Source: Vibrio cyclitrophicus
GTDB lineage: Bacteria; Pseudomonadota; Gammaproteobacteria; Enterobacterales; Vibrionaceae
NCBI RefSeq assembly: GCF_024347435.1
Contig: NZ_AP025480.1
Coordinates: 558,001-622,000, forward strand
DNA length: 64,000 nucleotides
Direction of reading: 5' to 3'
Shown in pieces: positions 1 to 64,000 of this stretch. Below the pieces are notes generated by a model, which searched no databases, was not told where the DNA came from, and saw nothing but the letters and a program-made list of their open reading frames with translations. The position numbers and the translations under genes were made by a program. The first letter of the stretch is position 1; every line of letters starts with the position of its first letter.

Positions 1-11
1 GTTGCTTTTAA

Positions 12-1241
12 CTATCCTAACACACTCATAAGATTAAAGATTGGTAAGTACATCGCGACAACAAGCCCACCCACAACTGTACCTAAAAACACGATGATCA
101 GTGGCTCTAAAATTTTGCCTAAGTTGTCGACGGTATTGTCGACTTCAAACTCATAGATGGAAGCGACTTTATTCAGCATATCATCAAGGTTACCTGACTC
201 TTCACCAATCATCACCATCTGTAACACCATTTCAGGGAAGGCATTGGTATTGCGCATTGCAATATACATCGGCATACCCGCGGCTGTTTCTCGGTGTACT
301 TCGATGATCGCAGATTCATAATGCAGACTGCCTGCGGTTTTGGCTGTAGTTTTGAGGCTCATTAGAATCGGAATACCAGAACTAAAGCTGGTTGATAAGG
401 TGCGGCTGAACTTGGCGATAGAGGCCTTTGCCATTACGCCACCTAGTACAGGAAAGCGTAACACTAAGCGGCTGGCTGATAGTCGAATCGAGTAAGAACG
501 TTGGCACAGTTGATGAACAACCAGGCTGGTAGCCCCGATGCCTAGGGCGGTATAAAAACTGTAAGCTTGCATCCAATGAGACAGGTCGAGGACTTGTTGG
601 GTGAACCAGGGAAGATCGGCACCAAAGCCTGAAAACATCGATTCAAACTCTGGGATGACCATGGTGAGCATGAGATAGGAGACGGTCAGCGCAACCGTGA
701 CCACCATTGCTGGATAGATAAGCGCTTTCACCACCTTAGCTTTTAACTGTTCACTTTTTTCACGATAGGTCGCTAAGCGTTCAAAGACTTGTGCGAGGTT
801 GCCGGAAAGCTCTCCGGTGGCGACTAGGTCGGTGTAGAGATCGTCAAAGTGGCGGCTTGCGGTTCTCATTGCTTTTGAGATTGGCGTTCCGGCTTCTACA
901 CCTTTGCAGATATGCGATAAAATAGATTTCATTTCTGCTTTACGATGATTATCTGATACCAACTTTATGGCTTGCACGATAGGCACACCCGTAGCGAGCA
1001 TGGTAGCAAGCTGTCTCGTCAAAATAGTGATGTCTTTGGCTTTGACTTGATGAGTTAAACGAGTGATTGCGGAGATACTTTTCTTTTTGATTTTCTTAAT
1101 TTGGATATATTGCTCTTTGAGCTTCTCTCGCACTTCTAATTCGGTGAGCGCTAAGCTCTGCCCAGACATTTTCTTGCCAGAACTATTGATTCCCTTCCAA
1201 TGGTAGTTTTTTAGTTGTGATTGTTTGCTTTTACTACTCAT
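12..1241 (-). CDS. pilC: Type IV pilus inner-membrane platform protein PilC
   Basis: PilC is the polytopic inner-membrane protein that couples the cytoplasmic assembly ATPase to pilin polymerisation. The 409-residue length is usual for the family. Two GspF-type domains are visible (about residues 70-195 and 275-400), each ending in hydrophobic segments; the first has the [17 protein letters not shown] motif and the second ends in a long hydrophobic stretch before the C-terminus. The start ATG has GGAG upstream, and the gene lies 14 nt after pilB, so it is the third gene of a pilA-pilB-pilC operon. The stop lies at the window edge; pilD (prepilin peptidase) would be expected just outside. In Vibrio this is the chitin-induced competence pilus, an assignment from family knowledge and context. 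Confidence 0.95.
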
Positions 1242-1255
1242 TTTCGCTCCGTGAA

Positions 1256-2941
1256 TTATAGGTATAGAACACGTTGTAGCTCTTGATAGCTGGTGGTGCC
1301 TTCAAGCAGTTTATCTAGCCCTGACTCTTGCAGAGTGCGCATGCCTTCTCGACGTGCGAGAGCTTCAATCGCTAGCGCATTGGGTTTATTGATAAGGCTG
1401 GTTTTTAGGTTGTCGGTAAACGGCATCACTTCATAGATACCCACTCGACCTGAGTAACCTTGGTTACACTCATTACAGCCTTGAGAGTTGGCTTTGTAGA
1501 TGGTTTGGCTGTTTGGGATAGAGTGACGCAGAAATATGTCCGGCGAGTCGTCTGTTTCTTTGCAATGGTTGCACAAGCGTCTTGCCAGTCGTTGGGCTAT
1601 GATTAGGCTCAATGACGAAGCAAGATTAAAGGGTTCAATTCCCATGTGAGCAAGCCGAGTTACGGTTTCAGCAGCAGAATTGGTGTGCAGTGTAGAAAGC
1701 ACCAAGTGACCTGTTTGCGATGCTTTGATCGCGATCTCGGCGGTTTCTAAATCTCGGATTTCTCCAACCATCACGATGTCTGGGTCTTGTCGTAAAAACG
1801 ATCGTAGTGCCTCGGCGAAACCAAAGCCAATCTTAGGCGTCACTTGTACCTGATTGATGCCACACAGGTTAATCTCTACAGGGTCTTCAGCTGTTGAGAT
1901 GTTGCGTTCAGAGGTGTTGAGTACTCGAAGTCCAGTATAAAGAGAAACCGTTTTACCGCTGCCGGTTGGCCCGGTCATTAAGATCATCCCTTGCGGGCGC
2001 TTTAGTGCATTGAGGTAGAGGGCTTTTTGCGCCTCGCTGTAACCGAGCTTATCGATATCGAGATTGGCCGCACTGCTATCAAGCAATCGCAGTACGATCT
2101 TCTCGCCCCATAAGGTAGGCAGTGTTGATACGCGCATATCAATTGCCAGTTCGTCATTTAAACGCAGTTTAATACGACCATCTTGAGGTAAGCGACGTTC
2201 TGCAATATCCAGTTTTGCGAGGATCTTTAAGCGCGCTGATAATCGACGGCTTAAATGAGAGGCGGGCTGTTGGGTCTCGACAAGAATGCCATCGCAACGT
2301 AGGCGCACTCGGTAGTGTTCTTCGTAGGGCTCAAAATGGATGTCCGATGCGCCTTTACGTACCGCATCAACCAGAATCTGATTGATAAAGCGACTCACAG
2401 GGGAGTCGTCTTGGCTGAGATCTTCAATCGACGTTATTTCGTCGTCAGATACCTTCACGAGGTTAGCTAGCTCATCTTGGGTGATCTCTTTACGCTTAGA
2501 ATCTTGCCCGGAAATAGATCGACCATACAGCTTGCGTATCGCGCCTTCTAATTCAGAGTAATTAGCAACAACCAATTCAACCTGCAACCCTGTCGCAAAG
2601 CGGAAGTCATCTTCAGCCTGTAAATCCGTAGGGTCGGCAGAAGCGAGTGTGAGAGTTGAGCTAGAAACTGAAATCGGGATAGCACGATATTTAGTAATCA
2701 GTTCGCGAAGCCCTAATTGGTCACGTAAGGTTTCATAGTCCGTATTGGCAAGTTGTACTAAGGGTAAGCCGAAGATGGTTTTAATGTTGTTTGCTAAGGA
2801 ATCGCCGCTGAAGAAATCCAGAGCGAGCAAAGCTTCAGGTGTCGAAATGCCTGAAGCTTGTACTTGTTCCGCAACGGCTTGTTCTTGAGTCAGGCTAAGT
2901 AAGCCAGCCTGACGTAGAACGGTTGGGAGGTTAGTGAGCAT
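1256..2941 (-). CDS. pilB: Type IV pilus assembly ATPase PilB
   Basis: Hexameric cytoplasmic extension ATPase that powers pilus polymerisation. The 561 residues show an N-terminal MshEN/GspE-N region, then Walker A GPTGSGKT (Lys330), an Asp box/Walker B region ([19 protein letters not shown]), a His-box ([12 protein letters not shown]) and a C-terminal tetracysteine zinc motif (CNHC...CNEC) typical of PilB/GspE. The start overlaps the pilA stop by one base (TAATG), implying translational coupling. The extension-type GEIRD and zinc motifs separate it from the retraction ATPase PilT. Nothing is truncated. Confidence 0.96.
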
Positions 2942-3405
2942 TAGTTAGCTGGACACCAATCAGATACATCCGCGTTTTGTGTTCCTCCATTTGTACATGT
3001 CACTTCCCATGTTACTCCTGAGGTTGTTAAGTCAGGAGTTATGGTTATGCTGTCTCCTTCAACTAATCTTCCTTTTGTTTGGCCTGCATCGACAATTGCT
3101 TGAATCGTTGTAGCCGCATCACTAACACCAGCAACTGCTGAGACAGTAAATTCTCCTAGAGTCTGTGAATCTGGCACACCACCGTTACCTGATGAGCAAT
3201 TAGCTTCGCCATTTACTAGACATATACCGAGAGACATTTTCATCGCAGATGAAGCACTTAACATTTCACTAGCGTGTGCTTTCATTGTGTAGTTTTGGTA
3301 AGCAGGCACAGCAAATGCTGACAAAATACCAATAATCGCCACTACAATCATTAATTCAATCAGTGTAAAACCTTTCTGATTTGTTCTTTTACTTTTGTTA
3401 TTCAT
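2941..3405 (-). CDS. pilA: Type IV major pilin PilA (prepilin)
   Basis: Structural pilin subunit of the DNA-uptake/chitin-regulated pilus. The 154-residue precursor has a 12-residue Lys-rich leader ending in Gly, then FTLIE with the processing-site Phe and Glu5, and the hydrophobic N-terminal helix. The globular domain has a Cys pair near residues 57-65 ([11 protein letters not shown]) and a C-terminal Cys pair (VTC...DWC) forming the D-region loop. It is first in pilABC and has its own upstream region of about 200 nt. The globular part is rich in Ser/Thr/Gly and more AT-rich than neighbouring genes, in keeping with pilA being a highly variable locus in Vibrio. TfoX/CRP dependence is known for vibrios, but I see no unambiguous site here. 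Confidence 0.93.
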
Positions 3406-3602
3406 TGTTCTATTCCATTGTTTAGTTTATTTCAGTGCAGGCACTGGTTGATGGACAGAATAGAAGTCGGAATGGAGAAGTGGAATGAGATTCAGGTGTG
3501 GTCGCGAGTGGTTTGGTATTTATTAGTGTGATGTTTCATATGGCGCGCAAAATTATGCGATCGACTTAAATAAGTGATTGAAATGCTGATAATTTAAGCA
3601 AT

Positions 3603-3628
3603 AAAAAAAGCACGGTATTTAACCGTGC
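3603..3628 (-). terminator. Rho-independent terminator of nadC
   Basis: Stem GCACGGT / ACCGTGC with a 5-nt loop, followed on the minus strand by seven T. It ends nadC transcription before the pilA promoter region. Confidence 0.85.
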
Positions 3629-3660
3629 CTTTAAAGATAAGCTATTTATATTTCAATAAA

Positions 3661-4632
<972 letters not shown>

Positions 4633-4685
4633 CTATGGGCAAAGTCACAATCTATTGTGTTAGCGGAAAAGAAAGTGAGATTAAG

Positions 4686-5234
4686 ATGACGATCAGCTCC
4701 AACGGATGGTATGACAACGCTCGGCATGTTCCTTCCCCGCATTTTGATGCTAGGCCTAGTGTTGATGATGTTTCTTTGCTGGTGGTTCACAATATTAGTT
4801 TGCCTCCAGGGCAATTTGGTGGTCCTTATATTGAACAGTTTTTTACGGGTAAGTTAGACCCCTTTGAACATCCTTTTTTTGAGGTGATTCACCAAATGGG
4901 CGTGTCTGCCCATTGCTTGATTCGTCGTGATGGTGAAGTGGTGCAGTTTGTTTCGTTCTTAGACCGAGCTTGGCATGCTGGCCAGTCTAGTTTTGCTGGG
5001 CGTGAAAGGTGTAATGATTACTCTATTGGTATTGAACTCGAGGGCAGTGACTTTGCGGCTTATACCGAGCAGCAGTATCAATCCTTGTCGCAGCTGACTG
5101 AAACTCTAATGTCGAATTTTCCAGAGATCACAGAACAACGCATCACAGGACATCAATATATTGCCCCCTTGCGTAAGACTGACCCTGGTTTGGTTTTCGA
5201 CTGGCAGAAATTAAAAAGAAAGCTCAAGGCCTGA
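4686..5234 (+). CDS. ampD: 1,6-anhydro-N-acetylmuramyl-L-alanine amidase AmpD
   Basis: Cytoplasmic zinc amidase that removes the stem peptide from 1,6-anhydroMurNAc muropeptides during wall recycling; its loss typically derepresses AmpC beta-lactamases where AmpR is present. Visible zinc ligands are the His in LLVVHN (His35) and the His and Asp of the GHQYIAP...KTDPG segment. The motifs SAHCLIRRDG, RAWHAG and NDYSIGIELEG are also present. I prefer the ATG at 4686 (182 aa), which aligns with the E. coli N-terminus (W...ARHVPSPH), over an in-frame ATG at 4635. Its stop codon lies in the 3' arm of a small hairpin. Confidence 0.95.
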   Translation: MTISSNGWYDNARHVPSPHFDARPSVDDVSLLVVHNISLPPGQFGGPYIEQFFTGKLDPFEHPFFEVIHQMGVSAHCLIRRDGEVVQFVSFLDRAWHAGQSSFAGRERCNDYSIGIELEGSDFAAYTEQQYQSLSQLTETLMSNFPEITEQRITGHQYIAPLRKTDPGLVFDWQKLKRKLKA

Positions 5235-5246
5235 GCTTCGAGTTTT
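5220..5246 (+). terminator. Possible ampD terminator overlapping the stop codon
   Basis: AAGCTCA / TGAGCTT is a perfect 7-bp stem with a 5-nt loop; the TGA stop of ampD is the beginning of the 3' arm. Four T follow after a short gap, so termination strength is uncertain. Confidence 0.35.
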
Positions 5247-5532
5247 AAATGGTGTTACTGACAGCTAGGTGTGAATAATCAACGCCTAGCATAATGACTT
5301 GTGAATTTTTGTTGTTGCTATGTAAATAAAGTGGTTGGGAGCTAAGCATCAATAAATCCAGAGTGTGACGCGCTTATCAAACGCCTAAATATTAAGACTT
5401 ATGAACAGAATTTCTGTCTCTAATGTGCGCTCGGTTCGATTTTTGACCTAGTTTGACTAATCTTTCTGAAACAATTCATTTTTATCCTGAAACTTTCTAG
5501 CACGAATCCTCCCCAAAAGTATTACCCCTGTA
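5247..5532. other. Intergenic stretch upstream of the pdhR operators
   Basis: No gene is seen. It holds a stem-loop (GCTAGGTG at 5264 with CGCCTAGC at 5283, one G-T pair) without a T-run, and AT-rich sequence that probably contains promoter elements for the pdhR operon. Otherwise nothing is recognisable. Confidence 0.5.
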
Positions 5533-5547
5533 AATGGTAAGACCAAT
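5533..5547. promoter_or_regulatory. PdhR operator 1 (candidate)
   Basis: TGGT-AAG-ACCA with partly matching flanks fits the PdhR consensus ATTGGT-N3-ACCAAT. It lies about 170 bp before pdhR. Confidence 0.6.
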
Positions 5548-5668
5548 TTGGTTGCTGTTTTAAATTTCATTTGTTAAATCACGGTTAATTCACACTGCAT
5601 TCTATGATGCAGGTCAATTTTAGACTGGACAGTGGCGTTTTAATTATGTTAATTTCTGCGCAACTTAA

Positions 5669-5685
5669 AATTGGTATTACCAATT
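5669..5685. promoter_or_regulatory. PdhR operator 2
   Basis: AATTGGTATTACCAATT is a perfect palindrome matching the PdhR box, 31 bp upstream of the pdhR ATG. Pyruvate releases PdhR from such boxes in E. coli, so autorepression and pyruvate induction of the operon are expected. Confidence 0.85.
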
Positions 5686-5715
5686 GTCAGCGAAGAAAAA
5701 GAAGAATAACAAACT

Positions 5716-6477
5716 ATGGCTTATCAAAGGATTCGTCAGCCAAAACTCTCCGATGTTATCGAACAAGAGTTAGAAAGGTTGATTGTGGAGGGAACACTGG
5801 CTCCTGGGCAGCAGCTGCCACCAGAGCGCGAACTGGCGAAACAGTTCGATGTGTCTCGTCCTTCAATTCGAGAAGCCATACAACGTTTAGAAGCAAAACG
5901 CTTGCTTACTCGCCGTCAAGGTGGAGGTACGTTTGTGAGCGAAAATATCTGGAAAAGCTTTTCAGATCCTTTGCTTAATTTGTTGTCATCCCATTCTGAA
6001 ACCCAACTAGACTTGTTGGAATCGCGTCATGCGATGGAAGGGATTTCGGCTTACTTTGCGGCATTACGTGGTACTGATGAAGACTTTGCTCGAATTCAAG
6101 CATGCCAAGAAAAGATTCATGGTGCGCAAGATAAGGGTGATATTGAAGCCGAATCTGCAGCAGTGATGGCTTTTCTTATTGCTTTAACAGAGGCTGCACA
6201 CAATGTGGTGTTATTGCACATTGTTCGTAGTTTGGCTCCGTTACTCGAACAAAACGTCTTAGAGAATTTAAATCTGTTGCATCGTCGTAAAGACGTTGTG
6301 GAGAAAGTGAGTATACATCGAGCTAACATTGTAGATGCGATTGTTTCAGGGCAGCCAGAACAGGCACGTGAAATGTCACATTCTCATTTAGCTTACATCG
6401 AAGAAACATTGCTGGATTTGACGAAGGAAGAGTCGCGTCGCGAACGTTCCCTACGTCGAATTCAACAGGGTAAATAG
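5716..6477 (+). CDS. pdhR: Pyruvate dehydrogenase complex repressor PdhR (GntR/FadR family)
   Basis: Pyruvate-responsive transcription repressor of the pyruvate dehydrogenase operon. The N-terminal winged helix-turn-helix (about residues 9-77) contains the GntR signature [32 protein letters not shown] and the wing RRQGGGTFV. The C-terminal all-helical FCD ligand domain occupies about residues 95-225. Its length (253 aa) matches E. coli PdhR (254 aa). It is the first gene of pdhR-aceE-aceF, and two PdhR-like operators lie upstream. A short hairpin with a T-run begins at its stop codon and may attenuate read-through into aceE. Confidence 0.94.
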
Positions 6478-6497
6478 CCGTAATACTTCGGCTTTTT
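6476..6497 (+). terminator. Weak terminator/attenuator between pdhR and aceE
   Basis: AGCCG / CGGCT stem, 8-nt loop, five T. The stem starts inside the pdhR TAG stop. The short stem suggests partial termination, which would let the regulator and the enzyme genes differ in expression. Confidence 0.5.
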
Positions 6498-6539
6498 ACG
6501 TGTTTAGTAGAATCCAACTAACAAAAAGGATAGATCGCC

Positions 6540-9203
6540 ATGTCTGACATGAAGCATGACGTTGATGCTCTGGAAACTCAAGATTGGTTAGAAGCTCTTG
6601 AGTCAGTAGTACGTGAAGAAGGTGTAGAACGTGCACAGTTTTTACTAGAACAAGTTCTAGATAAAGCGCGTTTAGATGGTGTTGATATGGCTACAGGCAT
6701 CAACACAAACTACATCAACACAATTCCAGCAGCACAAGAGCCAGCTTACCCTGGTGACGTAACTCTTGAGCGTCGTATTCGTTCGATTATTCGCTGGAAC
6801 GCAATCATGATCGTATTGCGTGCTTCTAAGAAAGACCTAGACCTTGGTGGTCATATGGCTTCTTACCAGTCAGCAGCAGCGTTCTACGAAGTATGTTTCA
6901 ACCACTTCTTCCGTGCTCCAAACGAGACTGACGGTGGCGATCTAGTTTATTACCAAGGTCACATCTCTCCAGGTATCTACTCTCGTGCATTCGTTGAAGG
7001 TCGTCTAACTGAAGAGCAGCTAGATAACTTCCGTCAAGAAGTTGATGGTAAAGGTATCCCTTCTTACCCGCACCCGAAACTGATGCCTGAGTTCTGGCAA
7101 TTCCCGACAGTATCTATGGGTCTTGGTCCTATCTCTGCGATTTACCAAGCGCGCTTCCTTAAGTACCTTGACGGCCGTGGCCTGAAAGAAACTTCAGCGC
7201 AACGCGTATACGCGTTCCTAGGTGACGGTGAGATGGATGAGCCAGAATCACGTGGTGCTATCTCTTTCGCTGCGCGTGAGAAGCTAGACAACCTATGTTT
7301 CCTAATCAACTGTAACCTACAGCGTCTAGACGGTCCTGTAATGGGTAACGGTAGCATCATTCAAGAACTTGAAGGCCTATTCAAAGGCGCAGGTTGGAAC
7401 GTTGTTAAAGTTATCTGGGGTAGCAACTGGGATTCACTACTGGCTAAAGACACTACTGGTAAGCTTCTTCAACTAATGAACGAAACTATCGATGGTGATT
7501 ACCAGACATTTAAATCTAAAGATGGCGCATACGTACGTGAGCACTTCTTTGGTAAGTACCCAGAAACAGCTGCACTCGTTGCTGATATGACTGATGACGA
7601 AATCTTCGCTCTTAAGCGTGGTGGTCACGATTCTTCTAAACTGTTTGCTGCATTCAACAATGCAAAAGAGACAAACGGTAAGCCAACGGTAATCCTAGCT
7701 AAAACTGTTAAAGGTTACGGCATGGGTGATGCAGCTGAAGGTAAGAACATTGCACACGGTGTTAAGAAAATGGACATGACTCATGTTCAACACCTGCGTG
7801 ATCGCCTAGGCCTTGAAGACCTACTATCAGATGAGAAAATCGCTGAACTTCCATATCTAAAACTGGAAGAAGGTTCTGCTGAATACGAATACATGCACGC
7901 GCGTCGTAACGCTCTACACGGTTACACTCCAGCACGTCTTCCTAAGTTTACACAAGAGTTCAAGGTTCCTGAGCTAGACGCATTCGCACCTCTACTAGGT
8001 GAGCAGAAGCGTGATATCTCTACAACTATGGCTTATGTACGTACGCTAAACATCCTTCTTAAAGATAAGAACATTGGTAAGAACATCGTTCCTATCATCT
8101 GTGATGAAGCACGTACATTCGGTATGGAAGGTCTATTCCGTCAGGTTGGTATCTACAACCCACACGGTCAAGATTACACTCCAGAAGATAAAGGCATCGT
8201 TTCTTACTACAAAGAAGCAACGTCTGGTCAAGTTCTTCAAGAAGGTATCAACGAACTAGGTTCTATGGCTTCATGGGTTGCTGCTGCAACGTCATACAGC
8301 ACAAACGATCTACCGATGATCCCGTTCTACATCTACTACTCAATGTTCGGTTTCCAACGTATTGGCGACATGGCATGGCTAGCAGGTGACCAACAAGCTC
8401 GTGGCTTCCTATTGGGTGCTACTGCTGGTCGTACAACGCTAAACGGCGAAGGTCTACAGCACGAAGATGGTCACTCGCACATCATGGCGAACACAGTACC
8501 TAACTGTATCTCTTACGACCCAACGTTTGCTTACGAGTTAGCGGTAATCATGCAAGACGGTATCCGTCGCATGTACGGTCCTGAGCAAGAAAACGTTTAC
8601 TACTACTTAACAGTAATGAACGAGAACTACGCAATGCCAGCAATGCCAGAAGGCGCTGAAGAAGGCATCCGTAAAGGTATTTACAAGCTTGAATCTCACG
8701 CTGGTGCTAAGGGCAAAGTTCAACTAATGAGCTCTGGTACTATTATGAACGAAGCGCGTAAAGCGGCTGCAATTCTAAGTGAAGAGTACGGCGTAGCATC
8801 TGACGTATTCTCTGTAACGTCGTTCAACGAACTAACTCGTGATGGTCAAGCGGTAGAGCGTGACAACATGCTTCACCCAGAAGCGGAAGAAAAAGTACCG
8901 TACATCACAACTGTTCTTGGTAAAGAACCTGCAATCGCAGTGACTGACTACATGAAGAACTACGCTGAGCAAGTACGTGCGTACATGCCAACTGAGTCTT
9001 ATAAAGTACTTGGTACAGATGGTTTCGGCCGTTCTGACAGCCGTGAAAACCTACGTCGTCACTTCGAAGTTAACGCTGGCTACATCGTAGTTGCAGCGCT
9101 AACTGAACTGGCTAAACGTGGTGATATCGAGAAATCTGTAGTTGTTGAAGCAATTGCTAAATTCGATATCGACACTGAAAAAACAAACCCACAATACGCT
9201 TAA
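6540..9203 (+). CDS. aceE: Pyruvate dehydrogenase E1 component (homodimeric)
   Basis: Thiamine-diphosphate enzyme that decarboxylates pyruvate and transfers the acetyl group to the lipoyl arm of E2 in the cytoplasmic PDH complex. Its 887 residues equal the length of E. coli AceE. The ThDP/Mg motif begins at about residue 228 (GDGEMDEPE) and continues to NCNLQRLDGPV. The active-site histidine loop (GLQHEDGHSHI) and the C-terminal transketolase-like domain (TDGFGRSDSRE) are present. AGGAT precedes the start. Codon use is strongly biased (for example CTA and CTT Leu, CGT Arg), as expected for a highly expressed gene. Confidence 0.97.
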   Translation: MSDMKHDVDALETQDWLEALESVVREEGVERAQFLLEQVLDKARLDGVDMATGINTNYINTIPAAQEPAYPGDVTLERRIRSIIRWNAIMIVLRASKKDLDLGGHMASYQSAAAFYEVCFNHFFRAPNETDGGDLVYYQGHISPGIYSRAFVEGRLTEEQLDNFRQEVDGKGIPSYPHPKLMPEFWQFPTVSMGLGPISAIYQARFLKYLDGRGLKETSAQRVYAFLGDGEMDEPESRGAISFAAREKLDNLCFLINCNLQRLDGPVMGNGSIIQELEGLFKGAGWNVVKVIWGSNWDSLLAKDTTGKLLQLMNETIDGDYQTFKSKDGAYVREHFFGKYPETAALVADMTDDEIFALKRGGHDSSKLFAAFNNAKETNGKPTVILAKTVKGYGMGDAAEGKNIAHGVKKMDMTHVQHLRDRLGLEDLLSDEKIAELPYLKLEEGSAEYEYMHARRNALHGYTPARLPKFTQEFKVPELDAFAPLLGEQKRDISTTMAYVRTLNILLKDKNIGKNIVPIICDEARTFGMEGLFRQVGIYNPHGQDYTPEDKGIVSYYKEATSGQVLQEGINELGSMASWVAAATSYSTNDLPMIPFYIYYSMFGFQRIGDMAWLAGDQQARGFLLGATAGRTTLNGEGLQHEDGHSHIMANTVPNCISYDPTFAYELAVIMQDGIRRMYGPEQENVYYYLTVMNENYAMPAMPEGAEEGIRKGIYKLESHAGAKGKVQLMSSGTIMNEARKAAAILSEEYGVASDVFSVTSFNELTRDGQAVERDNMLHPEAEEKVPYITTVLGKEPAIAVTDYMKNYAEQVRAYMPTESYKVLGTDGFGRSDSRENLRRHFEVNAGYIVVAALTELAKRGDIEKSVVVEAIAKFDIDTEKTNPQYA

Positions 9204-9233
9204 TACAGCGCTTAACTAGAAGGTAAATAAGCA

Positions 9234-11120
9234 ATGGCAATCGAAATTAATGTACCTGACATCGGTGCGGATGAGGTTGAAGTTACTGAGATTCTTGTAA
9301 GCGTTGGCGACAAGGTTGAAGAAGAGCAGTCTCTGATCACTGTTGAAGGCGACAAAGCTTCTATGGAAGTTCCAGCGTCTCAAGCAGGTATTGTTAAAGA
9401 AATCAAAGTAGCTGAAGGCGATTCTGTTTCTACTGGTTCTCTTATCATGATTTTCGAAGCCGAGGGTGCAGCTGAAGCTGCACCTGCTCCAGCAGCAGAG
9501 GCAGCTCCAGTAGCTGCGCCTGCAGCGGCAGCAGCGGCAGAGCTTAAAGAAGTTCACGTTCCTGATATCGGCGGTGATGAAGTTGAAGTAACTGAAATCA
9601 TGGTAGCTATCGGTGACGCAGTAGAAGAAGAGCAATCTCTTCTTACTGTTGAAGGTGACAAGGCTTCAATGGAAGTACCTGCACCATTCGCTGGTATCGT
9701 TAAAGAAATCAAGATCGCTTCTGGTGATTCAGTATCTACTGGTTCTCTAGTGATGGTATTTGAAGTGGCAGGTTCTGGCGCTCCAGTTGCAGCAGCTCCT
9801 GCTCCAGCACCAGTTGCAGCGGCTCCAGCAGCATCTGCTGAGAAAGAAGTGAACGTTCCTGATATCGGTGGTGACGAAGTAGAAGTTACTGAAATCATGG
9901 TAGCGGTTGGCGATACAGTAGAAGAAGAGCAATCTCTAATTACTGTTGAAGGCGACAAAGCTTCAATGGAAGTGCCTGCACCATTCGCTGGTACAGTAAA
10001 AGAGATCAAGATTGCAGCTGGTGACACAGTGTCAACAGGCTCTCTAATCATGACTTTCGTTGTGGAAGGCGCAGCTCCAGTAGCAGTAGTGGCTTCCGCT
10101 CCAGCACAAGCAGCAGCTCCGGCAGCAGCACCTGCACCTAAAGCAGAAACAGTAGCTCCAGCAGTTGGCGACTTCCAAGAGAACGGTGACTACGCGCACG
10201 CTTCTCCTGTAGTTCGTCGTCTTGCTCGTGAATTTGGCGTTAACCTTTCTAAGGTTAAAGGTACTGGTCGTAAGAGCCGTATCCTTAAAGAAGACGTTCA
10301 GTCTTACGTTAAAGATGCACTTAAGCGTCTTGAGTCTGGTGCAGCTGCATCTGGCAAAGGCGGTGACGGTTCTGCTCTTGGTCTACTACCATGGCCAAAA
10401 GTTGACTTCAGCAAGTTCGGCGAAACTGAAGTTCAGAAGCTTTCTAAGATTAAGAAGATCTCTGGCGCTAACCTGCACCGTAACTGGGTAATGATCCCTC
10501 ACGTTACACAGTGGGACAACGCAGACATCACTGAGCTAGAGGCATTCCGTAAAGAACAGAACGCAATCGAAGCGAAGAAAGACACTGGTATGAAGATCAC
10601 TCCACTTGTGTTCATCATGAAAGCTGTTGCTAAAGCGCTAGAAGCATTCCCAGCATTCAACTCGTCTCTTTCTGACGATGGCGAAAGCATCATTCTTAAG
10701 AAGTACGTAAACGTGGGTATCGCAGTTGATACACCAAACGGCCTAGTTGTTCCTGTTTTCAAAGATGTGAACAAGAAAGGTATTTACGAGCTATCTGAAG
10801 AACTAATGGTTGTTTCTAAGAAAGCACGCTCTGGCAAGCTAACTGCGGCAGACATGCAAGGCGGTTGTTTCACAATCTCTAGCCTTGGTGGTATTGGCGG
10901 TACTGCATTTACACCAATCGTAAATGCTCCAGAAGTAGGTATCTTAGGTGTATCTAAGTCTGAGATTAAGCCAGTTTGGAATGGTAAAGAGTTCCAACCA
11001 CGTCTACAGCTTCCACTGTCTCTATCATATGATCACCGCGTGATCGATGGTGCAGAAGGTGCACGCTTCATTACTTTCTTAAACAGCGCACTATCTGACA
11101 TTCGTCGTCTAGTTCTGTAA
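9234..11120 (+). CDS. aceF: Dihydrolipoamide acetyltransferase E2 with three lipoyl domains
   Basis: Core subunit of the PDH complex; it carries acetyl groups on lipoyl-lysines and passes them to CoA. Three N-terminal lipoyl domains have GDKAS motifs with lysines at 41, 143 and 242, separated by Ala/Pro-rich flexible linkers. A peripheral subunit-binding domain follows (about 322-358, [14 protein letters not shown]), then the catalytic domain, ending in DHRVIDG (His601, Asp605). The length (628 aa) is close to E. coli (630 aa). It starts 30 nt after aceE. Lipoyl domains 2 and 3 are nearly identical in protein and very similar in DNA. Confidence 0.97.
9240..10064 (+). repeat. Three coding lipoyl-domain repeats inside aceF
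   Basis: Units at about 9240-9455, 9552-9767 and 9849-10064 encode the three lipoyl domains. Units 2 and 3 share long identical nucleotide runs (for example around the [14 protein letters not shown] codons), so they are candidates for gene conversion or domain loss by recombination. Confidence 0.85.
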
Positions 11121-11134
11121 TTGAGAAAGTAATT

Positions 11135-11166
11135 ATTAAGGTGGCTTTCGGGTCACCTTAATTCTT
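11135..11166 (+). terminator. Probable aceF terminator
   Basis: ATTAAGGTG / CACCTTAAT, a perfect 9-bp stem with a 10-nt loop, followed by TCTTT. The T-run is interrupted. The 200 nt that follow before lpdA probably hold an lpdA promoter. Confidence 0.55.
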
Positions 11167-11362
11167 TATATAAAGACTATTTTTAGAGAACAGTTTCCCG
11201 CATTTCTAAGAAAGCGAGAGGGAATTGTTGTCTAGCTCACAGGCTAACTTAAAGCTACTTTCACACTGTTAACATCTCTGTAAAATGTTTCCTGTTTGAA
11301 AGCCCAATAATTTTAAGAACATCTACTCAGCCTGTTAGGGATAATGACTACAAGAGGTCACA

Positions 11363-12793
11363 ATGAGCAAAGAAATTAAAGCCCAAGTTGTTGTACTTGG
11401 TTCAGGTCCTGCTGGTTACTCAGCTGCATTCCGTTGTGCGGATTTAGGTCTAGAAACAGTACTAGTTGAACGTTACAGCACTCTTGGTGGTGTATGTCTA
11501 AACGTTGGTTGTATTCCATCAAAAGCACTTCTTCACGTTTCTAAAGTAATCGAAGAAGCTAAAGCGATGGCAGAGCACGGCGTTGTATTCGGCGAGCCAC
11601 AAACTGACATCAACAAGATTCGTATCTGGAAAGATAAAGTAGTTGATCAATTAACTGGCGGTCTTGGCGGTATGGCTAAGATGCGTAACGTTACTGTTGT
11701 TAACGGTTTCGGTAAGTTCACTGGTCCTAACAGCATTCTTGTTGAAGGCGAAGGTGAAGCAACTACGGTTAACTTCGACAACGCAATCATTGCTGCGGGT
11801 TCTCGCCCAATCAAACTTCCTTTCATCCCACATGAAGACCCACGTATTTGGGATTCTACGGATGCACTAGAACTAAACGAAGTACCTGAAAAACTGCTTA
11901 TCATGGGCGGCGGTATCATCGGTCTTGAGATGGGTACGGTTTACCACTCTCTAGGTTCTAAAGTTGAAGTTGTAGAGATGTTCGATCAAGTTATCCCTGC
12001 TGCGGATAAAGATATCGTTAAAGTTTTCACTAAGCGCATTAAGAACAAGTTCAAGCTAATGCTTGAAACTAAAGTGACTGCTGTTGAAGCGAAAGAAGAC
12101 GGTATCTACGTATCAATGGAAGGCAAAAAAGCACCAGCTGAAGCTGAGCGCTACGATGCTGTTCTTGTTGCTATCGGTCGTGTTCCAAACGGTGCACTTA
12201 TCGACGCTGAAAAAGCGGGTATCGAAGTTGATGAGCGTGGCTTTATCAATGTTGATAAGCAAATGCGTACTAACGTTCCTCACATCCACGCGATCGGTGA
12301 CGTTGTTGGTCAACCAATGCTTGCTCACAAAGGTGTGCATGAAGGTCACGTAGCTGCTGAAGTTATCTCTGGTAAGAAGCACTACTTCGACCCTAAGGTT
12401 ATTCCATCAATCGCGTACACTGAGCCAGAAGTTGCTTGGGTAGGTAAGACTGAGAAAGAAGCGAAAGCTGAAGGCATCAACTACGAAGTTGCTACTTTCC
12501 CTTGGGCTGCTTCTGGTCGTGCAATCGCCTCTGACTGTGCAGACGGCGTTACTAAGATGATCTTCGATAAAGATACTCATCGCGTAATCGGTGGTGCTGT
12601 TGTTGGTACTAACGGTGGTGAACTTCTTGGCGAAATCGGCCTAGCAATTGAAATGGGTTGTGATGCAGAAGATATTGCACTTACTATCCACGCTCACCCA
12701 ACTCTACACGAGTCTGTTGGTCTAGCTGCGGAAGTATTCGAAGGTTCAATCACTGACCTTCCAAATAAGAAAGCAGTGAAAAAGAAAAAGTAA
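11363..12793 (+). CDS. lpdA: Dihydrolipoamide dehydrogenase (E3)
   Basis: FAD flavoprotein that reoxidises dihydrolipoyl groups of PDH, 2-oxoglutarate dehydrogenase and the glycine cleavage system, reducing NAD+. Visible features are the N-terminal FAD dinucleotide fold (VVLGSGPAGYSAA), the redox-active disulfide GGVCLNVGCIPSK, the NAD fold (LLIMGGGIIGLEMG), the second FAD motif (HAIGDVVG) and the C-terminal His-Glu pair region (IHAHPTLHES). 476 aa is normal. AGAGG precedes the ATG. The gap to aceF and the strong downstream terminator suggest that lpdA can be expressed apart from aceEF, as in E. coli. Confidence 0.97.
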   Translation: MSKEIKAQVVVLGSGPAGYSAAFRCADLGLETVLVERYSTLGGVCLNVGCIPSKALLHVSKVIEEAKAMAEHGVVFGEPQTDINKIRIWKDKVVDQLTGGLGGMAKMRNVTVVNGFGKFTGPNSILVEGEGEATTVNFDNAIIAAGSRPIKLPFIPHEDPRIWDSTDALELNEVPEKLLIMGGGIIGLEMGTVYHSLGSKVEVVEMFDQVIPAADKDIVKVFTKRIKNKFKLMLETKVTAVEAKEDGIYVSMEGKKAPAEAERYDAVLVAIGRVPNGALIDAEKAGIEVDERGFINVDKQMRTNVPHIHAIGDVVGQPMLAHKGVHEGHVAAEVISGKKHYFDPKVIPSIAYTEPEVAWVGKTEKEAKAEGINYEVATFPWAASGRAIASDCADGVTKMIFDKDTHRVIGGAVVGTNGGELLGEIGLAIEMGCDAEDIALTIHAHPTLHESVGLAAEVFEGSITDLPNKKAVKKKK

Positions 12794-12799
12794 ATACTC

Positions 12800-12950
12800 T
12801 TCATACTTGAAGCCGCAGCGTTGTTAACTGCGTAAGTTCACCCTAATCACATAGTAGATCTATGCTCATAGGGCAGAACTTTAGTTACTTAACAAAGAAA
12901 GGGTCGCCTAGCTGCAACTCCAATTATTTTGAGCATATCTAGATTATAAA
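12800..12950. repeat. Probable dispersed Vibrio intergenic palindromic element
   Basis: A long imperfect inverted repeat. The core is AAGTTC-a-CCCTA-atca-CATAG-tagat-CTATG-ctca-TAGGG-ca-GAACTT (12834-12881), extended outward by GTTAA/TTAAC arms and then by GCAGC/GCTGC-type arms. From memory, very similar sequence (TTGAAGCCGCAGC ... GCTGCAACTCCAATTATT) occurs between genes in many Vibrio genomes, so I call it a REP/MITE-like element. It sits between the lpdA stop and its terminator and would be transcribed as a hairpin in the lpdA 3' UTR. Edges are approximate. Confidence 0.6.
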
Positions 12951-12952
12951 AG

Positions 12953-12977
12953 CCGCTGATTCGTCAGCGGTTTTTTT
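12953..12977 (+). terminator. lpdA terminator
   Basis: CCGCTGA-TTCG-TCAGCGG followed by seven T: a strong tetraloop terminator placed after the palindromic element. Confidence 0.92.
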
Positions 12978-13044
12978 ATGTCTGAAGAAAATTTGGTCAT
13001 CATACTTGTAGGGAATCTCTTTCAACAAATAGCAATCTATTGGT

Positions 13045-13078
13045 AATAAAAAAGGATTGACGCAAAACGCCAATCCTT
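13045..13078 (-). terminator. Terminator of the luxR-family gene
   Basis: AAGGATTG / CAATCCTT arms around a loop of about 11 nt; on the minus strand the stem is followed by a run of T. It lies 190 nt beyond the luxR-type stop codon, so the 7-bp array is inside the transcript. Confidence 0.8.
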
Positions 13079-13090
13079 AAATCATTTTAC

Positions 13091-13265
13091 TCGAATCTCG
13101 AATCTCGAATCTCGAATCTCGAATCTCGAATCTCGAATCTCGAATCTCGAATCTCGAATCTCGAATCTCGAATCTCGAATCTCGAATCTCGAATCTCGAA
13201 TCTCGAATCTCGAATCTCGAATCTCGAATCTCGAATCTCGAATCTCGAATCTCGAATCTCGAATC
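13091..13265. repeat. Perfect 25-copy tandem array of a 7-bp unit
   Basis: TCGAATC (GATTCGA on the minus strand) is repeated exactly 25 times over 175 bp with no mismatch. The last base of the array is the G of the TAG stop of the luxR-family gene, so the whole array forms most of that gene's 3' UTR. It is a classic slippage-prone microsatellite. Confidence 0.98.
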
Positions 13266-13870
13266 TACTTATAAATGCACAGCATGTTTAAGTAGCTATC
13301 CGTCAAGGTCGAAAGTTCTTCTTGCGTATCTACACGCTTCGCTTGAATGAATAGCGAGTAACAAATGCCGTGGAACAGATTCGCAAGGTGCTTAGGGTCG
13401 TGGTCGTCACAGACTTCGCCACGCTCTATCGCTTTGCTAAACATGTTTTGTAGTAACATTTGGTTAGTGCGGTTTGTGGTTACGAATAGAGGCCATACTT
13501 CATCACGGGTTGATGCGCTCCATTCAAACCATACATTCAACCAATGGCAATCGTGAGCCACCAACGTCACCATTTCAGTTGCAATATTATGTAAGTTCTC
13601 TTTTGCGTGAATATCGAGATCGATATTGTCTGAAAGGAAGTTAGAGAATTGGCGAACGACGTGGTTAAGTACTTCATCAACCAGATCTTCACGGGTTGGG
13701 AAGTAGTTAAACACGGTTGCAACTGATACCTGAGCAATGTCAGCTATATCAGCGTGCCCACCACGGCCAATGCCGCGGCGAGAGAATACCTCAAGTGCGA
13801 TTTCCATCAATTGAAGTTTTCTTTTTAAAGGTGAAAGCCTAGTTCTAGGTCTCTTAGATATTGAGTCCAT
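13265..13870 (-). CDS. luxR: Quorum-sensing master regulator, LuxR/HapR/OpaR/SmcR family (TetR fold)
   Basis: High-cell-density master transcription factor of Vibrio quorum sensing (not the LuxI-partner LuxR of Aliivibrio). The 201 aa have a Lys/Arg-rich N-terminus, a TetR-type helix-turn-helix at about residues 40-64 (DIADIAQVSVATVFNYFPTR) and a helical dimerisation/ligand domain with the family-typical HDCHWLNVWFEWSASTRDEVW segment. ATG with AAGGA 8 nt upstream. Its location between lpdA and hpt matches V. parahaemolyticus opaR. Translation is expected to be controlled by Qrr sRNAs at the leader. The 3' UTR consists largely of the 25-copy heptamer array. The symbol is generic for the family; the species may use litR, opaR or similar. 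Confidence 0.95.
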   Translation of the reverse strand: MDSISKRPRTRLSPLKRKLQLMEIALEVFSRRGIGRGGHADIADIAQVSVATVFNYFPTREDLVDEVLNHVVRQFSNFLSDNIDLDIHAKENLHNIATEMVTLVAHDCHWLNVWFEWSASTRDEVWPLFVTTNRTNQMLLQNMFSKAIERGEVCDDHDPKHLANLFHGICYSLFIQAKRVDTQEELSTLTDSYLNMLCIYK

Positions 13871-13878
13871 TTTGTTTT

Positions 13879-13888
13879 CCTTGCCAAC
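13879..13888 (-). promoter_or_regulatory. Candidate Qrr sRNA pairing site over the luxR ribosome binding site
   Basis: The minus-strand leader reads GTTGGCAAGG, which includes the Shine-Dalgarno. From memory, the conserved Qrr segment contains CCUAGCCAAC, which would pair with one mismatch. No qrr gene is in the window. Confidence 0.4.
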
Positions 13889-14207
13889 GAATTTTTTATA
13901 TTAATGATTTTATTATTATTTAAGCCAAGATGAGTGTAATGGTGCATATGCAAATGGTCAATCCTTTGAGCTTATTTTATAGACAGTTACATCAAACTTG
14001 ATACATAAAGCGTGATCAGCATGGATGTGAAAGAAAGCGAGTATGTAACAAGGGGGCTGTGCACATTTCATTGAGAATCTAACAGTAAATTCGAGCTGTA
14101 AGGTGGTGTGGGTATTTGAGCAATGCTAGACTTACGCACAAAATTGAGCGGCACCCATGGCAGAACTGTCTAAACTTGTCGCAATCACCCAACAAAATGA
14201 GAGCAGT
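13889..14207. promoter_or_regulatory. Divergent promoter region luxR / hpt
   Basis: No gene is seen. The luxR side is AT-rich (TATTAATGATTTTATTATTATT). On the hpt side an extended -10-like TGCTAGACT lies at about 14124. An in-frame ATG at 14157 could extend hpt but has no ribosome binding site. No other element is recognised. Confidence 0.45.
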
Positions 14208-14738
14208 ATGAAGCATACAGTTGAAGTCATGATCTCTGAGCAAGAAGTTCAGGATCGAGTGAATGAACTAGGTAAACAGATCACGGAACACTACAACGGT
14301 AGTGAAGATCTTGTTTTAGTTGGCTTATTACGTGGATCTTTTGTCTTTATGGCAGATCTTGCTCGTGCTATCGATTTAACTCACCAAGTTGATTTCATGA
14401 CCGCATCTAGCTACGGCAACGGTATGGAAAGCTCACGTGACGTACGTATTCTGAAAGACCTTGATGACGATATCCAAGGTAAAGACGTTCTACTTGTAGA
14501 AGATATCATCGATACAGGTAACACACTGACTAAAGTGAAAGAGATTCTAAGCCTACGTGGTCCTAAATCCATCGAAATTTGTACGCTATTAGACAAGCCT
14601 TCTCGCCGTGAAGTGATTGTTGATACTAAATGGATTGGTTTTGAAATTCCTGACGAATTCGTTGTTGGTGTGGGTATCGACTATGCACAAAAGTATCGTC
14701 ACCTACCTTACATCGGTAAAGTTGTACCTCAAGAGTAA
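14208..14738 (+). CDS. hpt: Hypoxanthine phosphoribosyltransferase
   Basis: Purine-salvage enzyme that makes IMP (and GMP) from the base and PRPP. The PRPP-binding motif is [14 protein letters not shown]; other motifs are [15 protein letters not shown] and the DFMTASSYG loop. I start it at the ATG at 14208 (176 aa), where MKHTVEVMI aligns with E. coli Hpt and GAGAG lies upstream. The upstream in-frame ATG at 14157 adds 17 residues that do not fit the family. It converges on the carbonic anhydrase gene with a shared terminator. Confidence 0.93.
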
Positions 14739-14761
14739 TTATTACTCTGTTAAATAGTGAC

Positions 14762-14790
14762 AAAAAAGGCTCGCACAATGCGAGCCTTTC
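14762..14790. terminator. Bidirectional terminator between hpt and can
   Basis: GGCTCGCA-CAA-TGCGAGCC with A-run upstream and TTTCTT downstream, so it can work in both directions. Confidence 0.88.
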
Positions 14791-14824
14791 TTATATTTGT
14801 CTATTAAGCGTTAAGAGATAACCG

Positions 14825-15484
14825 TTAACCAAGAATGGGCGTCGATAAGATCTTATCAAGAGCATCTAAGTGGCTATTCTCTAACGTGTCATTGCTTGAA
14901 CAACGAACGCCAAGATCTTGCAGCTTGCCATTACCAATCCCATAAACAACACCATGGATTTCAATATCTTGCCCACGTTCCCATGCGGTCTGCATGATGG
15001 TGGAGTTGCCCAAGTTATAGACTTGCTCTGCGACGTTAATTTCGCACAATTTATCACCCCATTGTTCACGAGGTAGAGATTCGATCTGCTTACGGTACTT
15101 AAGGTAATTGTCGCGAATGTGAAGTAGCCAGTTATTAATTAGGCCTAGCTTCGGATTATCAATAGCTGCATTCACACCCCCACAGCCATAATGGCCACAG
15201 ACAATGATATGTTTAACTTTGAGTACATCCACCGCGTATTGCACAACAGATAAGCAGTTGAGATCAGTATGGACCACTTGGTTAGCCACGTTTCGGTGAA
15301 CAAACAGTTCTCCGGAATACAAACCAGTGAGGCGTTCGGCCGGTACTCGGCTATCTGAACAACCTATCCATAAAAAACCAGGGCTTTGACCCTCTTCAAG
15401 CGTTGTAAAATACTCAGGTCTTTGAGATCGAATTTCTTCAGACCATTTAGAGTTGTTTTCAAAAAGCTGTTTAATCTCTGGCAT
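14825..15484 (-). CDS. can: Beta-class carbonic anhydrase
   Basis: Zinc enzyme that interconverts CO2 and bicarbonate, supplying bicarbonate for carboxylations. Zinc ligands Cys42 and Asp44 (IGCSDSR) and His/Cys in the [10 protein letters not shown] segment are present, in the same positions as E. coli Can (220 aa). The length is 219 aa. It is divergent from a SulP transporter; SulP proteins and carbonic anhydrases are often paired in bicarbonate uptake, so a joint role is reasonable but inferred. A perfect 7-bp inverted repeat with a 10-bp spacer lies just upstream of its start. Confidence 0.94.
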
Positions 15485-15512
15485 TTTGCGTCTTACATCC
15501 CTTAATTAAGAA

Positions 15513-15536
15513 TTGTAACTATACACAATGTTACAA
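15513..15536. promoter_or_regulatory. Candidate operator upstream of can
   Basis: TTGTAAC-N10-GTTACAA, perfect 7-bp arms, 29-52 bp before the can start codon and including TATA-like sequence in the spacer. The binding protein is unknown. Confidence 0.4.
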
Positions 15537-15644
15537 ATTCAATCCCGTAAAAACTGCGTTAACACGTACTCATCTGACGTGTTCTAGTCGTTAAAATCAT
15601 TAACTTAGCACATAAAATACCATCTGGTTATAAGTCATGAATAA

Positions 15645-15660
15645 TGTGATTGAATTAACA
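15645..15660 (+). promoter_or_regulatory. Candidate CRP site upstream of the SulP gene
   Basis: TGTGA-N6-TAACA, one mismatch to the TGTGA-N6-TCACA core, 69-84 bp before the TTG start. Confidence 0.3.
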
Positions 15661-15728
15661 CTTTCTGTCTGACTAACTCATTTGTTAAAGTTATAAAGTT
15701 TGTCATTTCATCATCAGGAAGGTGTGTT

Positions 15729-17402
15729 TTGTTTGGAAGTCGTTTTTCGGATATCAGTCTCAAAGGTGACATGTTTGGCGGTGTGACTACAGCCATTATC
15801 TCATTGCCTTTAGCGTTGGCATTTGGTGTCGCGTCTGGCGCGGGCGCTGAAGCCGGTCTTTGGGGCGCTATCATGGTCGGCTTATTCGCGGCGTTGTTCG
15901 GAGGTTCGAGTAGTCTGATATCTGAACCTACTGGGCCCATGACGGTGATCATGACGGCAGTGATGACGAGCATGGTGGCTAAGTATCCTGAAACCGGAAT
16001 GGCAATGACCTTTACCGTTGTCATGATGGCAGGTGCTTTTCAGATATTGCTCGGTACATTAAAGCTCGGAAAATACGTTACGTTGATGCCATATAGCGTG
16101 ATCTCCGGATTTATGTCGGGTATTGGTGTCATTCTTATTATCTTGCAACTGTCTCCATTGTTAGGACATGCTGCTCCATCTGGTGGGGTGATGGGAACGC
16201 TTTCTGCGCTGCCTGATACCTTAGCCAACCTGAAAATAAGCGAACTGTTTTTAGGTGGATTAACGCTAGGAATCCTTTTCGGCTTTCCGGCGAAATACCG
16301 TAAGTATGTACCAGCCCAGCTTGTTGCTTTGGTCGCTGTTACTCTTTTATCCGTCATCATTTTTGATACCGATTCTATTCGCCGTATCGGTGAGATACCT
16401 GCGGGCTTACCTTCTCTTGTTATTCCTACGATCAGCTCTGAGCAATTTACCACTATGGTTATCGATGCTCTGGTGCTGGGTACACTTGGTTGTATTGATA
16501 CGCTTCTGACCGCGGTTATTGGAGACTCACTGACTCGTAAAGAGCATGATTCAGACAAAGAACTTCGCGGCCAGGGCATTGCGAATATGATTTCGGGCTT
16601 ATTTGGTGCACTACCTGGTGCCGGTGCGACCATGGGTACCGTGACTAATATTCAGGTGGGTGCCCGTTCTCCGCTTTCTGGCGTCATTCGTGCATTGGTT
16701 CTGGCATTAGTGGTCTTGGTTGCTGGTGGCTTAACCGAACCGATTCCTATGGCGGTTTTAGCGGGTATCGCGATGTATGTTGGTTTCAACATACTTGATT
16801 GGAGCTTCATCCAGCGTGCACATAAGGTCAGTTATGCAGGCATGGGAGTGATGTATGGCGTGATGCTACTAACCGTTTTTGTTGACTTGATCATCGCCGT
16901 TGGACTGGGCGTTTTTATCTCGAATATCCTGATCATTGAAAGGTTAAGCCGAGAGCAAGCCAGACAGGTTAAGGCAATTAGTGATGGTGATGACGAAGAC
17001 GATATTCCGTTGACTGATAGTGAACGTCAATTGCTGGATAGTGCCAATGGTAAGGTGTTGTTCTTTTATCTCTCTGGCCCAATGATCTTCAGTGTTTCAA
17101 AGGCGATTTCGCGTCAGCACTCAAGTATCTCTGATTATGAAGCTATGATTTTAGATCTGACGGATGTGCCGATGATTGATGTCACTGTAGGCTTGGCATT
17201 AGAAAACGCGATTAAAGATGCGTTAGATGCACAATGCGAAGTGTACCTGCTGTGCCCTAACGAGAATACTCGCCAGCAATTAGAGAAATTCCACGTGCTT
17301 GATCTCGTACCTGAATCCAATACTTATCGATTTAGATATGAAGCCCTGACGGCAGCAACAAGCTATGTCGACAGAGATGAACATCAATTTGAGTCAGTTT
17401 AA
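15729..17402 (+). CDS. SulP-family anion transporter with C-terminal STAS domain
   Basis: Inner-membrane secondary transporter, probably for bicarbonate or sulfate; the substrate cannot be read from sequence. The 557 aa contain about 10-12 hydrophobic segments up to residue 405 (signature region LPLALAFGVASGAGAEAGLWGAI...EPTGPMTVIM) and a cytoplasmic STAS domain from about 430 to 545. The reading frame starts with TTG at 15729, 6 nt after a strong AGGAAGG, and no in-frame ATG or GTG fits better. It is divergent from carbonic anhydrase, which favours bicarbonate (inference). A 12-bp-stem terminator follows. Confidence 0.85.
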   Translation: MFGSRFSDISLKGDMFGGVTTAIISLPLALAFGVASGAGAEAGLWGAIMVGLFAALFGGSSSLISEPTGPMTVIMTAVMTSMVAKYPETGMAMTFTVVMMAGAFQILLGTLKLGKYVTLMPYSVISGFMSGIGVILIILQLSPLLGHAAPSGGVMGTLSALPDTLANLKISELFLGGLTLGILFGFPAKYRKYVPAQLVALVAVTLLSVIIFDTDSIRRIGEIPAGLPSLVIPTISSEQFTTMVIDALVLGTLGCIDTLLTAVIGDSLTRKEHDSDKELRGQGIANMISGLFGALPGAGATMGTVTNIQVGARSPLSGVIRALVLALVVLVAGGLTEPIPMAVLAGIAMYVGFNILDWSFIQRAHKVSYAGMGVMYGVMLLTVFVDLIIAVGLGVFISNILIIERLSREQARQVKAISDGDDEDDIPLTDSERQLLDSANGKVLFFYLSGPMIFSVSKAISRQHSSISDYEAMILDLTDVPMIDVTVGLALENAIKDALDAQCEVYLLCPNENTRQQLEKFHVLDLVPESNTYRFRYEALTAATSYVDRDEHQFESV

Positions 17403-17476
17403 TTATTCTGTAATAAGATGATATGAATAAACTGATATGAATAAGCTTTGGACGCTCACTTCAAGGTTGATCATTA

Positions 17477-17510
17477 ATGCCGTTAAGTGAATAACTTAGC
17501 GGCATTTTTT
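17477..17510 (+). terminator. Terminator of the SulP gene
   Basis: ATGCCGTTAAGT / ACTTAGCGGCAT (one T-G pair), 5-nt loop, then T6. Confidence 0.92.
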
Positions 17511-17738
17511 ATATTTATTGAACGTTGATTTGGTCTTCACGTAGCCAGCATGCTTATTTTTTTCGAAAGAAACTCTCACACGATATTTGTATTAATCGTC
17601 AATCAACGATAGACTTGTTTGCAAAGTGGCCGAGTAAACAAGTTTGGGTTAGTTTTCTGCTAGCTCGTTTTAAGCATTACTCTCTTCCTCAAGCTCGGTC
17701 GTCTACATCTTATCTATAGCAAATGGCAGTCTATCTCT
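17511..17738. other. Intergenic stretch upstream of yadG
   Basis: No credible gene; a 64-codon frame here has no ribosome binding site or family resemblance. Presumably it contains the yadGH promoter, but I do not see a convincing -35/-10 pair. Confidence 0.4.
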
Positions 17739-18656
17739 ATGTATGCATTAGAAATTGAGCAATTAAGAAAAACTTATGCTGGGGGCTTCGAGGCTCTTAA
17801 GGGCGTTAGTTTACAAGTAGAAAAAGGCGACTTTTACGCGCTCCTTGGTCCAAACGGTGCGGGTAAGTCGACCACCATCGGTGTTATCTCTTCACTGGTT
17901 AATAAGACTTCAGGCAAGGTTAAAGTGTTCGGCTACGACATTGATACCGATCTGGAGTTGGCGAAACAGAACCTAGGCTTAGTGCCTCAAGAGTTTAACT
18001 TTAACCCGTTCGAAACTGTTGAGCAGATTGTACTGCAACAAGCGGGTTACTACGGTGTGCCGAAAGCACTTGCTAAAGATCGCGCTAAAAAGTATCTATC
18101 TCAATTAGATTTGTGGGAAAAGCGTGGCGAACGTGCACGTAACTTATCTGGTGGTATGAAGCGTCGTTTGATGATTGCTCGTGCACTGATGCATGAGCCA
18201 CAGCTGCTGATTCTTGATGAGCCAACTGCGGGTGTCGATATTGAGCTGCGTCGTTCTATGTGGGAGTTCCTGAAAGAGATCAACGAGAAGCAGGGCATTA
18301 CCATTATTCTGACCACACACTACCTAGAAGAAGCGGAAATGCTGTGTCGCAATATCGGTATCATCAATCGTGGTGAGCTGATTGAGAACACAACTATGAA
18401 AGCGTTGCTAGGCAAGTTGAGCGCAGAGACCTTTATTTTGGATCTTGAAGAGGGCGCGACTGAACCTAAGCTAGAAGGCGTGAATAGCCAATTGATGGTA
18501 AATGGCTCGCTAGAAATTGAAATCGACAAGAACCTAGGTTTGAATACTATCTTTGCTCAATTGAGCGATCAAAAGGTAAAAGTCCTCTCTATGCGTAACA
18601 AAGCAAACCGTCTAGAAGAGCTATTCGTGAGTATCGTCCGTGAGGGGAGTAAATAA
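17739..18656 (+). CDS. yadG: ABC exporter ATP-binding protein YadG
   Basis: Nucleotide-binding subunit of a two-gene ABC-2 type exporter of unknown substrate. Walker A LLGPNGAGKSTT, signature LSGGMKRRLMIARAL, Walker B LLILDEPTAGVD and the H-loop (TTHYLEEAEML) are all intact. The 305 aa match E. coli YadG (308 aa). The stop codon precedes the yadH ATG by 1 nt, so the two are surely co-translated. The C-terminal 70 residues form the usual DrrA-type accessory region. Confidence 0.9.
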   Translation: MYALEIEQLRKTYAGGFEALKGVSLQVEKGDFYALLGPNGAGKSTTIGVISSLVNKTSGKVKVFGYDIDTDLELAKQNLGLVPQEFNFNPFETVEQIVLQQAGYYGVPKALAKDRAKKYLSQLDLWEKRGERARNLSGGMKRRLMIARALMHEPQLLILDEPTAGVDIELRRSMWEFLKEINEKQGITIILTTHYLEEAEMLCRNIGIINRGELIENTTMKALLGKLSAETFILDLEEGATEPKLEGVNSQLMVNGSLEIEIDKNLGLNTIFAQLSDQKVKVLSMRNKANRLEELFVSIVREGSK

Positions 18657-18657
18657 C

Positions 18658-19428
18658 ATGTACAGTCTATATTGGACCGCTTTCTGCAGCTTGTTGACCA
18701 AAGAGATCAATCGCTTCACGCGTATTTGGGTGCAAACTTTGGTGCCGCCTGCGATTACCATGACACTTTACTTCATCATCTTCGGCAACCTGATTGGTGC
18801 GCGTATTGGTGAAATGAATGGTTTTAGCTATATGGAATATATTGTTCCTGGCTTGATTATGATGTCGGTGATCACCAACTCGTACTCTAACGTTGCTTCT
18901 TCGTTCTTTAGTGCCAAATTCCAGAAGAACATTGAAGAGCTGCTTGTAGCTCCAGTTCCTAACTACGTGATTATTGCTGGTTTCGTAATGGGCGGTGTAG
19001 TGCGTGGCTTGTTAGTGGGTACCATAGTCACATTTGTATCGCTGTTCTTTGTCGACCTGCAAGTTGATCATTGGGGGGTGATTATTGCGACGGTATTTCT
19101 AACGTCTGTTGTGTTCGCTCTGGGCGGTTTAATCAACGCTGTATTTGCACGTACGTTTGACGATATCTCTATTATCCCGACCTTTATCTTAACGCCGCTG
19201 ACATATCTTGGTGGTGTGTTTTACTCTATCAGTCTATTGCCTGAATTTTGGCAAGGTGTATCGAAGTTGAACCCTATCGTGTACATGGTAAACGCGTTCA
19301 GATATGGCTTCTTGGGTGTGTCTGATGTGGGTATCGTGACATCGTTTGGCGTACTAGGTGTGTTTATCGTGCTGTTGTATGGCATTGCACATTACTTAGT
19401 CACTAAGGGGATCGGCTTACGTAGTTAA
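18658..19428 (+). CDS. yadH: ABC-2 type exporter permease YadH
   Basis: Inner-membrane permease partner of YadG. From the ATG at 18658 it has 256 residues, the same as E. coli YadH; an in-frame upstream codon at 18640 would overlap yadG and is less likely. LYWTAFCSLLTKEINRF and IWVQTLVPPAITMTLYFIIF match the family N-terminus, and six hydrophobic segments are visible. AGGGGAG just inside yadG serves as ribosome binding site. The substrate is unknown. Confidence 0.9.
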   Translation: MYSLYWTAFCSLLTKEINRFTRIWVQTLVPPAITMTLYFIIFGNLIGARIGEMNGFSYMEYIVPGLIMMSVITNSYSNVASSFFSAKFQKNIEELLVAPVPNYVIIAGFVMGGVVRGLLVGTIVTFVSLFFVDLQVDHWGVIIATVFLTSVVFALGGLINAVFARTFDDISIIPTFILTPLTYLGGVFYSISLLPEFWQGVSKLNPIVYMVNAFRYGFLGVSDVGIVTSFGVLGVFIVLLYGIAHYLVTKGIGLRS

Positions 19429-19463
19429 TGTCTTCCTTGTAAGTCTCGGAATGACAGGCAAAG

Positions 19464-19492
19464 AAAAAGGTCGATATATATCGACCTTTTTT
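19464..19492. terminator. Bidirectional terminator between yadH and panC
   Basis: GGTCGATAT / ATATCGACC, an uninterrupted 18-nt palindrome flanked by A5 and T6. Confidence 0.9.
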
Positions 19493-19529
19493 ATATTTTG
19501 CGTTTTTCTGCATTTAGAGAAGAAAGCGA

Positions 19530-20420
19530 TTATTCCGCTGTTTCTTCTTTCACTTCTTCTTTCGTTTCCGTTACCAAATCGAGAACTTGGTTGTCGATAA
19601 GACGCGTTTTACCCAAGAAAGCCGACATTAGAATCACAGCTTGAGTCGATTCTGAAGTAATAGCTTGTAGCGTATTGGCATCACAAATGAAAATTTCATC
19701 CGGTTGCAGATCGGCTGCTCGAAGTTGGTCTGTTGCATCTTCAATAACTGACGCGTAATCATCGCGGCCGCCACGAATTGCACTGCTGATCCAGCGCATA
19801 GTGCGAGCAAGAACCGGAGCACGCTGACGTTCGTCAATCGTTAGGTTGCTATTGCGAGAGCTCATCGCTAAGCCATCCATCTCACGAACCGTCGCCACCC
19901 CCACGATTTCAATGTCTAATGCTAAGTCAGTAGTCATCTGGCGAATAATGGTAAGTTGCTGGAAGTCTTTCTCACCAAAGCATGCAAAATCTGGCTGAAC
20001 GATATTAAACAGTTTAGTGACGATCGTTGAGACGCCGCGGAAGTGACCCGGACGAGATGCACCTTCAAGCATGTGAGATATACCTGGGACCTCAACAAAC
20101 GTCTGTTTGTCTAATCCGTCTGGGTACATTACTTCTGGAGTCGGTGTAAACACTAGTTCAACGCCTTCGCCTGTTAGTTTACTTAGATCTTCTTCTAACG
20201 TACGAGGGTAGTTGTTTAGGTCATCAGTACGATCAAACTGCATTGGATTAACAAAAATGCTTACCACAACAATGTCAGCTAATTCACGAGCCTTCTTTAC
20301 CAGAGTGAGGTGGCCTTCATGCAGGTTTCCCATTGTCGGTACAAAAGCAATCGTACGTCCATCACGCTTAAACTGTTTAATCTGCTCACGAAGAGCCGCT
20401 ATTTCAGCAAAAGTTTGCAT
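19530..20420 (-). CDS. panC: Pantothenate synthetase
   Basis: Condenses pantoate and beta-alanine with ATP to pantothenate. The HIGH-type motif is in [24 protein letters not shown] and DGLAMSSRN are family motifs. 296 aa is longer than E. coli PanC (283) because of a short acidic tail ([13 protein letters not shown]) encoded by a low-complexity CTT/TTC-rich stretch. It follows panB by 8 nt in the pcnB-folK-panB-panC operon. Confidence 0.95.
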
Positions 20421-20428
20421 ACTTACTC

Positions 20429-21223
20429 CTAAGCGATTGTATGAGCTTCATCAGGGAAGCGCGCGCTCTCTACTTCTTCTTTGTATAGAGCTACTGCCTT
20501 ACGCATATCACCTGTTTCCGCTAGGAAATTCTTAGAGAATTTCGGCATGTAGTTCGCAGAAATACCGAACATGTCATGCATAACCAAGATCTGACCATCA
20601 GTAACGTTACCCGCACCGATACCGATAACCGGTACGTCACAAGCTTCTGTAATTCTTTTTGCCAACGAAGTTGGTACACATTCAAGTAATACGATCTGAG
20701 CGCCTGCATTTTGTAAAGCTAGCGCATCTGCAACCATTTTATCGGCTTGCTCGTCGTCACGGCCTTGTACTTTGTAACCACCAAAGATGTTCACAGATTG
20801 AGGCGTTAAGCCTAAGTGTGCACAAACGGGTACTGCACGCTCTGTTAGCATCTTCACAGTGTCAACCAACCAGCTTCCGCCTTCGATTTTTACCATGTTC
20901 GCGCCAGCACGCATTAAAGTTGCAGCACTCTCACAAGCTTGTTCTGGTGTTGCATAGCTCATGAATGGCATGTCAGCCATAAGAAGACAGTTTGGGCTAC
21001 CTGCGCGAACTGAACGCGTGTGGTAAGCAATGTCTTCAACGGTTACTGGCAACGTATCGTTATGGCCTTGTAGAACCATACCCAGTGAATCACCGACAAG
21101 TAGGACGGGCATCTCTTGGCTTTCGAATAATTGAGCAAAGCTCGCATCATAAGCTGTCGACGTCGCGAATTTACGGCCTTCACGTTTGCATTTGATCAGG
21201 TCGTTAATGGTTACTTTTTTCAT
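20429..21223 (-). CDS. panB: 3-methyl-2-oxobutanoate hydroxymethyltransferase
   Basis: First committed enzyme of pantothenate synthesis; adds a hydroxymethyl group from methylene-tetrahydrofolate to alpha-ketoisovalerate. Visible motifs: [27 protein letters not shown] (Mg2+ Asp), [21 protein letters not shown] and [18 protein letters not shown]. 264 aa equals the usual length. The start has AAGGAAAA upstream; it lies 22 nt after folK. Confidence 0.96.
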
Positions 21224-21245
21224 TGGTTTTCCTTAATGCGCCTGG

Positions 21246-21731
21246 CTATTGTTGCCAAACATTGAGCCCGTTCTTATCAACTAACTTGAGTAAGTCTGTC
21301 AGCTCAGTCCCATCAGGGAGTTGTAAACTTGGTGCGATTTCAGCAAGCGGGTAGAGTACAAACTCTCGTTCTTTCATTCCGTAATGAGGAACAATTAAGC
21401 GCTCTGAATCGATCACCTCATTGCCGTACAGCACAATGTCGAGGTCCAAGGTTCTTGGCCCCCAACGTTCGTCTTTACGGACACGCCCTTGTTCTAGCTC
21501 GATTTTTTGAGTGCAATCAAGTAGCTCAATTGGCGTTAATTCGGTTTGGATAGCGACTACCGCGTTGATGTAGTCAGGTTGGTTTTGTGGCCCCATTGGA
21601 GTGCTACTATATAGCTGAGAGGTCGCAATAAACGTTGAACGCGGTAGGTTTTTTAGCGTTTCGATAGCCAAATTTGCTTGGCTAACTGGGTCGGCAAGGT
21701 TGCTGCCGACCGCAATATAAGCCGTTATCAT
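21246..21731 (-). CDS. folK: 6-hydroxymethyl-7,8-dihydropterin pyrophosphokinase (HPPK)
   Basis: Folate pathway enzyme that pyrophosphorylates hydroxymethyl-dihydropterin. The family signature GPRTLDLDIVLYG (with the Mg-binding Asp pair) and the N-terminal YIAVGSNLADP are present. 161 aa is normal. It overlaps the pcnB stop by 4 nt, indicating translational coupling. Methylene-tetrahydrofolate is the PanB co-substrate, which gives the folK-panB pairing some metabolic sense. Confidence 0.95.
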   Translation of the reverse strand: MITAYIAVGSNLADPVSQANLAIETLKNLPRSTFIATSQLYSSTPMGPQNQPDYINAVVAIQTELTPIELLDCTQKIELEQGRVRKDERWGPRTLDLDIVLYGNEVIDSERLIVPHYGMKEREFVLYPLAEIAPSLQLPDGTELTDLLKLVDKNGLNVWQQ

Positions 21732-23083
21732 TCGGATTGCTTACTTTTTTTATTACGGTAAGTCTTACGGCGACGATGACCTGATTTTGATGGTGCCGCT
21801 ACGTCGTTAGCCATTGCTTGGCGCATGTTGCGGCCAGCGGTTTGATAGCGCTCCCACCATTTTGCAAGCTCTTTGGTTTCACCACCTTCAATCTCACCAC
21901 GCATTTCTAGGAAATCGTAGCCAGCGCGGAATTTGTTGAGTTCCATTAAACGAACGGCACGTTTACCGTTGCGGCGAGGCAGTCGCAGTTGCAGTTGCCA
22001 AATTTCACGAATGGTTGCAGTGTGACGACGAGGAATCGCAATCGATTTAACTTGCTGATCAAGGATGATATTGCTTGCTTCCATGATCGCATCGTAATGA
22101 GCCATACCTTGCTCAGCGACAAGTTTGTCAGCGAGCTTGTTCATTGGGTACCAAAGAATCGCGGCAAACATAAATGCTGGGTTTACTCGCTTACCATCTT
22201 CAATACGAAGGTCTGTTGAATCAAGGACCAAATCAAGCATCTGTTCTGTGTGAGAATCGTAACTCTCTGTAAAGTGCTCAGCGATGGATGGAAACATCTG
22301 TTGGAACAGGTTGTATTCGCGCATCAAGTGGTAGGTTTCTAAACCGTGGCCTGATTGCAGTAACTTCAGAGACTCTTCGTAAAGGCGTGCTGCTGGGATA
22401 TCTTTTAGAAGATGCGCTAACTCTTCGATAGGGTCTGCAGTATCTTCTTCGATATCAAAATCCAGTTTAGCAGCGAAGCGCATTGCTCGTAGCATACGTA
22501 CTGGATCTTCGCGGTAACGCGTTTCTGGATCGCCAATTAGACGGATCAGCTTATCTTCTAAATCTTCTACACCACCTGCGTAATCGTGGATGCTGTAGTC
22601 TGCAATGTTGTAGTACATTGCATTTATAGTGAAGTCACGACGCTCTGCATCTTCATCAACATTACCGTACACGTTATCGCGTAGCAACATGCCTTCTTCC
22701 GATTGAGCCGAAACGTTTTTCGATGGTTCCTGGTGGTGACCACGGAAAGTCGCTACTTCAATGATGTCTCGGCCAAACATGATGTGTGCTAATCGAAAAC
22801 GGCGACCGATAAGGCGACAGTTTCTAAATAGGTGTTTGATTTGTTCTGGCGTTGCGTTGGTAGCAATATCAAAATCTTTTGGCTGAGAGCCTAATAAGAT
22901 ATCGCGTACACCACCACCGACTAAAAACGCGTCAAAACCCGCACCGTTCAGGCGATATAACACTTTTAGTGCGTTGTCACTGATCTGCTTGCGTGAAATA
23001 TTGTGCTCTTGACGAGTATAAATATTCAGTGCTAATTCGTGGAATCCGCGTTGTTCGCTTGGGGTATTGTCGTTTGTATTCAT
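21728..23083 (-). CDS. pcnB: Poly(A) polymerase I
   Basis: Adds 3' poly(A) tails that promote RNA decay. The nucleotidyltransferase active site is FLVGGGVRDILLG...KDFDIATNATPEQ (DxD); the RNA-binding motif NCRLIGRRFRLAH and the C-terminal basic tail (GHRRRKTYRNKK) are typical of PcnB rather than CCA-adding enzymes. 451 aa. I used the ATG at 23083; no clear Shine-Dalgarno precedes it and the frame stays open upstream (no ATG), so a non-canonical upstream start, as in E. coli pcnB, is possible. It is the first gene of pcnB-folK-panB-panC. Confidence 0.93.
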   Translation of the reverse strand: MNTNDNTPSEQRGFHELALNIYTRQEHNISRKQISDNALKVLYRLNGAGFDAFLVGGGVRDILLGSQPKDFDIATNATPEQIKHLFRNCRLIGRRFRLAHIMFGRDIIEVATFRGHHQEPSKNVSAQSEEGMLLRDNVYGNVDEDAERRDFTINAMYYNIADYSIHDYAGGVEDLEDKLIRLIGDPETRYREDPVRMLRAMRFAAKLDFDIEEDTADPIEELAHLLKDIPAARLYEESLKLLQSGHGLETYHLMREYNLFQQMFPSIAEHFTESYDSHTEQMLDLVLDSTDLRIEDGKRVNPAFMFAAILWYPMNKLADKLVAEQGMAHYDAIMEASNIILDQQVKSIAIPRRHTATIREIWQLQLRLPRRNGKRAVRLMELNKFRAGYDFLEMRGEIEGGETKELAKWWERYQTAGRNMRQAMANDVAAPSKSGHRRRKTYRNKKSKQSE

Positions 23084-23266
23084 TAGTTTAGAACAAAGTA
23101 GGTATCGCCAACTTTGTTTTTCTCTTAGTCCAAAGTGGTAGTGCAGAGTTTAATTGCGGCTAATAATAACTTAGCGCGAGCCATTTGAGAACATCGTCTG
23201 CTTAGCTGCAGCTATTGGTTATGGCATTTTTATGTGTCGCTTTTACTATTTGCCGTGAGTTTCGAG

Positions 23267-24142
23267 CTAATTACAGTGCTCTTTTTGTAAACTATCAGGT
23301 AATTGACTGACGTTCCATTGTTGGCTGCCCCACGTTAAAATCTCATCCATTGAGGCCTCATAAAAAGCTTTAGGTATATCAAAACCTAAGAATTGCATGG
23401 CGTTGATTAACGTCGGTTTTGGGTTGTCGATATCGATTGCAGTAGCATGGTTCTGTTTTGACAGTTTATTCCCCAAGCCATCGGTTGCCAATGGTAAGTG
23501 CAAGTAATTCACGGTTTTTTGTTTGAGTGTCTTATACAAGCTAATCTGTCGACCTGTCGGTTCTATTAAGTCTGCACCTCTTACTACCTCTGTCACCCCT
23601 TGTTCTATGTCATCAAGGACAACCGCGAGGTTATAGGCAAACAGTCCGTCTCTGCGCTTTATAATAAAATCTTCTTCAGCCAATCCTTTAGGGATCTGAA
23701 TCTGACCGTGTCGAACATCCTGAAAAGATTCTACTGGGAAGTCCATGCACAAACGTACGGCTTGTTCACCGGAATCAATTAAACCAGCATGCCTACAGTG
23801 ACCATTATAAAATCCGCCTAAGGACTTTATCTGTTTACGGGTGCATTGGCAGTAATAAGCTTGGCCATCAGCGACCCATTGGTCGATTTGTGCCTGATAG
23901 AGGTCATGACGCTGGCTTTGATAAACGACTTCGCCATCCCAAAACAGGTGGTAAGCTTCAAGCGTCTTAAGAATCAGGTCTGCAGCGCCGGCCATTTCTC
24001 TTGGCGGGTCTAAGTCTTCCATGCGAACCAACCATTGTCCTTGGTTAGATTTCGCTTGAAAGTAGCTACCAAGAGCTGCAACAAGTGATCCAAAATGAAG
24101 AGGACCTGACGGTGATGGTGCAAAGCGCCCGATATAATTCAT
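23267..24142 (-). CDS. gluQ: Glutamyl-Q tRNA(Asp) synthetase
   Basis: GluRS-like enzyme that glutamylates queuosine in tRNA(Asp). It lacks the anticodon-binding half of GluRS (291 aa). The N-terminal RFAPSPSGPLHFGSL holds the HIGH-like motif, KLSKQ the KMSKS-like motif, and the zinc site is in YCQCTRKQIKSLGGFYNGHC. It lies after dksA as in E. coli, separated by the dksA terminator, so it needs its own promoter in the 175 nt upstream. Confidence 0.94.
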   Translation of the reverse strand: MNYIGRFAPSPSGPLHFGSLVAALGSYFQAKSNQGQWLVRMEDLDPPREMAGAADLILKTLEAYHLFWDGEVVYQSQRHDLYQAQIDQWVADGQAYYCQCTRKQIKSLGGFYNGHCRHAGLIDSGEQAVRLCMDFPVESFQDVRHGQIQIPKGLAEEDFIIKRRDGLFAYNLAVVLDDIEQGVTEVVRGADLIEPTGRQISLYKTLKQKTVNYLHLPLATDGLGNKLSKQNHATAIDIDNPKPTLINAMQFLGFDIPKAFYEASMDEILTWGSQQWNVSQLPDSLQKEHCN

Positions 24143-24319
24143 GAGTGAACAACCTAATCTAAATGGTACCGCAGTAGCCGATTCTTAAGACGTTTAACTA
24201 GAGCATTAATGTGTAGAACTAAGCTTCAATCTCTATAAACAAGGTTTGATGTATAGAACCAAGGCTTAAAGCTGCTATTTACTATCAAGCGTGTGAAATA
24301 CTTCGCTTGAATAACAAAC

Positions 24320-24347
24320 AAAAAAGGGAGCCAAAGCTCCCTTTTTT
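24320..24347 (-). terminator. dksA terminator
   Basis: GGGAGC-CAAA-GCTCCC flanked by A6 and T6; strong in the minus direction and able to act in both. Confidence 0.92.
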
Positions 24348-24360
24348 ACATCCGCAAGAA

Positions 24361-24807
24361 TTAACCTTGCATCTGTTTCTCTTTGATCTCTGCAAGCGTT
24401 TTACAGTCAATACAAAGATCAGCAGTTGGACGAGCTTCAAGGCGACGAATGCCAATCTCGATACCGCAAGAATCACAAAAGCCGAAATCGTCTTCTTCGA
24501 TCTTGTCTAGTGTCTTCTCGATTTTCTTGATAAGACGACGCTCACGGTCACGGTTACGTAACTCTAAGCTGAATTCTTCTTCTTGAGAAGCACGGTCAAC
24601 TGGGTCTGGGAAATTCGCTGCTTCGTCCTGCATGTGGTGCACAGTACGATCAACTTCTTCCCTGAGCTGGTTGCGCCAAGCTGCTAAAATTTTTGTAAAA
24701 TGTTCCGTTTGCTCAGGTGACATGTACTCTTCACCTGGCTTTTCTTGGTACGGTTCAACACCTGCGATGGCTAGGATGCCTAGCGCTTTTTTCTTAGATT
24801 CTGGCAT
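24361..24807 (-). CDS. dksA: RNA polymerase-binding transcription factor DksA
   Basis: Binds the RNA polymerase secondary channel and works with ppGpp in the stringent response. 148 aa: a coiled-coil with the tip acidic residues ([22 protein letters not shown]) and a C4 zinc finger (CDSC...CIDC). The family-typical N-terminus ([24 protein letters not shown]) confirms DksA over shorter TraR-like proteins. It sits between sfsA and gluQ as in E. coli. Confidence 0.96.
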
Positions 24808-24942
24808 ACAGCATCTCCTATTTACACCTAGTCAACTGCAAAGCAGCTAATTTTAAGGCGGGTATCTATAGCAGAAAGAACGAATGGTGGCAAATACTCT
24901 TATCCAAAGTTGCAATCAATGTGATTAGTTCAGCATCTTTGC

Positions 24943-25668
24943 TTAGCTATTGATAAATTCAACGGCTTGTTTTAGTTGTATTTGAGTACTGCTGAGCTCT
25001 GCTTTATAGCAAAGCACTTCAACTCCAGCGTCTTGTGCTTGTTTTAGTAATAACGAATATTTGGCGTCTATATGGTGTGCCGCAGACACTTTTTCAATAC
25101 CTGAATGCAAAACAGTGAATAAAAGTACGGCTCTATTTCCAGATTCGACCATTTCTGTGAGTTCACGCAGATGTTTTTGGCCTCGGGTTGTGACTGCATC
25201 AGGAAAAAAACCTTGTCCTTCGGTTGACGTTTCTTGCTCGTCGAGCAAAGTGACGCTTTTTACTTCGATATAGCAGAGCGGCTTTTCGCTATCTTCAAGC
25301 AGAATATCTATTCGACTATTCTCACTGCCATACTTAACTTCAGTCCGTAACGCGTTGTATCCTAAGAGTTCAACTATAGTCCCATTTTCAATTGCTTCCA
25401 CTGCAAGCTGGTTTGCCCGCGCAGTATTTACACAAATACGGTGGCCTTTGTCTGTTTCTGAGATCTCCCAGCTGTTTGGGTACTTTCTTTTTGCATTATC
25501 TGATGTGGAGTACCACACCGTATTGCCTGGGGTTGCGCATCCCGTCATCGCTCCAGTATTAGCACAGTGAATAGTACGCTCACTGCCGTCTGGAAGTTTT
25601 ATATCAGTGAGAAAACGTTTATAGCGTTTAATAAGAGTCGCTGGCTCTAATGGGGGATTGAAGTGCAT
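24943..25668 (-). CDS. sfsA: SfsA family DNA-binding protein / sugar fermentation stimulation protein
   Basis: 241 aa, full length for SfsA. Family motifs include [50 protein letters not shown] (nuclease-like fold) and [16 protein letters not shown]. SfsA was named for an effect on maltose genes in E. coli; its molecular role is not settled. It starts 34 nt from the divergent hrpB. Confidence 0.93.
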
Positions 25669-25702
25669 ATTACTTATTTAGACAGGTAGGTTTTTATGTA
25701 CA

Positions 25703-28201
25703 ATGTTGCCAACATTACACCACAAGGTTCTCCCATTGCCACAACTGCCCATAGAAGCTGTGATGCCAGATCTACTCGCTGGCGTACGAACGCACACTCA
25801 ACTTATTCTAAAGGCCGCTCCCGGTGCGGGTAAGTCAACATTCTTCCCTCTGCAACTAGTTAAGACTAACGCTGTTCAAGGAAAGATCATCATGCTTGAA
25901 CCGAGGCGTTTGGCTGCAAGGAATATTGCAACTTATTTAGCGAGCCAATTGGGAGAAACGGTGGGTGAAAGCATAGGTTATAGAGTTCGTGGTGAATCTA
26001 AAACCAGCAGTTCGACGCGCTTGGAAATCGTTACCGAAGGGATTATGACTCGAATGATCCAAAGCGACCCTGAGTTAACAGGGGTTGATATGGTGATCTT
26101 TGATGAGTTTCACGAGCGCAGCATTCATGCCGATACCGCATTGGCGTTTAGTTTAGAGATCCAAGAGGCACTGCGTGACGATCTAAAAGTGGTTGTGATG
26201 TCGGCAACCTTAGATCAACAAGCTCTACAAACTTTGCTGCCGAATGCTAAATACGTGGAATCACAAGGTCGAAGTTTCCCTGTCAATTTTCGCTATCAGC
26301 CTCTTAACGCAAATGAATATCTAGCCCCTAAAATGGCCAGTGTGATTCGATCTGTGATGGAAAAAGAGTCGGGTTCGCTTTTAGCTTTCTTGCCGGGCGT
26401 TTCTGCGATTAAACAGTTGGTATCTCAACTCGAACAACTTGCCGGTGATATCGATGTTTGCCCTTTGTACGGTCAGCTCAGCTTTTCTCAACAGCAGAAA
26501 GCGATCTCGCCATCGGTGAAAGGCCGTCGAAAGGTGGTGTTAGCTACCAATATTGCCGAAACCTCTTTGACGATTGAGGGCATTCGCTTGGTGGTGGATT
26601 CTGGTTTAGAACGAGTGGCAAAGTTTGATTTAAAAACGGGCATCACTAAGCTTGAGCAAGTGAAAATCTCGCAGTCCTCAGCAGAGCAACGAGCTGGCCG
26701 GGCTGGCCGAATTGAAGAGGGCCTGTGTGTTCGTCTGTACAGCGAAACGCAACTTATGCAGCAACCCGCTGTACCAGAACCTGAAATCCTTCATTCCGAC
26801 CTTTCTTCGTTGGTGGCGGAGTTGACACAATGGGGAGCTGCAAATGCGGATGAACTGCAGTGGCTAGACACTCCACCACAGGCTTCAATTGCGCAAGCTA
26901 AACAACTGTTGCAGGGTCTTGAGTTGTTCGATGGTAATGGCCAGTTTACGGCAATGGGGAAGCAGGCACAGCGTTTAGGCTTAGAACCTCGTATCGCTAG
27001 CATGCTAATCAAAGCACAGCAAAGCAGCCAACTTTCACTTAACATTGCCATCGTCGCTGCCGCTTTACTTGAGGAACCTGAGCGAAATGTCACTGATATT
27101 CAGCATTCATTGCACCGATTTAAGCAAAGAAAACACTCGAAAAACAGTATTGTTATGCAACGAGCGAAAAGCCTCGCTAGCAGACTCAATCATCACTTAG
27201 ATTTGTCACAACTTGACGAATCATTGCTACCATTAGTGCTTTGTTTTGCATTTCCAGACCGAATTGCTCAGGCGAGAAGCACAACGAGCAGTGCTTTTCT
27301 TCTAGCGAACGGTCACGGAGCTGAGGTGCGTGATGATGACCCATTGGCTAACAATGATTATATCGTGGTGATTGACTTGATGCGCAGCACTGGGCGAGCA
27401 AGTCAGATCTTCCTCGCAACTGCGATTGATATCGAAAAGTTAGAAGAGGCATTTCCGAAGCTCTTCGTGATTTCTGATTATGCGGATTGGGATGAGAAGC
27501 GTGGCCGTTTGGTCGCCGAACAACGAGTGTCATTGGGTAGCCTAATCATCAGCACTAAAGCCTTGCCAGAGCCGGATGCGAATCAGACAAGCAAAGCGCT
27601 ACTGAATTATATCGATCGATGTGGTCTTGACCGTTTGAATTGGACAGCTTCAGCGAAGCAGTTTGTTGAGCGCGTGCGTTGTGCTGAACTTTGGATGCCT
27701 GAGCATGATTGGCCTGCGATGGATAATGCAAGCTTAGTTGAGCATCTTGATGAGTGGCTTTCGCCGTATTTAAATGGCATTAAGTCAGCTAAAGGGTTGT
27801 TGAATGTTTCGGTGGAGCAAGCGCTATCGGCGTATCTTGGGTGGCCTTTGAATCAAGACATCGACCAATGGTTACCAACGAATTACCTAATGCCAACGGG
27901 AAGTAAAAAGGCGATTCGATACCAATATCAATCTGAGCCTGTGATCTCAGTACGAATGCAGGAAGTTTTTGGCGAACAAGATTCCCCATTGATAGCTCAA
28001 GGGCGTAAAAAGGTGGTTCTGGAATTACTTTCACCTGCACAACGACCATTACAAATCACTCAAGATTTAGCTGGCTTCTGGGCTGGCGCGTACAAAGAAG
28101 TGCAAAAAGAGATGAAAGGCCGTTACCCCAAACACCCTTGGCCGGATGACCCTGCTAACCATGTAGCAACCACTAAAACCAAACGACAGTTGAATCGATG
28201 A
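25703..28201 (+). CDS. hrpB: ATP-dependent helicase HrpB (DExH family)
   Basis: Superfamily 2 RNA-helicase-like protein. Motif I is APGAGKST, motif II DEFH (VIFDEFHERS), motif III MSATLD, motif VI QRAGRAGR; the HrpB-specific C-terminal domain ends in KEVQKEMKGRYPKHPWPDDPAN. 832 aa versus about 810-824 in relatives. The physiological role is unclear even in E. coli. The stop overlaps the mrcB start (ATGA), so the PBP gene is translationally coupled; hrpB-mrcB adjacency is common in gamma-proteobacteria. Confidence 0.95.
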   Translation: MLPTLHHKVLPLPQLPIEAVMPDLLAGVRTHTQLILKAAPGAGKSTFFPLQLVKTNAVQGKIIMLEPRRLAARNIATYLASQLGETVGESIGYRVRGESKTSSSTRLEIVTEGIMTRMIQSDPELTGVDMVIFDEFHERSIHADTALAFSLEIQEALRDDLKVVVMSATLDQQALQTLLPNAKYVESQGRSFPVNFRYQPLNANEYLAPKMASVIRSVMEKESGSLLAFLPGVSAIKQLVSQLEQLAGDIDVCPLYGQLSFSQQQKAISPSVKGRRKVVLATNIAETSLTIEGIRLVVDSGLERVAKFDLKTGITKLEQVKISQSSAEQRAGRAGRIEEGLCVRLYSETQLMQQPAVPEPEILHSDLSSLVAELTQWGAANADELQWLDTPPQASIAQAKQLLQGLELFDGNGQFTAMGKQAQRLGLEPRIASMLIKAQQSSQLSLNIAIVAAALLEEPERNVTDIQHSLHRFKQRKHSKNSIVMQRAKSLASRLNHHLDLSQLDESLLPLVLCFAFPDRIAQARSTTSSAFLLANGHGAEVRDDDPLANNDYIVVIDLMRSTGRASQIFLATAIDIEKLEEAFPKLFVISDYADWDEKRGRLVAEQRVSLGSLIISTKALPEPDANQTSKALLNYIDRCGLDRLNWTASAKQFVERVRCAELWMPEHDWPAMDNASLVEHLDEWLSPYLNGIKSAKGLLNVSVEQALSAYLGWPLNQDIDQWLPTNYLMPTGSKKAIRYQYQSEPVISVRMQEVFGEQDSPLIAQGRKKVVLELLSPAQRPLQITQDLAGFWAGAYKEVQKEMKGRYPKHPWPDDPANHVATTKTKRQLNR

Positions 28202-30597
28202 TGACCAAAATGTTAACGCCAAAAAAGGCACCACCTAAAAAAGCGCCAGCAAAAAAGTCACCAACGACTAAAGCTAAAACAAGAAAACCGAGAACGGCTA
28301 CGAAAAAGACCAAATCAAGCGCTAAGAACTCGAGTAAAAGAAGTTGGCTGAAGATTCTATGGGGCATATCTTGGAAAGCGGGCCTAGCGCTAGCAGCATT
28401 GCTGCTGTTCGTCGGTATTTATTTGGATTCGGTAGTCAAACAGCGCTTTGAAGGCCAGTTGTTTGACTTGCCAACCGTTGTTTATGCACGAGTGCTGGAC
28501 TTGTCACCGGGAACTCAGGTTAGCTTGGTACAAGTGAAGAATGAGCTCGATGTTCTTAATTATCGCAAGGTGAATGCGCCTCGTCATCCGGGTGAATACT
28601 CTTCTTCATCAACTAAGATTGAAATGATTCGTCGCCCGTTCGAGTTTGTCGATGGGCCAGAAGCGGATCGTCATGTGATGCTGCATTTCAACGGCAACGA
28701 ACTAACTCGTATCCAGTCGCTAGAGAAGAAAGGCGATATGGGGTACCTGCGTGTTGAACCGAAAATGCTTGGCATGCTTGAGAAAAGTAACGATGAGCAG
28801 CGTCTGTTCTTAAAACGCAATCAGTTCCCTGAGGTAATGGTTGATGCGTTATTGGCAACCGAAGACCGAAATTTCTACCAGCACGATGGCGTTTCACCAT
28901 TGGCGATTGCTCGTGCGATGGTGGTTAATGTTAAGGCGGGTCGAACGGTGCAAGGGGGCAGTACGCTGACTCAACAATTAGCGAAGAACCTGTTCTTATC
29001 CAGTGAGCGTACCTTGTGGCGTAAGGTTCGTGAAGCCTATATTGCGTTGATCTTGGATCATCGTTATAGCAAAGATCGTATCTTAGAAGCGTATTTGAAC
29101 GAGGTTTATCTTGGTCAAAATGGTGGTGAAGCCATTCATGGTTTCGGCTTAGCGTCTCGTTTGTACTTCGGTCAGCCGATTCAAGAGCTGCGAATTGATC
29201 AGTTGGCTCTGCTGGTTGGCATGGTCAAAGGCCCTTCGTATTACAACCCCGTTCGCTATCCCGAACGAGCGAAGACTCGACGAGATCTGGTTCTTCGTTT
29301 GTTGATGCAACAAGATATTCTTACTCCGCAACAGTACGAAGAAGCGGCGAGCCGTGATTTGGATATTCAAGATAACCCTCGCATAGCCAGTCGTCAGCCA
29401 GCTTATTTCCAACAGGTTAATATTGAACTGAAGAGATATGTTGGTGACCGCTTTGAAGCGAAAAAAGGGATACGAGTATTTACATCTTTGGATCCGGTTT
29501 CTCAAGATAAGCTAGAGAAGTCGATTGCGCGTAAAGTTCCGGAACTCTCGAAAACAGCGGGTAATAAGCTTGAAGCAGCTGCGATTGCCGTTGATCGAAA
29601 TACTGGTGAAATCCGAGCAATGGTAGGTGGTAAACGTACTGGCTACGATGGCTTTAACCGAGCCTTGAACGCGAGTCGTCCTATTGGTTCTTTGGTTAAG
29701 CCTGCAATCTACTTGACTGCATTAGAACGACCCCAGAAATATACGTTGGCGACGACCTTGATGGATACGCCACTGAGTTTGAAAGGCAGTAAAGGCAGTG
29801 TCTGGAGCCCGAGAAACTTCGATCGGAAGTTCCGTGGCGAGGTGCCTTTGTATGTAGCGCTTTCTAAGTCTTACAACGTCCCAACGGTTCGCTTAGGGAT
29901 GCAGCTAGGGATCGATAGCGTTTCCGATACGATCGGAAAACTGGGTGTCGATAAAAACGAAATTCGCCCAGTGCCATCGATGTTTTTGGGTTCATTCTCA
30001 TTGACCCCATTTCAGGTAGCGCAGATGTACCAAACGATTACCAACTCTGGCCGTATAGCACCTTTGTCTGCGCTTCGTTCGGTTGTTGATAATGATGGTG
30101 AGGTTCTGTATCAATCGATTCCTCGTGTATCGCAAAGTGTTGATCAACAAGCGGCTTGGTTAACGACTTATGCAATGAAGCGAGGGGTGTCGGAAGGCAC
30201 AGGTCGCTTCTTACAAGGTCAGTTTGCATGGGCAGGTTTGGCCGGTAAAACGGGTACCAGTAATGACAGCCGAGATAGTTGGTTTGTTGGGGTTGATGGC
30301 CGTGAAGTGACTACTATTTGGCTAGGGCGTGATGACAATCAACCAACAAAGCTAACCGGTTCTAGTGGTGCGTTACGTGTTTATGCTGATTACTTAAAGC
30401 AGAGAACACCTGAACAATTGTTACTGCCGTGGCCAACAGGAGTCGCGACAGCTAGTTTTACCCGAACGTCAGATGGTGCCTTAGAGTTAGACTGTGATGG
30501 CGCTGTTAAATTGCCGGTGTGGGATGAGAACGGAAATATTAAGAAGGGCTGTGAAAGTCAACCAAAACAGTGGCTAAAAAAGCTTTTTCAGTGGTAA
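28198..30597 (+). CDS. mrcB: Penicillin-binding protein 1B (bifunctional glycosyltransferase/transpeptidase)
   Basis: Class A PBP that polymerises and crosslinks peptidoglycan at the periplasmic face. The N-terminal cytoplasmic tail (about 55 aa) is Lys/Pro/Ala-rich, followed by one membrane anchor (about 60-80), a UB2H domain, a GT51 domain with catalytic Glu222 (EDRNFYQHDGVSP) and a transpeptidase domain with Ser498-x-x-Lys501, SYN and KTGT (684-687). 799 aa. It overlaps hrpB by 4 nt. The UB2H domain implies an LpoB-type or functionally equivalent activator, not seen in this window. Confidence 0.95.
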   Translation: MMTKMLTPKKAPPKKAPAKKSPTTKAKTRKPRTATKKTKSSAKNSSKRSWLKILWGISWKAGLALAALLLFVGIYLDSVVKQRFEGQLFDLPTVVYARVLDLSPGTQVSLVQVKNELDVLNYRKVNAPRHPGEYSSSSTKIEMIRRPFEFVDGPEADRHVMLHFNGNELTRIQSLEKKGDMGYLRVEPKMLGMLEKSNDEQRLFLKRNQFPEVMVDALLATEDRNFYQHDGVSPLAIARAMVVNVKAGRTVQGGSTLTQQLAKNLFLSSERTLWRKVREAYIALILDHRYSKDRILEAYLNEVYLGQNGGEAIHGFGLASRLYFGQPIQELRIDQLALLVGMVKGPSYYNPVRYPERAKTRRDLVLRLLMQQDILTPQQYEEAASRDLDIQDNPRIASRQPAYFQQVNIELKRYVGDRFEAKKGIRVFTSLDPVSQDKLEKSIARKVPELSKTAGNKLEAAAIAVDRNTGEIRAMVGGKRTGYDGFNRALNASRPIGSLVKPAIYLTALERPQKYTLATTLMDTPLSLKGSKGSVWSPRNFDRKFRGEVPLYVALSKSYNVPTVRLGMQLGIDSVSDTIGKLGVDKNEIRPVPSMFLGSFSLTPFQVAQMYQTITNSGRIAPLSALRSVVDNDGEVLYQSIPRVSQSVDQQAAWLTTYAMKRGVSEGTGRFLQGQFAWAGLAGKTGTSNDSRDSWFVGVDGREVTTIWLGRDDNQPTKLTGSSGALRVYADYLKQRTPEQLLLPWPTGVATASFTRTSDGALELDCDGAVKLPVWDENGNIKKGCESQPKQWLKKLFQW

Positions 30598-30635
30598 AGT
30601 CGTAACAGAAAAGAATGACAAGGATAGTTTAAATA

Positions 30636-32969
30636 ATGATTTCTCGTTGGTTAGTGAGTGGCTTGAGCATCGCCAGTGCTGTGATCAGTTTTCAGCTGTT
30701 TGCTTTTACTGTGACAGACGTTGCTCAATCTCAACAGGCTGAACAAGCCTATAAAAGACCGACGGTTGCTGTAGTACTTGCCGGTGGTGGAGCGAAAGGT
30801 GCGGCACATATAGGTGTGCTTAAAGCGCTCGAAGAGATGCAAATTCCAGTCGACTACATTACGGGGACCAGCATGGGGTCTTATGTTGGTGGACTTTATG
30901 CGACAGGAATGAGCGCTGACGAGATCGAGAGCTTTATTTATACGGTTGATTGGAATCGCGGCTACCGTGATCGCGTTAATCGTAGTGATCGCCGAGTGCG
31001 TGACAAAGAGTATGAAGACCGCTATCAGCTGAACACCGATCTAGGTTTAGGCTGGGGAGAAATCAAAGCAAGAAAAGGCGTGGTTCAAGGTCAGAATATG
31101 TTGCGTATTTTGCGTGAAACTACGGGTAACTTATCCCCGCTGGATTCTTTTGACCACCTTGCTATCCCTTACCGTTCTGTTGCTACAGATATTATTAAAC
31201 TCGAAGAAGTCGTTATCGACCATGGTCATCTTGTTGATGCGATGATGGCAAGTATGTCGGTGCCTGGCGCTTTGCCGCCTTATGAAGTCGATGGGCGAAT
31301 GCTGGTTGATGGCGGTGTCACCAATAACATGCCGGTTGATGTTGCCAGAGCGATGGGAGCAGATATCGTTATTGCTGTCGATATCAGCTCAAACTACAAA
31401 GGTAAGGAAGATTTTACTAATTTTCTAGCCGCCGCCGATCAGCTATCCAACTACCTTGTTCGTCGTAGCACTCAAGAGCAGGCCGAGACGTTAACGGACG
31501 ACGATGTGTTCCTACGCCCTGATGTTGGGCTAATGGAAACCACTGAATTTGATAAGATGCCGGGCGCCTATCAAGCGGGTTATGATGCCGCGCGCCAATA
31601 CAGCGCTGAACTTTCTAAGTTATCACTCTCCAATGCAGACTATCAGAAGTATATCGAGCATAAACAACAAGCTCGAAAAAAGCTGAAACACGGTGATCAA
31701 ACCGTTGTTGATAAGGTTATTATCAACAATAACAGCCACTATTCAGATAAGTTGATAGAGAATCGCTTGAACCTCGATTCAGGACAGATCCTTAAAACCA
31801 GTGAGATTGAATCTCAGGTTAAAGATCTCTACGCATTAGACCGCTTTGAACTGGTCACTTATGAATTTGAAAACGTTGATGGTGAAGATCAACTCGTCGT
31901 TGATGTGAATGAGAAATCATGGGGCCCTAATTATCTCAATTTTCGCTTTTACCTTGAAGATGACTTTGCAACTGATAGCCAATATTCAATAGGTATGTCT
32001 GCGAACTTCACTGATATCAACTCGCACGGTGCTGAGTTAAGAACGAATCTAGAAATGGGTACTGATAAGCTTATTGAGGCTGAGTTGTTTTCTCCTTTTT
32101 TCTCAAGCCAGAAGTTGTTTACCTCGGCGTCGCTTGTTTACAGCAACCAGAAAAGAAATTTACCCGCCGGTGAGGAAGCGATTGAAGAGCCGACCCTCGA
32201 TGTCACGCAAGATTACTTACCGATGACTTACAGAGAGTATGTGGGTGAACTTGCATTGGGTTACCAACCAACATTGTGGCAAGAGCTTAAAGCAGGTGTT
32301 CGTTATACCGACGGTGAAGTTGAGGTTGCTTCATTGCCCTCTCTAGGTAATGGAGGGTATTCACGTATCGGAGGATTCGTTAGTTATCGGTTGGATACCT
32401 TAGATAACTTTAGTTTACCGACGGAAGGTTACTTTGTTGATTTAGAGTATCTTGTCTCTCATGATGACTTTGAAAATGACAGTTCTCTTGGGGATTCTGA
32501 CTTAACCTCTGAGAGTGATACCGTTTACGAGATTTCCGCTAATTTCATGGCGGCACAAAGTATTGAGAAGCATACTTTAGTCGCAAAGCTGGATTTTGGT
32601 ATGGTAGAAAGCAAAAACTCTGTATTTCCAATTGATCCGAAGGAGCTTGGTGGATTCCTTAATTTATCCGGTATCCCAAGAAATAGCCTGATCGGTCAAA
32701 ACTTGGCTTATACGAGTCTAATCTATCGTTACAAGTGGTTTGAAAATGATTTCGGCCTCTTTAAATCACCATTCTACGTGGGTGCATCCGTTGAACATGG
32801 TGGTGTGTGGTCGAACAATGAACTGAGTCTTGATGAAGCGCCGATGTTCACTGCTGGCTCTGTCTTTGCTGGAGTTGATTCTCCAATAGGGCCGATTATT
32901 TTAGCTTACGGTAGAACCGAAAGTAACTACGATTCGGTCTACTTAATTATCGGAACGTCTTACAAATAA
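30636..32969 (+). CDS. Patatin-like phospholipase with POTRA and outer-membrane barrel (type Vd autotransporter architecture)
   Basis: 777 aa with an N-terminal signal peptide (cleavage near residues 23-30). The patatin domain (about 42-325) has the oxyanion loop GGGAKGAAHIG, the nucleophile motif GTSMG and the catalytic Asp in VDGGVTNNMP. A POTRA-like segment follows (about 355-420, VVDKVIINNNSHYSDKLIENRL) and then a C-terminal BamA/Bac_surface_Ag barrel of alternating beta-strands (about 430-777). This domain order is that of PlpD of Pseudomonas and FplA of Fusobacterium. Predicted role: a surface-exposed or released lipase/phospholipase. It follows mrcB by 38 nt. Cleavage of the passenger is not evident. 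Confidence 0.88.
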   Translation: MISRWLVSGLSIASAVISFQLFAFTVTDVAQSQQAEQAYKRPTVAVVLAGGGAKGAAHIGVLKALEEMQIPVDYITGTSMGSYVGGLYATGMSADEIESFIYTVDWNRGYRDRVNRSDRRVRDKEYEDRYQLNTDLGLGWGEIKARKGVVQGQNMLRILRETTGNLSPLDSFDHLAIPYRSVATDIIKLEEVVIDHGHLVDAMMASMSVPGALPPYEVDGRMLVDGGVTNNMPVDVARAMGADIVIAVDISSNYKGKEDFTNFLAAADQLSNYLVRRSTQEQAETLTDDDVFLRPDVGLMETTEFDKMPGAYQAGYDAARQYSAELSKLSLSNADYQKYIEHKQQARKKLKHGDQTVVDKVIINNNSHYSDKLIENRLNLDSGQILKTSEIESQVKDLYALDRFELVTYEFENVDGEDQLVVDVNEKSWGPNYLNFRFYLEDDFATDSQYSIGMSANFTDINSHGAELRTNLEMGTDKLIEAELFSPFFSSQKLFTSASLVYSNQKRNLPAGEEAIEEPTLDVTQDYLPMTYREYVGELALGYQPTLWQELKAGVRYTDGEVEVASLPSLGNGGYSRIGGFVSYRLDTLDNFSLPTEGYFVDLEYLVSHDDFENDSSLGDSDLTSESDTVYEISANFMAAQSIEKHTLVAKLDFGMVESKNSVFPIDPKELGGFLNLSGIPRNSLIGQNLAYTSLIYRYKWFENDFGLFKSPFYVGASVEHGGVWSNNELSLDEAPMFTAGSVFAGVDSPIGPIILAYGRTESNYDSVYLIIGTSYK

Positions 32970-33241
32970 ACATGCGTGTGATAGCTCTTTTTCCGACTAA
33001 ATAGGCAAAAATCGTAGGACTTTCGTCTTAACTTGCTATGTTGGTCAAAATGATAAGATTTTAATTTAACGTTAAATTTGCTATTCTACCGCCCACAGTT
33101 TGGCCTCTATGACGCCGCTCATCAATACAAATTGAATGACAAAAATGGCAATGGAGAGCCAAGTTTCCAAGGATGTTCACTTCTTTATTTTACTAACAAT
33201 TATGAAGGGAAGAAGTGGACCGCAATGAGAGGAAAAAAGTC

Positions 33242-35830
33242 GTGCTTGAAGCCTACCGTAAACACGTCGAAGAACGTGCTGCCGAGGGAGTTGTTCCAAA
33301 ACCACTAGACGCTGAGCAAGTCGCTGGCCTAGTTGAACTTCTAAAGAACCCACCTCAAGGTGAAGATGAATATATTCTTGACCTACTAGAAAACCGCATT
33401 CCACCAGGCGTTGATGAAGCTGCTTATGTAAAAGCTGGCTTTTTAACGGCTATCACGAAAGGTGAAGTAGCTTCTCCACTAGTAAGCAAAGAAAAAGCGG
33501 CTCAGCTGCTTGGTACTATGCAAGGTGGCTACAACATCGAACCTCTCGTATCTCTACTCGATGATGCTGAGCTTGCTCCAATCGCTGTTAAAGCGCTTTC
33601 TCATACTCTGTTGATGTTCGATGCTTTTTACGACGTAGAAGAGAAAGCGAAAGCAGGTAATACTTCTGCACAACAAGTACTTCAATCTTGGGCTGATGCT
33701 GAATGGTTTACTGCTAAAGACAAAGTAGCAGAGAAAATTACCGTTAAAGTATTCAAAGTCACCGGTGAAACCAACACCGATGACCTATCTCCAGCGCCTG
33801 ATGCCTGGTCGCGTCCAGATATCCCAGTGCACGCAAAAGCGATGCTGAAGATGGAACGTGAAGGCATCACTCCTGACGAACAGGGTAGCGTTGGTCCGAT
33901 TACTCAAATTGAAGAAATGCAAAAAGATGGCATTCCACTGGCTTATGTTGGTGATGTTGTTGGTACAGGTTCTTCACGTAAATCGGCAACAAACTCAGTG
34001 CTTTGGTTTATGGGTGAAGATATCCCATTCGTGCCAAACAAGCGTACTGGCGGTGTTTGTCTAGGTGGTAAAATTGCCCCAATCTTCTACAACACAATGG
34101 AAGATTCTGGCGCACTACCAATTGAACTAAACGTACAAGACATGAACATGGGCGATATTATTGATATCTACCCATATGAAGGTGTTGTGCATAAAAACGG
34201 TTCTGTGATTTCAAACTTTGAGTTAAGCAAAGTATTGTTAGATGAAGTTCGTGCTGGTGGTCGTATTCCACTGATCATCGGTCGTGGCCTTACAGGTCGC
34301 GCTCGTGAGGCTCTAGGCTTAGCTGAAACCGATCTATTTGCTAAACCAATCGACCCTTCTGCTTCTGACAAAGGCTACACGTTAGCTCAGAAGATGGTAG
34401 GTAAAGCATGTGGTGTTGAAGGTGTACGTGCTGGTCAGTACTGTGAACCTAAAATGACAACTGTTGGCTCTCAAGATACTACGGGCCCTATGACGCGTGA
34501 TGAGCTTAAAGATCTTGCATGTCTTGGCTTCTCTGCTGATCTTGTTATGCAGTCTTTCTGTCATACATCGGCATATCCTAAACCAGTTGATGTAAATACT
34601 CACCATACGCTGCCTGATTTCATCATGAACCGTGCGGGTGTTTCACTTCGCCCAGGTGATGGTGTTATTCACTCATGGCTAAACCGTATGCTTCTTCCTG
34701 ATACTGTTGGTACAGGTGGTGACTCGCATACTCGTTTCCCTCTAGGTATTTCGTTCCCTGCGGGTTCTGGTTTGGTCGCATTTGCTGCTGCAACAGGCGT
34801 TATGCCTCTTGATATGCCTGAATCTATCTTGGTTCGCTTCAAAGGTGAAATGCAGCCAGGTATCACGCTACGTGACCTAGTACATGCCATTCCTCTTTAC
34901 GGTATCAAGCAAGGTCTACTAACCGTAGAGAAAGCAGGTAAGATCAACGAATTCTCTGGTCGTGTACTAGAAATTGAAGGTGTTGAGCACCTATCTGTTG
35001 AGCAAGCATTTGAGCTTTCTGATGCATCTGCTGAGCGTTCTGCTGCAGGTTGTACTGTTAAGCTATCTCAAGAGTCTATCGATGAGTACTTGAACTCGAA
35101 TATCGTTATGCTTAAGTGGATGATTGCTGAAGGTTACGGTGATGTACGTACGATTGAGCGTCGTATAACGGCAATGGAAGAGTGGCTAGCGAACCCTGAG
35201 TTGCTATCTGCTGATTCAGATGCGGAATATGCTCATGTTATCGAGATCGACCTTGCTGACATCGATCAGCCAATCCTATGTGCACCAAACGATCCAGATG
35301 ATGCTCGTCTTCTTTCTGACGTTCAAGGTACTGAGATTCAAGAAGTGTTCATCGGTTCTTGTATGACAAATATCGGTCACTTCCGAGCTGCGGGTAAGAT
35401 GCTAGAAGAGTTTAACGGCTCGCTAAATACTCGCCTATGGGTAGCTCCGCCAACGAAGATGGATAAAGACCAACTGACAGAAGAAGGCTACTACGGCATC
35501 TTCGGTCGTGCTGGTGTACGTATCGAAACTCCTGGCTGTTCACTATGTATGGGTAACCAAGCTCGTGTGGCTGATGCTTCGACGGTTATGTCGACGTCAA
35601 CTCGTAACTTCCCGAACCGCTTAGGTAATGGCGCGAATGTTTACCTGGCTTCTGCTGAGCTTTCTGCGGTTGGCGCGATTCTAGGTCGTATACCAACGAA
35701 AGAAGAGTACTTAGAGTACGCTGAGAAGATTAATGCAACCGCTGCAGATACATACCGTTACCTGAACTTCCATAAAATGGGTCAGTACACGGAAAAAGCA
35801 GACACTGTTATCTTTCAAGAGCCTGCGTAG
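33242..35830 (+). CDS. acnB: Aconitate hydratase B
   Basis: TCA-cycle [4Fe-4S] enzyme converting citrate to isocitrate; it also catalyses the 2-methylaconitate step and acts as an iron-responsive RNA binder when the cluster is lost. Cluster ligands are Cys707 (GSCMTN), Cys766 and Cys769 (GCSLCMGNQ). The N-terminal HEAT-like and swivel domains ([20 protein letters not shown]) are AcnB-specific. I place the start at GTG 33242 (862 aa), because VLEAYRKHV aligns with E. coli MLEEYRKHV and GAGAGG lies 9 nt upstream. An in-frame GTG at 33215 would add nine residues. Confidence 0.95.
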
Positions 35831-35890
35831 CGCTTAATAGATAACAAGTAAGCACTTACTGCTTTTAAGGTACGTGTTAACTGTTAATTC

Positions 35891-35921
35891 AACGCCTTCT
35901 CCATGTGAGAGGGCGTTTTTG
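35891..35921 (+). terminator. acnB terminator
   Basis: ACGCC-t-TCTC-CATGT-GAGA-g-GGCGT with T5 afterwards; stem with an internal mismatch. Confidence 0.85.
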
Positions 35922-36055
35922 TTTGTGCTTTTTGTAAGAGGCACTGTGTCTCGTTAAACAGGCTCGATCTCAAATAGAGTTAGCTATATACTCTCGCCTC
36001 ATTTTTGCTACTACTTATTTATTGAATCTTCTCTTTATTGGAACTTTGGAGCCGT

Positions 36056-36424
36056 ATGGAATTCGAATTTACTAGAAACACTCTCATGGGTGAATACTAT
36101 GTGAAATGCAGCATGGGCCATGAAATTGTTGGTCGTTGGCTTCAAGAAGAGATTGGTAAAGATAAGCAAAAGTTAGAGCATGTCATGGCGCTTATTGAGC
36201 AGTCTCGCCAAGATCTTAGTAATGAAGTTACACTACTTGGCAAAGAGATCAGCCTTGCGATCAATGAAGATGAAGTCACGATTCAAGAAAATGTGTTAGC
36301 GCATGAGCAAGAGATGGAAGAGGGTAGTGAGTTCGATTTTTATAACTGTGAAAGCCAAGCGAGTTGCGGAATTGATGATTTTGAGCTGTTGCTCGAACGC
36401 TGGATTGACTTTTTAGGTTATTAG
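36056..36424 (+). CDS. yacL: UPF0231 family protein YacL
   Basis: Small acidic protein of unknown function, conserved downstream of acnB in enterobacteria and vibrios. From the ATG at 36056 it has 122 aa; MEFEFTRN...SMGHEIVGRWLQEEI and the C-terminal SCGIDDFELLLERW match YacL. GGAG is upstream of this ATG; the in-frame codon 18 nt earlier is less likely. No membrane segment or catalytic motif is seen, so no function is assigned. Confidence 0.88.
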   Translation: MEFEFTRNTLMGEYYVKCSMGHEIVGRWLQEEIGKDKQKLEHVMALIEQSRQDLSNEVTLLGKEISLAINEDEVTIQENVLAHEQEMEEGSEFDFYNCESQASCGIDDFELLLERWIDFLGY

Positions 36425-36542
36425 TTATGATTTCTCAGCGATCAGTAACGACTTTTAGGTTATGAATTAGCAATAGTTTCATACTGTAATCATCTCGTTG
36501 CCCAAAACTGGAGCAACAATAGCGTTACGCATTAAGATAGTG

Positions 36543-36575
36543 AAAAGGCCGCACCAATATGGTGCGGCCTTTTTT
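36543..36575. terminator. yacL terminator, stem also resembles an NtrC site
   Basis: AAAAGGCCGCACC-AATAT-GGTGCGGCCTTTTTT, a near-perfect stem with A and T runs, so it can act in both directions. Confidence 0.92.
36551..36565. promoter_or_regulatory. NtrC-box-like sequence within the terminator stem
   Basis: GCACC-N5-GGTGC matches the core of the NtrC consensus TGCACC-N5-GGTGCA; its centre is about 97 bp upstream of the predicted sigma-54 start site of glnK, a usual enhancer distance. Confidence 0.45.
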
Positions 36576-36628
36576 GTTATTACGCTCTTAATATCTTTAT
36601 TTTATTTTAAATCAATGACTTAACTTTT

Positions 36629-36644
36629 TGGCACGCTACTTGGA
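36629..36644 (+). promoter_or_regulatory. Sigma-54 (-24/-12) promoter of glnK-amtB
   Basis: TGGCACG-N4-TTGGA: exact -24 element and correct spacing, with G in place of the usual C of the -12 GC. Nitrogen-limitation control by RpoN/NtrC is expected for glnK-amtB. Confidence 0.8.
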
Positions 36645-36682
36645 TTGTAATAAGGGAATTAACGGATTTGTGAAGAATTTAA

Positions 36683-37030
<348 letters not shown>

Positions 37031-37057
37031 AGAATTACAAGGACTGGAGACTTTAAT

Positions 37058-38287
37058 ATGGAACTTACAACAACAGTAACGGAACTACGTTACGCACTAG
37101 ACACTTTTTTCTTCCTCATTTCAGGTGCGTTGGTAATGTGGATGGCAGCAGGCTTCGCAATGTTAGAAGCTGGCCTAGTTCGCTCAAAGAACACCACAGA
37201 AATTTTAACTAAGAACATCTGTTTGTACGCAATTGCTTGTACTACATTCTTAGTGGTTGGCTACAACATTATGTACGTAGACAATGGTGAAGGTGGTTGG
37301 TTACCTTCATTCGGTACTCTAATTGGTACTCAAGGTGAAGGTGCAGACCACTCACTAGAGTCAGACTTCTTCTTCCAAGTAGTATTCGTTGCAACAGCAA
37401 TGTCTGTAGTATCGGGTGCAGTTGCTGAGCGTATGAAGCTTTGGTCATTCCTGATCTTCTCTGTTGTACTAACAGCGTTCATTTACCCAATGGAAGGTTA
37501 CTGGACTTGGGGCGGTGGTTTCCTATCAGAAGCAGGCTTCAGTGACTTCGCTGGTTCAGGTATCGTACACATGGCAGGCGCAGCGGCAGCATTAGCAGGT
37601 GTTGTACTACTTGGCGCCCGTAAAGGTAAATACGGTAAGAACGGTGAAATCTACCCGATTCCTGGTTCAAACATGCCACTTGCAACGTTAGGTACATTTA
37701 TCCTTTGGTTCGGTTGGTTCGGTTTCAACGGCGGTTCTCAGTTAATGGTTTCAGACTTTGAGAACGCAACAGCAGTTGGTCAAATCTTCTTAAACACTAA
37801 CGCAGCAGCAGCAGCGGGCGCAATTGCAGCACTACTAGTATGTAAGACAACATGGGGTAAAGCGGACCTAACAATGATCCTTAACGGTGCGTTAGCTGGT
37901 CTAGTTGCAATCACTGCTGACCCTCTATCACCATCACCTCTATTCGCGGTAGCAATCGGTTCGGTATCTGGTGCACTTGTTGTGTTCAGCATCATCGCTC
38001 TAGATAAAGCTAAGATTGATGATCCAGTTGGTGCTATCTCTGTGCACGGTGTGTGTGGTTTCTTCGGCCTAATGGCTGTGCCACTAAGCAACGCTGATGC
38101 AACATTTGGTGCTCAACTACTAGGTGCTGCAGTAATCTTTGCTTGGGTATTTGGTGCGAGTCTAGCGGTATGGGCTGTGCTTAAAGCGACAATCGGTATT
38201 CGTGTAACTGAAGACGAAGAGCTTGAAGGTATGGATATGCATGATTGTGGTGTTGGTGCTTACCCTGAGTTTGTGTCAGTAAAATAA
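37058..38287 (+). CDS. amtB: Ammonium transporter AmtB
   Basis: Trimeric inner-membrane ammonium channel/transporter. 409 aa with 11 hydrophobic segments expected. The pore twin histidines are in SGIVHMAGAAAALAG and ISVHGVCGFFG; the family signature DFAGSGIVHMAG is present. AAGGA lies upstream. The C-terminal cytoplasmic tail, which contacts GlnK, is short (TEDEELEGMDMHDCGVGAYP). The operon ends with a terminator 46 nt downstream. Confidence 0.95.
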   Translation: MELTTTVTELRYALDTFFFLISGALVMWMAAGFAMLEAGLVRSKNTTEILTKNICLYAIACTTFLVVGYNIMYVDNGEGGWLPSFGTLIGTQGEGADHSLESDFFFQVVFVATAMSVVSGAVAERMKLWSFLIFSVVLTAFIYPMEGYWTWGGGFLSEAGFSDFAGSGIVHMAGAAAALAGVVLLGARKGKYGKNGEIYPIPGSNMPLATLGTFILWFGWFGFNGGSQLMVSDFENATAVGQIFLNTNAAAAAGAIAALLVCKTTWGKADLTMILNGALAGLVAITADPLSPSPLFAVAIGSVSGALVVFSIIALDKAKIDDPVGAISVHGVCGFFGLMAVPLSNADATFGAQLLGAAVIFAWVFGASLAVWAVLKATIGIRVTEDEELEGMDMHDCGVGAYPEFVSVK

Positions 38288-38333
38288 TCAGTAATAATAA
38301 CCTAGCCTGAAAAGGTTAGGTGATAGAAAGAAA

Positions 38334-38365
38334 GCCCTACAACTTATGGTTGTGGGGTTTTGTTT
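38334..38365 (+). terminator. amtB terminator
   Basis: CCCTACAAC-TTAT-GGTTGTGGGG stem (one wobble), followed by TTTTGTTTT. Confidence 0.85.
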
Positions 38366-38547
38366 TATTTACGGTAGAGTAATTGTTAGACACCTTGATG
38401 CCAATATAAAGGCTCTGCACTGGTGAGTGCGTGGTTATTCTTGTTGAAATGGTTTGTTACAAAAGTGAAGATTTTAATGGTCTGAGTAGACAGATTTTTT
38501 GTCGCTCGTCATTGTAATTATGTTGATGATGAATATAATAACGCAAC

Positions 38548-38562
38548 TGATAGACATTATCA
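38548..38562. promoter_or_regulatory. Fur box upstream of fbpA
   Basis: TGATAGACATTATCA matches the 7-1-7 Fur motif TGATAAT-N-ATTATCA at 12 of 14 informative positions, 23 bp before the fbpA start, so it should overlap the promoter. Confidence 0.75.
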
Positions 38563-38584
38563 TTTCGATATAAAGGATTTTACA

Positions 38585-39598
38585 ATGAAAAAACTGCTAA
38601 CACTTTCAGCTCTAGCGTGTAGTGTAATTGCCCCGACAGCAATGGCTGCGGAAGAAGTAAACGTATACTCTTACCGTCAACCTTTCCTTGTTGAGCCAAT
38701 GTTCAAAGAATTCACAAAAGAGACTGGCATTAAAGTAAACGTGAAGTTTGCTAAAAAAGGTTTAGCAGAGAAGTTAGCTCAAGAGGGTGAATACAGCCCA
38801 GCTGACGTTGTATTAACTGTCGATATTAGCCGTTTATCTGAGCTAACTAAGCAAGGTCTAGTTCAATCAGTTGAAAGTGATGTACTTGAAAAAAACATCC
38901 CTGCCCAGTACCAAGATACTGCTAACGAGTGGTTCGCTCTAACAACTCGTACACGTAGCGTTTACTCTTCACGTGACCGTGTTGGTCGTCTAGGTGAAGA
39001 ATTCACTTATGAAGATCTAACTAAGCCTGAATTTAAAGGCAAAATCTGTACTCGTAGCGGTAAGCACCCGTACAATGTTTCTCTCGTTTCTTCGATGATT
39101 GCTCATAAAGGCGAAGCTGAAACGAAAGAGTGGCTAGAAGGCGTAAAAGCAAATCTAGCACGTAAGCCTCAAGGTAACGACCGTGCACAAGTTAAAGCGA
39201 TTAAAGAAGGTCTATGTGATGTTGCTCTTGGTAATAGTTACTACCTAGGTAAAATGATTAATGATAAAGAGCAAAAAGCTTGGGCTGACTCTGTTTACAT
39301 TAACTTCCCTAATCAAGAGACAACGGGTACTCACGTGAATATCTCTGGTATGGCAATGGCTAAATACTCTCCAAACGAAGAGAATGCCGTTAAGCTGATG
39401 GAATTCCTATCTGGTAACACTGCACAAAGCATGTACGCAGAAGTGAACTACGAATACCCAGTGAAAGCAGACGTTAAACCTTCTGAGCTTGTTGCTTCGT
39501 GGGGTGAGTTCAAAGCAGATACTATTTCTCTAGATGAAATTGCAAACCACCATGCGGCGGCAATCAAGCTATTAGATGAAGTTAAGTTCGATCTATAA
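38585..39598 (+). CDS. fbpA: Periplasmic ferric iron-binding protein FbpA
   Basis: Substrate-binding protein of a ferric ABC importer. 337 aa with a typical signal peptide (MKKLLTLSALACSVIAPTAMA). The mature protein begins AEEVNVYSYRQ; the C-lobe has NYEYPV with the Tyr pair used for Fe(III) binding in the FbpA/FutA family. A Fur box and a following hairpin point to iron-repressed, abundant expression relative to the permease genes. Strong ribosome binding site (AAGGA). Confidence 0.92.
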   Translation: MKKLLTLSALACSVIAPTAMAAEEVNVYSYRQPFLVEPMFKEFTKETGIKVNVKFAKKGLAEKLAQEGEYSPADVVLTVDISRLSELTKQGLVQSVESDVLEKNIPAQYQDTANEWFALTTRTRSVYSSRDRVGRLGEEFTYEDLTKPEFKGKICTRSGKHPYNVSLVSSMIAHKGEAETKEWLEGVKANLARKPQGNDRAQVKAIKEGLCDVALGNSYYLGKMINDKEQKAWADSVYINFPNQETTGTHVNISGMAMAKYSPNEENAVKLMEFLSGNTAQSMYAEVNYEYPVKADVKPSELVASWGEFKADTISLDEIANHHAAAIKLLDEVKFDL

Positions 39599-39634
39599 TT
39601 TATTATTGTAGGCTCCGGCCCGCATAAAATTATG

Positions 39635-39666
39635 ACCCCAAGTGGCTATTTTCGGCTCCTTGGGGT
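39635..39666 (+). terminator. Intercistronic hairpin/partial terminator between fbpA and fbpB
   Basis: ACCCCAAG / CTTGGGGT, perfect 8-bp arms, 16-nt loop, followed by TGTTTGTTT. Probably lets fbpA be made in excess of fbpBC. Confidence 0.65.
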
Positions 39667-39844
39667 TGTTTGTTTTTGGAGAAATCACTTTTTGATACAA
39701 AGCTCTCCCTTGATCCATTGAGTTATGAGTATCTCACCTTGAAGTCATTACGGTATATGGGTATAAATACCCCCACCATTAAAAGGATATGAGATGTATT
39801 TGCAAATGCATATGTATTTCATTAAGCCTCATTGTAGTTAGGCG

Positions 39845-41470
39845 ATGAAAGAAAAGAATTATTTATGGAACACCAGTAGCGGAATAATCGCTGTACTGCT
39901 TGTTTTACCAATCTTGGCGATTTTTACGACTGCTGTTGGAGAAACGGATGAGCTATTTTCTCATCTTATGTCTACAGTAATGCCCACCTATGCTTACAAT
40001 ACGGTGGTTTTAGTCATAGGAACCATGTTCCTGTCTTTGATTTTCGGTATTCCGTCTGCATGGATCATGGCAATGTGTCGTGTTCCTGGAGAGCGTGTTT
40101 TGCAATGGGCTTTGGTGCTGCCATTGGCAATGCCTGGCTATATTGTGGGCTATATTTTTACCGACTGGTTTGATTTTGCTGGCCCTGTTCAAATCCTGCT
40201 ACGAGAACTGACGGGGTGGGGACCTAGTGAATATTGGTTCCCCGACATTAGAACCTTATCAGGCGCTATTATTGTTCTGTCTCTCGTTCTTTACCCTTAT
40301 ATTTATTTGCTCTGCCGTGCGGCTTTCATGGAGCAAAACGTTTCCCTATTACAATCTGCTCGCTTGTTGAAGTGCTCTCCCTGGGAAAGCTTTCGTCGTA
40401 TCTCACTTCCACTTGTTCGTCCTTCCATGGCGGTCGGTTTGTCTCTTGTTGCGATGGAAACCATAGGTGACTTCGGTACTGTAAGCTACTTTGCTGTTAA
40501 CACACTAACGACAGCGGTTTACGATACTTGGTTGGGCTACTCGAGCCTAACAGCCGCTGCAAAAATATCGGCAATCATGTTGGTGATTGTCATTCTCTTA
40601 TTGAGCACCGAGCGATACAGCCGTCGTAAACAAAAGTTATTTCAAAATCAATTTAGTAGCCGCGAAGATTTTCGTTATGAACTAATCGGTTGGAAAAAGT
40701 GGTTGTCACTGTTTTGGTGTTGGGGGTTAGTGTGCATAGCGTTTTTATTCCCCCTCGCGCAATTGATCATTTATGCCTACAAGTATTTCGCTCAAAGTTG
40801 GACACCAGAATTCAGAGAATATGCACTTAATAGTCTTTACGTCTCTGTTGTCGCGGCGATTATTGGTGTACTCGTTGCGTTGATTGTGAATTTTAATCAA
40901 CGTGTGAGCCCTGGTAAGAAAAACCTGGCTTACATGAGGTTTGCTTCAATGGGCTATGCTGTTCCAGGCACCGTTCTAGCGATTGGCGTGATGGTACCCG
41001 TGTTGTTTATGGATCACTTGGTCAATGACATCGCTAAAGTGATGGAGTGGGGACGACCTGGTTTGATCTTCTCTGGTTCCATGTTTGCGCTTATCTTTGC
41101 AATGGTAGTGCGTTTTTCAGCTGTTGCTATTGGTAGTATCGAAAGTAGCCTAAGTAAAGTATCACCTTCATTGGATATGGCCTCTAAAACAATGGGGTGT
41201 AATACCAACCAGATGTTACGCCGTGTTCACCTACCTTTGATTAAGCGTGGTGCTCTGATTGCAGGCTTATTGGTGTTTATCGAATCAATGAAAGAGCTAA
41301 ATGCAGCATTGCTGCTGCGTCCCTTTAATTTCGAAACGCTCGCGACTTATGTTTATAACTATGCGTCAGATGAACACCTTGAATTAGCAGCTATGCCTGC
41401 TGTGTTATTAGTATTGGTAGGCTTAATCCCACTGATCATCGTAAACCGTTCCTTGGAGCAGAAACACTAA
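39845..41470 (+). CDS. fbpB: Ferric iron ABC transporter permease FbpB
   Basis: Fused double permease of the Fe(III) importer: 541 aa, two homologous halves of about six membrane segments. Each half has an EAA-type coupling loop (SARLLKCSPWESFRRISLPLVRPS and ASKTMGCNTNQMLRRVHLPLIKRG). The stop and the fbpC start share one base (TAATG), showing translational coupling. It is 246 nt from fbpA, with a hairpin in between. Confidence 0.93.
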   Translation: MKEKNYLWNTSSGIIAVLLVLPILAIFTTAVGETDELFSHLMSTVMPTYAYNTVVLVIGTMFLSLIFGIPSAWIMAMCRVPGERVLQWALVLPLAMPGYIVGYIFTDWFDFAGPVQILLRELTGWGPSEYWFPDIRTLSGAIIVLSLVLYPYIYLLCRAAFMEQNVSLLQSARLLKCSPWESFRRISLPLVRPSMAVGLSLVAMETIGDFGTVSYFAVNTLTTAVYDTWLGYSSLTAAAKISAIMLVIVILLLSTERYSRRKQKLFQNQFSSREDFRYELIGWKKWLSLFWCWGLVCIAFLFPLAQLIIYAYKYFAQSWTPEFREYALNSLYVSVVAAIIGVLVALIVNFNQRVSPGKKNLAYMRFASMGYAVPGTVLAIGVMVPVLFMDHLVNDIAKVMEWGRPGLIFSGSMFALIFAMVVRFSAVAIGSIESSLSKVSPSLDMASKTMGCNTNQMLRRVHLPLIKRGALIAGLLVFIESMKELNAALLLRPFNFETLATYVYNYASDEHLELAAMPAVLLVLVGLIPLIIVNRSLEQKH

Positions 41471-42498
41471 TGAGTTGTGCATTATCAATTAAAAATCTGA
41501 CTTGTAAGTATGATTCCCAAACCATTTTGGAATCTCTTTCTTTAGAAGTTGAGCATGGTGAAATTGTTTGTCTGCTTGGTGCCAGTGGATGTGGTAAGAC
41601 GACGCTGCTTAAAGCGATTGCAGGTCTGCTTCCATTGAGTAGTGGCGTTATGAGCTTGAATTGCCAAGTTATTGATGACGCTGCGAATTGGTTGCCGCCA
41701 GAGCAGCGTAACATTGGAATGATTTTCCAAGATTATGCTCTGTTTCCACACCTCACCGTGAGTCAGAACGTGGCATTTGGTCTACGCGATATGTCTGAGC
41801 AAGATAAGACTGCGAAAGTTCAAGAGATGCTTGAGCTCGTACACCTTGACCAATTTGGCGATCGTTACCCTCATCAGCTATCTGGTGGACAACAGCAACG
41901 TGTCGCGATTGCGCGCTCTTTGGCATATAAGCCAGACCTGCTGCTATTGGACGAACCGTTTTCTAACATTGATACCCAAGTACGTCATGAGCTGATTTCT
42001 CAGATTCGTAAAATCTTTAAGAAGCAGGGTGTGACGGCTATTTTTGTGACTCACAGTCGTGAAGAAGCGTTTGCTTTTGCTGACAAGATGGCAGTAATGA
42101 ATCATGGTGTCATCGAACAATACGGCTCGGCGTCAGAACTGTACTTCCACCCATCAAGCAAGTTTGTTGCTGATTTCTTAGGTGGCGGAAGTTACTTGAA
42201 TGCACAACGTATTTCAGATAACGAATTTGAAACAAGCTTAGGTTTGATTGAGGCCAAGGCGCAAACCGAGATCGAAGTGGGGGCTGAATGTGCGTTGTTG
42301 TTAAGACCTCAACATATCGTGGCTACTCATGATGTAGACAGTAACCTTTCAGTATTAGAACAGCAGTTCATGGGAGACCACTGTCGTTATGTGATTGAAG
42401 CGAACGGTCAGAAGTTATTAGCAACCTCTTCAGAGGCTCTTGAAATGGGTATGCCGGTAACCGTAAAAGTAGATACAAAAGGCGTATTGGCGTTTTAA
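41470..42498 (+). CDS. fbpC: Ferric iron ABC transporter ATPase FbpC
   Basis: ATP-binding subunit of the Fe(III) importer. Walker A LLGASGCGKTTL, signature LSGGQQQRVAIARS, Walker B LLLLDEPFSNID and the switch His (VTHSREEA) are intact; a C-terminal regulatory extension (about 240-342, LLRPQHIVATHD) is typical of FbpC/CysA-like proteins. 342 aa. It converges on the chitobiose operon; the terminator between them favours the minus strand. Confidence 0.94.
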   Translation: MSCALSIKNLTCKYDSQTILESLSLEVEHGEIVCLLGASGCGKTTLLKAIAGLLPLSSGVMSLNCQVIDDAANWLPPEQRNIGMIFQDYALFPHLTVSQNVAFGLRDMSEQDKTAKVQEMLELVHLDQFGDRYPHQLSGGQQQRVAIARSLAYKPDLLLLDEPFSNIDTQVRHELISQIRKIFKKQGVTAIFVTHSREEAFAFADKMAVMNHGVIEQYGSASELYFHPSSKFVADFLGGGSYLNAQRISDNEFETSLGLIEAKAQTEIEVGAECALLLRPQHIVATHDVDSNLSVLEQQFMGDHCRYVIEANGQKLLATSSEALEMGMPVTVKVDTKGVLAF

Positions 42499-42541
42499 CG
42501 ATTTCTCGTCATTCCCATTCCTGTAAATAAAGCTCAGTCAT

Positions 42542-42575
42542 AAAAAAGCCCAGAACTTAATTAAAAGTACTGGGC
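42542..42575 (-). terminator. Terminator of the chitobiose operon
   Basis: GCCCAG-a-ACTT-AATTAA-AAGT-a-CTGGGC; on the minus strand it is followed by six T. It lies 77 nt after the last gene of the operon. Confidence 0.88.
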
Positions 42576-42651
42576 AAAAGTTCTTCATCAATAGGCTTTA
42601 ACAAGGCAGTGATATGTTAAGTCCCATACAAAGCTGCTGCACTCTATAAGC

Positions 42652-44064
42652 CTATAGAGAGAGGAAGTCTTTTACTTTTTGAAGAACATGTTCTGCAGTG
42701 TATTTATCTTCCATTTCTGCGAAAATTCGTAGTAACGGCTCTGTTCCTGAGAAGCGAGCAATGACCCAGCCGCCATTCTTGAAGTACACCTTTGCACCAT
42801 CTTCATAGCTAACTTTTTCAATTTCGTATTCAAATTCAGGTAGTTGCTTCTCGACGTAGATCTTAGTGTAGAGCGCTTCTTTCTCTGAAGGTTTAAACTT
42901 ACAATCGCCTTCTGCGGTGTAGGCATAGCCATATTTAGAGTAAATCTCATCAAGCAATTCAGACAGCTTCTTGCCTGTCACACTGATCATCTCAACCAGC
43001 AAGCTTGATGCAAATACGCCATCCTTACCTTTGATGTGACCTCGAATGGTTAAGCCACCTGAGCTTTCGCCACCAATTAGAGAATCATCAGCTTCCATTT
43101 GAGAGCTGATATGCTTAAAGCCTACAGGAACCTCAAAGCTCTTCTCTCCATGATCCGCAGCTACTTTATCCAGTAGATGTGTGGTGGCAATATTACGAAC
43201 GACAGAGCCCTTCCAGCCTTTGTATTCCAGTAAGTAGTAATAAAGCAGTAGTAGTACTTCGTTAGGGTGAATGAAGTGACCTTTCTCATCAATAATACCC
43301 AGACGATCGGCATCGCCATCAGTACCAATACCTATGTCATAGCCTTCTGCTGCAACTAAGTGCTTCAAGCGATAGAGCGTTGCGGCATTTGGTGATGGCA
43401 TCAAGCCACCAAAATCTGGGTTTTTGCCATCGTTGATGACGTCGACATCACATCGACCGTTGATCAGCACTGTCTGCAAAGCATTTTTCGCTACGCCAAA
43501 CATTGGGTCAATCAGCACGCGTAGGTTAGCTTTCTTGATCGACTCGATATCGATGAAGTTGATGATTGAATCAACAAAGTCGTTCATCGGGTTGATGATC
43601 TCGATTTCTTTGTCGTTTAACGCTTGCTCGAAATCAACTCGTATAACGTCTTCGCTGGTCAATGTTGCGATTTGCTGTTCTATCTTCTCGGTGATGATCT
43701 CATCAGCATCACGTCCACCTTCAATGAAGATTTTGATGCCGTTGTAGTCTGCTGGGTTGTGAGATGCGGTAATACATGCCGAGTAGATGCAGCCCATCTC
43801 TTTCGCTTGGAACATCACGATAGGTGTTGGAACGAACTTATCAATGAAGCTTACTTTGATGTTGTTCGCCGCAAGTACTTCTGCAAACCAACATGCTGCT
43901 TTATCTGAAAGGAATCGGCGGTCATAGCCGATCACAAACCCGTTCTTTGCGGCATTTTCATTATTGATGATGTTAGCGAGCGCTTGTGCCACCAAGCGAA
44001 CATTGTCTCTGGTGAACTCTTCACCAATGAAAGCGCGCCAGCCACCGGTACCAAATTTAATCAT
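42652..44064 (-). CDS. Phosphohexomutase (phosphoglucomutase/phosphomannomutase family), probable GlcNAc-phosphate mutase
   Basis: Alpha-D-phosphohexomutase, 470 aa. Catalytic serine loop TASHNPADYNG, metal loop DGDADRLG, sugar-binding loop GGESSGG and phosphate loop RFSGTEPLLR are all present. It is the last gene of the chitobiose operon. Chitobiose phosphorylase releases GlcNAc-1-phosphate, so this enzyme most likely converts that to GlcNAc-6-phosphate; that specificity is inferred from the operon. The start ATG has AAGGA upstream. Confidence 0.88.
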   Translation of the reverse strand: MIKFGTGGWRAFIGEEFTRDNVRLVAQALANIINNENAAKNGFVIGYDRRFLSDKAACWFAEVLAANNIKVSFIDKFVPTPIVMFQAKEMGCIYSACITASHNPADYNGIKIFIEGGRDADEIITEKIEQQIATLTSEDVIRVDFEQALNDKEIEIINPMNDFVDSIINFIDIESIKKANLRVLIDPMFGVAKNALQTVLINGRCDVDVINDGKNPDFGGLMPSPNAATLYRLKHLVAAEGYDIGIGTDGDADRLGIIDEKGHFIHPNEVLLLLYYYLLEYKGWKGSVVRNIATTHLLDKVAADHGEKSFEVPVGFKHISSQMEADDSLIGGESSGGLTIRGHIKGKDGVFASSLLVEMISVTGKKLSELLDEIYSKYGYAYTAEGDCKFKPSEKEALYTKIYVEKQLPEFEYEIEKVSYEDGAKVYFKNGGWVIARFSGTEPLLRIFAEMEDKYTAEHVLQKVKDFLSL

Positions 44065-44085
44065 TAGAAAATCCTTTTAGTCTCA

Positions 44086-44115
44086 CGGTCTCAAGCCTGT
44101 AAAGACTTGAGACCG
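44086..44115 (-). other. Intercistronic hairpin between chitobiose phosphorylase and the mutase gene
   Basis: CGGTCTCAAG / CTTGAGACCG, a perfect 10-bp stem with a 10-nt loop and no T-run on the minus strand. Probably an mRNA stabiliser/processing boundary rather than a terminator. Confidence 0.75.
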
Positions 44116-44138
44116 GAGCTGTTCGTTAAATTGCGTGA

Positions 44139-46544
44139 CTAGCCTAGAACAACGACAACATCATTCACGCTGCCTTCTGTTTGTACTGGGATTGCACCTT
44201 CAACTGACTCACCGTTGATAGTGATAGAGGCTACACCTTTGCTTACTGCATTAGGGTTTTGCACCGTGATGTTGTAAGTTGCACCGCGCCATTGACGAGT
44301 GACCTCAAACTCTGGCCAATCAGTCGGGATACAAGGATCTACAGTTAAGCCTTCGAATCCGGTGCGAACACCAAGAATGAAGTTGGTTACCGCAAAGTAA
44401 GCCCAGCCCGAGGTGCCTGTTAACCATGGGTGGTTTGCACGGCCGTGGTCTTGGTGGTCTTTACCCATGATGAACTGCACGTACGAATATGGTTCCGCGT
44501 AACGTGTTTCAATCATGTCGTTTTGGTTATAAGGGTTAAGCGCATCGTAGAATTTCATCGCACGGTCGCCACGGCCAAGCTTCGCCTCTGCTACCCAAGC
44601 CCATGGATTCGGGTGAGAGAAGATAGCACCGTTCTCTTTTACGCCTTGGTAAACGCGAGTTACAAAGCCGATATCATCGTTTGGTGTTGCGAATGATGGA
44701 GAGTTTAGGTGTAGGCCGTATTCAGAAAATAGGTTCTCATCAACTGCGTCCATTGCTTTCTCGCCACGTTCTTGAGATACCGCGCCAGAGAGAACCGCTA
44801 ACGTGTTTGATTCAAGGTGAACTCGACCTTCAGCTTGTTGAGCGGTACCGATCTTGTCGCCATTTTTAGTTAGACCACGGATGTACCAACCACCCTCGTC
44901 ATCCCAAAGGTGCGTTTCACACGCTTCGTGAACGTTAGCTGCCATTTCAGTGTATTTAGTAACGTCAGCATCGTTATTGCGGAACTTAGCCAGGTCTAAG
45001 AACTCTTGAAGAGCCCAGAAGTGTAGGAATGAAACCATAGAAGATTCACCGCCACCTAGATTCAGACAGTCATTCCAGTCTGCGCGAAGACCCTTACAGA
45101 TACCTGTTTGACCTACGTATTCTGCAGAGAAGTTAAGTGCGGCTTTCATGTGTTCGTAAACCGTTGCTTCGCCACCATCTGCGTATGGAATCACTTCGTC
45201 AAAGAAATCGTGTTCACCGGTTTCCATCACGTACTTGATGATGGTAGGTACGATCCATAAGTGATCATCAGAACAGGTATCGTCAATGCCGTGGATCTTG
45301 TCGTCATCTGACGGCGTTGGAACAACCGTTGGTGATTTTGAAGGTTCAACGTCAGCTTTCTCTGGATCGAACCAGTCAGGATCGAACAAGTGTAGACCGT
45401 AGCCCGCTTTCACTTGGCCGCGAAGCAGGTCGATAATACGCTTCTTGGTCATTTGTGGGTTGGCATGAGGCACTGAGATCGCATCTTGCGCAGTATCACG
45501 GTAACCAAGACCAGTACGACCGCCAACTTCGATGAATGATGCAAAGCGTGACCAAACCACACAGGTTTCCGCTTGGTATAGCGTCCACGTGTTGATCATG
45601 GTGTCTAAGCCTTCGTTTGGCGACTTAACTTGGAATTTGTTGCAACGCTCGTCCCAGTGATCTTTGATGCCTTGGAACGCCGCATCTACGTTTGCTGTGT
45701 CTTGGTACTTCTCGCGGAGGCGTTCACCGTTGCCTTTACCTATACCTAGTACATAAGCAAAGCGAACTTCTTCACCCGGTTGAATCGTAAATTGCTTGTG
45801 CAGAGAACCACAGTGGTTGTAACAAGTTTGAGCACTGTTAGAACATTTACCGTTCTCAACGGCAATTGGGTTTGCTTCGTCACGGTACATGCCAAGGAAG
45901 TTGTCACGCTGACCATCGTAGCTGTCTGGAGAGAAGGTTGATGCTAGGTAGTAGAAGCCTTCAAAGTCGTTGGTGTTGTAGTACAGGTCGTATTCCAACA
46001 CTCCTTCTTGGTAAGACGTGCCCGCAGAGTACAAAGACATCTGGTGGTTCTGGTTATCCGATTGGATGTGGCTGAATGAGAACTCAACAAATGAGAATGT
46101 GCTGATGGTTCTTGGCTTGTCGGTGTTGTTCTTCAGTACGACATCCCAAACTTCTGCATCTTCGCCCTTAGGAACGAATAGCGTTTTGGTTGCCGTAATA
46201 CCGCTGTATTCACATTTGAACTTTGAGTATGACAGACCATGACGAACTTCGTAGTTCGCTTCATCTAGGCTTTTTGCCACTGGTTGCCAAGAGATAGACC
46301 AGTAATCACCCGTCTCATCATCACGCAGGTAAACATAGTGTCCTGGACGGTCAAAGGTGCCATTTGGACGGAACTTAGTAACACGGTTGTATTCCGGAGA
46401 ATTGTAGAACGAATAACCGCCCGCATTGTGCGAAATTACGGTACAAAACTTTTCAGTACCCAGGTAGTTGGTCCATGGTGCTGGTACATCAGGGCGAGTG
46501 ATGACGTATTCGCGATTGTCGTTATCGAAATAGCCGTATTTCAT
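44139..46544 (-). CDS. chbP: N,N'-diacetylchitobiose phosphorylase (GH94)
   Basis: Cytoplasmic enzyme that phosphorolyses (GlcNAc)2 to GlcNAc-1-phosphate and GlcNAc. From the ATG at 46544 it has 801 aa, the length I recall for the Vibrio proteolyticus enzyme, and the general acid falls at Asp492 (ADWND), the position known for that enzyme. The N-terminus MKYGYFDNDNREYVITRPD is the family start; AAGGA lies upstream. An in-frame extension to 46571 is less likely. It conserves bond energy, so half of the chitobiose enters metabolism already phosphorylated. Confidence 0.95.
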   Translation of the reverse strand: MKYGYFDNDNREYVITRPDVPAPWTNYLGTEKFCTVISHNAGGYSFYNSPEYNRVTKFRPNGTFDRPGHYVYLRDDETGDYWSISWQPVAKSLDEANYEVRHGLSYSKFKCEYSGITATKTLFVPKGEDAEVWDVVLKNNTDKPRTISTFSFVEFSFSHIQSDNQNHQMSLYSAGTSYQEGVLEYDLYYNTNDFEGFYYLASTFSPDSYDGQRDNFLGMYRDEANPIAVENGKCSNSAQTCYNHCGSLHKQFTIQPGEEVRFAYVLGIGKGNGERLREKYQDTANVDAAFQGIKDHWDERCNKFQVKSPNEGLDTMINTWTLYQAETCVVWSRFASFIEVGGRTGLGYRDTAQDAISVPHANPQMTKKRIIDLLRGQVKAGYGLHLFDPDWFDPEKADVEPSKSPTVVPTPSDDDKIHGIDDTCSDDHLWIVPTIIKYVMETGEHDFFDEVIPYADGGEATVYEHMKAALNFSAEYVGQTGICKGLRADWNDCLNLGGGESSMVSFLHFWALQEFLDLAKFRNNDADVTKYTEMAANVHEACETHLWDDEGGWYIRGLTKNGDKIGTAQQAEGRVHLESNTLAVLSGAVSQERGEKAMDAVDENLFSEYGLHLNSPSFATPNDDIGFVTRVYQGVKENGAIFSHPNPWAWVAEAKLGRGDRAMKFYDALNPYNQNDMIETRYAEPYSYVQFIMGKDHQDHGRANHPWLTGTSGWAYFAVTNFILGVRTGFEGLTVDPCIPTDWPEFEVTRQWRGATYNITVQNPNAVSKGVASITINGESVEGAIPVQTEGSVNDVVVVLG

Positions 46545-46565
46545 TGTCATTTCCTTTTTAACAAA

Positions 46566-46579
46566 CTGCATCTATGCAG
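46566..46579 (-). other. Small hairpin just before the chbP ribosome binding site
   Basis: CTGCAT-CT-ATGCAG, immediately upstream of the AAAAAGGA of chbP. The 2-nt loop makes it weak; it may modulate ribosome access. Confidence 0.35.
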
Positions 46580-46597
46580 CTAATTTTTAAATAGTGA

Positions 46598-46621
46598 TGC
46601 TGAGTCTTATCTGACTGAGCA
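46598..46621 (-). other. Intercistronic hairpin between GH20 and chbP genes
   Basis: TGCT-g-AGTC-TTATCT-GACT-g-AGCA, symmetric arms with one G-G mismatch, in the 127-nt gap between the two genes; no T-run on the minus strand. Confidence 0.6.
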
Positions 46622-46671
46622 CCTTAATTTGAGTCAGCAACCGCTCGATGTGAGTGTCGCTTTGGTTTGTT

Positions 46672-48618
46672 TTATTGACCTTTCCAAGGGTTGCGATAAT
46701 CAACATTGAGTCTGTCGAGTAATGGCAGATGCCCCTTTAGGCGAGATAGGTAATCTAGCCAGTTTCGGTTGTTTTTATGTGTCCAACATCCTTCAGATAA
46801 AGCGCTAATTCTTGGGAATACCATATAATCCATACGCTTTTGGTTGGTGACGATCTCACACCATAGAGCACACTGAATTCCGCGGATCCGCTTACGAATT
46901 GGGTCGGTGTCGGATATCTCAGCAAGTGCTTCGTAGTTATAAGCTTGTTCTAATGGGATAACGGCAGCCCAATCGACGCCCGGTTCTTCCGGTGCATAAT
47001 CTTGGGTCATGTCGAGATAGGTAAATTGTGCCGGTTGCAACACCACATCAAAGCCTTGGCGAGCGCAATTCACTGCTGCTTCTTCACTGAGCCACGAGTA
47101 GATGATGGTCTCTTTACTGACTTTGTCGCCGTGTTGCGCTTCTTCCCAGCCCACCATGCGCTTGCCAAGTTGCTTGAGTTTGTTCTCGGCATAACGGAAT
47201 AGGTGGCCTTGTAAGTCTTTGCTGTCTTGATATTTATGCTCTTTCATCAGAGCTTGAGCTGCAGGGCTGTTAGTCCACACACCCGGTGGTACTTCGTCTG
47301 CACCCATGTGAATCAATTCGCTGGGGAATAGCTCTGCGACTTCTTCAATAACCGCATCTAAGAATTGGTAAGTGCCTGGCAAGCCAGGGTTTAGGACATT
47401 GTCGTTGTAGTGCTGAATACTCTTGTATTGAGTGGTGTCAGCTTGTTCTACCAGCATGTCAGGCAGTGATTTGATCGCGGCGCGGCAGTGACCTGGGATG
47501 TCAATCTCAGGGATTACAGTGATGCTACGCTGCTCTGCGTATTCAATGACTTCGCGAATCTGTTGTTGCGTGTAGAAGCCGCCATAGTTGTCAGCAAGGT
47601 GTGTGTATTGCGGTTCTAGTGCATGGTCAGGGCCACGCCAAGCACCGATTTCAGTAAGTTGAGGTAGGCTATTGATCTCAATTCGCCAACCCTCATCATC
47701 GGTTAAGTGCCAATGAAAGACGTTGAACTTGTAGTGCGCGAGTTGGTTGATTAAGCGTTTCACTTGCTCCACTGAATGGAAGTGACGAGCGCAATCCAGC
47801 ATCATGCCTCGGTATTTGAAACGAGGCTGATCGACGATTTTGCAACATGGAACAGAGAAGTTCTTGGCATCCAGTTGTTGTACCAACTGAATCAAGCTTG
47901 CTACAGCGTGTGTGAAGCCCGATTGGCTGCCTGATTCAACCATTATTTGTTGTGCCGTGACGGTGAGCTTGTACTCGGCTTCGTCTAACGTCGGGTTGCT
48001 GCGAAATAGAATGTCGCCGCTTTCGTCTTTTGAAAATTCAGTTGAAAGCTCATTCGAAATCGACAGTTCAAAGGTAGAGAGCAATTCTTGTTGCAGCCAA
48101 GATAACGCCTTATCAGCAAGTTGAGATTGAACCTCAATCTTGCATTCGCTACTTAGTGCGAAGCTACCTAGCTGAAGTTCGATCTGATTTGGCTGAGGAA
48201 TTAATGCAATTTCAGCAGCGTTAACTTCAGGTATTTGGTTGCGTTCACGGTATGGCGAAGCCAAAAAAATCGGTGATATCGCGACAGGCAGTACCGATGT
48301 TTCTCCATCATGATGTGATTGGATAAATGCATCATTAAGGCCATCAGAATAGAAGCGAAATGGGGCGCTTTGAATACTGAATTCAAGGTAGTAGTGGTTG
48401 TTCGCCTTTAACACCGGAGAGCTTGGTTTGAACGAGCAAAAGCTTCCAACTTGAGTCAGTTCACCTTGAGATAGACTCTCCGGAAGGATGAATCGGTCAA
48501 AGGCAAAATACAGTGACCAATCTTTTACGTCGAGGTCACTTAAGTTATGTACCGTAAGGCCAAATCGGCAGTTATTTTTTTGTTCAGAAAGAACAGCTAA
48601 GTCGATGCGATAATTCAT
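46672..48618 (-). CDS. Beta-N-acetylhexosaminidase (GH20)
   Basis: Releases terminal GlcNAc from chitooligosaccharides. 648 aa, no signal peptide seen, so probably cytoplasmic. An N-terminal Ig-like/GH20b region is followed by the (beta/alpha)8 catalytic domain with the Asp441-Glu442 pair (HMGADEVPPGVW), preceded by LDCARHFHSVEQVK and HLTDDEGWRIE. It lies between the GlcNAc kinase and chitobiose phosphorylase genes, with 12 nt to the former. It corresponds to VC0613-type enzymes of the V. cholerae operon. Confidence 0.93.
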   Translation of the reverse strand: MNYRIDLAVLSEQKNNCRFGLTVHNLSDLDVKDWSLYFAFDRFILPESLSQGELTQVGSFCSFKPSSPVLKANNHYYLEFSIQSAPFRFYSDGLNDAFIQSHHDGETSVLPVAISPIFLASPYRERNQIPEVNAAEIALIPQPNQIELQLGSFALSSECKIEVQSQLADKALSWLQQELLSTFELSISNELSTEFSKDESGDILFRSNPTLDEAEYKLTVTAQQIMVESGSQSGFTHAVASLIQLVQQLDAKNFSVPCCKIVDQPRFKYRGMMLDCARHFHSVEQVKRLINQLAHYKFNVFHWHLTDDEGWRIEINSLPQLTEIGAWRGPDHALEPQYTHLADNYGGFYTQQQIREVIEYAEQRSITVIPEIDIPGHCRAAIKSLPDMLVEQADTTQYKSIQHYNDNVLNPGLPGTYQFLDAVIEEVAELFPSELIHMGADEVPPGVWTNSPAAQALMKEHKYQDSKDLQGHLFRYAENKLKQLGKRMVGWEEAQHGDKVSKETIIYSWLSEEAAVNCARQGFDVVLQPAQFTYLDMTQDYAPEEPGVDWAAVIPLEQAYNYEALAEISDTDPIRKRIRGIQCALWCEIVTNQKRMDYMVFPRISALSEGCWTHKNNRNWLDYLSRLKGHLPLLDRLNVDYRNPWKGQ

Positions 48619-48630
48619 ATAACTTCCCTG

Positions 48631-49515
48631 CTAAGCCTGTTGATACAAGTTGTGTTGTGGTTTTCCGGCAAACATCAATGCGCCTTCAATAGCGTCAAAT
48701 TGAGGTTCAACGATCCATTGTTGTACTGGTGGTGATAGCCAGTTGAGAATGCGCTCAGCGATACTGCCCATCAGGCATACCTTGTCTGCACCTTTGCGAT
48801 GAAGTGCTAGCACAAACATTTCGATATCAGCTGCGGTTTGCTTGAGCATCTCGATAGCCAGCTCATCGCCTTCGTTAGCGAGTTGAAAAATCACTGGCGA
48901 GAATTGACCGTAGTCTTTTGGAATGGCGCCTTTTGACCACGCCACGATCGCATCAACATCATTGTCAAAGTGGTTCATCACGTGTTGAGTCAGTGGGGTT
49001 TTGCTGCGAATACCGTCTTCTGCTAACAGGACTTGTTGAATTAAGCGAAGGCCCATCACTGCGCCGCCACCTTGGTCTGAAATTGGAAATTCACGACCGC
49101 CAACCACATGTTGTTCGCCGTTGTTTAGGTAGATGCCACATGAACCTGTACCACCAATCATGATCGCGCCGTTTTGGCCATTGTGGGCGCCAATACAAGC
49201 ACCGTAAGCGTCAGTGTTGAGCGTCATACTTGCGAAAGGGTGTGGTTGAGCCATGAAATCGAACCATGCCGACTTTTGCTCAGCGCCAGCCAGTGCAAGG
49301 CCGACATGTATATTGGAAAAATGATTTGAGTCGAGTTGCCCTTGTTGTGCCGCTTGAGTAATCGCATCAACAATTGAGCTCATCGCAACATCAACACCCA
49401 AAAGGATGTTGGCACTGCCACTTTTTGCTTCACCAATGAGTGTGCCTTGGTCATCACGAATACGCGCACGACAAGAAGTGCCACCACCATCAATACCTAC
49501 GTAGTAAATAGTCAT
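48631..49515 (-). CDS. gspK: Glucosamine/N-acetylglucosamine kinase (BadF/BadG family)
   Basis: ATP-dependent kinase for GlcN/GlcNAc made by the operon's hydrolases. 294 aa with the actin-fold phosphate-1 motif GIDGGGTSCRARI, MIGGTGSCG and SDQGGGAVMGLRL. V. cholerae GspK (VC0614) was described as specific for glucosamine; whether this one prefers GlcN or GlcNAc cannot be read here. It overlaps the upstream GH9 gene by 4 nt. Confidence 0.88.
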   Translation of the reverse strand: MTIYYVGIDGGGTSCRARIRDDQGTLIGEAKSGSANILLGVDVAMSSIVDAITQAAQQGQLDSNHFSNIHVGLALAGAEQKSAWFDFMAQPHPFASMTLNTDAYGACIGAHNGQNGAIMIGGTGSCGIYLNNGEQHVVGGREFPISDQGGGAVMGLRLIQQVLLAEDGIRSKTPLTQHVMNHFDNDVDAIVAWSKGAIPKDYGQFSPVIFQLANEGDELAIEMLKQTAADIEMFVLALHRKGADKVCLMGSIAERILNWLSPPVQQWIVEPQFDAIEGALMFAGKPQHNLYQQA

Positions 49516-51242
49516 GAATATTGCTCCTTACGTTGCGATAGGTAATTGAATTGCGCAGCGGTCGCGAGCAAATACCACGCCCCATGGGGGATCCATTGCT
49601 CACCCCAGCGCCAGTTTTGAAGCATGTCGTCTTTCTGTGCTGGTGGGTTGAATGCGATGTCTTGTTCATCTTCGAACCCAGCCGTGATGCCGTTGCAGAC
49701 ACCACCTTTTGCATTGAAGAAGCCAAGCTGTGGTAGATAATCTGGGTTGTTATGGCCGTGACCATCGAGCATACACATGTGATATGGGTTGAGACCTAAG
49801 ATCCAATCAAGGCTGTTTTGTGAAAGCTGGATTAAACGCTTTTGAAGTTCGCTATCTTGAATATGTGGTTGAACTAAGTACGCCATGGTTGCGATTGAAC
49901 CAAGACGTGCGTTTTCGCCTTGCCACCAATAGCCCGTTTCATTTTTCTGAGCAACGAAGAAAGCATCGCGCTTATCACCATCAACATTTTTAACGTACTG
50001 TCTTGGGTAGCCAAATGGATTGATGACTTTGTCGGTAATATTGATTTCGAACTGACAGGCTTTTTCAACAACCGTGCGAGCTTGTTCTTTCAGAACTGCA
50101 TTGGTTTCATTGTCGATGTACTCGCACAGAGCAATCACTGGAAGGCCTGCTTCTGCAGCATGGAAATAAGGGCGAGAGCCATCAGAGTTGGCCGACCAGA
50201 AGTGGGCAAATGAGTCATCGGATTGCTGACGAGCGATCAAGCGATTCGCCCAAGTTCTTGCTTCTGATAGGTACTGCTCGTCTTCTGTTACTCGGTACAG
50301 TTCATTTGCAGCGAGTAGGGCACAATATTCATCGATGATGTTTTCTTCGCCATCGTTTAGGTACTGCAGGTTATGTTCTTTTAGGTGCCAATAACCGTTA
50401 ACGGCAGTTTCAAGGTAAGTTTGGCTCGAGTAACTGCCCGAGGTTTCAAGTTCAGATGCAGCAGCTAATGCGGCGATAGCAACGCCCGCACCTTGTCGAT
50501 AGCCCGCTTGCAAGTCCGTTGATTTATGGCCTTCTTGAGTGGCATAAGCGCAGATGTCGCGCTGATTGATGTCTTTGCTCCACTTATCGAATACCGTCAT
50601 ATAGAAGTATCCAGCCGCGTCTTGCATGCGCACTAAGAAGTCGGCACCGAATAGGGCTTCTTCCGTCAGGCGAGTCATGGAGAATTTTGGGAAGTCAGGG
50701 TTATTGTTGGTTAAGCGCACGCTTTTAAGCATGTTCCAAACAACCATAGGAATCTGTTGAGGATTAAGGTAGTTGCCATAAGACAGGTGGCTAAAGTACT
50801 TACTCGCATCACCCGATGCGTCGTACCAACCGCCATGGACATCGACGTATCTGTCAGTGCCTAGAATTTGTGCCTGTTGATCTTTTTTGTCGAAAATACC
50901 GCCACAGCGTTGTGACTTAAAGTAATGAAGCACATCAGAAAACGTGTGGTTCATTAGTAGGTTGTTGCCAATCTCAAACACTTCTGAACGTAGGTTATCA
51001 AAGCGCAGGTAGTAGCGACCGGATTCGGTAAATGAACTGAAATCGATTGTGAATAATTGTCCTTGATGCCAGTTTGCTACGCGGCCTTGTTTTACAACAT
51101 CAAAGTTGCCCACGGTAATATGGTTGTCGGCACACACTAATAATGCAGTCGTACTTGATAAGCGAGCTTTCTTAGTTTGTAAGATAGCCTGCTTTGGAGC
51201 CGTGGATTCGTAGCCAATATGGTTGGTCAATAACAGCATCAA
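49512..51242 (-). CDS. GH9 family exo-beta-D-glucosaminidase (endoglucanase-related)
   Basis: 576 aa: an N-terminal cellulase-N/Ig-like domain (about 1-95) and a GH9 (alpha/alpha)6 barrel. The motif GGWYDASGD carries the family's catalytic-base Asp region; the C-terminal part has HNPDYLPQLGFF. GH9 members at this locus in Vibrio act on (partly) deacetylated chitooligosaccharides as glucosaminidases rather than cellulases; that is established for orthologues, not shown here. No signal peptide is seen. It is coupled to gspK by a 4-nt overlap. Confidence 0.87.
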   Translation of the reverse strand: MMLLLTNHIGYESTAPKQAILQTKKARLSSTTALLVCADNHITVGNFDVVKQGRVANWHQGQLFTIDFSSFTESGRYYLRFDNLRSEVFEIGNNLLMNHTFSDVLHYFKSQRCGGIFDKKDQQAQILGTDRYVDVHGGWYDASGDASKYFSHLSYGNYLNPQQIPMVVWNMLKSVRLTNNNPDFPKFSMTRLTEEALFGADFLVRMQDAAGYFYMTVFDKWSKDINQRDICAYATQEGHKSTDLQAGYRQGAGVAIAALAAASELETSGSYSSQTYLETAVNGYWHLKEHNLQYLNDGEENIIDEYCALLAANELYRVTEDEQYLSEARTWANRLIARQQSDDSFAHFWSANSDGSRPYFHAAEAGLPVIALCEYIDNETNAVLKEQARTVVEKACQFEINITDKVINPFGYPRQYVKNVDGDKRDAFFVAQKNETGYWWQGENARLGSIATMAYLVQPHIQDSELQKRLIQLSQNSLDWILGLNPYHMCMLDGHGHNNPDYLPQLGFFNAKGGVCNGITAGFEDEQDIAFNPPAQKDDMLQNWRWGEQWIPHGAWYLLATAAQFNYLSQRKEQYS

Positions 51243-51301
51243 TACTCTCCAAAAGTCCTAGTTTCTTATGGCTAGGTACCTGAAATTTTTTAGGATAAAT
51301 A

Positions 51302-51323
51302 GTTAGGGTCCGCAGACCCTAAC
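51302..51323 (-). other. Intercistronic hairpin between the ABC transporter and GH9 genes
   Basis: GTTAGGGTC-CGCA-GACCCTAAC, a perfect 9-bp stem without T-run on the minus strand; it marks the border between transport and catabolic genes of the operon. Confidence 0.8.
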
Positions 51324-51336
51324 GGGCATTTATTGC

Positions 51337-52332
51337 TTAGCTTTCGTGTAGGTAACAACGTACAAAGTGGTTATCGGCTAATTGCGTAACCCCTGGTAAC
51401 TGCTCTTTACACTTATCCATTGCATGAGTACAACGACCTGCAAATGGGCAACCAGCTGAGACTGGTGTCCAAAGAGGGATTTCCCCTTTGTTACCTGCCA
51501 GTTTCTCGTGGATCGATTTCTTCGGATCTGGAACTGCCGAAACCAATAGCTGAGTGTAAGGGTGTTGAGGGTCAGCAATAACGTCATCGGTATCGCCCCA
51601 TTCCACCATGTGTCCTACGTACATCACTGAAAGATCTTCAGCGATGTAACGAGCGGTTGCGATATCGTGAGTGATGTAAAGAAGAGACATTTGCTTCTCA
51701 AATTTCATCTCTTCCATTAGGTTTAAAACACCAGCACGAATCGATACATCAAGCATTGACGTAGGTTCATCGGCTAATACAACTTCTGCACCTACTGCGA
51801 TATTACGAGCTAGGTTGACACGTTGACGCTGACCACCAGAGAGTTGGTGAGGGTACTTCTCTGCCGTTGCTTGTGGTGGTACTAAGCCAACTTGCTCTAG
51901 AAGATCGTACACACGCTCCTGTAACTCTTTCTTGTTACCTGGAGATACTTTTTTGTGGATCAACAATGGTCGAGCAATGTGGTGGAAGATGTTATGTGTT
52001 GGGTTCAGGGAACCAAACGGGTCTTGCCATACCATTTGCACGCCTTCACGGTAATGCATAAGATCTTTTCTGCTTGAGATCTCTTGGATATCACGGCCTT
52101 TGTATTCGATTGTACCGCCCGAAGGCGCGTACATTTTTGCGATCATTTTTGCTGTTGTTGATTTGCCTGAACCAGACTCACCAACCACCGCTAGACCGCG
52201 GCTTTTGTACATCTTGAATGACACGTCGTTAATCGCACGCATCATTGGGGTTTGAATTGTGGTACTGCTTATTGGGAAGTCTTTTACGACATTCTTGCCT
52301 TCTACCAATAATTGACCGAAATCTTTGCTCAT
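51337..52332 (-). CDS. Chitooligosaccharide ABC transporter ATPase (OppF-like)
   Basis: Second nucleotide-binding subunit of the Opp-type importer. Walker A VVGESGSGKST, signature LSGGQRQRVNLARN, Walker B VVLADEPTSMLD, and the Opp-specific C-terminal Cys-rich segment (GCPFAGRCTHAMDKC). I use the ATG at 52332 (331 aa, MSKDFGQLLVEGKNVVKDF) with GGAG upstream, instead of an in-frame codon at 52368. It was annotated as oligopeptide transport in early Vibrio genomes; the operon shows chitin oligosaccharides are the substrate. Confidence 0.92.
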   Translation of the reverse strand: MSKDFGQLLVEGKNVVKDFPISSTTIQTPMMRAINDVSFKMYKSRGLAVVGESGSGKSTTAKMIAKMYAPSGGTIEYKGRDIQEISSRKDLMHYREGVQMVWQDPFGSLNPTHNIFHHIARPLLIHKKVSPGNKKELQERVYDLLEQVGLVPPQATAEKYPHQLSGGQRQRVNLARNIAVGAEVVLADEPTSMLDVSIRAGVLNLMEEMKFEKQMSLLYITHDIATARYIAEDLSVMYVGHMVEWGDTDDVIADPQHPYTQLLVSAVPDPKKSIHEKLAGNKGEIPLWTPVSAGCPFAGRCTHAMDKCKEQLPGVTQLADNHFVRCYLHES

Positions 52333-52419
52333 AATTGTCTCCAGAATCCTTATTCGCTTTGCTTGCATTTCGGTGGTCGAACCGCCTTATTCGTTATTCA
52401 CGCTGAATCAGCGTGCAAG

Positions 52420-53403
52420 CTATAGCTTCCTTTGTACTATTGGGTCACCGTACAGGTGGCAGTTAGACAAATGCCCCGGGTCGATAGAACGCAGCTTGGT
52501 TGGTACCTTGGTACACGTTTCATGTACACGGTCACAACGAGCTTGGAAACGACACCCTTCAGGAATCTCTAACAAGTTCAGAGGGTTGCCCGGAATGCCC
52601 GCTAGTTTTGTCTTTGGCCCTGTTAGTGGAGGGAAAGAACTACCCAGCCCTTTGGTGTAAGGGTGGTAAGGGTTTTCTAGAATATCTTGAGCATTAGCAA
52701 CCTCGATAAGCTCACCTGAATACATGATGCCGATGCGGTCAGAGAACTCGACCATCAATGACAAATCATGGGTGATGAACAGAATCGAGAAGCCAAACTC
52801 TTCTTTCAGTGCATAGATCTTTTGTAGGATCTCGCGCTGAACAACCACATCAAGCGCGGTCGTTGGCTCATCCATAATGATCAGCTTTGGATTCAATGCT
52901 AACGCGATAGCAATAACCAAGCGCTGACGCATGCCGCCAGAGAATTGGTGAGGGTAGTCACTCAATCGGCTCGGGTGAATATCTACGATTTCAAGTAAAC
53001 CTTCAGCGCGTTGCTTAGCTTGCTCACGAGTCATGTTGGTGTGACGCATAATTACGTCACAGAACTGCTCTTCCATTGGTAATACAGGGTTGAGTGCGTT
53101 CATCGCACTCTGGAATACCATCGACATCTCGCTCCAACGGAACGCTTGCATACGGTCATCACTGTATTCAAGAATGTTCTCACCATTGAAGATAACCTCA
53201 CCACCACTGATGTAAGCGGGTGGCTTATGTAGACGCATAAGAGAGAAAGCAACGGTTGATTTACCACAGCCAGATTCACCAGCTAGGCCAAATACTTCAC
53301 CTGGAGCAATGTCGAAACTTACGTTGTTACACGCACGAACATCGCCAGACTCTGTGATGTAATCCACGCATAAATTGCGGATAGAAATTAGTGGTTCAGA
53401 CAT
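52420..53403 (-). CDS. Chitooligosaccharide ABC transporter ATPase (OppD-like)
   Basis: First nucleotide-binding subunit. Walker A GLAGESGCGKST, signature FSGGMRQRLVIAIAL, Walker B LIIMDEPTTALD, and C-terminal Opp/Dpp Cys motif (GCRFQARCDRVHETC). 327 aa. Starts 2 nt before the end spacing of the permease gene upstream (gap 2 nt). It heterodimerises with the OppF-like subunit encoded 87 nt downstream. Confidence 0.92.
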   Translation of the reverse strand: MSEPLISIRNLCVDYITESGDVRACNNVSFDIAPGEVFGLAGESGCGKSTVAFSLMRLHKPPAYISGGEVIFNGENILEYSDDRMQAFRWSEMSMVFQSAMNALNPVLPMEEQFCDVIMRHTNMTREQAKQRAEGLLEIVDIHPSRLSDYPHQFSGGMRQRLVIAIALALNPKLIIMDEPTTALDVVVQREILQKIYALKEEFGFSILFITHDLSLMVEFSDRIGIMYSGELIEVANAQDILENPYHPYTKGLGSSFPPLTGPKTKLAGIPGNPLNLLEIPEGCRFQARCDRVHETCTKVPTKLRSIDPGHLSNCHLYGDPIVQRKL

Positions 53404-53405
53404 GA

Positions 53406-54431
53406 TTATTTATCTCCGCTCCAAAGTGCATTTTGTGGTGGTAGTTCTGGTTCACGTTCTTCTTTGTCTTGTGCTGCTAATTTCTTCCAACGCTTCATGC
53501 CTTTGTGAGAACGCAGTTGCGGGTTGGCAATTTCATCGACAGCGAAGTTAAGTAGAGCAAGACCAGTTACAAGTAGTGTCAGTGCGATACAAGGAGCCAA
53601 TAGTTCCCACCAAGCGCCAATCAGCATTGATGAAGAGGTTTGAACGTTGTAAAGCATGATGCCCCAGCTGATTGTGTTCGGGTCACCAAGACCTAGGAAC
53701 GAAATCGTTGCTTCCATCATGATTGCGTACATCACCGAACCGATGAAGCTCGCGCCAACGATAGAGATAAGATTTGGAAGAATCTCTACGAAGATAATAC
53801 GGAATGAAGATTCACCCAGAACTTCAGCGGCTTTTACAAACTCCTTTTCACGCAGTGCTAAGGTTTGGGAACGAACAACACGAGCGCCCCAAGCCCAGGA
53901 CATAAAGCCGATAACCAAGGTTATGGTGAGTGGCCCTGCCTCACCGATAAAGGCTGCAACTACGAACAGTAATGGGTATTGAGGAATAACCAACATGATA
54001 TTCATTGCGGCTGTCAGAACATCATCGACACGTCCGCCAAAGTAACCCGCAGAAACACCGATCACTGTTGCAAGTAAACATACGGTAAGACCTGCACCAA
54101 AACCTACAGCAAGAGATACGCGTGCGCCGTATACCACTTGTGACCAAACGTCACGACCCATACGAGTTGTCCCCAGTACGTGGTCAGCCTTCTTAGACAT
54201 TATCAACGTACGACGATCGTCTGCTAGGTTTTGAGCAACCCAGCCATCAGGGTTAGTTTGTGCAGACTTCACCACGAAGCCAGGGTATTCGTGTGGATTA
54301 CCTGTACGCTTGTCTGGAACATGTTTTGTGATCAATGGAGCCGCAATAGCACCAAGAATAAAAATACTTAGGATGATGACGCCTGTTAGGGCCATCGGGT
54401 TACGCCAAATGAGTTTTAGAATATCTTTCAT
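53406..54431 (-). CDS. Chitooligosaccharide ABC transporter permease (OppC-like)
   Basis: Inner-membrane permease with an N-terminal OppC-N segment (MKDILKLIWRNPMALTGVII), about six membrane helices and the EAA loop (AAEVLGESSFRIIFVEILPNL). 341 aa, with a charged C-terminal tail (AAQDKEEREPELPP). Packed 2 nt after the OppB-like gene. A large periplasmic loop after the first helix (residues 35-95) is larger than in simple OppC proteins. Confidence 0.92.
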   Translation of the reverse strand: MKDILKLIWRNPMALTGVIILSIFILGAIAAPLITKHVPDKRTGNPHEYPGFVVKSAQTNPDGWVAQNLADDRRTLIMSKKADHVLGTTRMGRDVWSQVVYGARVSLAVGFGAGLTVCLLATVIGVSAGYFGGRVDDVLTAAMNIMLVIPQYPLLFVVAAFIGEAGPLTITLVIGFMSWAWGARVVRSQTLALREKEFVKAAEVLGESSFRIIFVEILPNLISIVGASFIGSVMYAIMMEATISFLGLGDPNTISWGIMLYNVQTSSSMLIGAWWELLAPCIALTLLVTGLALLNFAVDEIANPQLRSHKGMKRWKKLAAQDKEEREPELPPQNALWSGDK

Positions 54432-54433
54432 GA

Positions 54434-55420
54434 TTATTTACCACCCTTACGAAGACGAGGGTCAAGAACAACGTAAAGCATGTCTGCAACTAAGTTAAAG
54501 AACAGCATGAATAGCGTCATGATAAGCAGTTGACCTTGCAGTACTTGGTAGTCACGAGCGTTAATTGCGTTGAAAAGTACGCTGCCAAGACCTGGGTAGT
54601 TAAAGATGATTTCGATAATCAACTGACCACCGATTGCCATACCTAGTGACATCGAAAGTGCCGTCACACTTGGTAGCATCGCGTTACGAGCTGCGTAGTT
54701 GAATACTACTCGGTTTTCGCTCAAGCCTTTGCCTTTCGCCATGGTGATGTAGTCTTCAGCTAGCAGGTTGATCATGTTGTTACGCATGTTTACTAGGAAG
54801 CCACCAATCTGAACAATAGATGCACATAGCAAAGGTAAGAAGGCGTGGAAAGCGACATCTTTAATGAATGCCCAGCTTGTCCAATCCGGAATCGTACCTG
54901 CGGTATAGGCGTAGCCGGTTGGGAACCATTTCAAGCCGATTGCGAAAGTAAACAGCGCAATCATGGCAATAACAACTTGAGGAACAGCTTGGAGAATTAG
55001 CATCCCTGGAGTTACAAATGCATCGTATTTACTGCCGCGTTTCCATGCTGCGAAAATACCTAGGATTGAACCAATAGAGAAAGAAAGAATAACCGCTGTG
55101 CCAGCTAAGAAAAGCGACCAACCGAATGCACCACCCAGCAGTGTATTTACTGAAAGTGGGTAGAATTGGATTGATGTACCAAGCTCCCAGCTAAGAATGT
55201 TCTTCATGTACGCCACGTATTGAACTAATAAGCCGCCATCAACGAAGCCTAATAATTCTTTCATTGCAGCAATACGTTCAGGAGTAACTTGAACAGAAGC
55301 GTTCGCAAACATCATGGTAACTGGGTCACCAGGCATTGCTCTTGGAATAATAAAGTTTAACGTCGCTGCAACTAATAGCGCGACAAAATAAAATGACAAA
55401 CGTCTTAAAAAATAACCCAT
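54434..55420 (-). CDS. Chitooligosaccharide ABC transporter permease (OppB-like)
   Basis: Inner-membrane permease of the DppB/OppB family, 328 aa. N-terminal membrane anchor (FLRRLSFYFVALLVAATLNF), PRAMPGDP family motif, EAA loop (MAKGKGLSENRVVFNYAARNAMLP) and the YPGLGSVLFNAI motif. It follows CBP after a 169-nt gap that holds two hairpins, so permease expression is probably lower than that of the binding protein. Confidence 0.92.
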   Translation of the reverse strand: MGYFLRRLSFYFVALLVAATLNFIIPRAMPGDPVTMMFANASVQVTPERIAAMKELLGFVDGGLLVQYVAYMKNILSWELGTSIQFYPLSVNTLLGGAFGWSLFLAGTAVILSFSIGSILGIFAAWKRGSKYDAFVTPGMLILQAVPQVVIAMIALFTFAIGLKWFPTGYAYTAGTIPDWTSWAFIKDVAFHAFLPLLCASIVQIGGFLVNMRNNMINLLAEDYITMAKGKGLSENRVVFNYAARNAMLPSVTALSMSLGMAIGGQLIIEIIFNYPGLGSVLFNAINARDYQVLQGQLLIMTLFMLFFNLVADMLYVVLDPRLRKGGK

Positions 55421-55492
55421 AACTCACACCTTACTCACCCAGATTGTTTCCCTGTTTCTGGATTCAGGTCGCTCCTAGCGAAATTTGGAACG

Positions 55493-55546
55493 AAAAATCC
55501 CCTGACGACTAGCGCCATACTTTCAATTGATAGTGTGGGGATTTTT
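55493..55546 (-). terminator. Partial terminator between CBP and the permease genes
   Basis: Outer stem AAAAATCCCC / GGGGATTTTT with a nested CCATACT / AGTGTGG stem; on the minus strand the 3' arm is GGGGATTTTT. Read-through must occur for the transporter genes to be expressed. Confidence 0.7.
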
Positions 55547-55550
55547 ATAA

Positions 55551-55572
55551 GCGGCGTAAGAGGTTACGCCGC
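55551..55572 (-). other. Stem-loop directly after the CBP gene
   Basis: GCGGCGTAA-GAGG-TTACGCCGC, a perfect 9-bp GC-rich stem 17 nt after the CBP stop codon; a likely 3'-end stabiliser of the abundant CBP transcript. Confidence 0.8.
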
Positions 55573-55589
55573 AAAGATTGAACGATTAC

Positions 55590-57272
55590 TTATTTAACTG
55601 GTTTTAGGTCCAGTACATGAAGTAGACGCTCTGGAATACCAGCCCAAATGTTTGGACGGCCTTTTGGATTTTCTTCGTTCCACCAACCAGTGAATCGAGT
55701 TGTGTTGTATTGGTACATGTAAGCACCAGACATCACAGGGATTGTTACTTGGTCTGCAGCGATAATTTGCTGGATGCCATGTGCAATATCTAGCTGTTCG
55801 TTCTTATCAGCTGTTTTGTAGAAGCTGTTTAGGAGACCATCCAGCTTGTCGTTTTTGTAGAAGTGCATAGCGAAACGAGGCATACCATCACCAGATTGTA
55901 GTGATGAGTTGTAAGCACTATTCCAGTAAGTGTATGGATCCGCACCGTGGAAGTAGTTTGTGTATGCTACGTCGTATGTACCTTCAAGCATTGCTTGGTT
56001 GTAAACAGAGAAGTCAGGTGTACGAGCTTTCGCTTTAATACCGATTTCGTTCAGTTGTTCTACCGCTAGTTGAACTGTGTTGTTGAAGTCAGTCCAGCCG
56101 TTTGGCGATTGAATCATTAGTTCGAAAGACTTGCCAGATGGAGTGTCAACAAAACCATCTTTGTTTACATCTTTGAAGCCTGCGTCAGCAAGAAGCTTCT
56201 TCGCGCCTTCAGCGTTGTAAGTGTTGAAACCTTTGTACTTGTCATGAGTTTTTTCATCAGACCAAGCTTCAAAAGCGTAACCAAGACCCGATGCGAAATC
56301 GTTCACAGTACCGCCACCGTAGAATGCGATATCGATGATAGTTTGACGGTCAAGAGCCATAGAGAAAGCACGACGGAATTCAACGTTGCTCAATGCTTCA
56401 TGCTTTGCAGCATCAGGGTGCTTGAAGTTAACGATGAATGCCTGTGTACCTGCTGGCGGGTACCAGTAGTGGTGTTTCGGGCTAGCTGCTGCGTATGTAC
56501 GGTCGATATCTGGAACGAAAGAAGATGTCCAGTCCATTTCACTGTTTACAACTTTACCTAGGAACTGGTCGTTGTTCGCAATTTGTGGAACACGTAGACA
56601 GTCAACATCTAGGTTGTCAGCATCCCAGTAGTTCGGGTTTTCACACTGAATGTAAAGTTGAGCTGTAAACGTATCGATTTCTGTAAATGGACCAGAACCC
56701 ACTGGATTTTCATTAGTGAAAGTTGATGGGTCTTTAATGTCTTTCCAGATGTGCTTAGGTACTACTGGTACTTTAGCAATCTCATAAGGTACGTTCGAGT
56801 TTGCTTCTGTTAGGCTGAACTTAACTTGGTGATCGTTCAGTTTTTCTACAGAAGTTACCCAAGAGTTGATACCAGACTGGTCAAGCTCTGGCTTCTCTTT
56901 TACAAGGTTGAAAGAAAAAACAACATCATCAGCAGAGAAAGTTTCTCCATCAGACCATTTAACACCCTTACGAATGTCGAAAACAACACTCATCAGATCA
57001 TCTGACATCTTGAAGTTTTCAGCTAGACGGAACACTGGAGTGTTACCGTGCATTTCGTTAAATACTACTAGCGGCTCATACATGAAGTCAGTTGTAGTAT
57101 GTAGGTTAGTAGCACCAAGGTACGGGTTAAAGTTACGTACGAATGTAGTGTACTCTTTCGGGTGAACGGTCAGTTCGCTGCGTTCTGCAGCAGTTGCTAC
57201 TGATGCAAAACCTGTAGTAGCAGTTGCAATAATTGCTGTTGCTAGTGCTGTTTTTTTTATATTGGCAAGCAT
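55590..57272 (-). CDS. cbp: Periplasmic chitooligosaccharide-binding protein CBP
   Basis: Family 5 extracellular solute-binding protein, 560 aa, with a signal peptide (about 28 residues, cleavage before AERSEL). It binds (GlcNAc)n in the periplasm, delivers it to the Opp-like transporter and, in V. cholerae, represses ChiS when unliganded. Typical SBP-5 features: FMYEPLVVFNEM, VFDIRKGVKWSDGETFSADDVVFSF. First gene of the operon; AAGGA precedes the ATG. The leader upstream holds a large hairpin, and chiS lies 700 nt away on the same strand. Confidence 0.94.
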   Translation of the reverse strand: MLANIKKTALATAIIATATTGFASVATAAERSELTVHPKEYTTFVRNFNPYLGATNLHTTTDFMYEPLVVFNEMHGNTPVFRLAENFKMSDDLMSVVFDIRKGVKWSDGETFSADDVVFSFNLVKEKPELDQSGINSWVTSVEKLNDHQVKFSLTEANSNVPYEIAKVPVVPKHIWKDIKDPSTFTNENPVGSGPFTEIDTFTAQLYIQCENPNYWDADNLDVDCLRVPQIANNDQFLGKVVNSEMDWTSSFVPDIDRTYAAASPKHHYWYPPAGTQAFIVNFKHPDAAKHEALSNVEFRRAFSMALDRQTIIDIAFYGGGTVNDFASGLGYAFEAWSDEKTHDKYKGFNTYNAEGAKKLLADAGFKDVNKDGFVDTPSGKSFELMIQSPNGWTDFNNTVQLAVEQLNEIGIKAKARTPDFSVYNQAMLEGTYDVAYTNYFHGADPYTYWNSAYNSSLQSGDGMPRFAMHFYKNDKLDGLLNSFYKTADKNEQLDIAHGIQQIIAADQVTIPVMSGAYMYQYNTTRFTGWWNEENPKGRPNIWAGIPERLLHVLDLKPVK

Positions 57273-57357
57273 AGCTGTTCCTTACTATTTGCTTTCATTT
57301 CGCTAATGGATTGAATGTTATCTGTTGCTAATTGTTTAGTAGATACACACTCTAGTT

Positions 57358-57433
57358 AAAGGCCTACCTCTTCTTCGTTGCTCCAGATTCATCGTTGATT
57401 CTGAGAAGTGGTAAGAGTGGCCTGTAGGCCTTT
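57358..57433 (-). promoter_or_regulatory. Large leader hairpin upstream of the chitobiose operon
   Basis: AAAGGCCTAC (57358) and GTAGGCCTTT (57424) are perfect 10-bp arms; between them CTCTT/AAGAG and CTTC/GAAG arms and a terminal AGA-TCA stem continue the fold. It ends 86 nt before the CBP start codon and has no T-run suited to a terminator on the minus strand. Confidence 0.65.
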
Positions 57434-57922
57434 GGCAGGAGTAAGAAAACACCTTATCGATGAATTAATCAAACTCGTTTCCCGTCAAAAACGTTAAAAA
57501 CACACAACCCCACGTCATTAACGTCAAAATAGGGCGGATTGATGGTTTTTTGCGCGCAATTGTTAGAGTGATGTGACTCGCAGTTGAATTTGTAGTGATA
57601 CTTAATTGTTAGTACTTACTTACTTGAGGTTCATTTTATTATAGGGGGTTGTTTGGTTTTGATGTAATTGTAGATCTTGGTCACTTGCTAATTTTACGTT
57701 AAATTTCTCTAGAAAATTAAATCTGCCGTTCTGTTGTGACTCGCTTCTCAAACTGCAACAAAGAGTAGGGGAATAGTGAAATTCAGCCAAGAATAAGCTT
57801 AAAAATAGCGGTTGAACTAGTGATTGTTTAAGCTTGAGTAACGTGTCATTTTGCTTGTTTAATATCGTGAAAGAAGTGTATTTGAATAGACGTTATTGTG
57901 CTTTATCGCAAATGATACTCAC
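57434..57922. promoter_or_regulatory. Promoter/regulatory region of the chitobiose operon
   Basis: Non-coding, AT-rich, about 490 bp. It contains the phased direct repeats at 57483-57530, a -35-like TTGACG on the minus strand at 57482-57487 and a CRP-like TGTGA-N6-TCTCA at 57735-57750. In V. cholerae the corresponding promoter is bound by ChiS and SlmA; I cannot identify their sites from memory. Confidence 0.5.
57483..57530. promoter_or_regulatory. Phased direct repeats (candidate activator sites) in the chitobiose promoter
   Basis: Four copies of CGTYA: starts at 57483, 57492, 57513 and 57522. The spacing is 9, 21 and 9 bp, that is two pairs of 9-bp units set 30 bp apart (about three helical turns). 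Confidence 0.5.
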
Positions 57923-57946
57923 AAAAAAGCCCACGCTAGGTGGGCT
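57923..57946 (-). terminator. chiS terminator
   Basis: AGCCCAC-GCTAG-GTGGGCT; on the minus strand it is followed by six T. It is 35 nt beyond the chiS stop. Confidence 0.9.
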
Positions 57947-57980
57947 CCATGATTCACAGTGTTGTGATCTTACTTCAAGG

Positions 57981-60900
57981 TTAACTAGTCAGTAGTTTCT
58001 GTAGTTTATCCCTTAGCATCTCAATATGAGTTCTTTCTGGTGTTTGTTCTTTACAGTGCTCAAGTATGAATTCGATTGAGCTTAGTACCGTTCGCCAGCG
58101 AGGCGTTTTCGGTAGGGTTTCGACGCGTAGGTATTTGTCTAGCGTTCGAGTTTGCAGGGTGCTGCGGTCTAAATAGACGCGCCACAACCCACTTTTCTCT
58201 GCGAAGGCAAACTTGGTTTCACCAGTAACAGACTCCCAGTAGATGATGGCATTAGTCATGACATCGACTAGTACTTCACGCATCAGTTCTTGTTTGTTTT
58301 TACCTTCACCGCTCGCTTTATCAGCAAGGCGAGTAAACTCACCGCCAAGTTCCTTGAGCTGTTGTAGTTTATCTTTGTCACCTTCAAAGGCGTAGCTTGA
58401 AAGTGCTTCAACCGCGGTTTCAAGATTATTAACTCGGTTTGAGTTAACACCACCACCCACATTAAAGATATACATTGTGTCGAGCCCTGAGCCTTCAGGT
58501 AGCTTAAGGATATCACTTGGTATGCGCTGACGTGTGTCATCTATGTAGATATCAATATCACCACAGTAATGGGCTTGTTCCACTTTAAGATATTTAGGCG
58601 CGATTATCTCGTCGGCCATTGAACGCTTGAGTTGTTCTTGTCCACGTCTAAATAGTTTCGCTGCCGCTTCGTTGGCGAAGCGAATACGTTGGTCATCACG
58701 AATACATATAATGGCTTCAGGGGCTGATTCTAGTTGTTCTAGCAGTCGACCTTGAGTTTCCAACAGGTTAGCTTCAACCATAGCTCTATGCTTGAGTTCC
58801 AGTTGCAGTTGGTCGTTTTCAAGGCGTCTCTGTTCGGCTTTACTTGCTGATAGATGCGCTGTAATTCGAGCGGCCAGTTCTTGTTTGTTGAACGGTTTAG
58901 ATAAGTAGTCATTGGCACCTGCTTCGAAACCTCGAACACGGTCTTCTGCTTGGTTGAGTGCCGTTAGCATGATGATTGGTAACTGTGCATGATCGTATCG
59001 CTTACGAAGTGCTTCACAAACCTGATAGCCGCTCATACCTGGCATCATGATATCGAGCAGAAGTAGCTCTGGTTTCTCTTTCTCAATCAGTTCAATGGTT
59101 TCAGGGCCGTCACATGCGGTACGAACTCGGTAACCTTCCAATTTTAAGAAGCTGTCTAGCACGCGCAGGTTGACTGGCTCATCGTCAGCAATCACTAACA
59201 ACGGACCATTAGGGTCTTCGTTGATAACACTGTTTTCTTGCTGAGAGTTATCAATTAAATCTGGCGCTTGGAAGTGTGAGTAGCTCCCTGATTCATTGTA
59301 ACTATCCAATTCTTGTTGGGTAGCTAGAGGTAATGTGAAGCTGAAGGTTGTCCCAAGCATTGGTTGACTACTCACGTACAACGAGCCGCCCATTAGTTCA
59401 ATGAGCTGACGGCTAATGGATAACCCAAGCCCTGCACCTTGGCGATAGTTACTTGAATCTTGGCCTGCTTGAATCAGTGGTTCAAAGATGTGTTCAAGGT
59501 ATTCTGCTGGGATACCTTGACCTGTATCGACAACTTGTACACGAATGTTGTCGTCGATAACGCTTGCTGAGATAACAATCTTGCCTTCGGATGTGTACTT
59601 GATAGCATTGCCAACCAAGTTATACATGACTTGCTCAAGTCGTTGAGGATCGGATGAAACGAGCCCTAAATCACTCGGCACTTGGTTAATGATACGGATT
59701 GGTTTGTTACCTAACAGGTGATGAGATAACTCAAGTACCAAGCTGGTGGCAGCCGACAGGTCAACCGCTGACTTTTTAATGTCCAAGCTGCCATAACGCA
59801 TTTTGTGATAATCGAGAAGATCATCAACCAATGTTGCCAATCTCTGACCACTATTGATGATGATATCCAGTTGGTATTTCTGGCTGGCAGGAATAGGGCC
59901 GTTGGCACCAGATATCAGCGCTTCAGCAATACCAACCATGCCATGCAATGGCGTTCTCAATTCATGTGAGGTGGTGGCTAAGAACTCATCTTTCAGTTTA
60001 TTGGCCAGTTGCAACTCTTCGTTTTGCTTTTGAATGGTCTTAAGGTTGTCCTCTAGTTCATCGTTTTGGCTCTTGATCAGCTGCATTTTGTCACGAATCG
60101 ATCGCTGCATTCTTTCGAAACTCACCGCCAAGCGACCTATTTCATCTTTGCGTTCGGTATTGATCATGGTTTCATCAAGATCTCCCGCCGAGACTTTCTC
60201 GGCAGCCCACGTCAGTTTAAGTAGTGGGGAAGTGATAAAGTTAGACAGATAATGCGATGCGACAAATACAAGAATGATCGCTGTTAGCATAACGATCACG
60301 AAGATCTTTTCTAGCTGATGAATACGAGCAAAGGCTTCTTTTTCTGGAAGTTCCACGACCAAAGCCCATGTTGCGTATTTAAGATCAATAGGAGTGTAGG
60401 CTGCGATGATCGCTTGATCTTGAGTGTTATCAAACGTCCCAACGGCTGTTTCACCGGCAAGTGCCTTATCGACAACATCCAAACTCAAATTAATCGACTC
60501 TTGTGAGTGCGCAAGGCTGCGAGGCAAGTGATCGTCACCAACCAAAAGGGTTTGAATATTTGAGCGCTTATTTAAATCGGCGATCAGCTTAGTAATGCCG
60601 TTAATCGGTAGTCTAAACATCGCATAACTGTGTAGATAGCCCTGTTGTACGATAGGCGCACCTAACCATGCGGTTTGTTTTCCGTCTTCGTCTTTAAAGT
60701 CGGAAACAATAACGGGCGTGTAATCTTCGTTGGATTTACGTTTGTCTTTTACGTCTTTTGCTAAGCGTTGAAAGGTAACACCGAGATTTGAATCTTTGTA
60801 TTTTCCAGTCAGCAAATTGGTGCCGTAATCGTCATTTTTAAACACCGAATAAGCCACATTGCCGTTAATATCAACCAATAAGATATCGTCAAAATCGGAG

Positions 60901-61370
60901 CGTTTAAGCAGCTCTAGGTAAGCGTTATGGTAGCGCTTGTGCAGCAGACGATAACGTTCACTGCCTATAAAGCTGCTGGATTCTGGAAGAATCGATGTTT
61001 TAATTTGATCACCGGAGCCTTGGATGTAGCGTTGCTGAGCATTGCTACGTGCCTCGTCAATATCTAAACCGAGACGCTGGAAGGCGTTGATCAAACCATA
61101 AAAGCGTCCGCCACTGGCATTGGCCAATTCTGAGCGAACAAAGCCCATGACTTGGGATTCTTGAGCTTGCAGGTAATCGACAATTTGCTGCTGCTTAGTA
61201 TCACGAACCGAAACAAGGTGTGAGGTGCTTTGTTCCTGAAGATCCTGACTGTGCGATTGGAGGAAAAATATCGCGATAAGTGTCACTGGTGTAATACTGA
61301 GGACAAGAAATGCCAACATTAGGGTATTTTGAAGGCGCTTAAACTTCTGCTTACGATAGAATCTAAACAT
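57981..61370 (-). CDS. chiS: Chitin-sensing hybrid histidine kinase ChiS
   Basis: Membrane-bound one-protein regulator of the chitin utilisation programme. 1129 aa: membrane segment (about 17-37), periplasmic sensor (about 40-355), second membrane segment (about 355-375), HAMP, HisKA with His469 (TSHELRTPLHG), HATPase_c, receiver with Asp773 (LLLLDIMMPGMSG), a PAS-like segment and a C-terminal region (about 1010-1129). His469 is the same position as in V. cholerae ChiS, where the receiver Asp is 772. V. cholerae ChiS binds DNA directly at the chitobiose promoter through its C-terminus, and its periplasmic CBP represses it. chiS is transcribed separately, with its own terminator. Confidence 0.95.
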   Translation of the reverse strand: MFRFYRKQKFKRLQNTLMLAFLVLSITPVTLIAIFFLQSHSQDLQEQSTSHLVSVRDTKQQQIVDYLQAQESQVMGFVRSELANASGGRFYGLINAFQRLGLDIDEARSNAQQRYIQGSGDQIKTSILPESSSFIGSERYRLLHKRYHNAYLELLKRSDFDDILLVDINGNVAYSVFKNDDYGTNLLTGKYKDSNLGVTFQRLAKDVKDKRKSNEDYTPVIVSDFKDEDGKQTAWLGAPIVQQGYLHSYAMFRLPINGITKLIADLNKRSNIQTLLVGDDHLPRSLAHSQESINLSLDVVDKALAGETAVGTFDNTQDQAIIAAYTPIDLKYATWALVVELPEKEAFARIHQLEKIFVIVMLTAIILVFVASHYLSNFITSPLLKLTWAAEKVSAGDLDETMINTERKDEIGRLAVSFERMQRSIRDKMQLIKSQNDELEDNLKTIQKQNEELQLANKLKDEFLATTSHELRTPLHGMVGIAEALISGANGPIPASQKYQLDIIINSGQRLATLVDDLLDYHKMRYGSLDIKKSAVDLSAATSLVLELSHHLLGNKPIRIINQVPSDLGLVSSDPQRLEQVMYNLVGNAIKYTSEGKIVISASVIDDNIRVQVVDTGQGIPAEYLEHIFEPLIQAGQDSSNYRQGAGLGLSISRQLIELMGGSLYVSSQPMLGTTFSFTLPLATQQELDSYNESGSYSHFQAPDLIDNSQQENSVINEDPNGPLLVIADDEPVNLRVLDSFLKLEGYRVRTACDGPETIELIEKEKPELLLLDIMMPGMSGYQVCEALRKRYDHAQLPIIMLTALNQAEDRVRGFEAGANDYLSKPFNKQELAARITAHLSASKAEQRRLENDQLQLELKHRAMVEANLLETQGRLLEQLESAPEAIICIRDDQRIRFANEAAAKLFRRGQEQLKRSMADEIIAPKYLKVEQAHYCGDIDIYIDDTRQRIPSDILKLPEGSGLDTMYIFNVGGGVNSNRVNNLETAVEALSSYAFEGDKDKLQQLKELGGEFTRLADKASGEGKNKQELMREVLVDVMTNAIIYWESVTGETKFAFAEKSGLWRVYLDRSTLQTRTLDKYLRVETLPKTPRWRTVLSSIEFILEHCKEQTPERTHIEMLRDKLQKLLTS

Positions 61371-61549
61371 AAATTGGGTACTACTTTCCTTTGATGTACT
61401 GCTAAAAGGGGCGAAAACAAGTACAGAGAATAGAATTAACGGGTTCCAATTTAACGAAATTAACGAGTTTTTTTACTTTGACAAGTAAGTGGTATTTAAA
61501 GCGTGTGCAAAAGCTCATTTTTATAGAATTTTGACAAAAACATGAGCAG

Positions 61550-61576
61550 ACAGCGCAGATAATGACCCTGCGCTGT
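61550..61576 (-). terminator. Hairpin downstream of rsmC
   Basis: ACAGCGCAG / CTGCGCTGT, perfect 9-bp stem. On the minus strand TTTTTG follows only after 9 nt, so it may be a weak terminator. The rest of 61371-61549 is AT-rich and presumably holds the chiS promoter. Confidence 0.5.
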
Positions 61577-61586
61577 GCTAGATAGG

Positions 61587-62609
61587 TTATTTGTTTGCGT
61601 GATAGATCGCGAATTTAGTGGTCTTATTTAGAGTCGCGCATTTTCCAAACGCCTGTTCAATAATTGGAATATATTTTAAGAAACTGTTCGCAACAATAAT
61701 CATTTCACCAGAACGCTTCAAATGCTTAGGAGCCTGAGCAAGTAAGGTCTCAGTCGCGCTGTAGCTAGTGTCCAAACCTGAATGGAATGGTGGGTTACTG
61801 ATGATGAACTGGTAGTCTTCTGCAGTATCAGAATAGACATCTGAAGCGAAGACTTTACCCGTTAAACCATTCGCTTCGAGGGTCGCTTGGCTTGATGCGA
61901 CGGCAAATGCACTGATGTCGCACATTTCTAGATCGATATCAGGGTGACGAGATGCCATTACTGCGCCCAGTACGCCTGCACCACAGCCAAAGTCGAGTAC
62001 TTTGCCTTTTAGTTTTGGCAGGGTATCCAACAGAAGTTGGCTACCAACATCGAACTGACCGTGACTGAAGACGCCAGGCAGGCTTTTTACCGTCAGAGGT
62101 TGTTCATCAATGTTAACTGTGTAGGTCTTAAACCAGTCTTGCAGGTTGAACGCTTGTGGTTGCTCGAAGCATTGACCCCAGTAGAAAGAGCAACGACGTG
62201 CTGAATCGTATTTAACGACTTTGCCGTAAGGAGCAAACATCTTCTCGATGCTTTTCACGCCTGAACGGTTCTCACCAACCACGACGATCTCGGTATCTTT
62301 GCCTAGCTTGGCAAACAGCATCGCCAACAAAAATTCTGCTTCCGCTTTGGCTTTTGGCCAGTACAGCATCACTAAGTCAGCTTCGGTCTCTTCGGTAAAC
62401 TCTGAACCGTAAAAGCGTTGGATGCTGCTATAACCTTCAAGCTGACGGTAGTAGCTGTAATTAGAGGTGAATACAGATACAGATTCACAATGCTTGGCTA
62501 ACTCAACAGGGAACAAGTCTTCTGCCTCACCTGCAACTAAAACATGTTTGCCTTCAAAATAGGCGAGTTGGCGTTGAGCAATCTGGCTTGGGGCAATATA
62601 AGCTGACAT
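61587..62609 (-). CDS. rsmC: 16S rRNA (guanine-1207-N2)-methyltransferase
   Basis: Methylates G1207 of 16S rRNA in the 30S subunit. 340 aa from the ATG at 62609 ([31 protein letters not shown]), matching the family N-terminus; an in-frame codon at 62669 would add 20 residues. The degenerate N-terminal methyltransferase-like half is followed by the catalytic half with the SAM motif [13 protein letters not shown] and the NPPF motif ([11 protein letters not shown]). Confidence 0.93.
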
Positions 62610-62719
62610 AGGACACTCTGTTGAATCGTTAGCAAAAAATGAGGGCGGATTTTCGCATAATCCGCCCAAAGCTTGAAGTGTTTAATACTCGTTCGGCAAC
62701 CAAGTTGTCGAACCGTTGA

Positions 62720-63805
62720 TTAACTCTTGTCTTGCTGGTTTAAAAAGTCCTTAAACTCTTCATCGTAGATGTTGAATAGGACAATGGTAATCGCAAAAAT
62801 CAGTGGGCCGTAGATAAGACCAATTAGGCCAAACAGTTGAATACCACCTAACAGTGAGAAGAAGATCATTAGGGTATTCATGCCTGCGCTGCCTTGCATT
62901 AGCAGCGGACGCAGAAGGTTGTCAATTGAACCAACGATCGCCACACAGTAAACCGTTAGGAAAATTGCCCACGTGGTATCACCCGTTAGGAACAAGTAAG
63001 TTGCAGCTGGGATCCAGATTAATGCGGTTCCCACAACTGGGATGAAAGAGGCAAAGCCCATCATAGTGCCCCAGAATAGACCTGGGAAACCAGCAATCCA
63101 CATACCTAAACCGCCAGCAAAACCTTGCGCGATGGCGGTTAAGAATGAGCCCATTACTGCTGATTTAGATACTTGCTCTATCTCTGTTAGAAGTTTGTCT
63201 TCTTGGCTACGAGACAGCGGCAGAATATGACGAACCACACTGATGATTTTGTCGTGATCTCTTAATAAGAAGAACAGAACAAACAGCATCAAGAAGAAAT
63301 CCATCAAGAAATTGGTCGCATCACCAAGGATTTTTGCACTGATACCAACCAGTTTTGAGCCGAAGCTGGTCGCAAATTCACCGACTTTCTGTGCGATGGA
63401 TTGGGGATCAATGTTGTCAAAAGGTAGGTAGTTGTTGACGAACGACAAGGCTTTAACAACCAAAGGGTGTGCAAATAGAGTTTGAATGCCGCCATGTGTT
63501 ACCCATTGGTAGGTGTTTTGAGAAAACAAAGAGCCTTGCTGCACAATCGCTGCAAACACGGCTAATAAAGGGATAACAATAATAAAGGTCAAGATTACAC
63601 ATGAAAGTAGCGAAACGACGTTTTCTTTATTAGGGATCTTCTTTTCAAGCCACTCATGGATTGGGAACATCAATAGTGAAATGATAAAGGCCATCACGAT
63701 TGAGTTGACGTACGGCTCTATAAGCAAGTAACAAGCATAAGCCGCCGCAAGTAGGGCAATGATGATCACCCAGTGGCTAGTATTGATTTTGAGTTTTTCT
63801 GACAC
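62720..63805 (-). CDS. AI-2E family transporter (PerM-type permease)
   Basis: 361 aa, about eight membrane segments in the usual pattern: an N-terminal pair, a central amphipathic region (residues 75-150) and C-terminal helices including GGLGMWIAGFPGLFWGTMMGFASFIPVVGTALIWIP. The substrate is unknown; the family name comes from a disputed link to autoinducer-2 export, and other members are Na+/H+ antiporter-like. No quorum-sensing role should be assumed. Confidence 0.85.
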   Translation of the reverse strand: MSEKLKINTSHWVIIIALLAAAYACYLLIEPYVNSIVMAFIISLLMFPIHEWLEKKIPNKENVVSLLSCVILTFIIVIPLLAVFAAIVQQGSLFSQNTYQWVTHGGIQTLFAHPLVVKALSFVNNYLPFDNIDPQSIAQKVGEFATSFGSKLVGISAKILGDATNFLMDFFLMLFVLFFLLRDHDKIISVVRHILPLSRSQEDKLLTEIEQVSKSAVMGSFLTAIAQGFAGGLGMWIAGFPGLFWGTMMGFASFIPVVGTALIWIPAATYLFLTGDTTWAIFLTVYCVAIVGSIDNLLRPLLMQGSAGMNTLMIFFSLLGGIQLFGLIGLIYGPLIFAITIVLFNIYDEEFKDFLNQQDKS

Positions 63806-63881
63806 GTTAATGGTCTCTATATTTGCGTTCTGAGTTTATAATGGCTGCAAAACAGAGAGTTAGCAATGAGGAGTTTTGATT

Positions 63882-64000
63882 ATGGGGTGCTGTAATAAAG
63901 ATAAGAAATGCCAAGACGAAGAACAGCAAATAAAAAAAGAGATCCCTTGGTTCAGAATGTTCCTTGGTACCTTGATGCTGTTGGTTTTTCTTTTCTGGGA
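63882..64000 (+). CDS. Small Cys-rich N-terminus membrane protein, cut by the window end
   Basis: Frame MGCCNKDKKCQDEEQQ... is open to the last base (39 codons seen). GAGGAG lies 8 nt before the ATG, a strong ribosome binding site. A charged Cys-containing N-terminus (Cys3, Cys4, Cys10) is followed by PWFRMFLGTLMLLVFLFW, the start of a membrane helix. I do not recognise the family. It is divergent from the AI-2E-type gene. Confidence 0.65.
   Translation, partial: MGCCNKDKKCQDEEQQIKKEIPWFRMFLGTLMLLVFLFW

Follow-up and report, generated by a model that had tools for sequence, protein, structure and literature searches.

A perfect 25-copy heptamer array behind a luxR-family gene of Vibrio cyclitrophicus belongs to a 3'-end cassette shared by unrelated genes

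In Vibrio cyclitrophicus, a quorum-sensing regulator gene of the luxR/hapR family runs directly into a long perfect array of a 7-bp unit, which raises the question of whether such an array is a device of this regulator or a feature that the gene shares with others. The window analyzed is a stretch of 64,000 nucleotides. By direct reading of the sequence, the array occupies positions 13091 to 13265, that is, 175 bases made of exactly 25 units of TCGAATC on the forward strand (GATTCGA on the minus, or coding, strand). Tandem Repeats Finder (TRF) delimited the array at 13090-13266, with a period of 7, 25.3 copies, 100% matches and no indels. The gene (13265 to 13870, minus strand) encodes a 201-aa regulator that was assigned to the LuxR/HapR/OpaR family (NCBIfam NF040929, 409.3 bits, cut-off 350), has LuxR and SmcR as its best matches among solved structures, and is flanked by lpd and hpt. 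The G of its TAG stop codon is at the same time an array base. An earlier note on this DNA had described 25 exact copies that share this G with the stop codon, and the sequence and the TRF result bear out that description. Elsewhere in the window, perfect runs of period 5 to 14 were all of 2.8 copies or fewer.

On the minus strand, the array is followed by an 11-nt linker (TAAAATGATTT, 13079 to 13089) that can be aligned across host genes, and by an intrinsic terminator of the type that accompanies GATTCGA arrays (AAGGATTGGCGTTTTGCGTCAATCCTT and then a T-run, 13048 to 13078). The covariance model described below, termed R1, matched this terminator at G000:C1:571045-571096 with 70.1 bits, the terminator being itself one of the 17 elements from which the model was built. 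The hairpin, AAGGATTGGC..GCGTCAATCCTT, starts 11 bases past the final, incomplete copy; other counts give 12-13, and the earlier note gave 13 bp. The tail past the terminator (12980 to 13045, minus strand; contains GAAAGAGATTCCCTAC) is of a type also found behind yacG in relatives. Going by position, all array copies would be transcribed. An Rfam scan returned three matches, every one under its gathering score; a sub-threshold match to V_AS5 (43.9 bits, gathering score 96) lies at 12797-12938 on the minus strand, downstream of the luxR terminator, and V_AS5-like sequence was found by eye in the luxR-lpd gaps of some relatives and was absent from others.

A sample of 1,002,000 bases (the window and 47 further stretches, about 19% of the genome) held five perfect period-7 runs of at least three copies, of which the luxR array was the longest and the next had 5.1 copies; three mononucleotide shuffles of the sample held none. 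Other perfect runs in the sample numbered three each for periods 5, 6 and 8 and one for period 15. In the whole genome, two or more perfect copies of GATTCGA occur at four places, a count of perfect copies that imperfect arrays would escape. Across the genus, three tandem copies of GATTCGA were present in 47 of 227 Vibrio genomes; for two control heptamers of equal composition, the corresponding numbers were one and none. Family-wide, 47 of 296 genomes carried the triple unit, five of them from two other genera, and it was absent from all 24 genomes taken from the order's other genera. With its 25 copies, the luxR array was the longest GATTCGA array met in this analysis.

Arrays of other units were also encountered. 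AGCTTAG, the mirror image of GATTCGA, was detected in 39 of the 227 Vibrio genomes; the two AGCTTAG arrays of this genome (G000:C1:1449024 and G000:C2:1354092) each have a stop codon on one side and a terminator-like hairpin on the other, and the orientation of AGCTTAG is mixed in one relative (G202). At the luxR loci of AND4, V. owensii and V. rotiferianus, other heptamer arrays (GGGAAAC, GAGACGA and AGCGATT) stand after the terminator. Within the sample, arrays of CTAATGG (L172), TTAGC (L171), TAACTGG (L168) and a 15-mer (L136) were found at 3' ends. The 15-mer array (L136, 14249-14347) has 6.6 perfect copies directly after a stop codon, and its unit is a copy of the end of the gene, stop codon included; another stretch (L153, 16309-16342) has about four copies of an 8-mer within the loop of a terminator-like hairpin. 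A general rule that tandem arrays reside at 3' ends was considered and set aside, as by an informal estimate on the 1.0 Mb sample they are not clearly concentrated there beyond intergenic DNA. The single GATTCGA is likewise not a general 3' UTR motif: in 648 3' flanks it was found seven times, the four arrays included, and its reverse complement three times, which is no enrichment.

The four GATTCGA arrays of this genome lie behind luxR, lnt, malT and a gene here named hemW for its Radical_SAM and HemN_C domains. All four are on the sense strand, begin no more than 4 nt from the stop codon, and are followed by a terminator-like hairpin with a T-run. To these were added 42 rows from 40 places in relatives (two of the rows being the second part of an array that had been split), and the resulting 46 rows were examined for an open frame of at least 65 aa ending within 60 nt upstream of the array. 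By this approach, a sense stop was found in 38 of the 46 rows, with a gap from stop to array of 29 nt or less, and an antisense stop in five, three of which belong to what by size and place is the transposase frame of an insertion sequence. Four rows fell inside a frame of at least 100 aa, and the stop-codon test gave no host gene at seven of the 40 loci in relatives. Many of the rows are orthologues (luxR, lnt, hemW, argS, yacG), and the rows are therefore not independent. The genome search for further GATTCGA arrays that the earlier note had proposed thus finds all four at stop codons and in sense. Neither of the two outcomes that the note had named as contrary to its reading, a fixed copy number or a random intergenic scatter, was seen in this between-species comparison. 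GC skew indicates that the genes carrying the four GATTCGA and the two AGCTTAG arrays of this genome all face replication head-on; this orientation has a base frequency of about 0.43 by estimate, and arrays of other units occur in both orientations, so the bias is noted here and head-on orientation was not retained as a cause.

The array is one part of a larger unit. At several genes, the alignable linker and a terminator of the type AAGGRTTGRC...GYCAAYCCTT come after the array. In the 1.0 Mb sample, a pattern for this terminator matched beside the luxR array only; among the array loci fetched in addition, it matched beside hemW and lnt. The strict pattern occurs at two places in the whole genome, both adjoining arrays. 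An HMM built from 23 luxR elements of other genomes, with this genome left out to avoid circularity, ranked luxR (1.6e-12), lnt (1.2e-7), hemW (8.7e-7) and yacG (4.2e-5) highest in about 1.04 Mb of this genome, a search space in which the lnt and hemW loci had been chosen for their arrays and three further loci for their R1 matches. The heptamer contributes 6 of the approximately 51 positions of this HMM. The R1 covariance model (17 elements) matched in 115 of 227 Vibrio genomes at E <=0.01, many of them weakly; in this genome its scores for lnt (63.4 bits) and hemW (55.7 bits) followed that for luxR, all three being among the 17 elements, and the next score was 39.7.

Of the 132 cassette matches listed, 99 were tabulated after removal of double fetches, contig edges, opposite-strand matches and weak matches, and at least two loci (luxR of SWAT-3 and of MOR1) are duplicated within these rows. 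The host genes were luxR (32 rows), lnt (23), argS (14), yacG (14), hemW (11) and folD (2), with three other or unclear; in six rows the host was given by its C-terminus or by locus (two broken up by an insertion sequence). An unexpanded cassette, in which TAG is followed directly by one ATTCGA, was found in 11 of 32 luxR, 9 of 23 lnt and 2 of 11 hemW rows. Fewer than two copies were present in 16 of 32 luxR, 11 of 23 lnt, 5 of 14 yacG and 3 of 11 hemW rows; none of the 14 argS rows was of this kind or unexpanded, the argS arrays having 3.3-12.4 copies. GATTCGA arrays with a different terminator stand behind malT of this genome and, in two other genomes (L093, L126), behind a gene of unassigned family, and array and terminator can therefore part. 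Taken together, these results reveal that the luxR array belongs to a dispersed 3'-end cassette (array, linker and AAGGRTTGRC terminator) located behind luxR, lnt, hemW, argS, yacG and folD. The earlier note had taken the array for a possible tuning device of the quorum-sensing master regulator; a cassette that is found behind these other genes, with arrays also behind malT and others, is not specific to luxR.

Copy number at luxR varies widely, from 0 to 25.3 among 29 loci. Neighbors on the luxR tree differ: Isolate34 has 1 copy and G120 has 12.4 (support 0.92), HI00D65 has 1-1.9 and G180 has 9.3 (support 0.96), V. fortis has 2.4 and D404a has 12.4 (support 0.79), and SWAT-3 has 12 copies next to a degenerate array in V. 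chagasii (support 0.43). The group nearest to this genome on the luxR tree has 1-7.3 copies, compared to 25.3 here. These comparisons are between species, with one genome per species and luxR genes of at most 91.3% identity to that of this genome. Such differences fit, as far as sequence comparison can tell, slippage or unequal recombination starting from a single-copy seed. The luxR tails past the terminator are of two types, and that of this genome groups, along with 10 or 11 other rows (two loci counted twice), with the yacG tails. This genome's tail is 0.68 identical to the best yacG tails and 0.72 identical to the best luxR tails, so that an exchange between luxR and yacG, which lie about 16 kb apart, is offered as a suggestion only.

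The explanation we consider likely is a hypervariable minisatellite of 7-bp units that sits within a dispersed 3'-end cassette of the vibrios around V. splendidus, is tolerated in the gap between stop codon and terminator and is used as a landing pad by an insertion sequence in relatives. To the position, the orientation, the sharing between genes and the between-species copy differences that were observed, we add by inference how the array would arise and persist. The single GATTCGA of the unexpanded cassette would serve as the seed, and strand slippage or unequal recombination would lengthen and shorten the array, as the copy-number differences between species suggest. Placed past the stop codon but short of the terminator, the array could change in steps of 7 bp with protein and termination unaltered, and would for this reason be tolerated. 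Such arrays are also the preferred residence of an IS3-family element that is found in related genomes and absent here.

This element, found in the arrays of several relatives, is 1252 bp long, has the ends TGATATGGCCCC and TGATGTGACCCC, and carries IS3-type OrfA and OrfB. In one copy (L125), OrfA matched HTH_Tnp_1 (PF01527, 2.6e-15) and OrfB the rve integrase core (PF00665, 4.2e-23), domains from which we take the element to belong to the IS3 family. Its terminal inverted repeats are imperfect, and target duplications of 3-4 bp, such as GATT, GATG, GGAC and ATA, accompany many, not all, of 29 copies. The left end was matched 22 times in three genomes and, in a genus-wide search that scored at most three candidates per genome, in 36 of 227 genomes; this genome gave no match to the left end, and a megablast search of PLSDB gave no plasmid copies of the element. 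At the loci surveyed in relatives (L125, L292-L317 and L341-L352), the element is for the most part located within a heptamer array or at its border, with a target duplication of GATN and similar. At one luxR locus (L312, genome G039), where an IS3-type copy adjoins the array end, the luxR terminator lacks its left part.

The association of the element with arrays was counted at its left end. Of 70 listed places 61 were tabulated, and removal of one without a left flank, one too diverged and one duplicate left 58 readable ends; an array was taken to be a perfect 5- to 9-mer run of at least 15 bp no more than 50 nt to the left of the end. Such a run was detected beside 45 of the 58 ends, with a period of 7 in 42, and beside 33 of 46 when the 12 places at the VF530-like site (see below) were removed. 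By comparison, random 50-nt windows, all drawn from this genome, in which the left end had no match, contained a run in 54 of 20,000 cases, 10 of them of period 7. The units beside the element included GATTCGA, GATACGA, GATGCGA, TAGATGC, TATTAGG, GTAAACG, TCTAGGT, CTGGGTT, AATGGGA, ATGCGGG, AGCTATC and the 8-mer GGTTTAAG, among others. Among 31 full-length copies with both flanks, the array was on the left only in 18, on the right only in 2, on both sides in 6 and on neither in 5; the right flank often held one or two units, under the run threshold.

A further site of this kind lies behind a 70-aa gene that we presume to be VF530-like (L353-L382). It is one orthologous intergenic site at which the unit differs between species (TATCTCG, CATCTCG, CACCTCG and 9-mers), and in many species an eroded insertion-sequence end adjoins the array. 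The site was surveyed in 30 genomes, the best 30 of 220 with the gene; one locus (L376), an artefact of a contig end, is not counted among those with an element end. An array was present at all 14 loci with an element end of at most five mismatches and at 12 of the 16 loci without a clear end; of these 12, three (L364, L368 and L380) show by eye an end with small deletions, and others 8-9 bases of the end.

How element and arrays are related can be read in more than one way. That IS3-family transposition is coupled to 7-bp arrays as such, the element recognizing or building heptamer arrays whatever their letters and vibrios thereby carrying self-renewing landing pads in the gaps between stop codons and terminators, is a tentative proposal that we would not press. 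At luxR, yacG, argS and lnt, the element appears to target existing arrays, which predate it there because many relatives carry them without the element. Unlikely, in our estimate, is the reading that the arrays are made by the insertion sequence, whose insertion or activity at the left end would seed and extend 7-bp arrays from any target letters, leaving element-free arrays as old scars. The frequency of period-7 runs of many different units at left ends, the predominance of left-sided arrays and the array at every VF530-like locus with a clear element end all favor an origin from the element. By contrast, this genome holds four GATTCGA arrays with no match to the left end and no end visible by eye beside them, the element-free arrays of luxR, lnt, yacG and argS are older than the element there, and three quarters of the VF530-like loci without a clear end (12 of 16) carry arrays as well.

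An effect of the array on RNA was also considered. The transcript across the array (251 nt folded) is predicted to form a long imperfect hairpin of -94.7 kcal/mol (z -3.97; none of 200 dinucleotide shuffles as low), the predicted energy falls roughly in step with copy number, and the terminator hairpin is kept intact in the predicted fold. With such a self-paired hairpin predicted and the terminator intact, an effect on RNA stability is possible. The effect on the amount of LuxR would be expected to be small. According to the earlier note, a changing copy number could tune the regulator; in the fuller form considered here, copy number would set the length of the luxR 3' UTR and its folding into a self-paired (GAUUCGA)n hairpin, which could alter mRNA stability, RNase III cleavage or sRNA/Hfq contacts and so produce reversible quorum variation. 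The predicted hairpin and its dependence on copy number speak for such tuning, as do the strong copy-number variation at luxR and the rank of GATTCGA and AGCTTAG, which are predicted to fold better than 83% and 96%, respectively, of heptamers of equal G+C. However, array heptamers as a set are not better folders than random ones (21 observed units compared to 600 of equal G+C, p = 0.37), and a hairpin was therefore rejected as their common property; no fold at all is predicted for GATACGA, GAGACGA and AATGGGA on the listed strand. Half of the luxR rows have fewer than two copies, and the same array is carried by the housekeeping genes argS, lnt, hemW, yacG and folD. As array heptamers fold no better as a set and most other hosts are housekeeping genes, we regard tuning as improbable. 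Thus, what stands of the earlier reading is the position between stop and terminator, the variation of copy number at luxR and the bias to sense 3' ends; against it speak the presence of the cassette behind other genes, the luxR cassettes of fewer than two copies and the lack of self-folding as a general property of such heptamers.

Least probable is a binding array, in which each heptamer would bind one RNA- or DNA-binding protein (cold-shock protein-like) or an RNA and so mark a regulon of array-bearing genes: the sense orientation after stops, the recurrence of the same host genes across species and a precedent proposed for TAACTGA repeats (PMC4679880) favor it. The luxR, lnt, yacG and hemW cassettes of fewer than two copies (argS having none such) and the lack of enrichment of the single GATTCGA after stops speak against it, and we consider it very unlikely.

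The minisatellite-in-cassette explanation can be placed beside systems already described. In the open-licence literature that was accessible, outside which most subscription titles lie, no published account was found either of these Vibrio arrays or of insertion sequences residing in arrays of heptamers. Simple sequence repeats of contingency loci lie in reading frames or promoters, where slippage-like copy changes switch expression; the luxR array resembles them in its stepwise change of copy number but is located 3' of the gene, starting at its stop codon. Insertion sequences targeting REP repeats were reportedly described by Tobes and Pareja in 2006, and the Vibrio element is similar in entering dispersed extragenic repeats, although its residence consists of tandem heptamer arrays of differing units. 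Heptanucleotide repeats of cyanobacteria go by the name of STRR. Three such repeats of Calothrix are mentioned in one report (PMC4692102); they are also tandem but have other hosts, and the likeness is one of description.

The same report describes heptameric repeats of Xanthomonas and Nostoc, GGGAATC and GGGGA(C/T)T, which lie near stop codons on the sense strand, are G-rich and quadruplex-forming with a preference for four units, number about 180 sets per Xanthomonas genome, and are generally not associated with insertion sequences (PMC4692102). The Vibrio arrays are similar in being tandem 7-bp units that are largely intergenic and that stand in sense, a short distance behind stops. By contrast, neither strand of GATTCGA contains three consecutive G, and this Vibrio genome has four sets, linked to one terminator type and, in relatives, to a resident insertion sequence. 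TAACTGA direct repeats have been reported from marine Beggiatoaceae, cyanobacteria and Bacteroidetes, with up to 43 copies in some species and an unexplained origin (PMC4679880). They likewise consist of a single heptamer in tandem sets at many intergenic places, but are described there as lying mostly just upstream of start codons in the Beggiatoa genome, whereas the Vibrio sets come directly after stops. In Geobacter metallireducens, a GGACCGG-type unit in four copies is found at 49 sites within and between genes (PMC2700814), which is comparable in that tandem heptanucleotides make up a dispersed family.

According to one report, many bacteria have an excess of heptamer arrays, which have hardly been studied (PMC4692102). 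In Vibrio, the unit keeps to a single position relative to the gene, a single strand and, for the most part, a single type of terminator, and its host genes form a recurring set. An insertion sequence is at home in arrays of which the letters are quite different and the period constant. These properties make testable the questions of why the period is seven and what carries such repeats from one gene to an unrelated one. For Vibrio biology, the luxR 3' UTR, which as judged from sequence measures about 50 to 220 nt, changes fast in length; this length is worth recording in comparisons of strains, and the luxR array is a possible VNTR marker.
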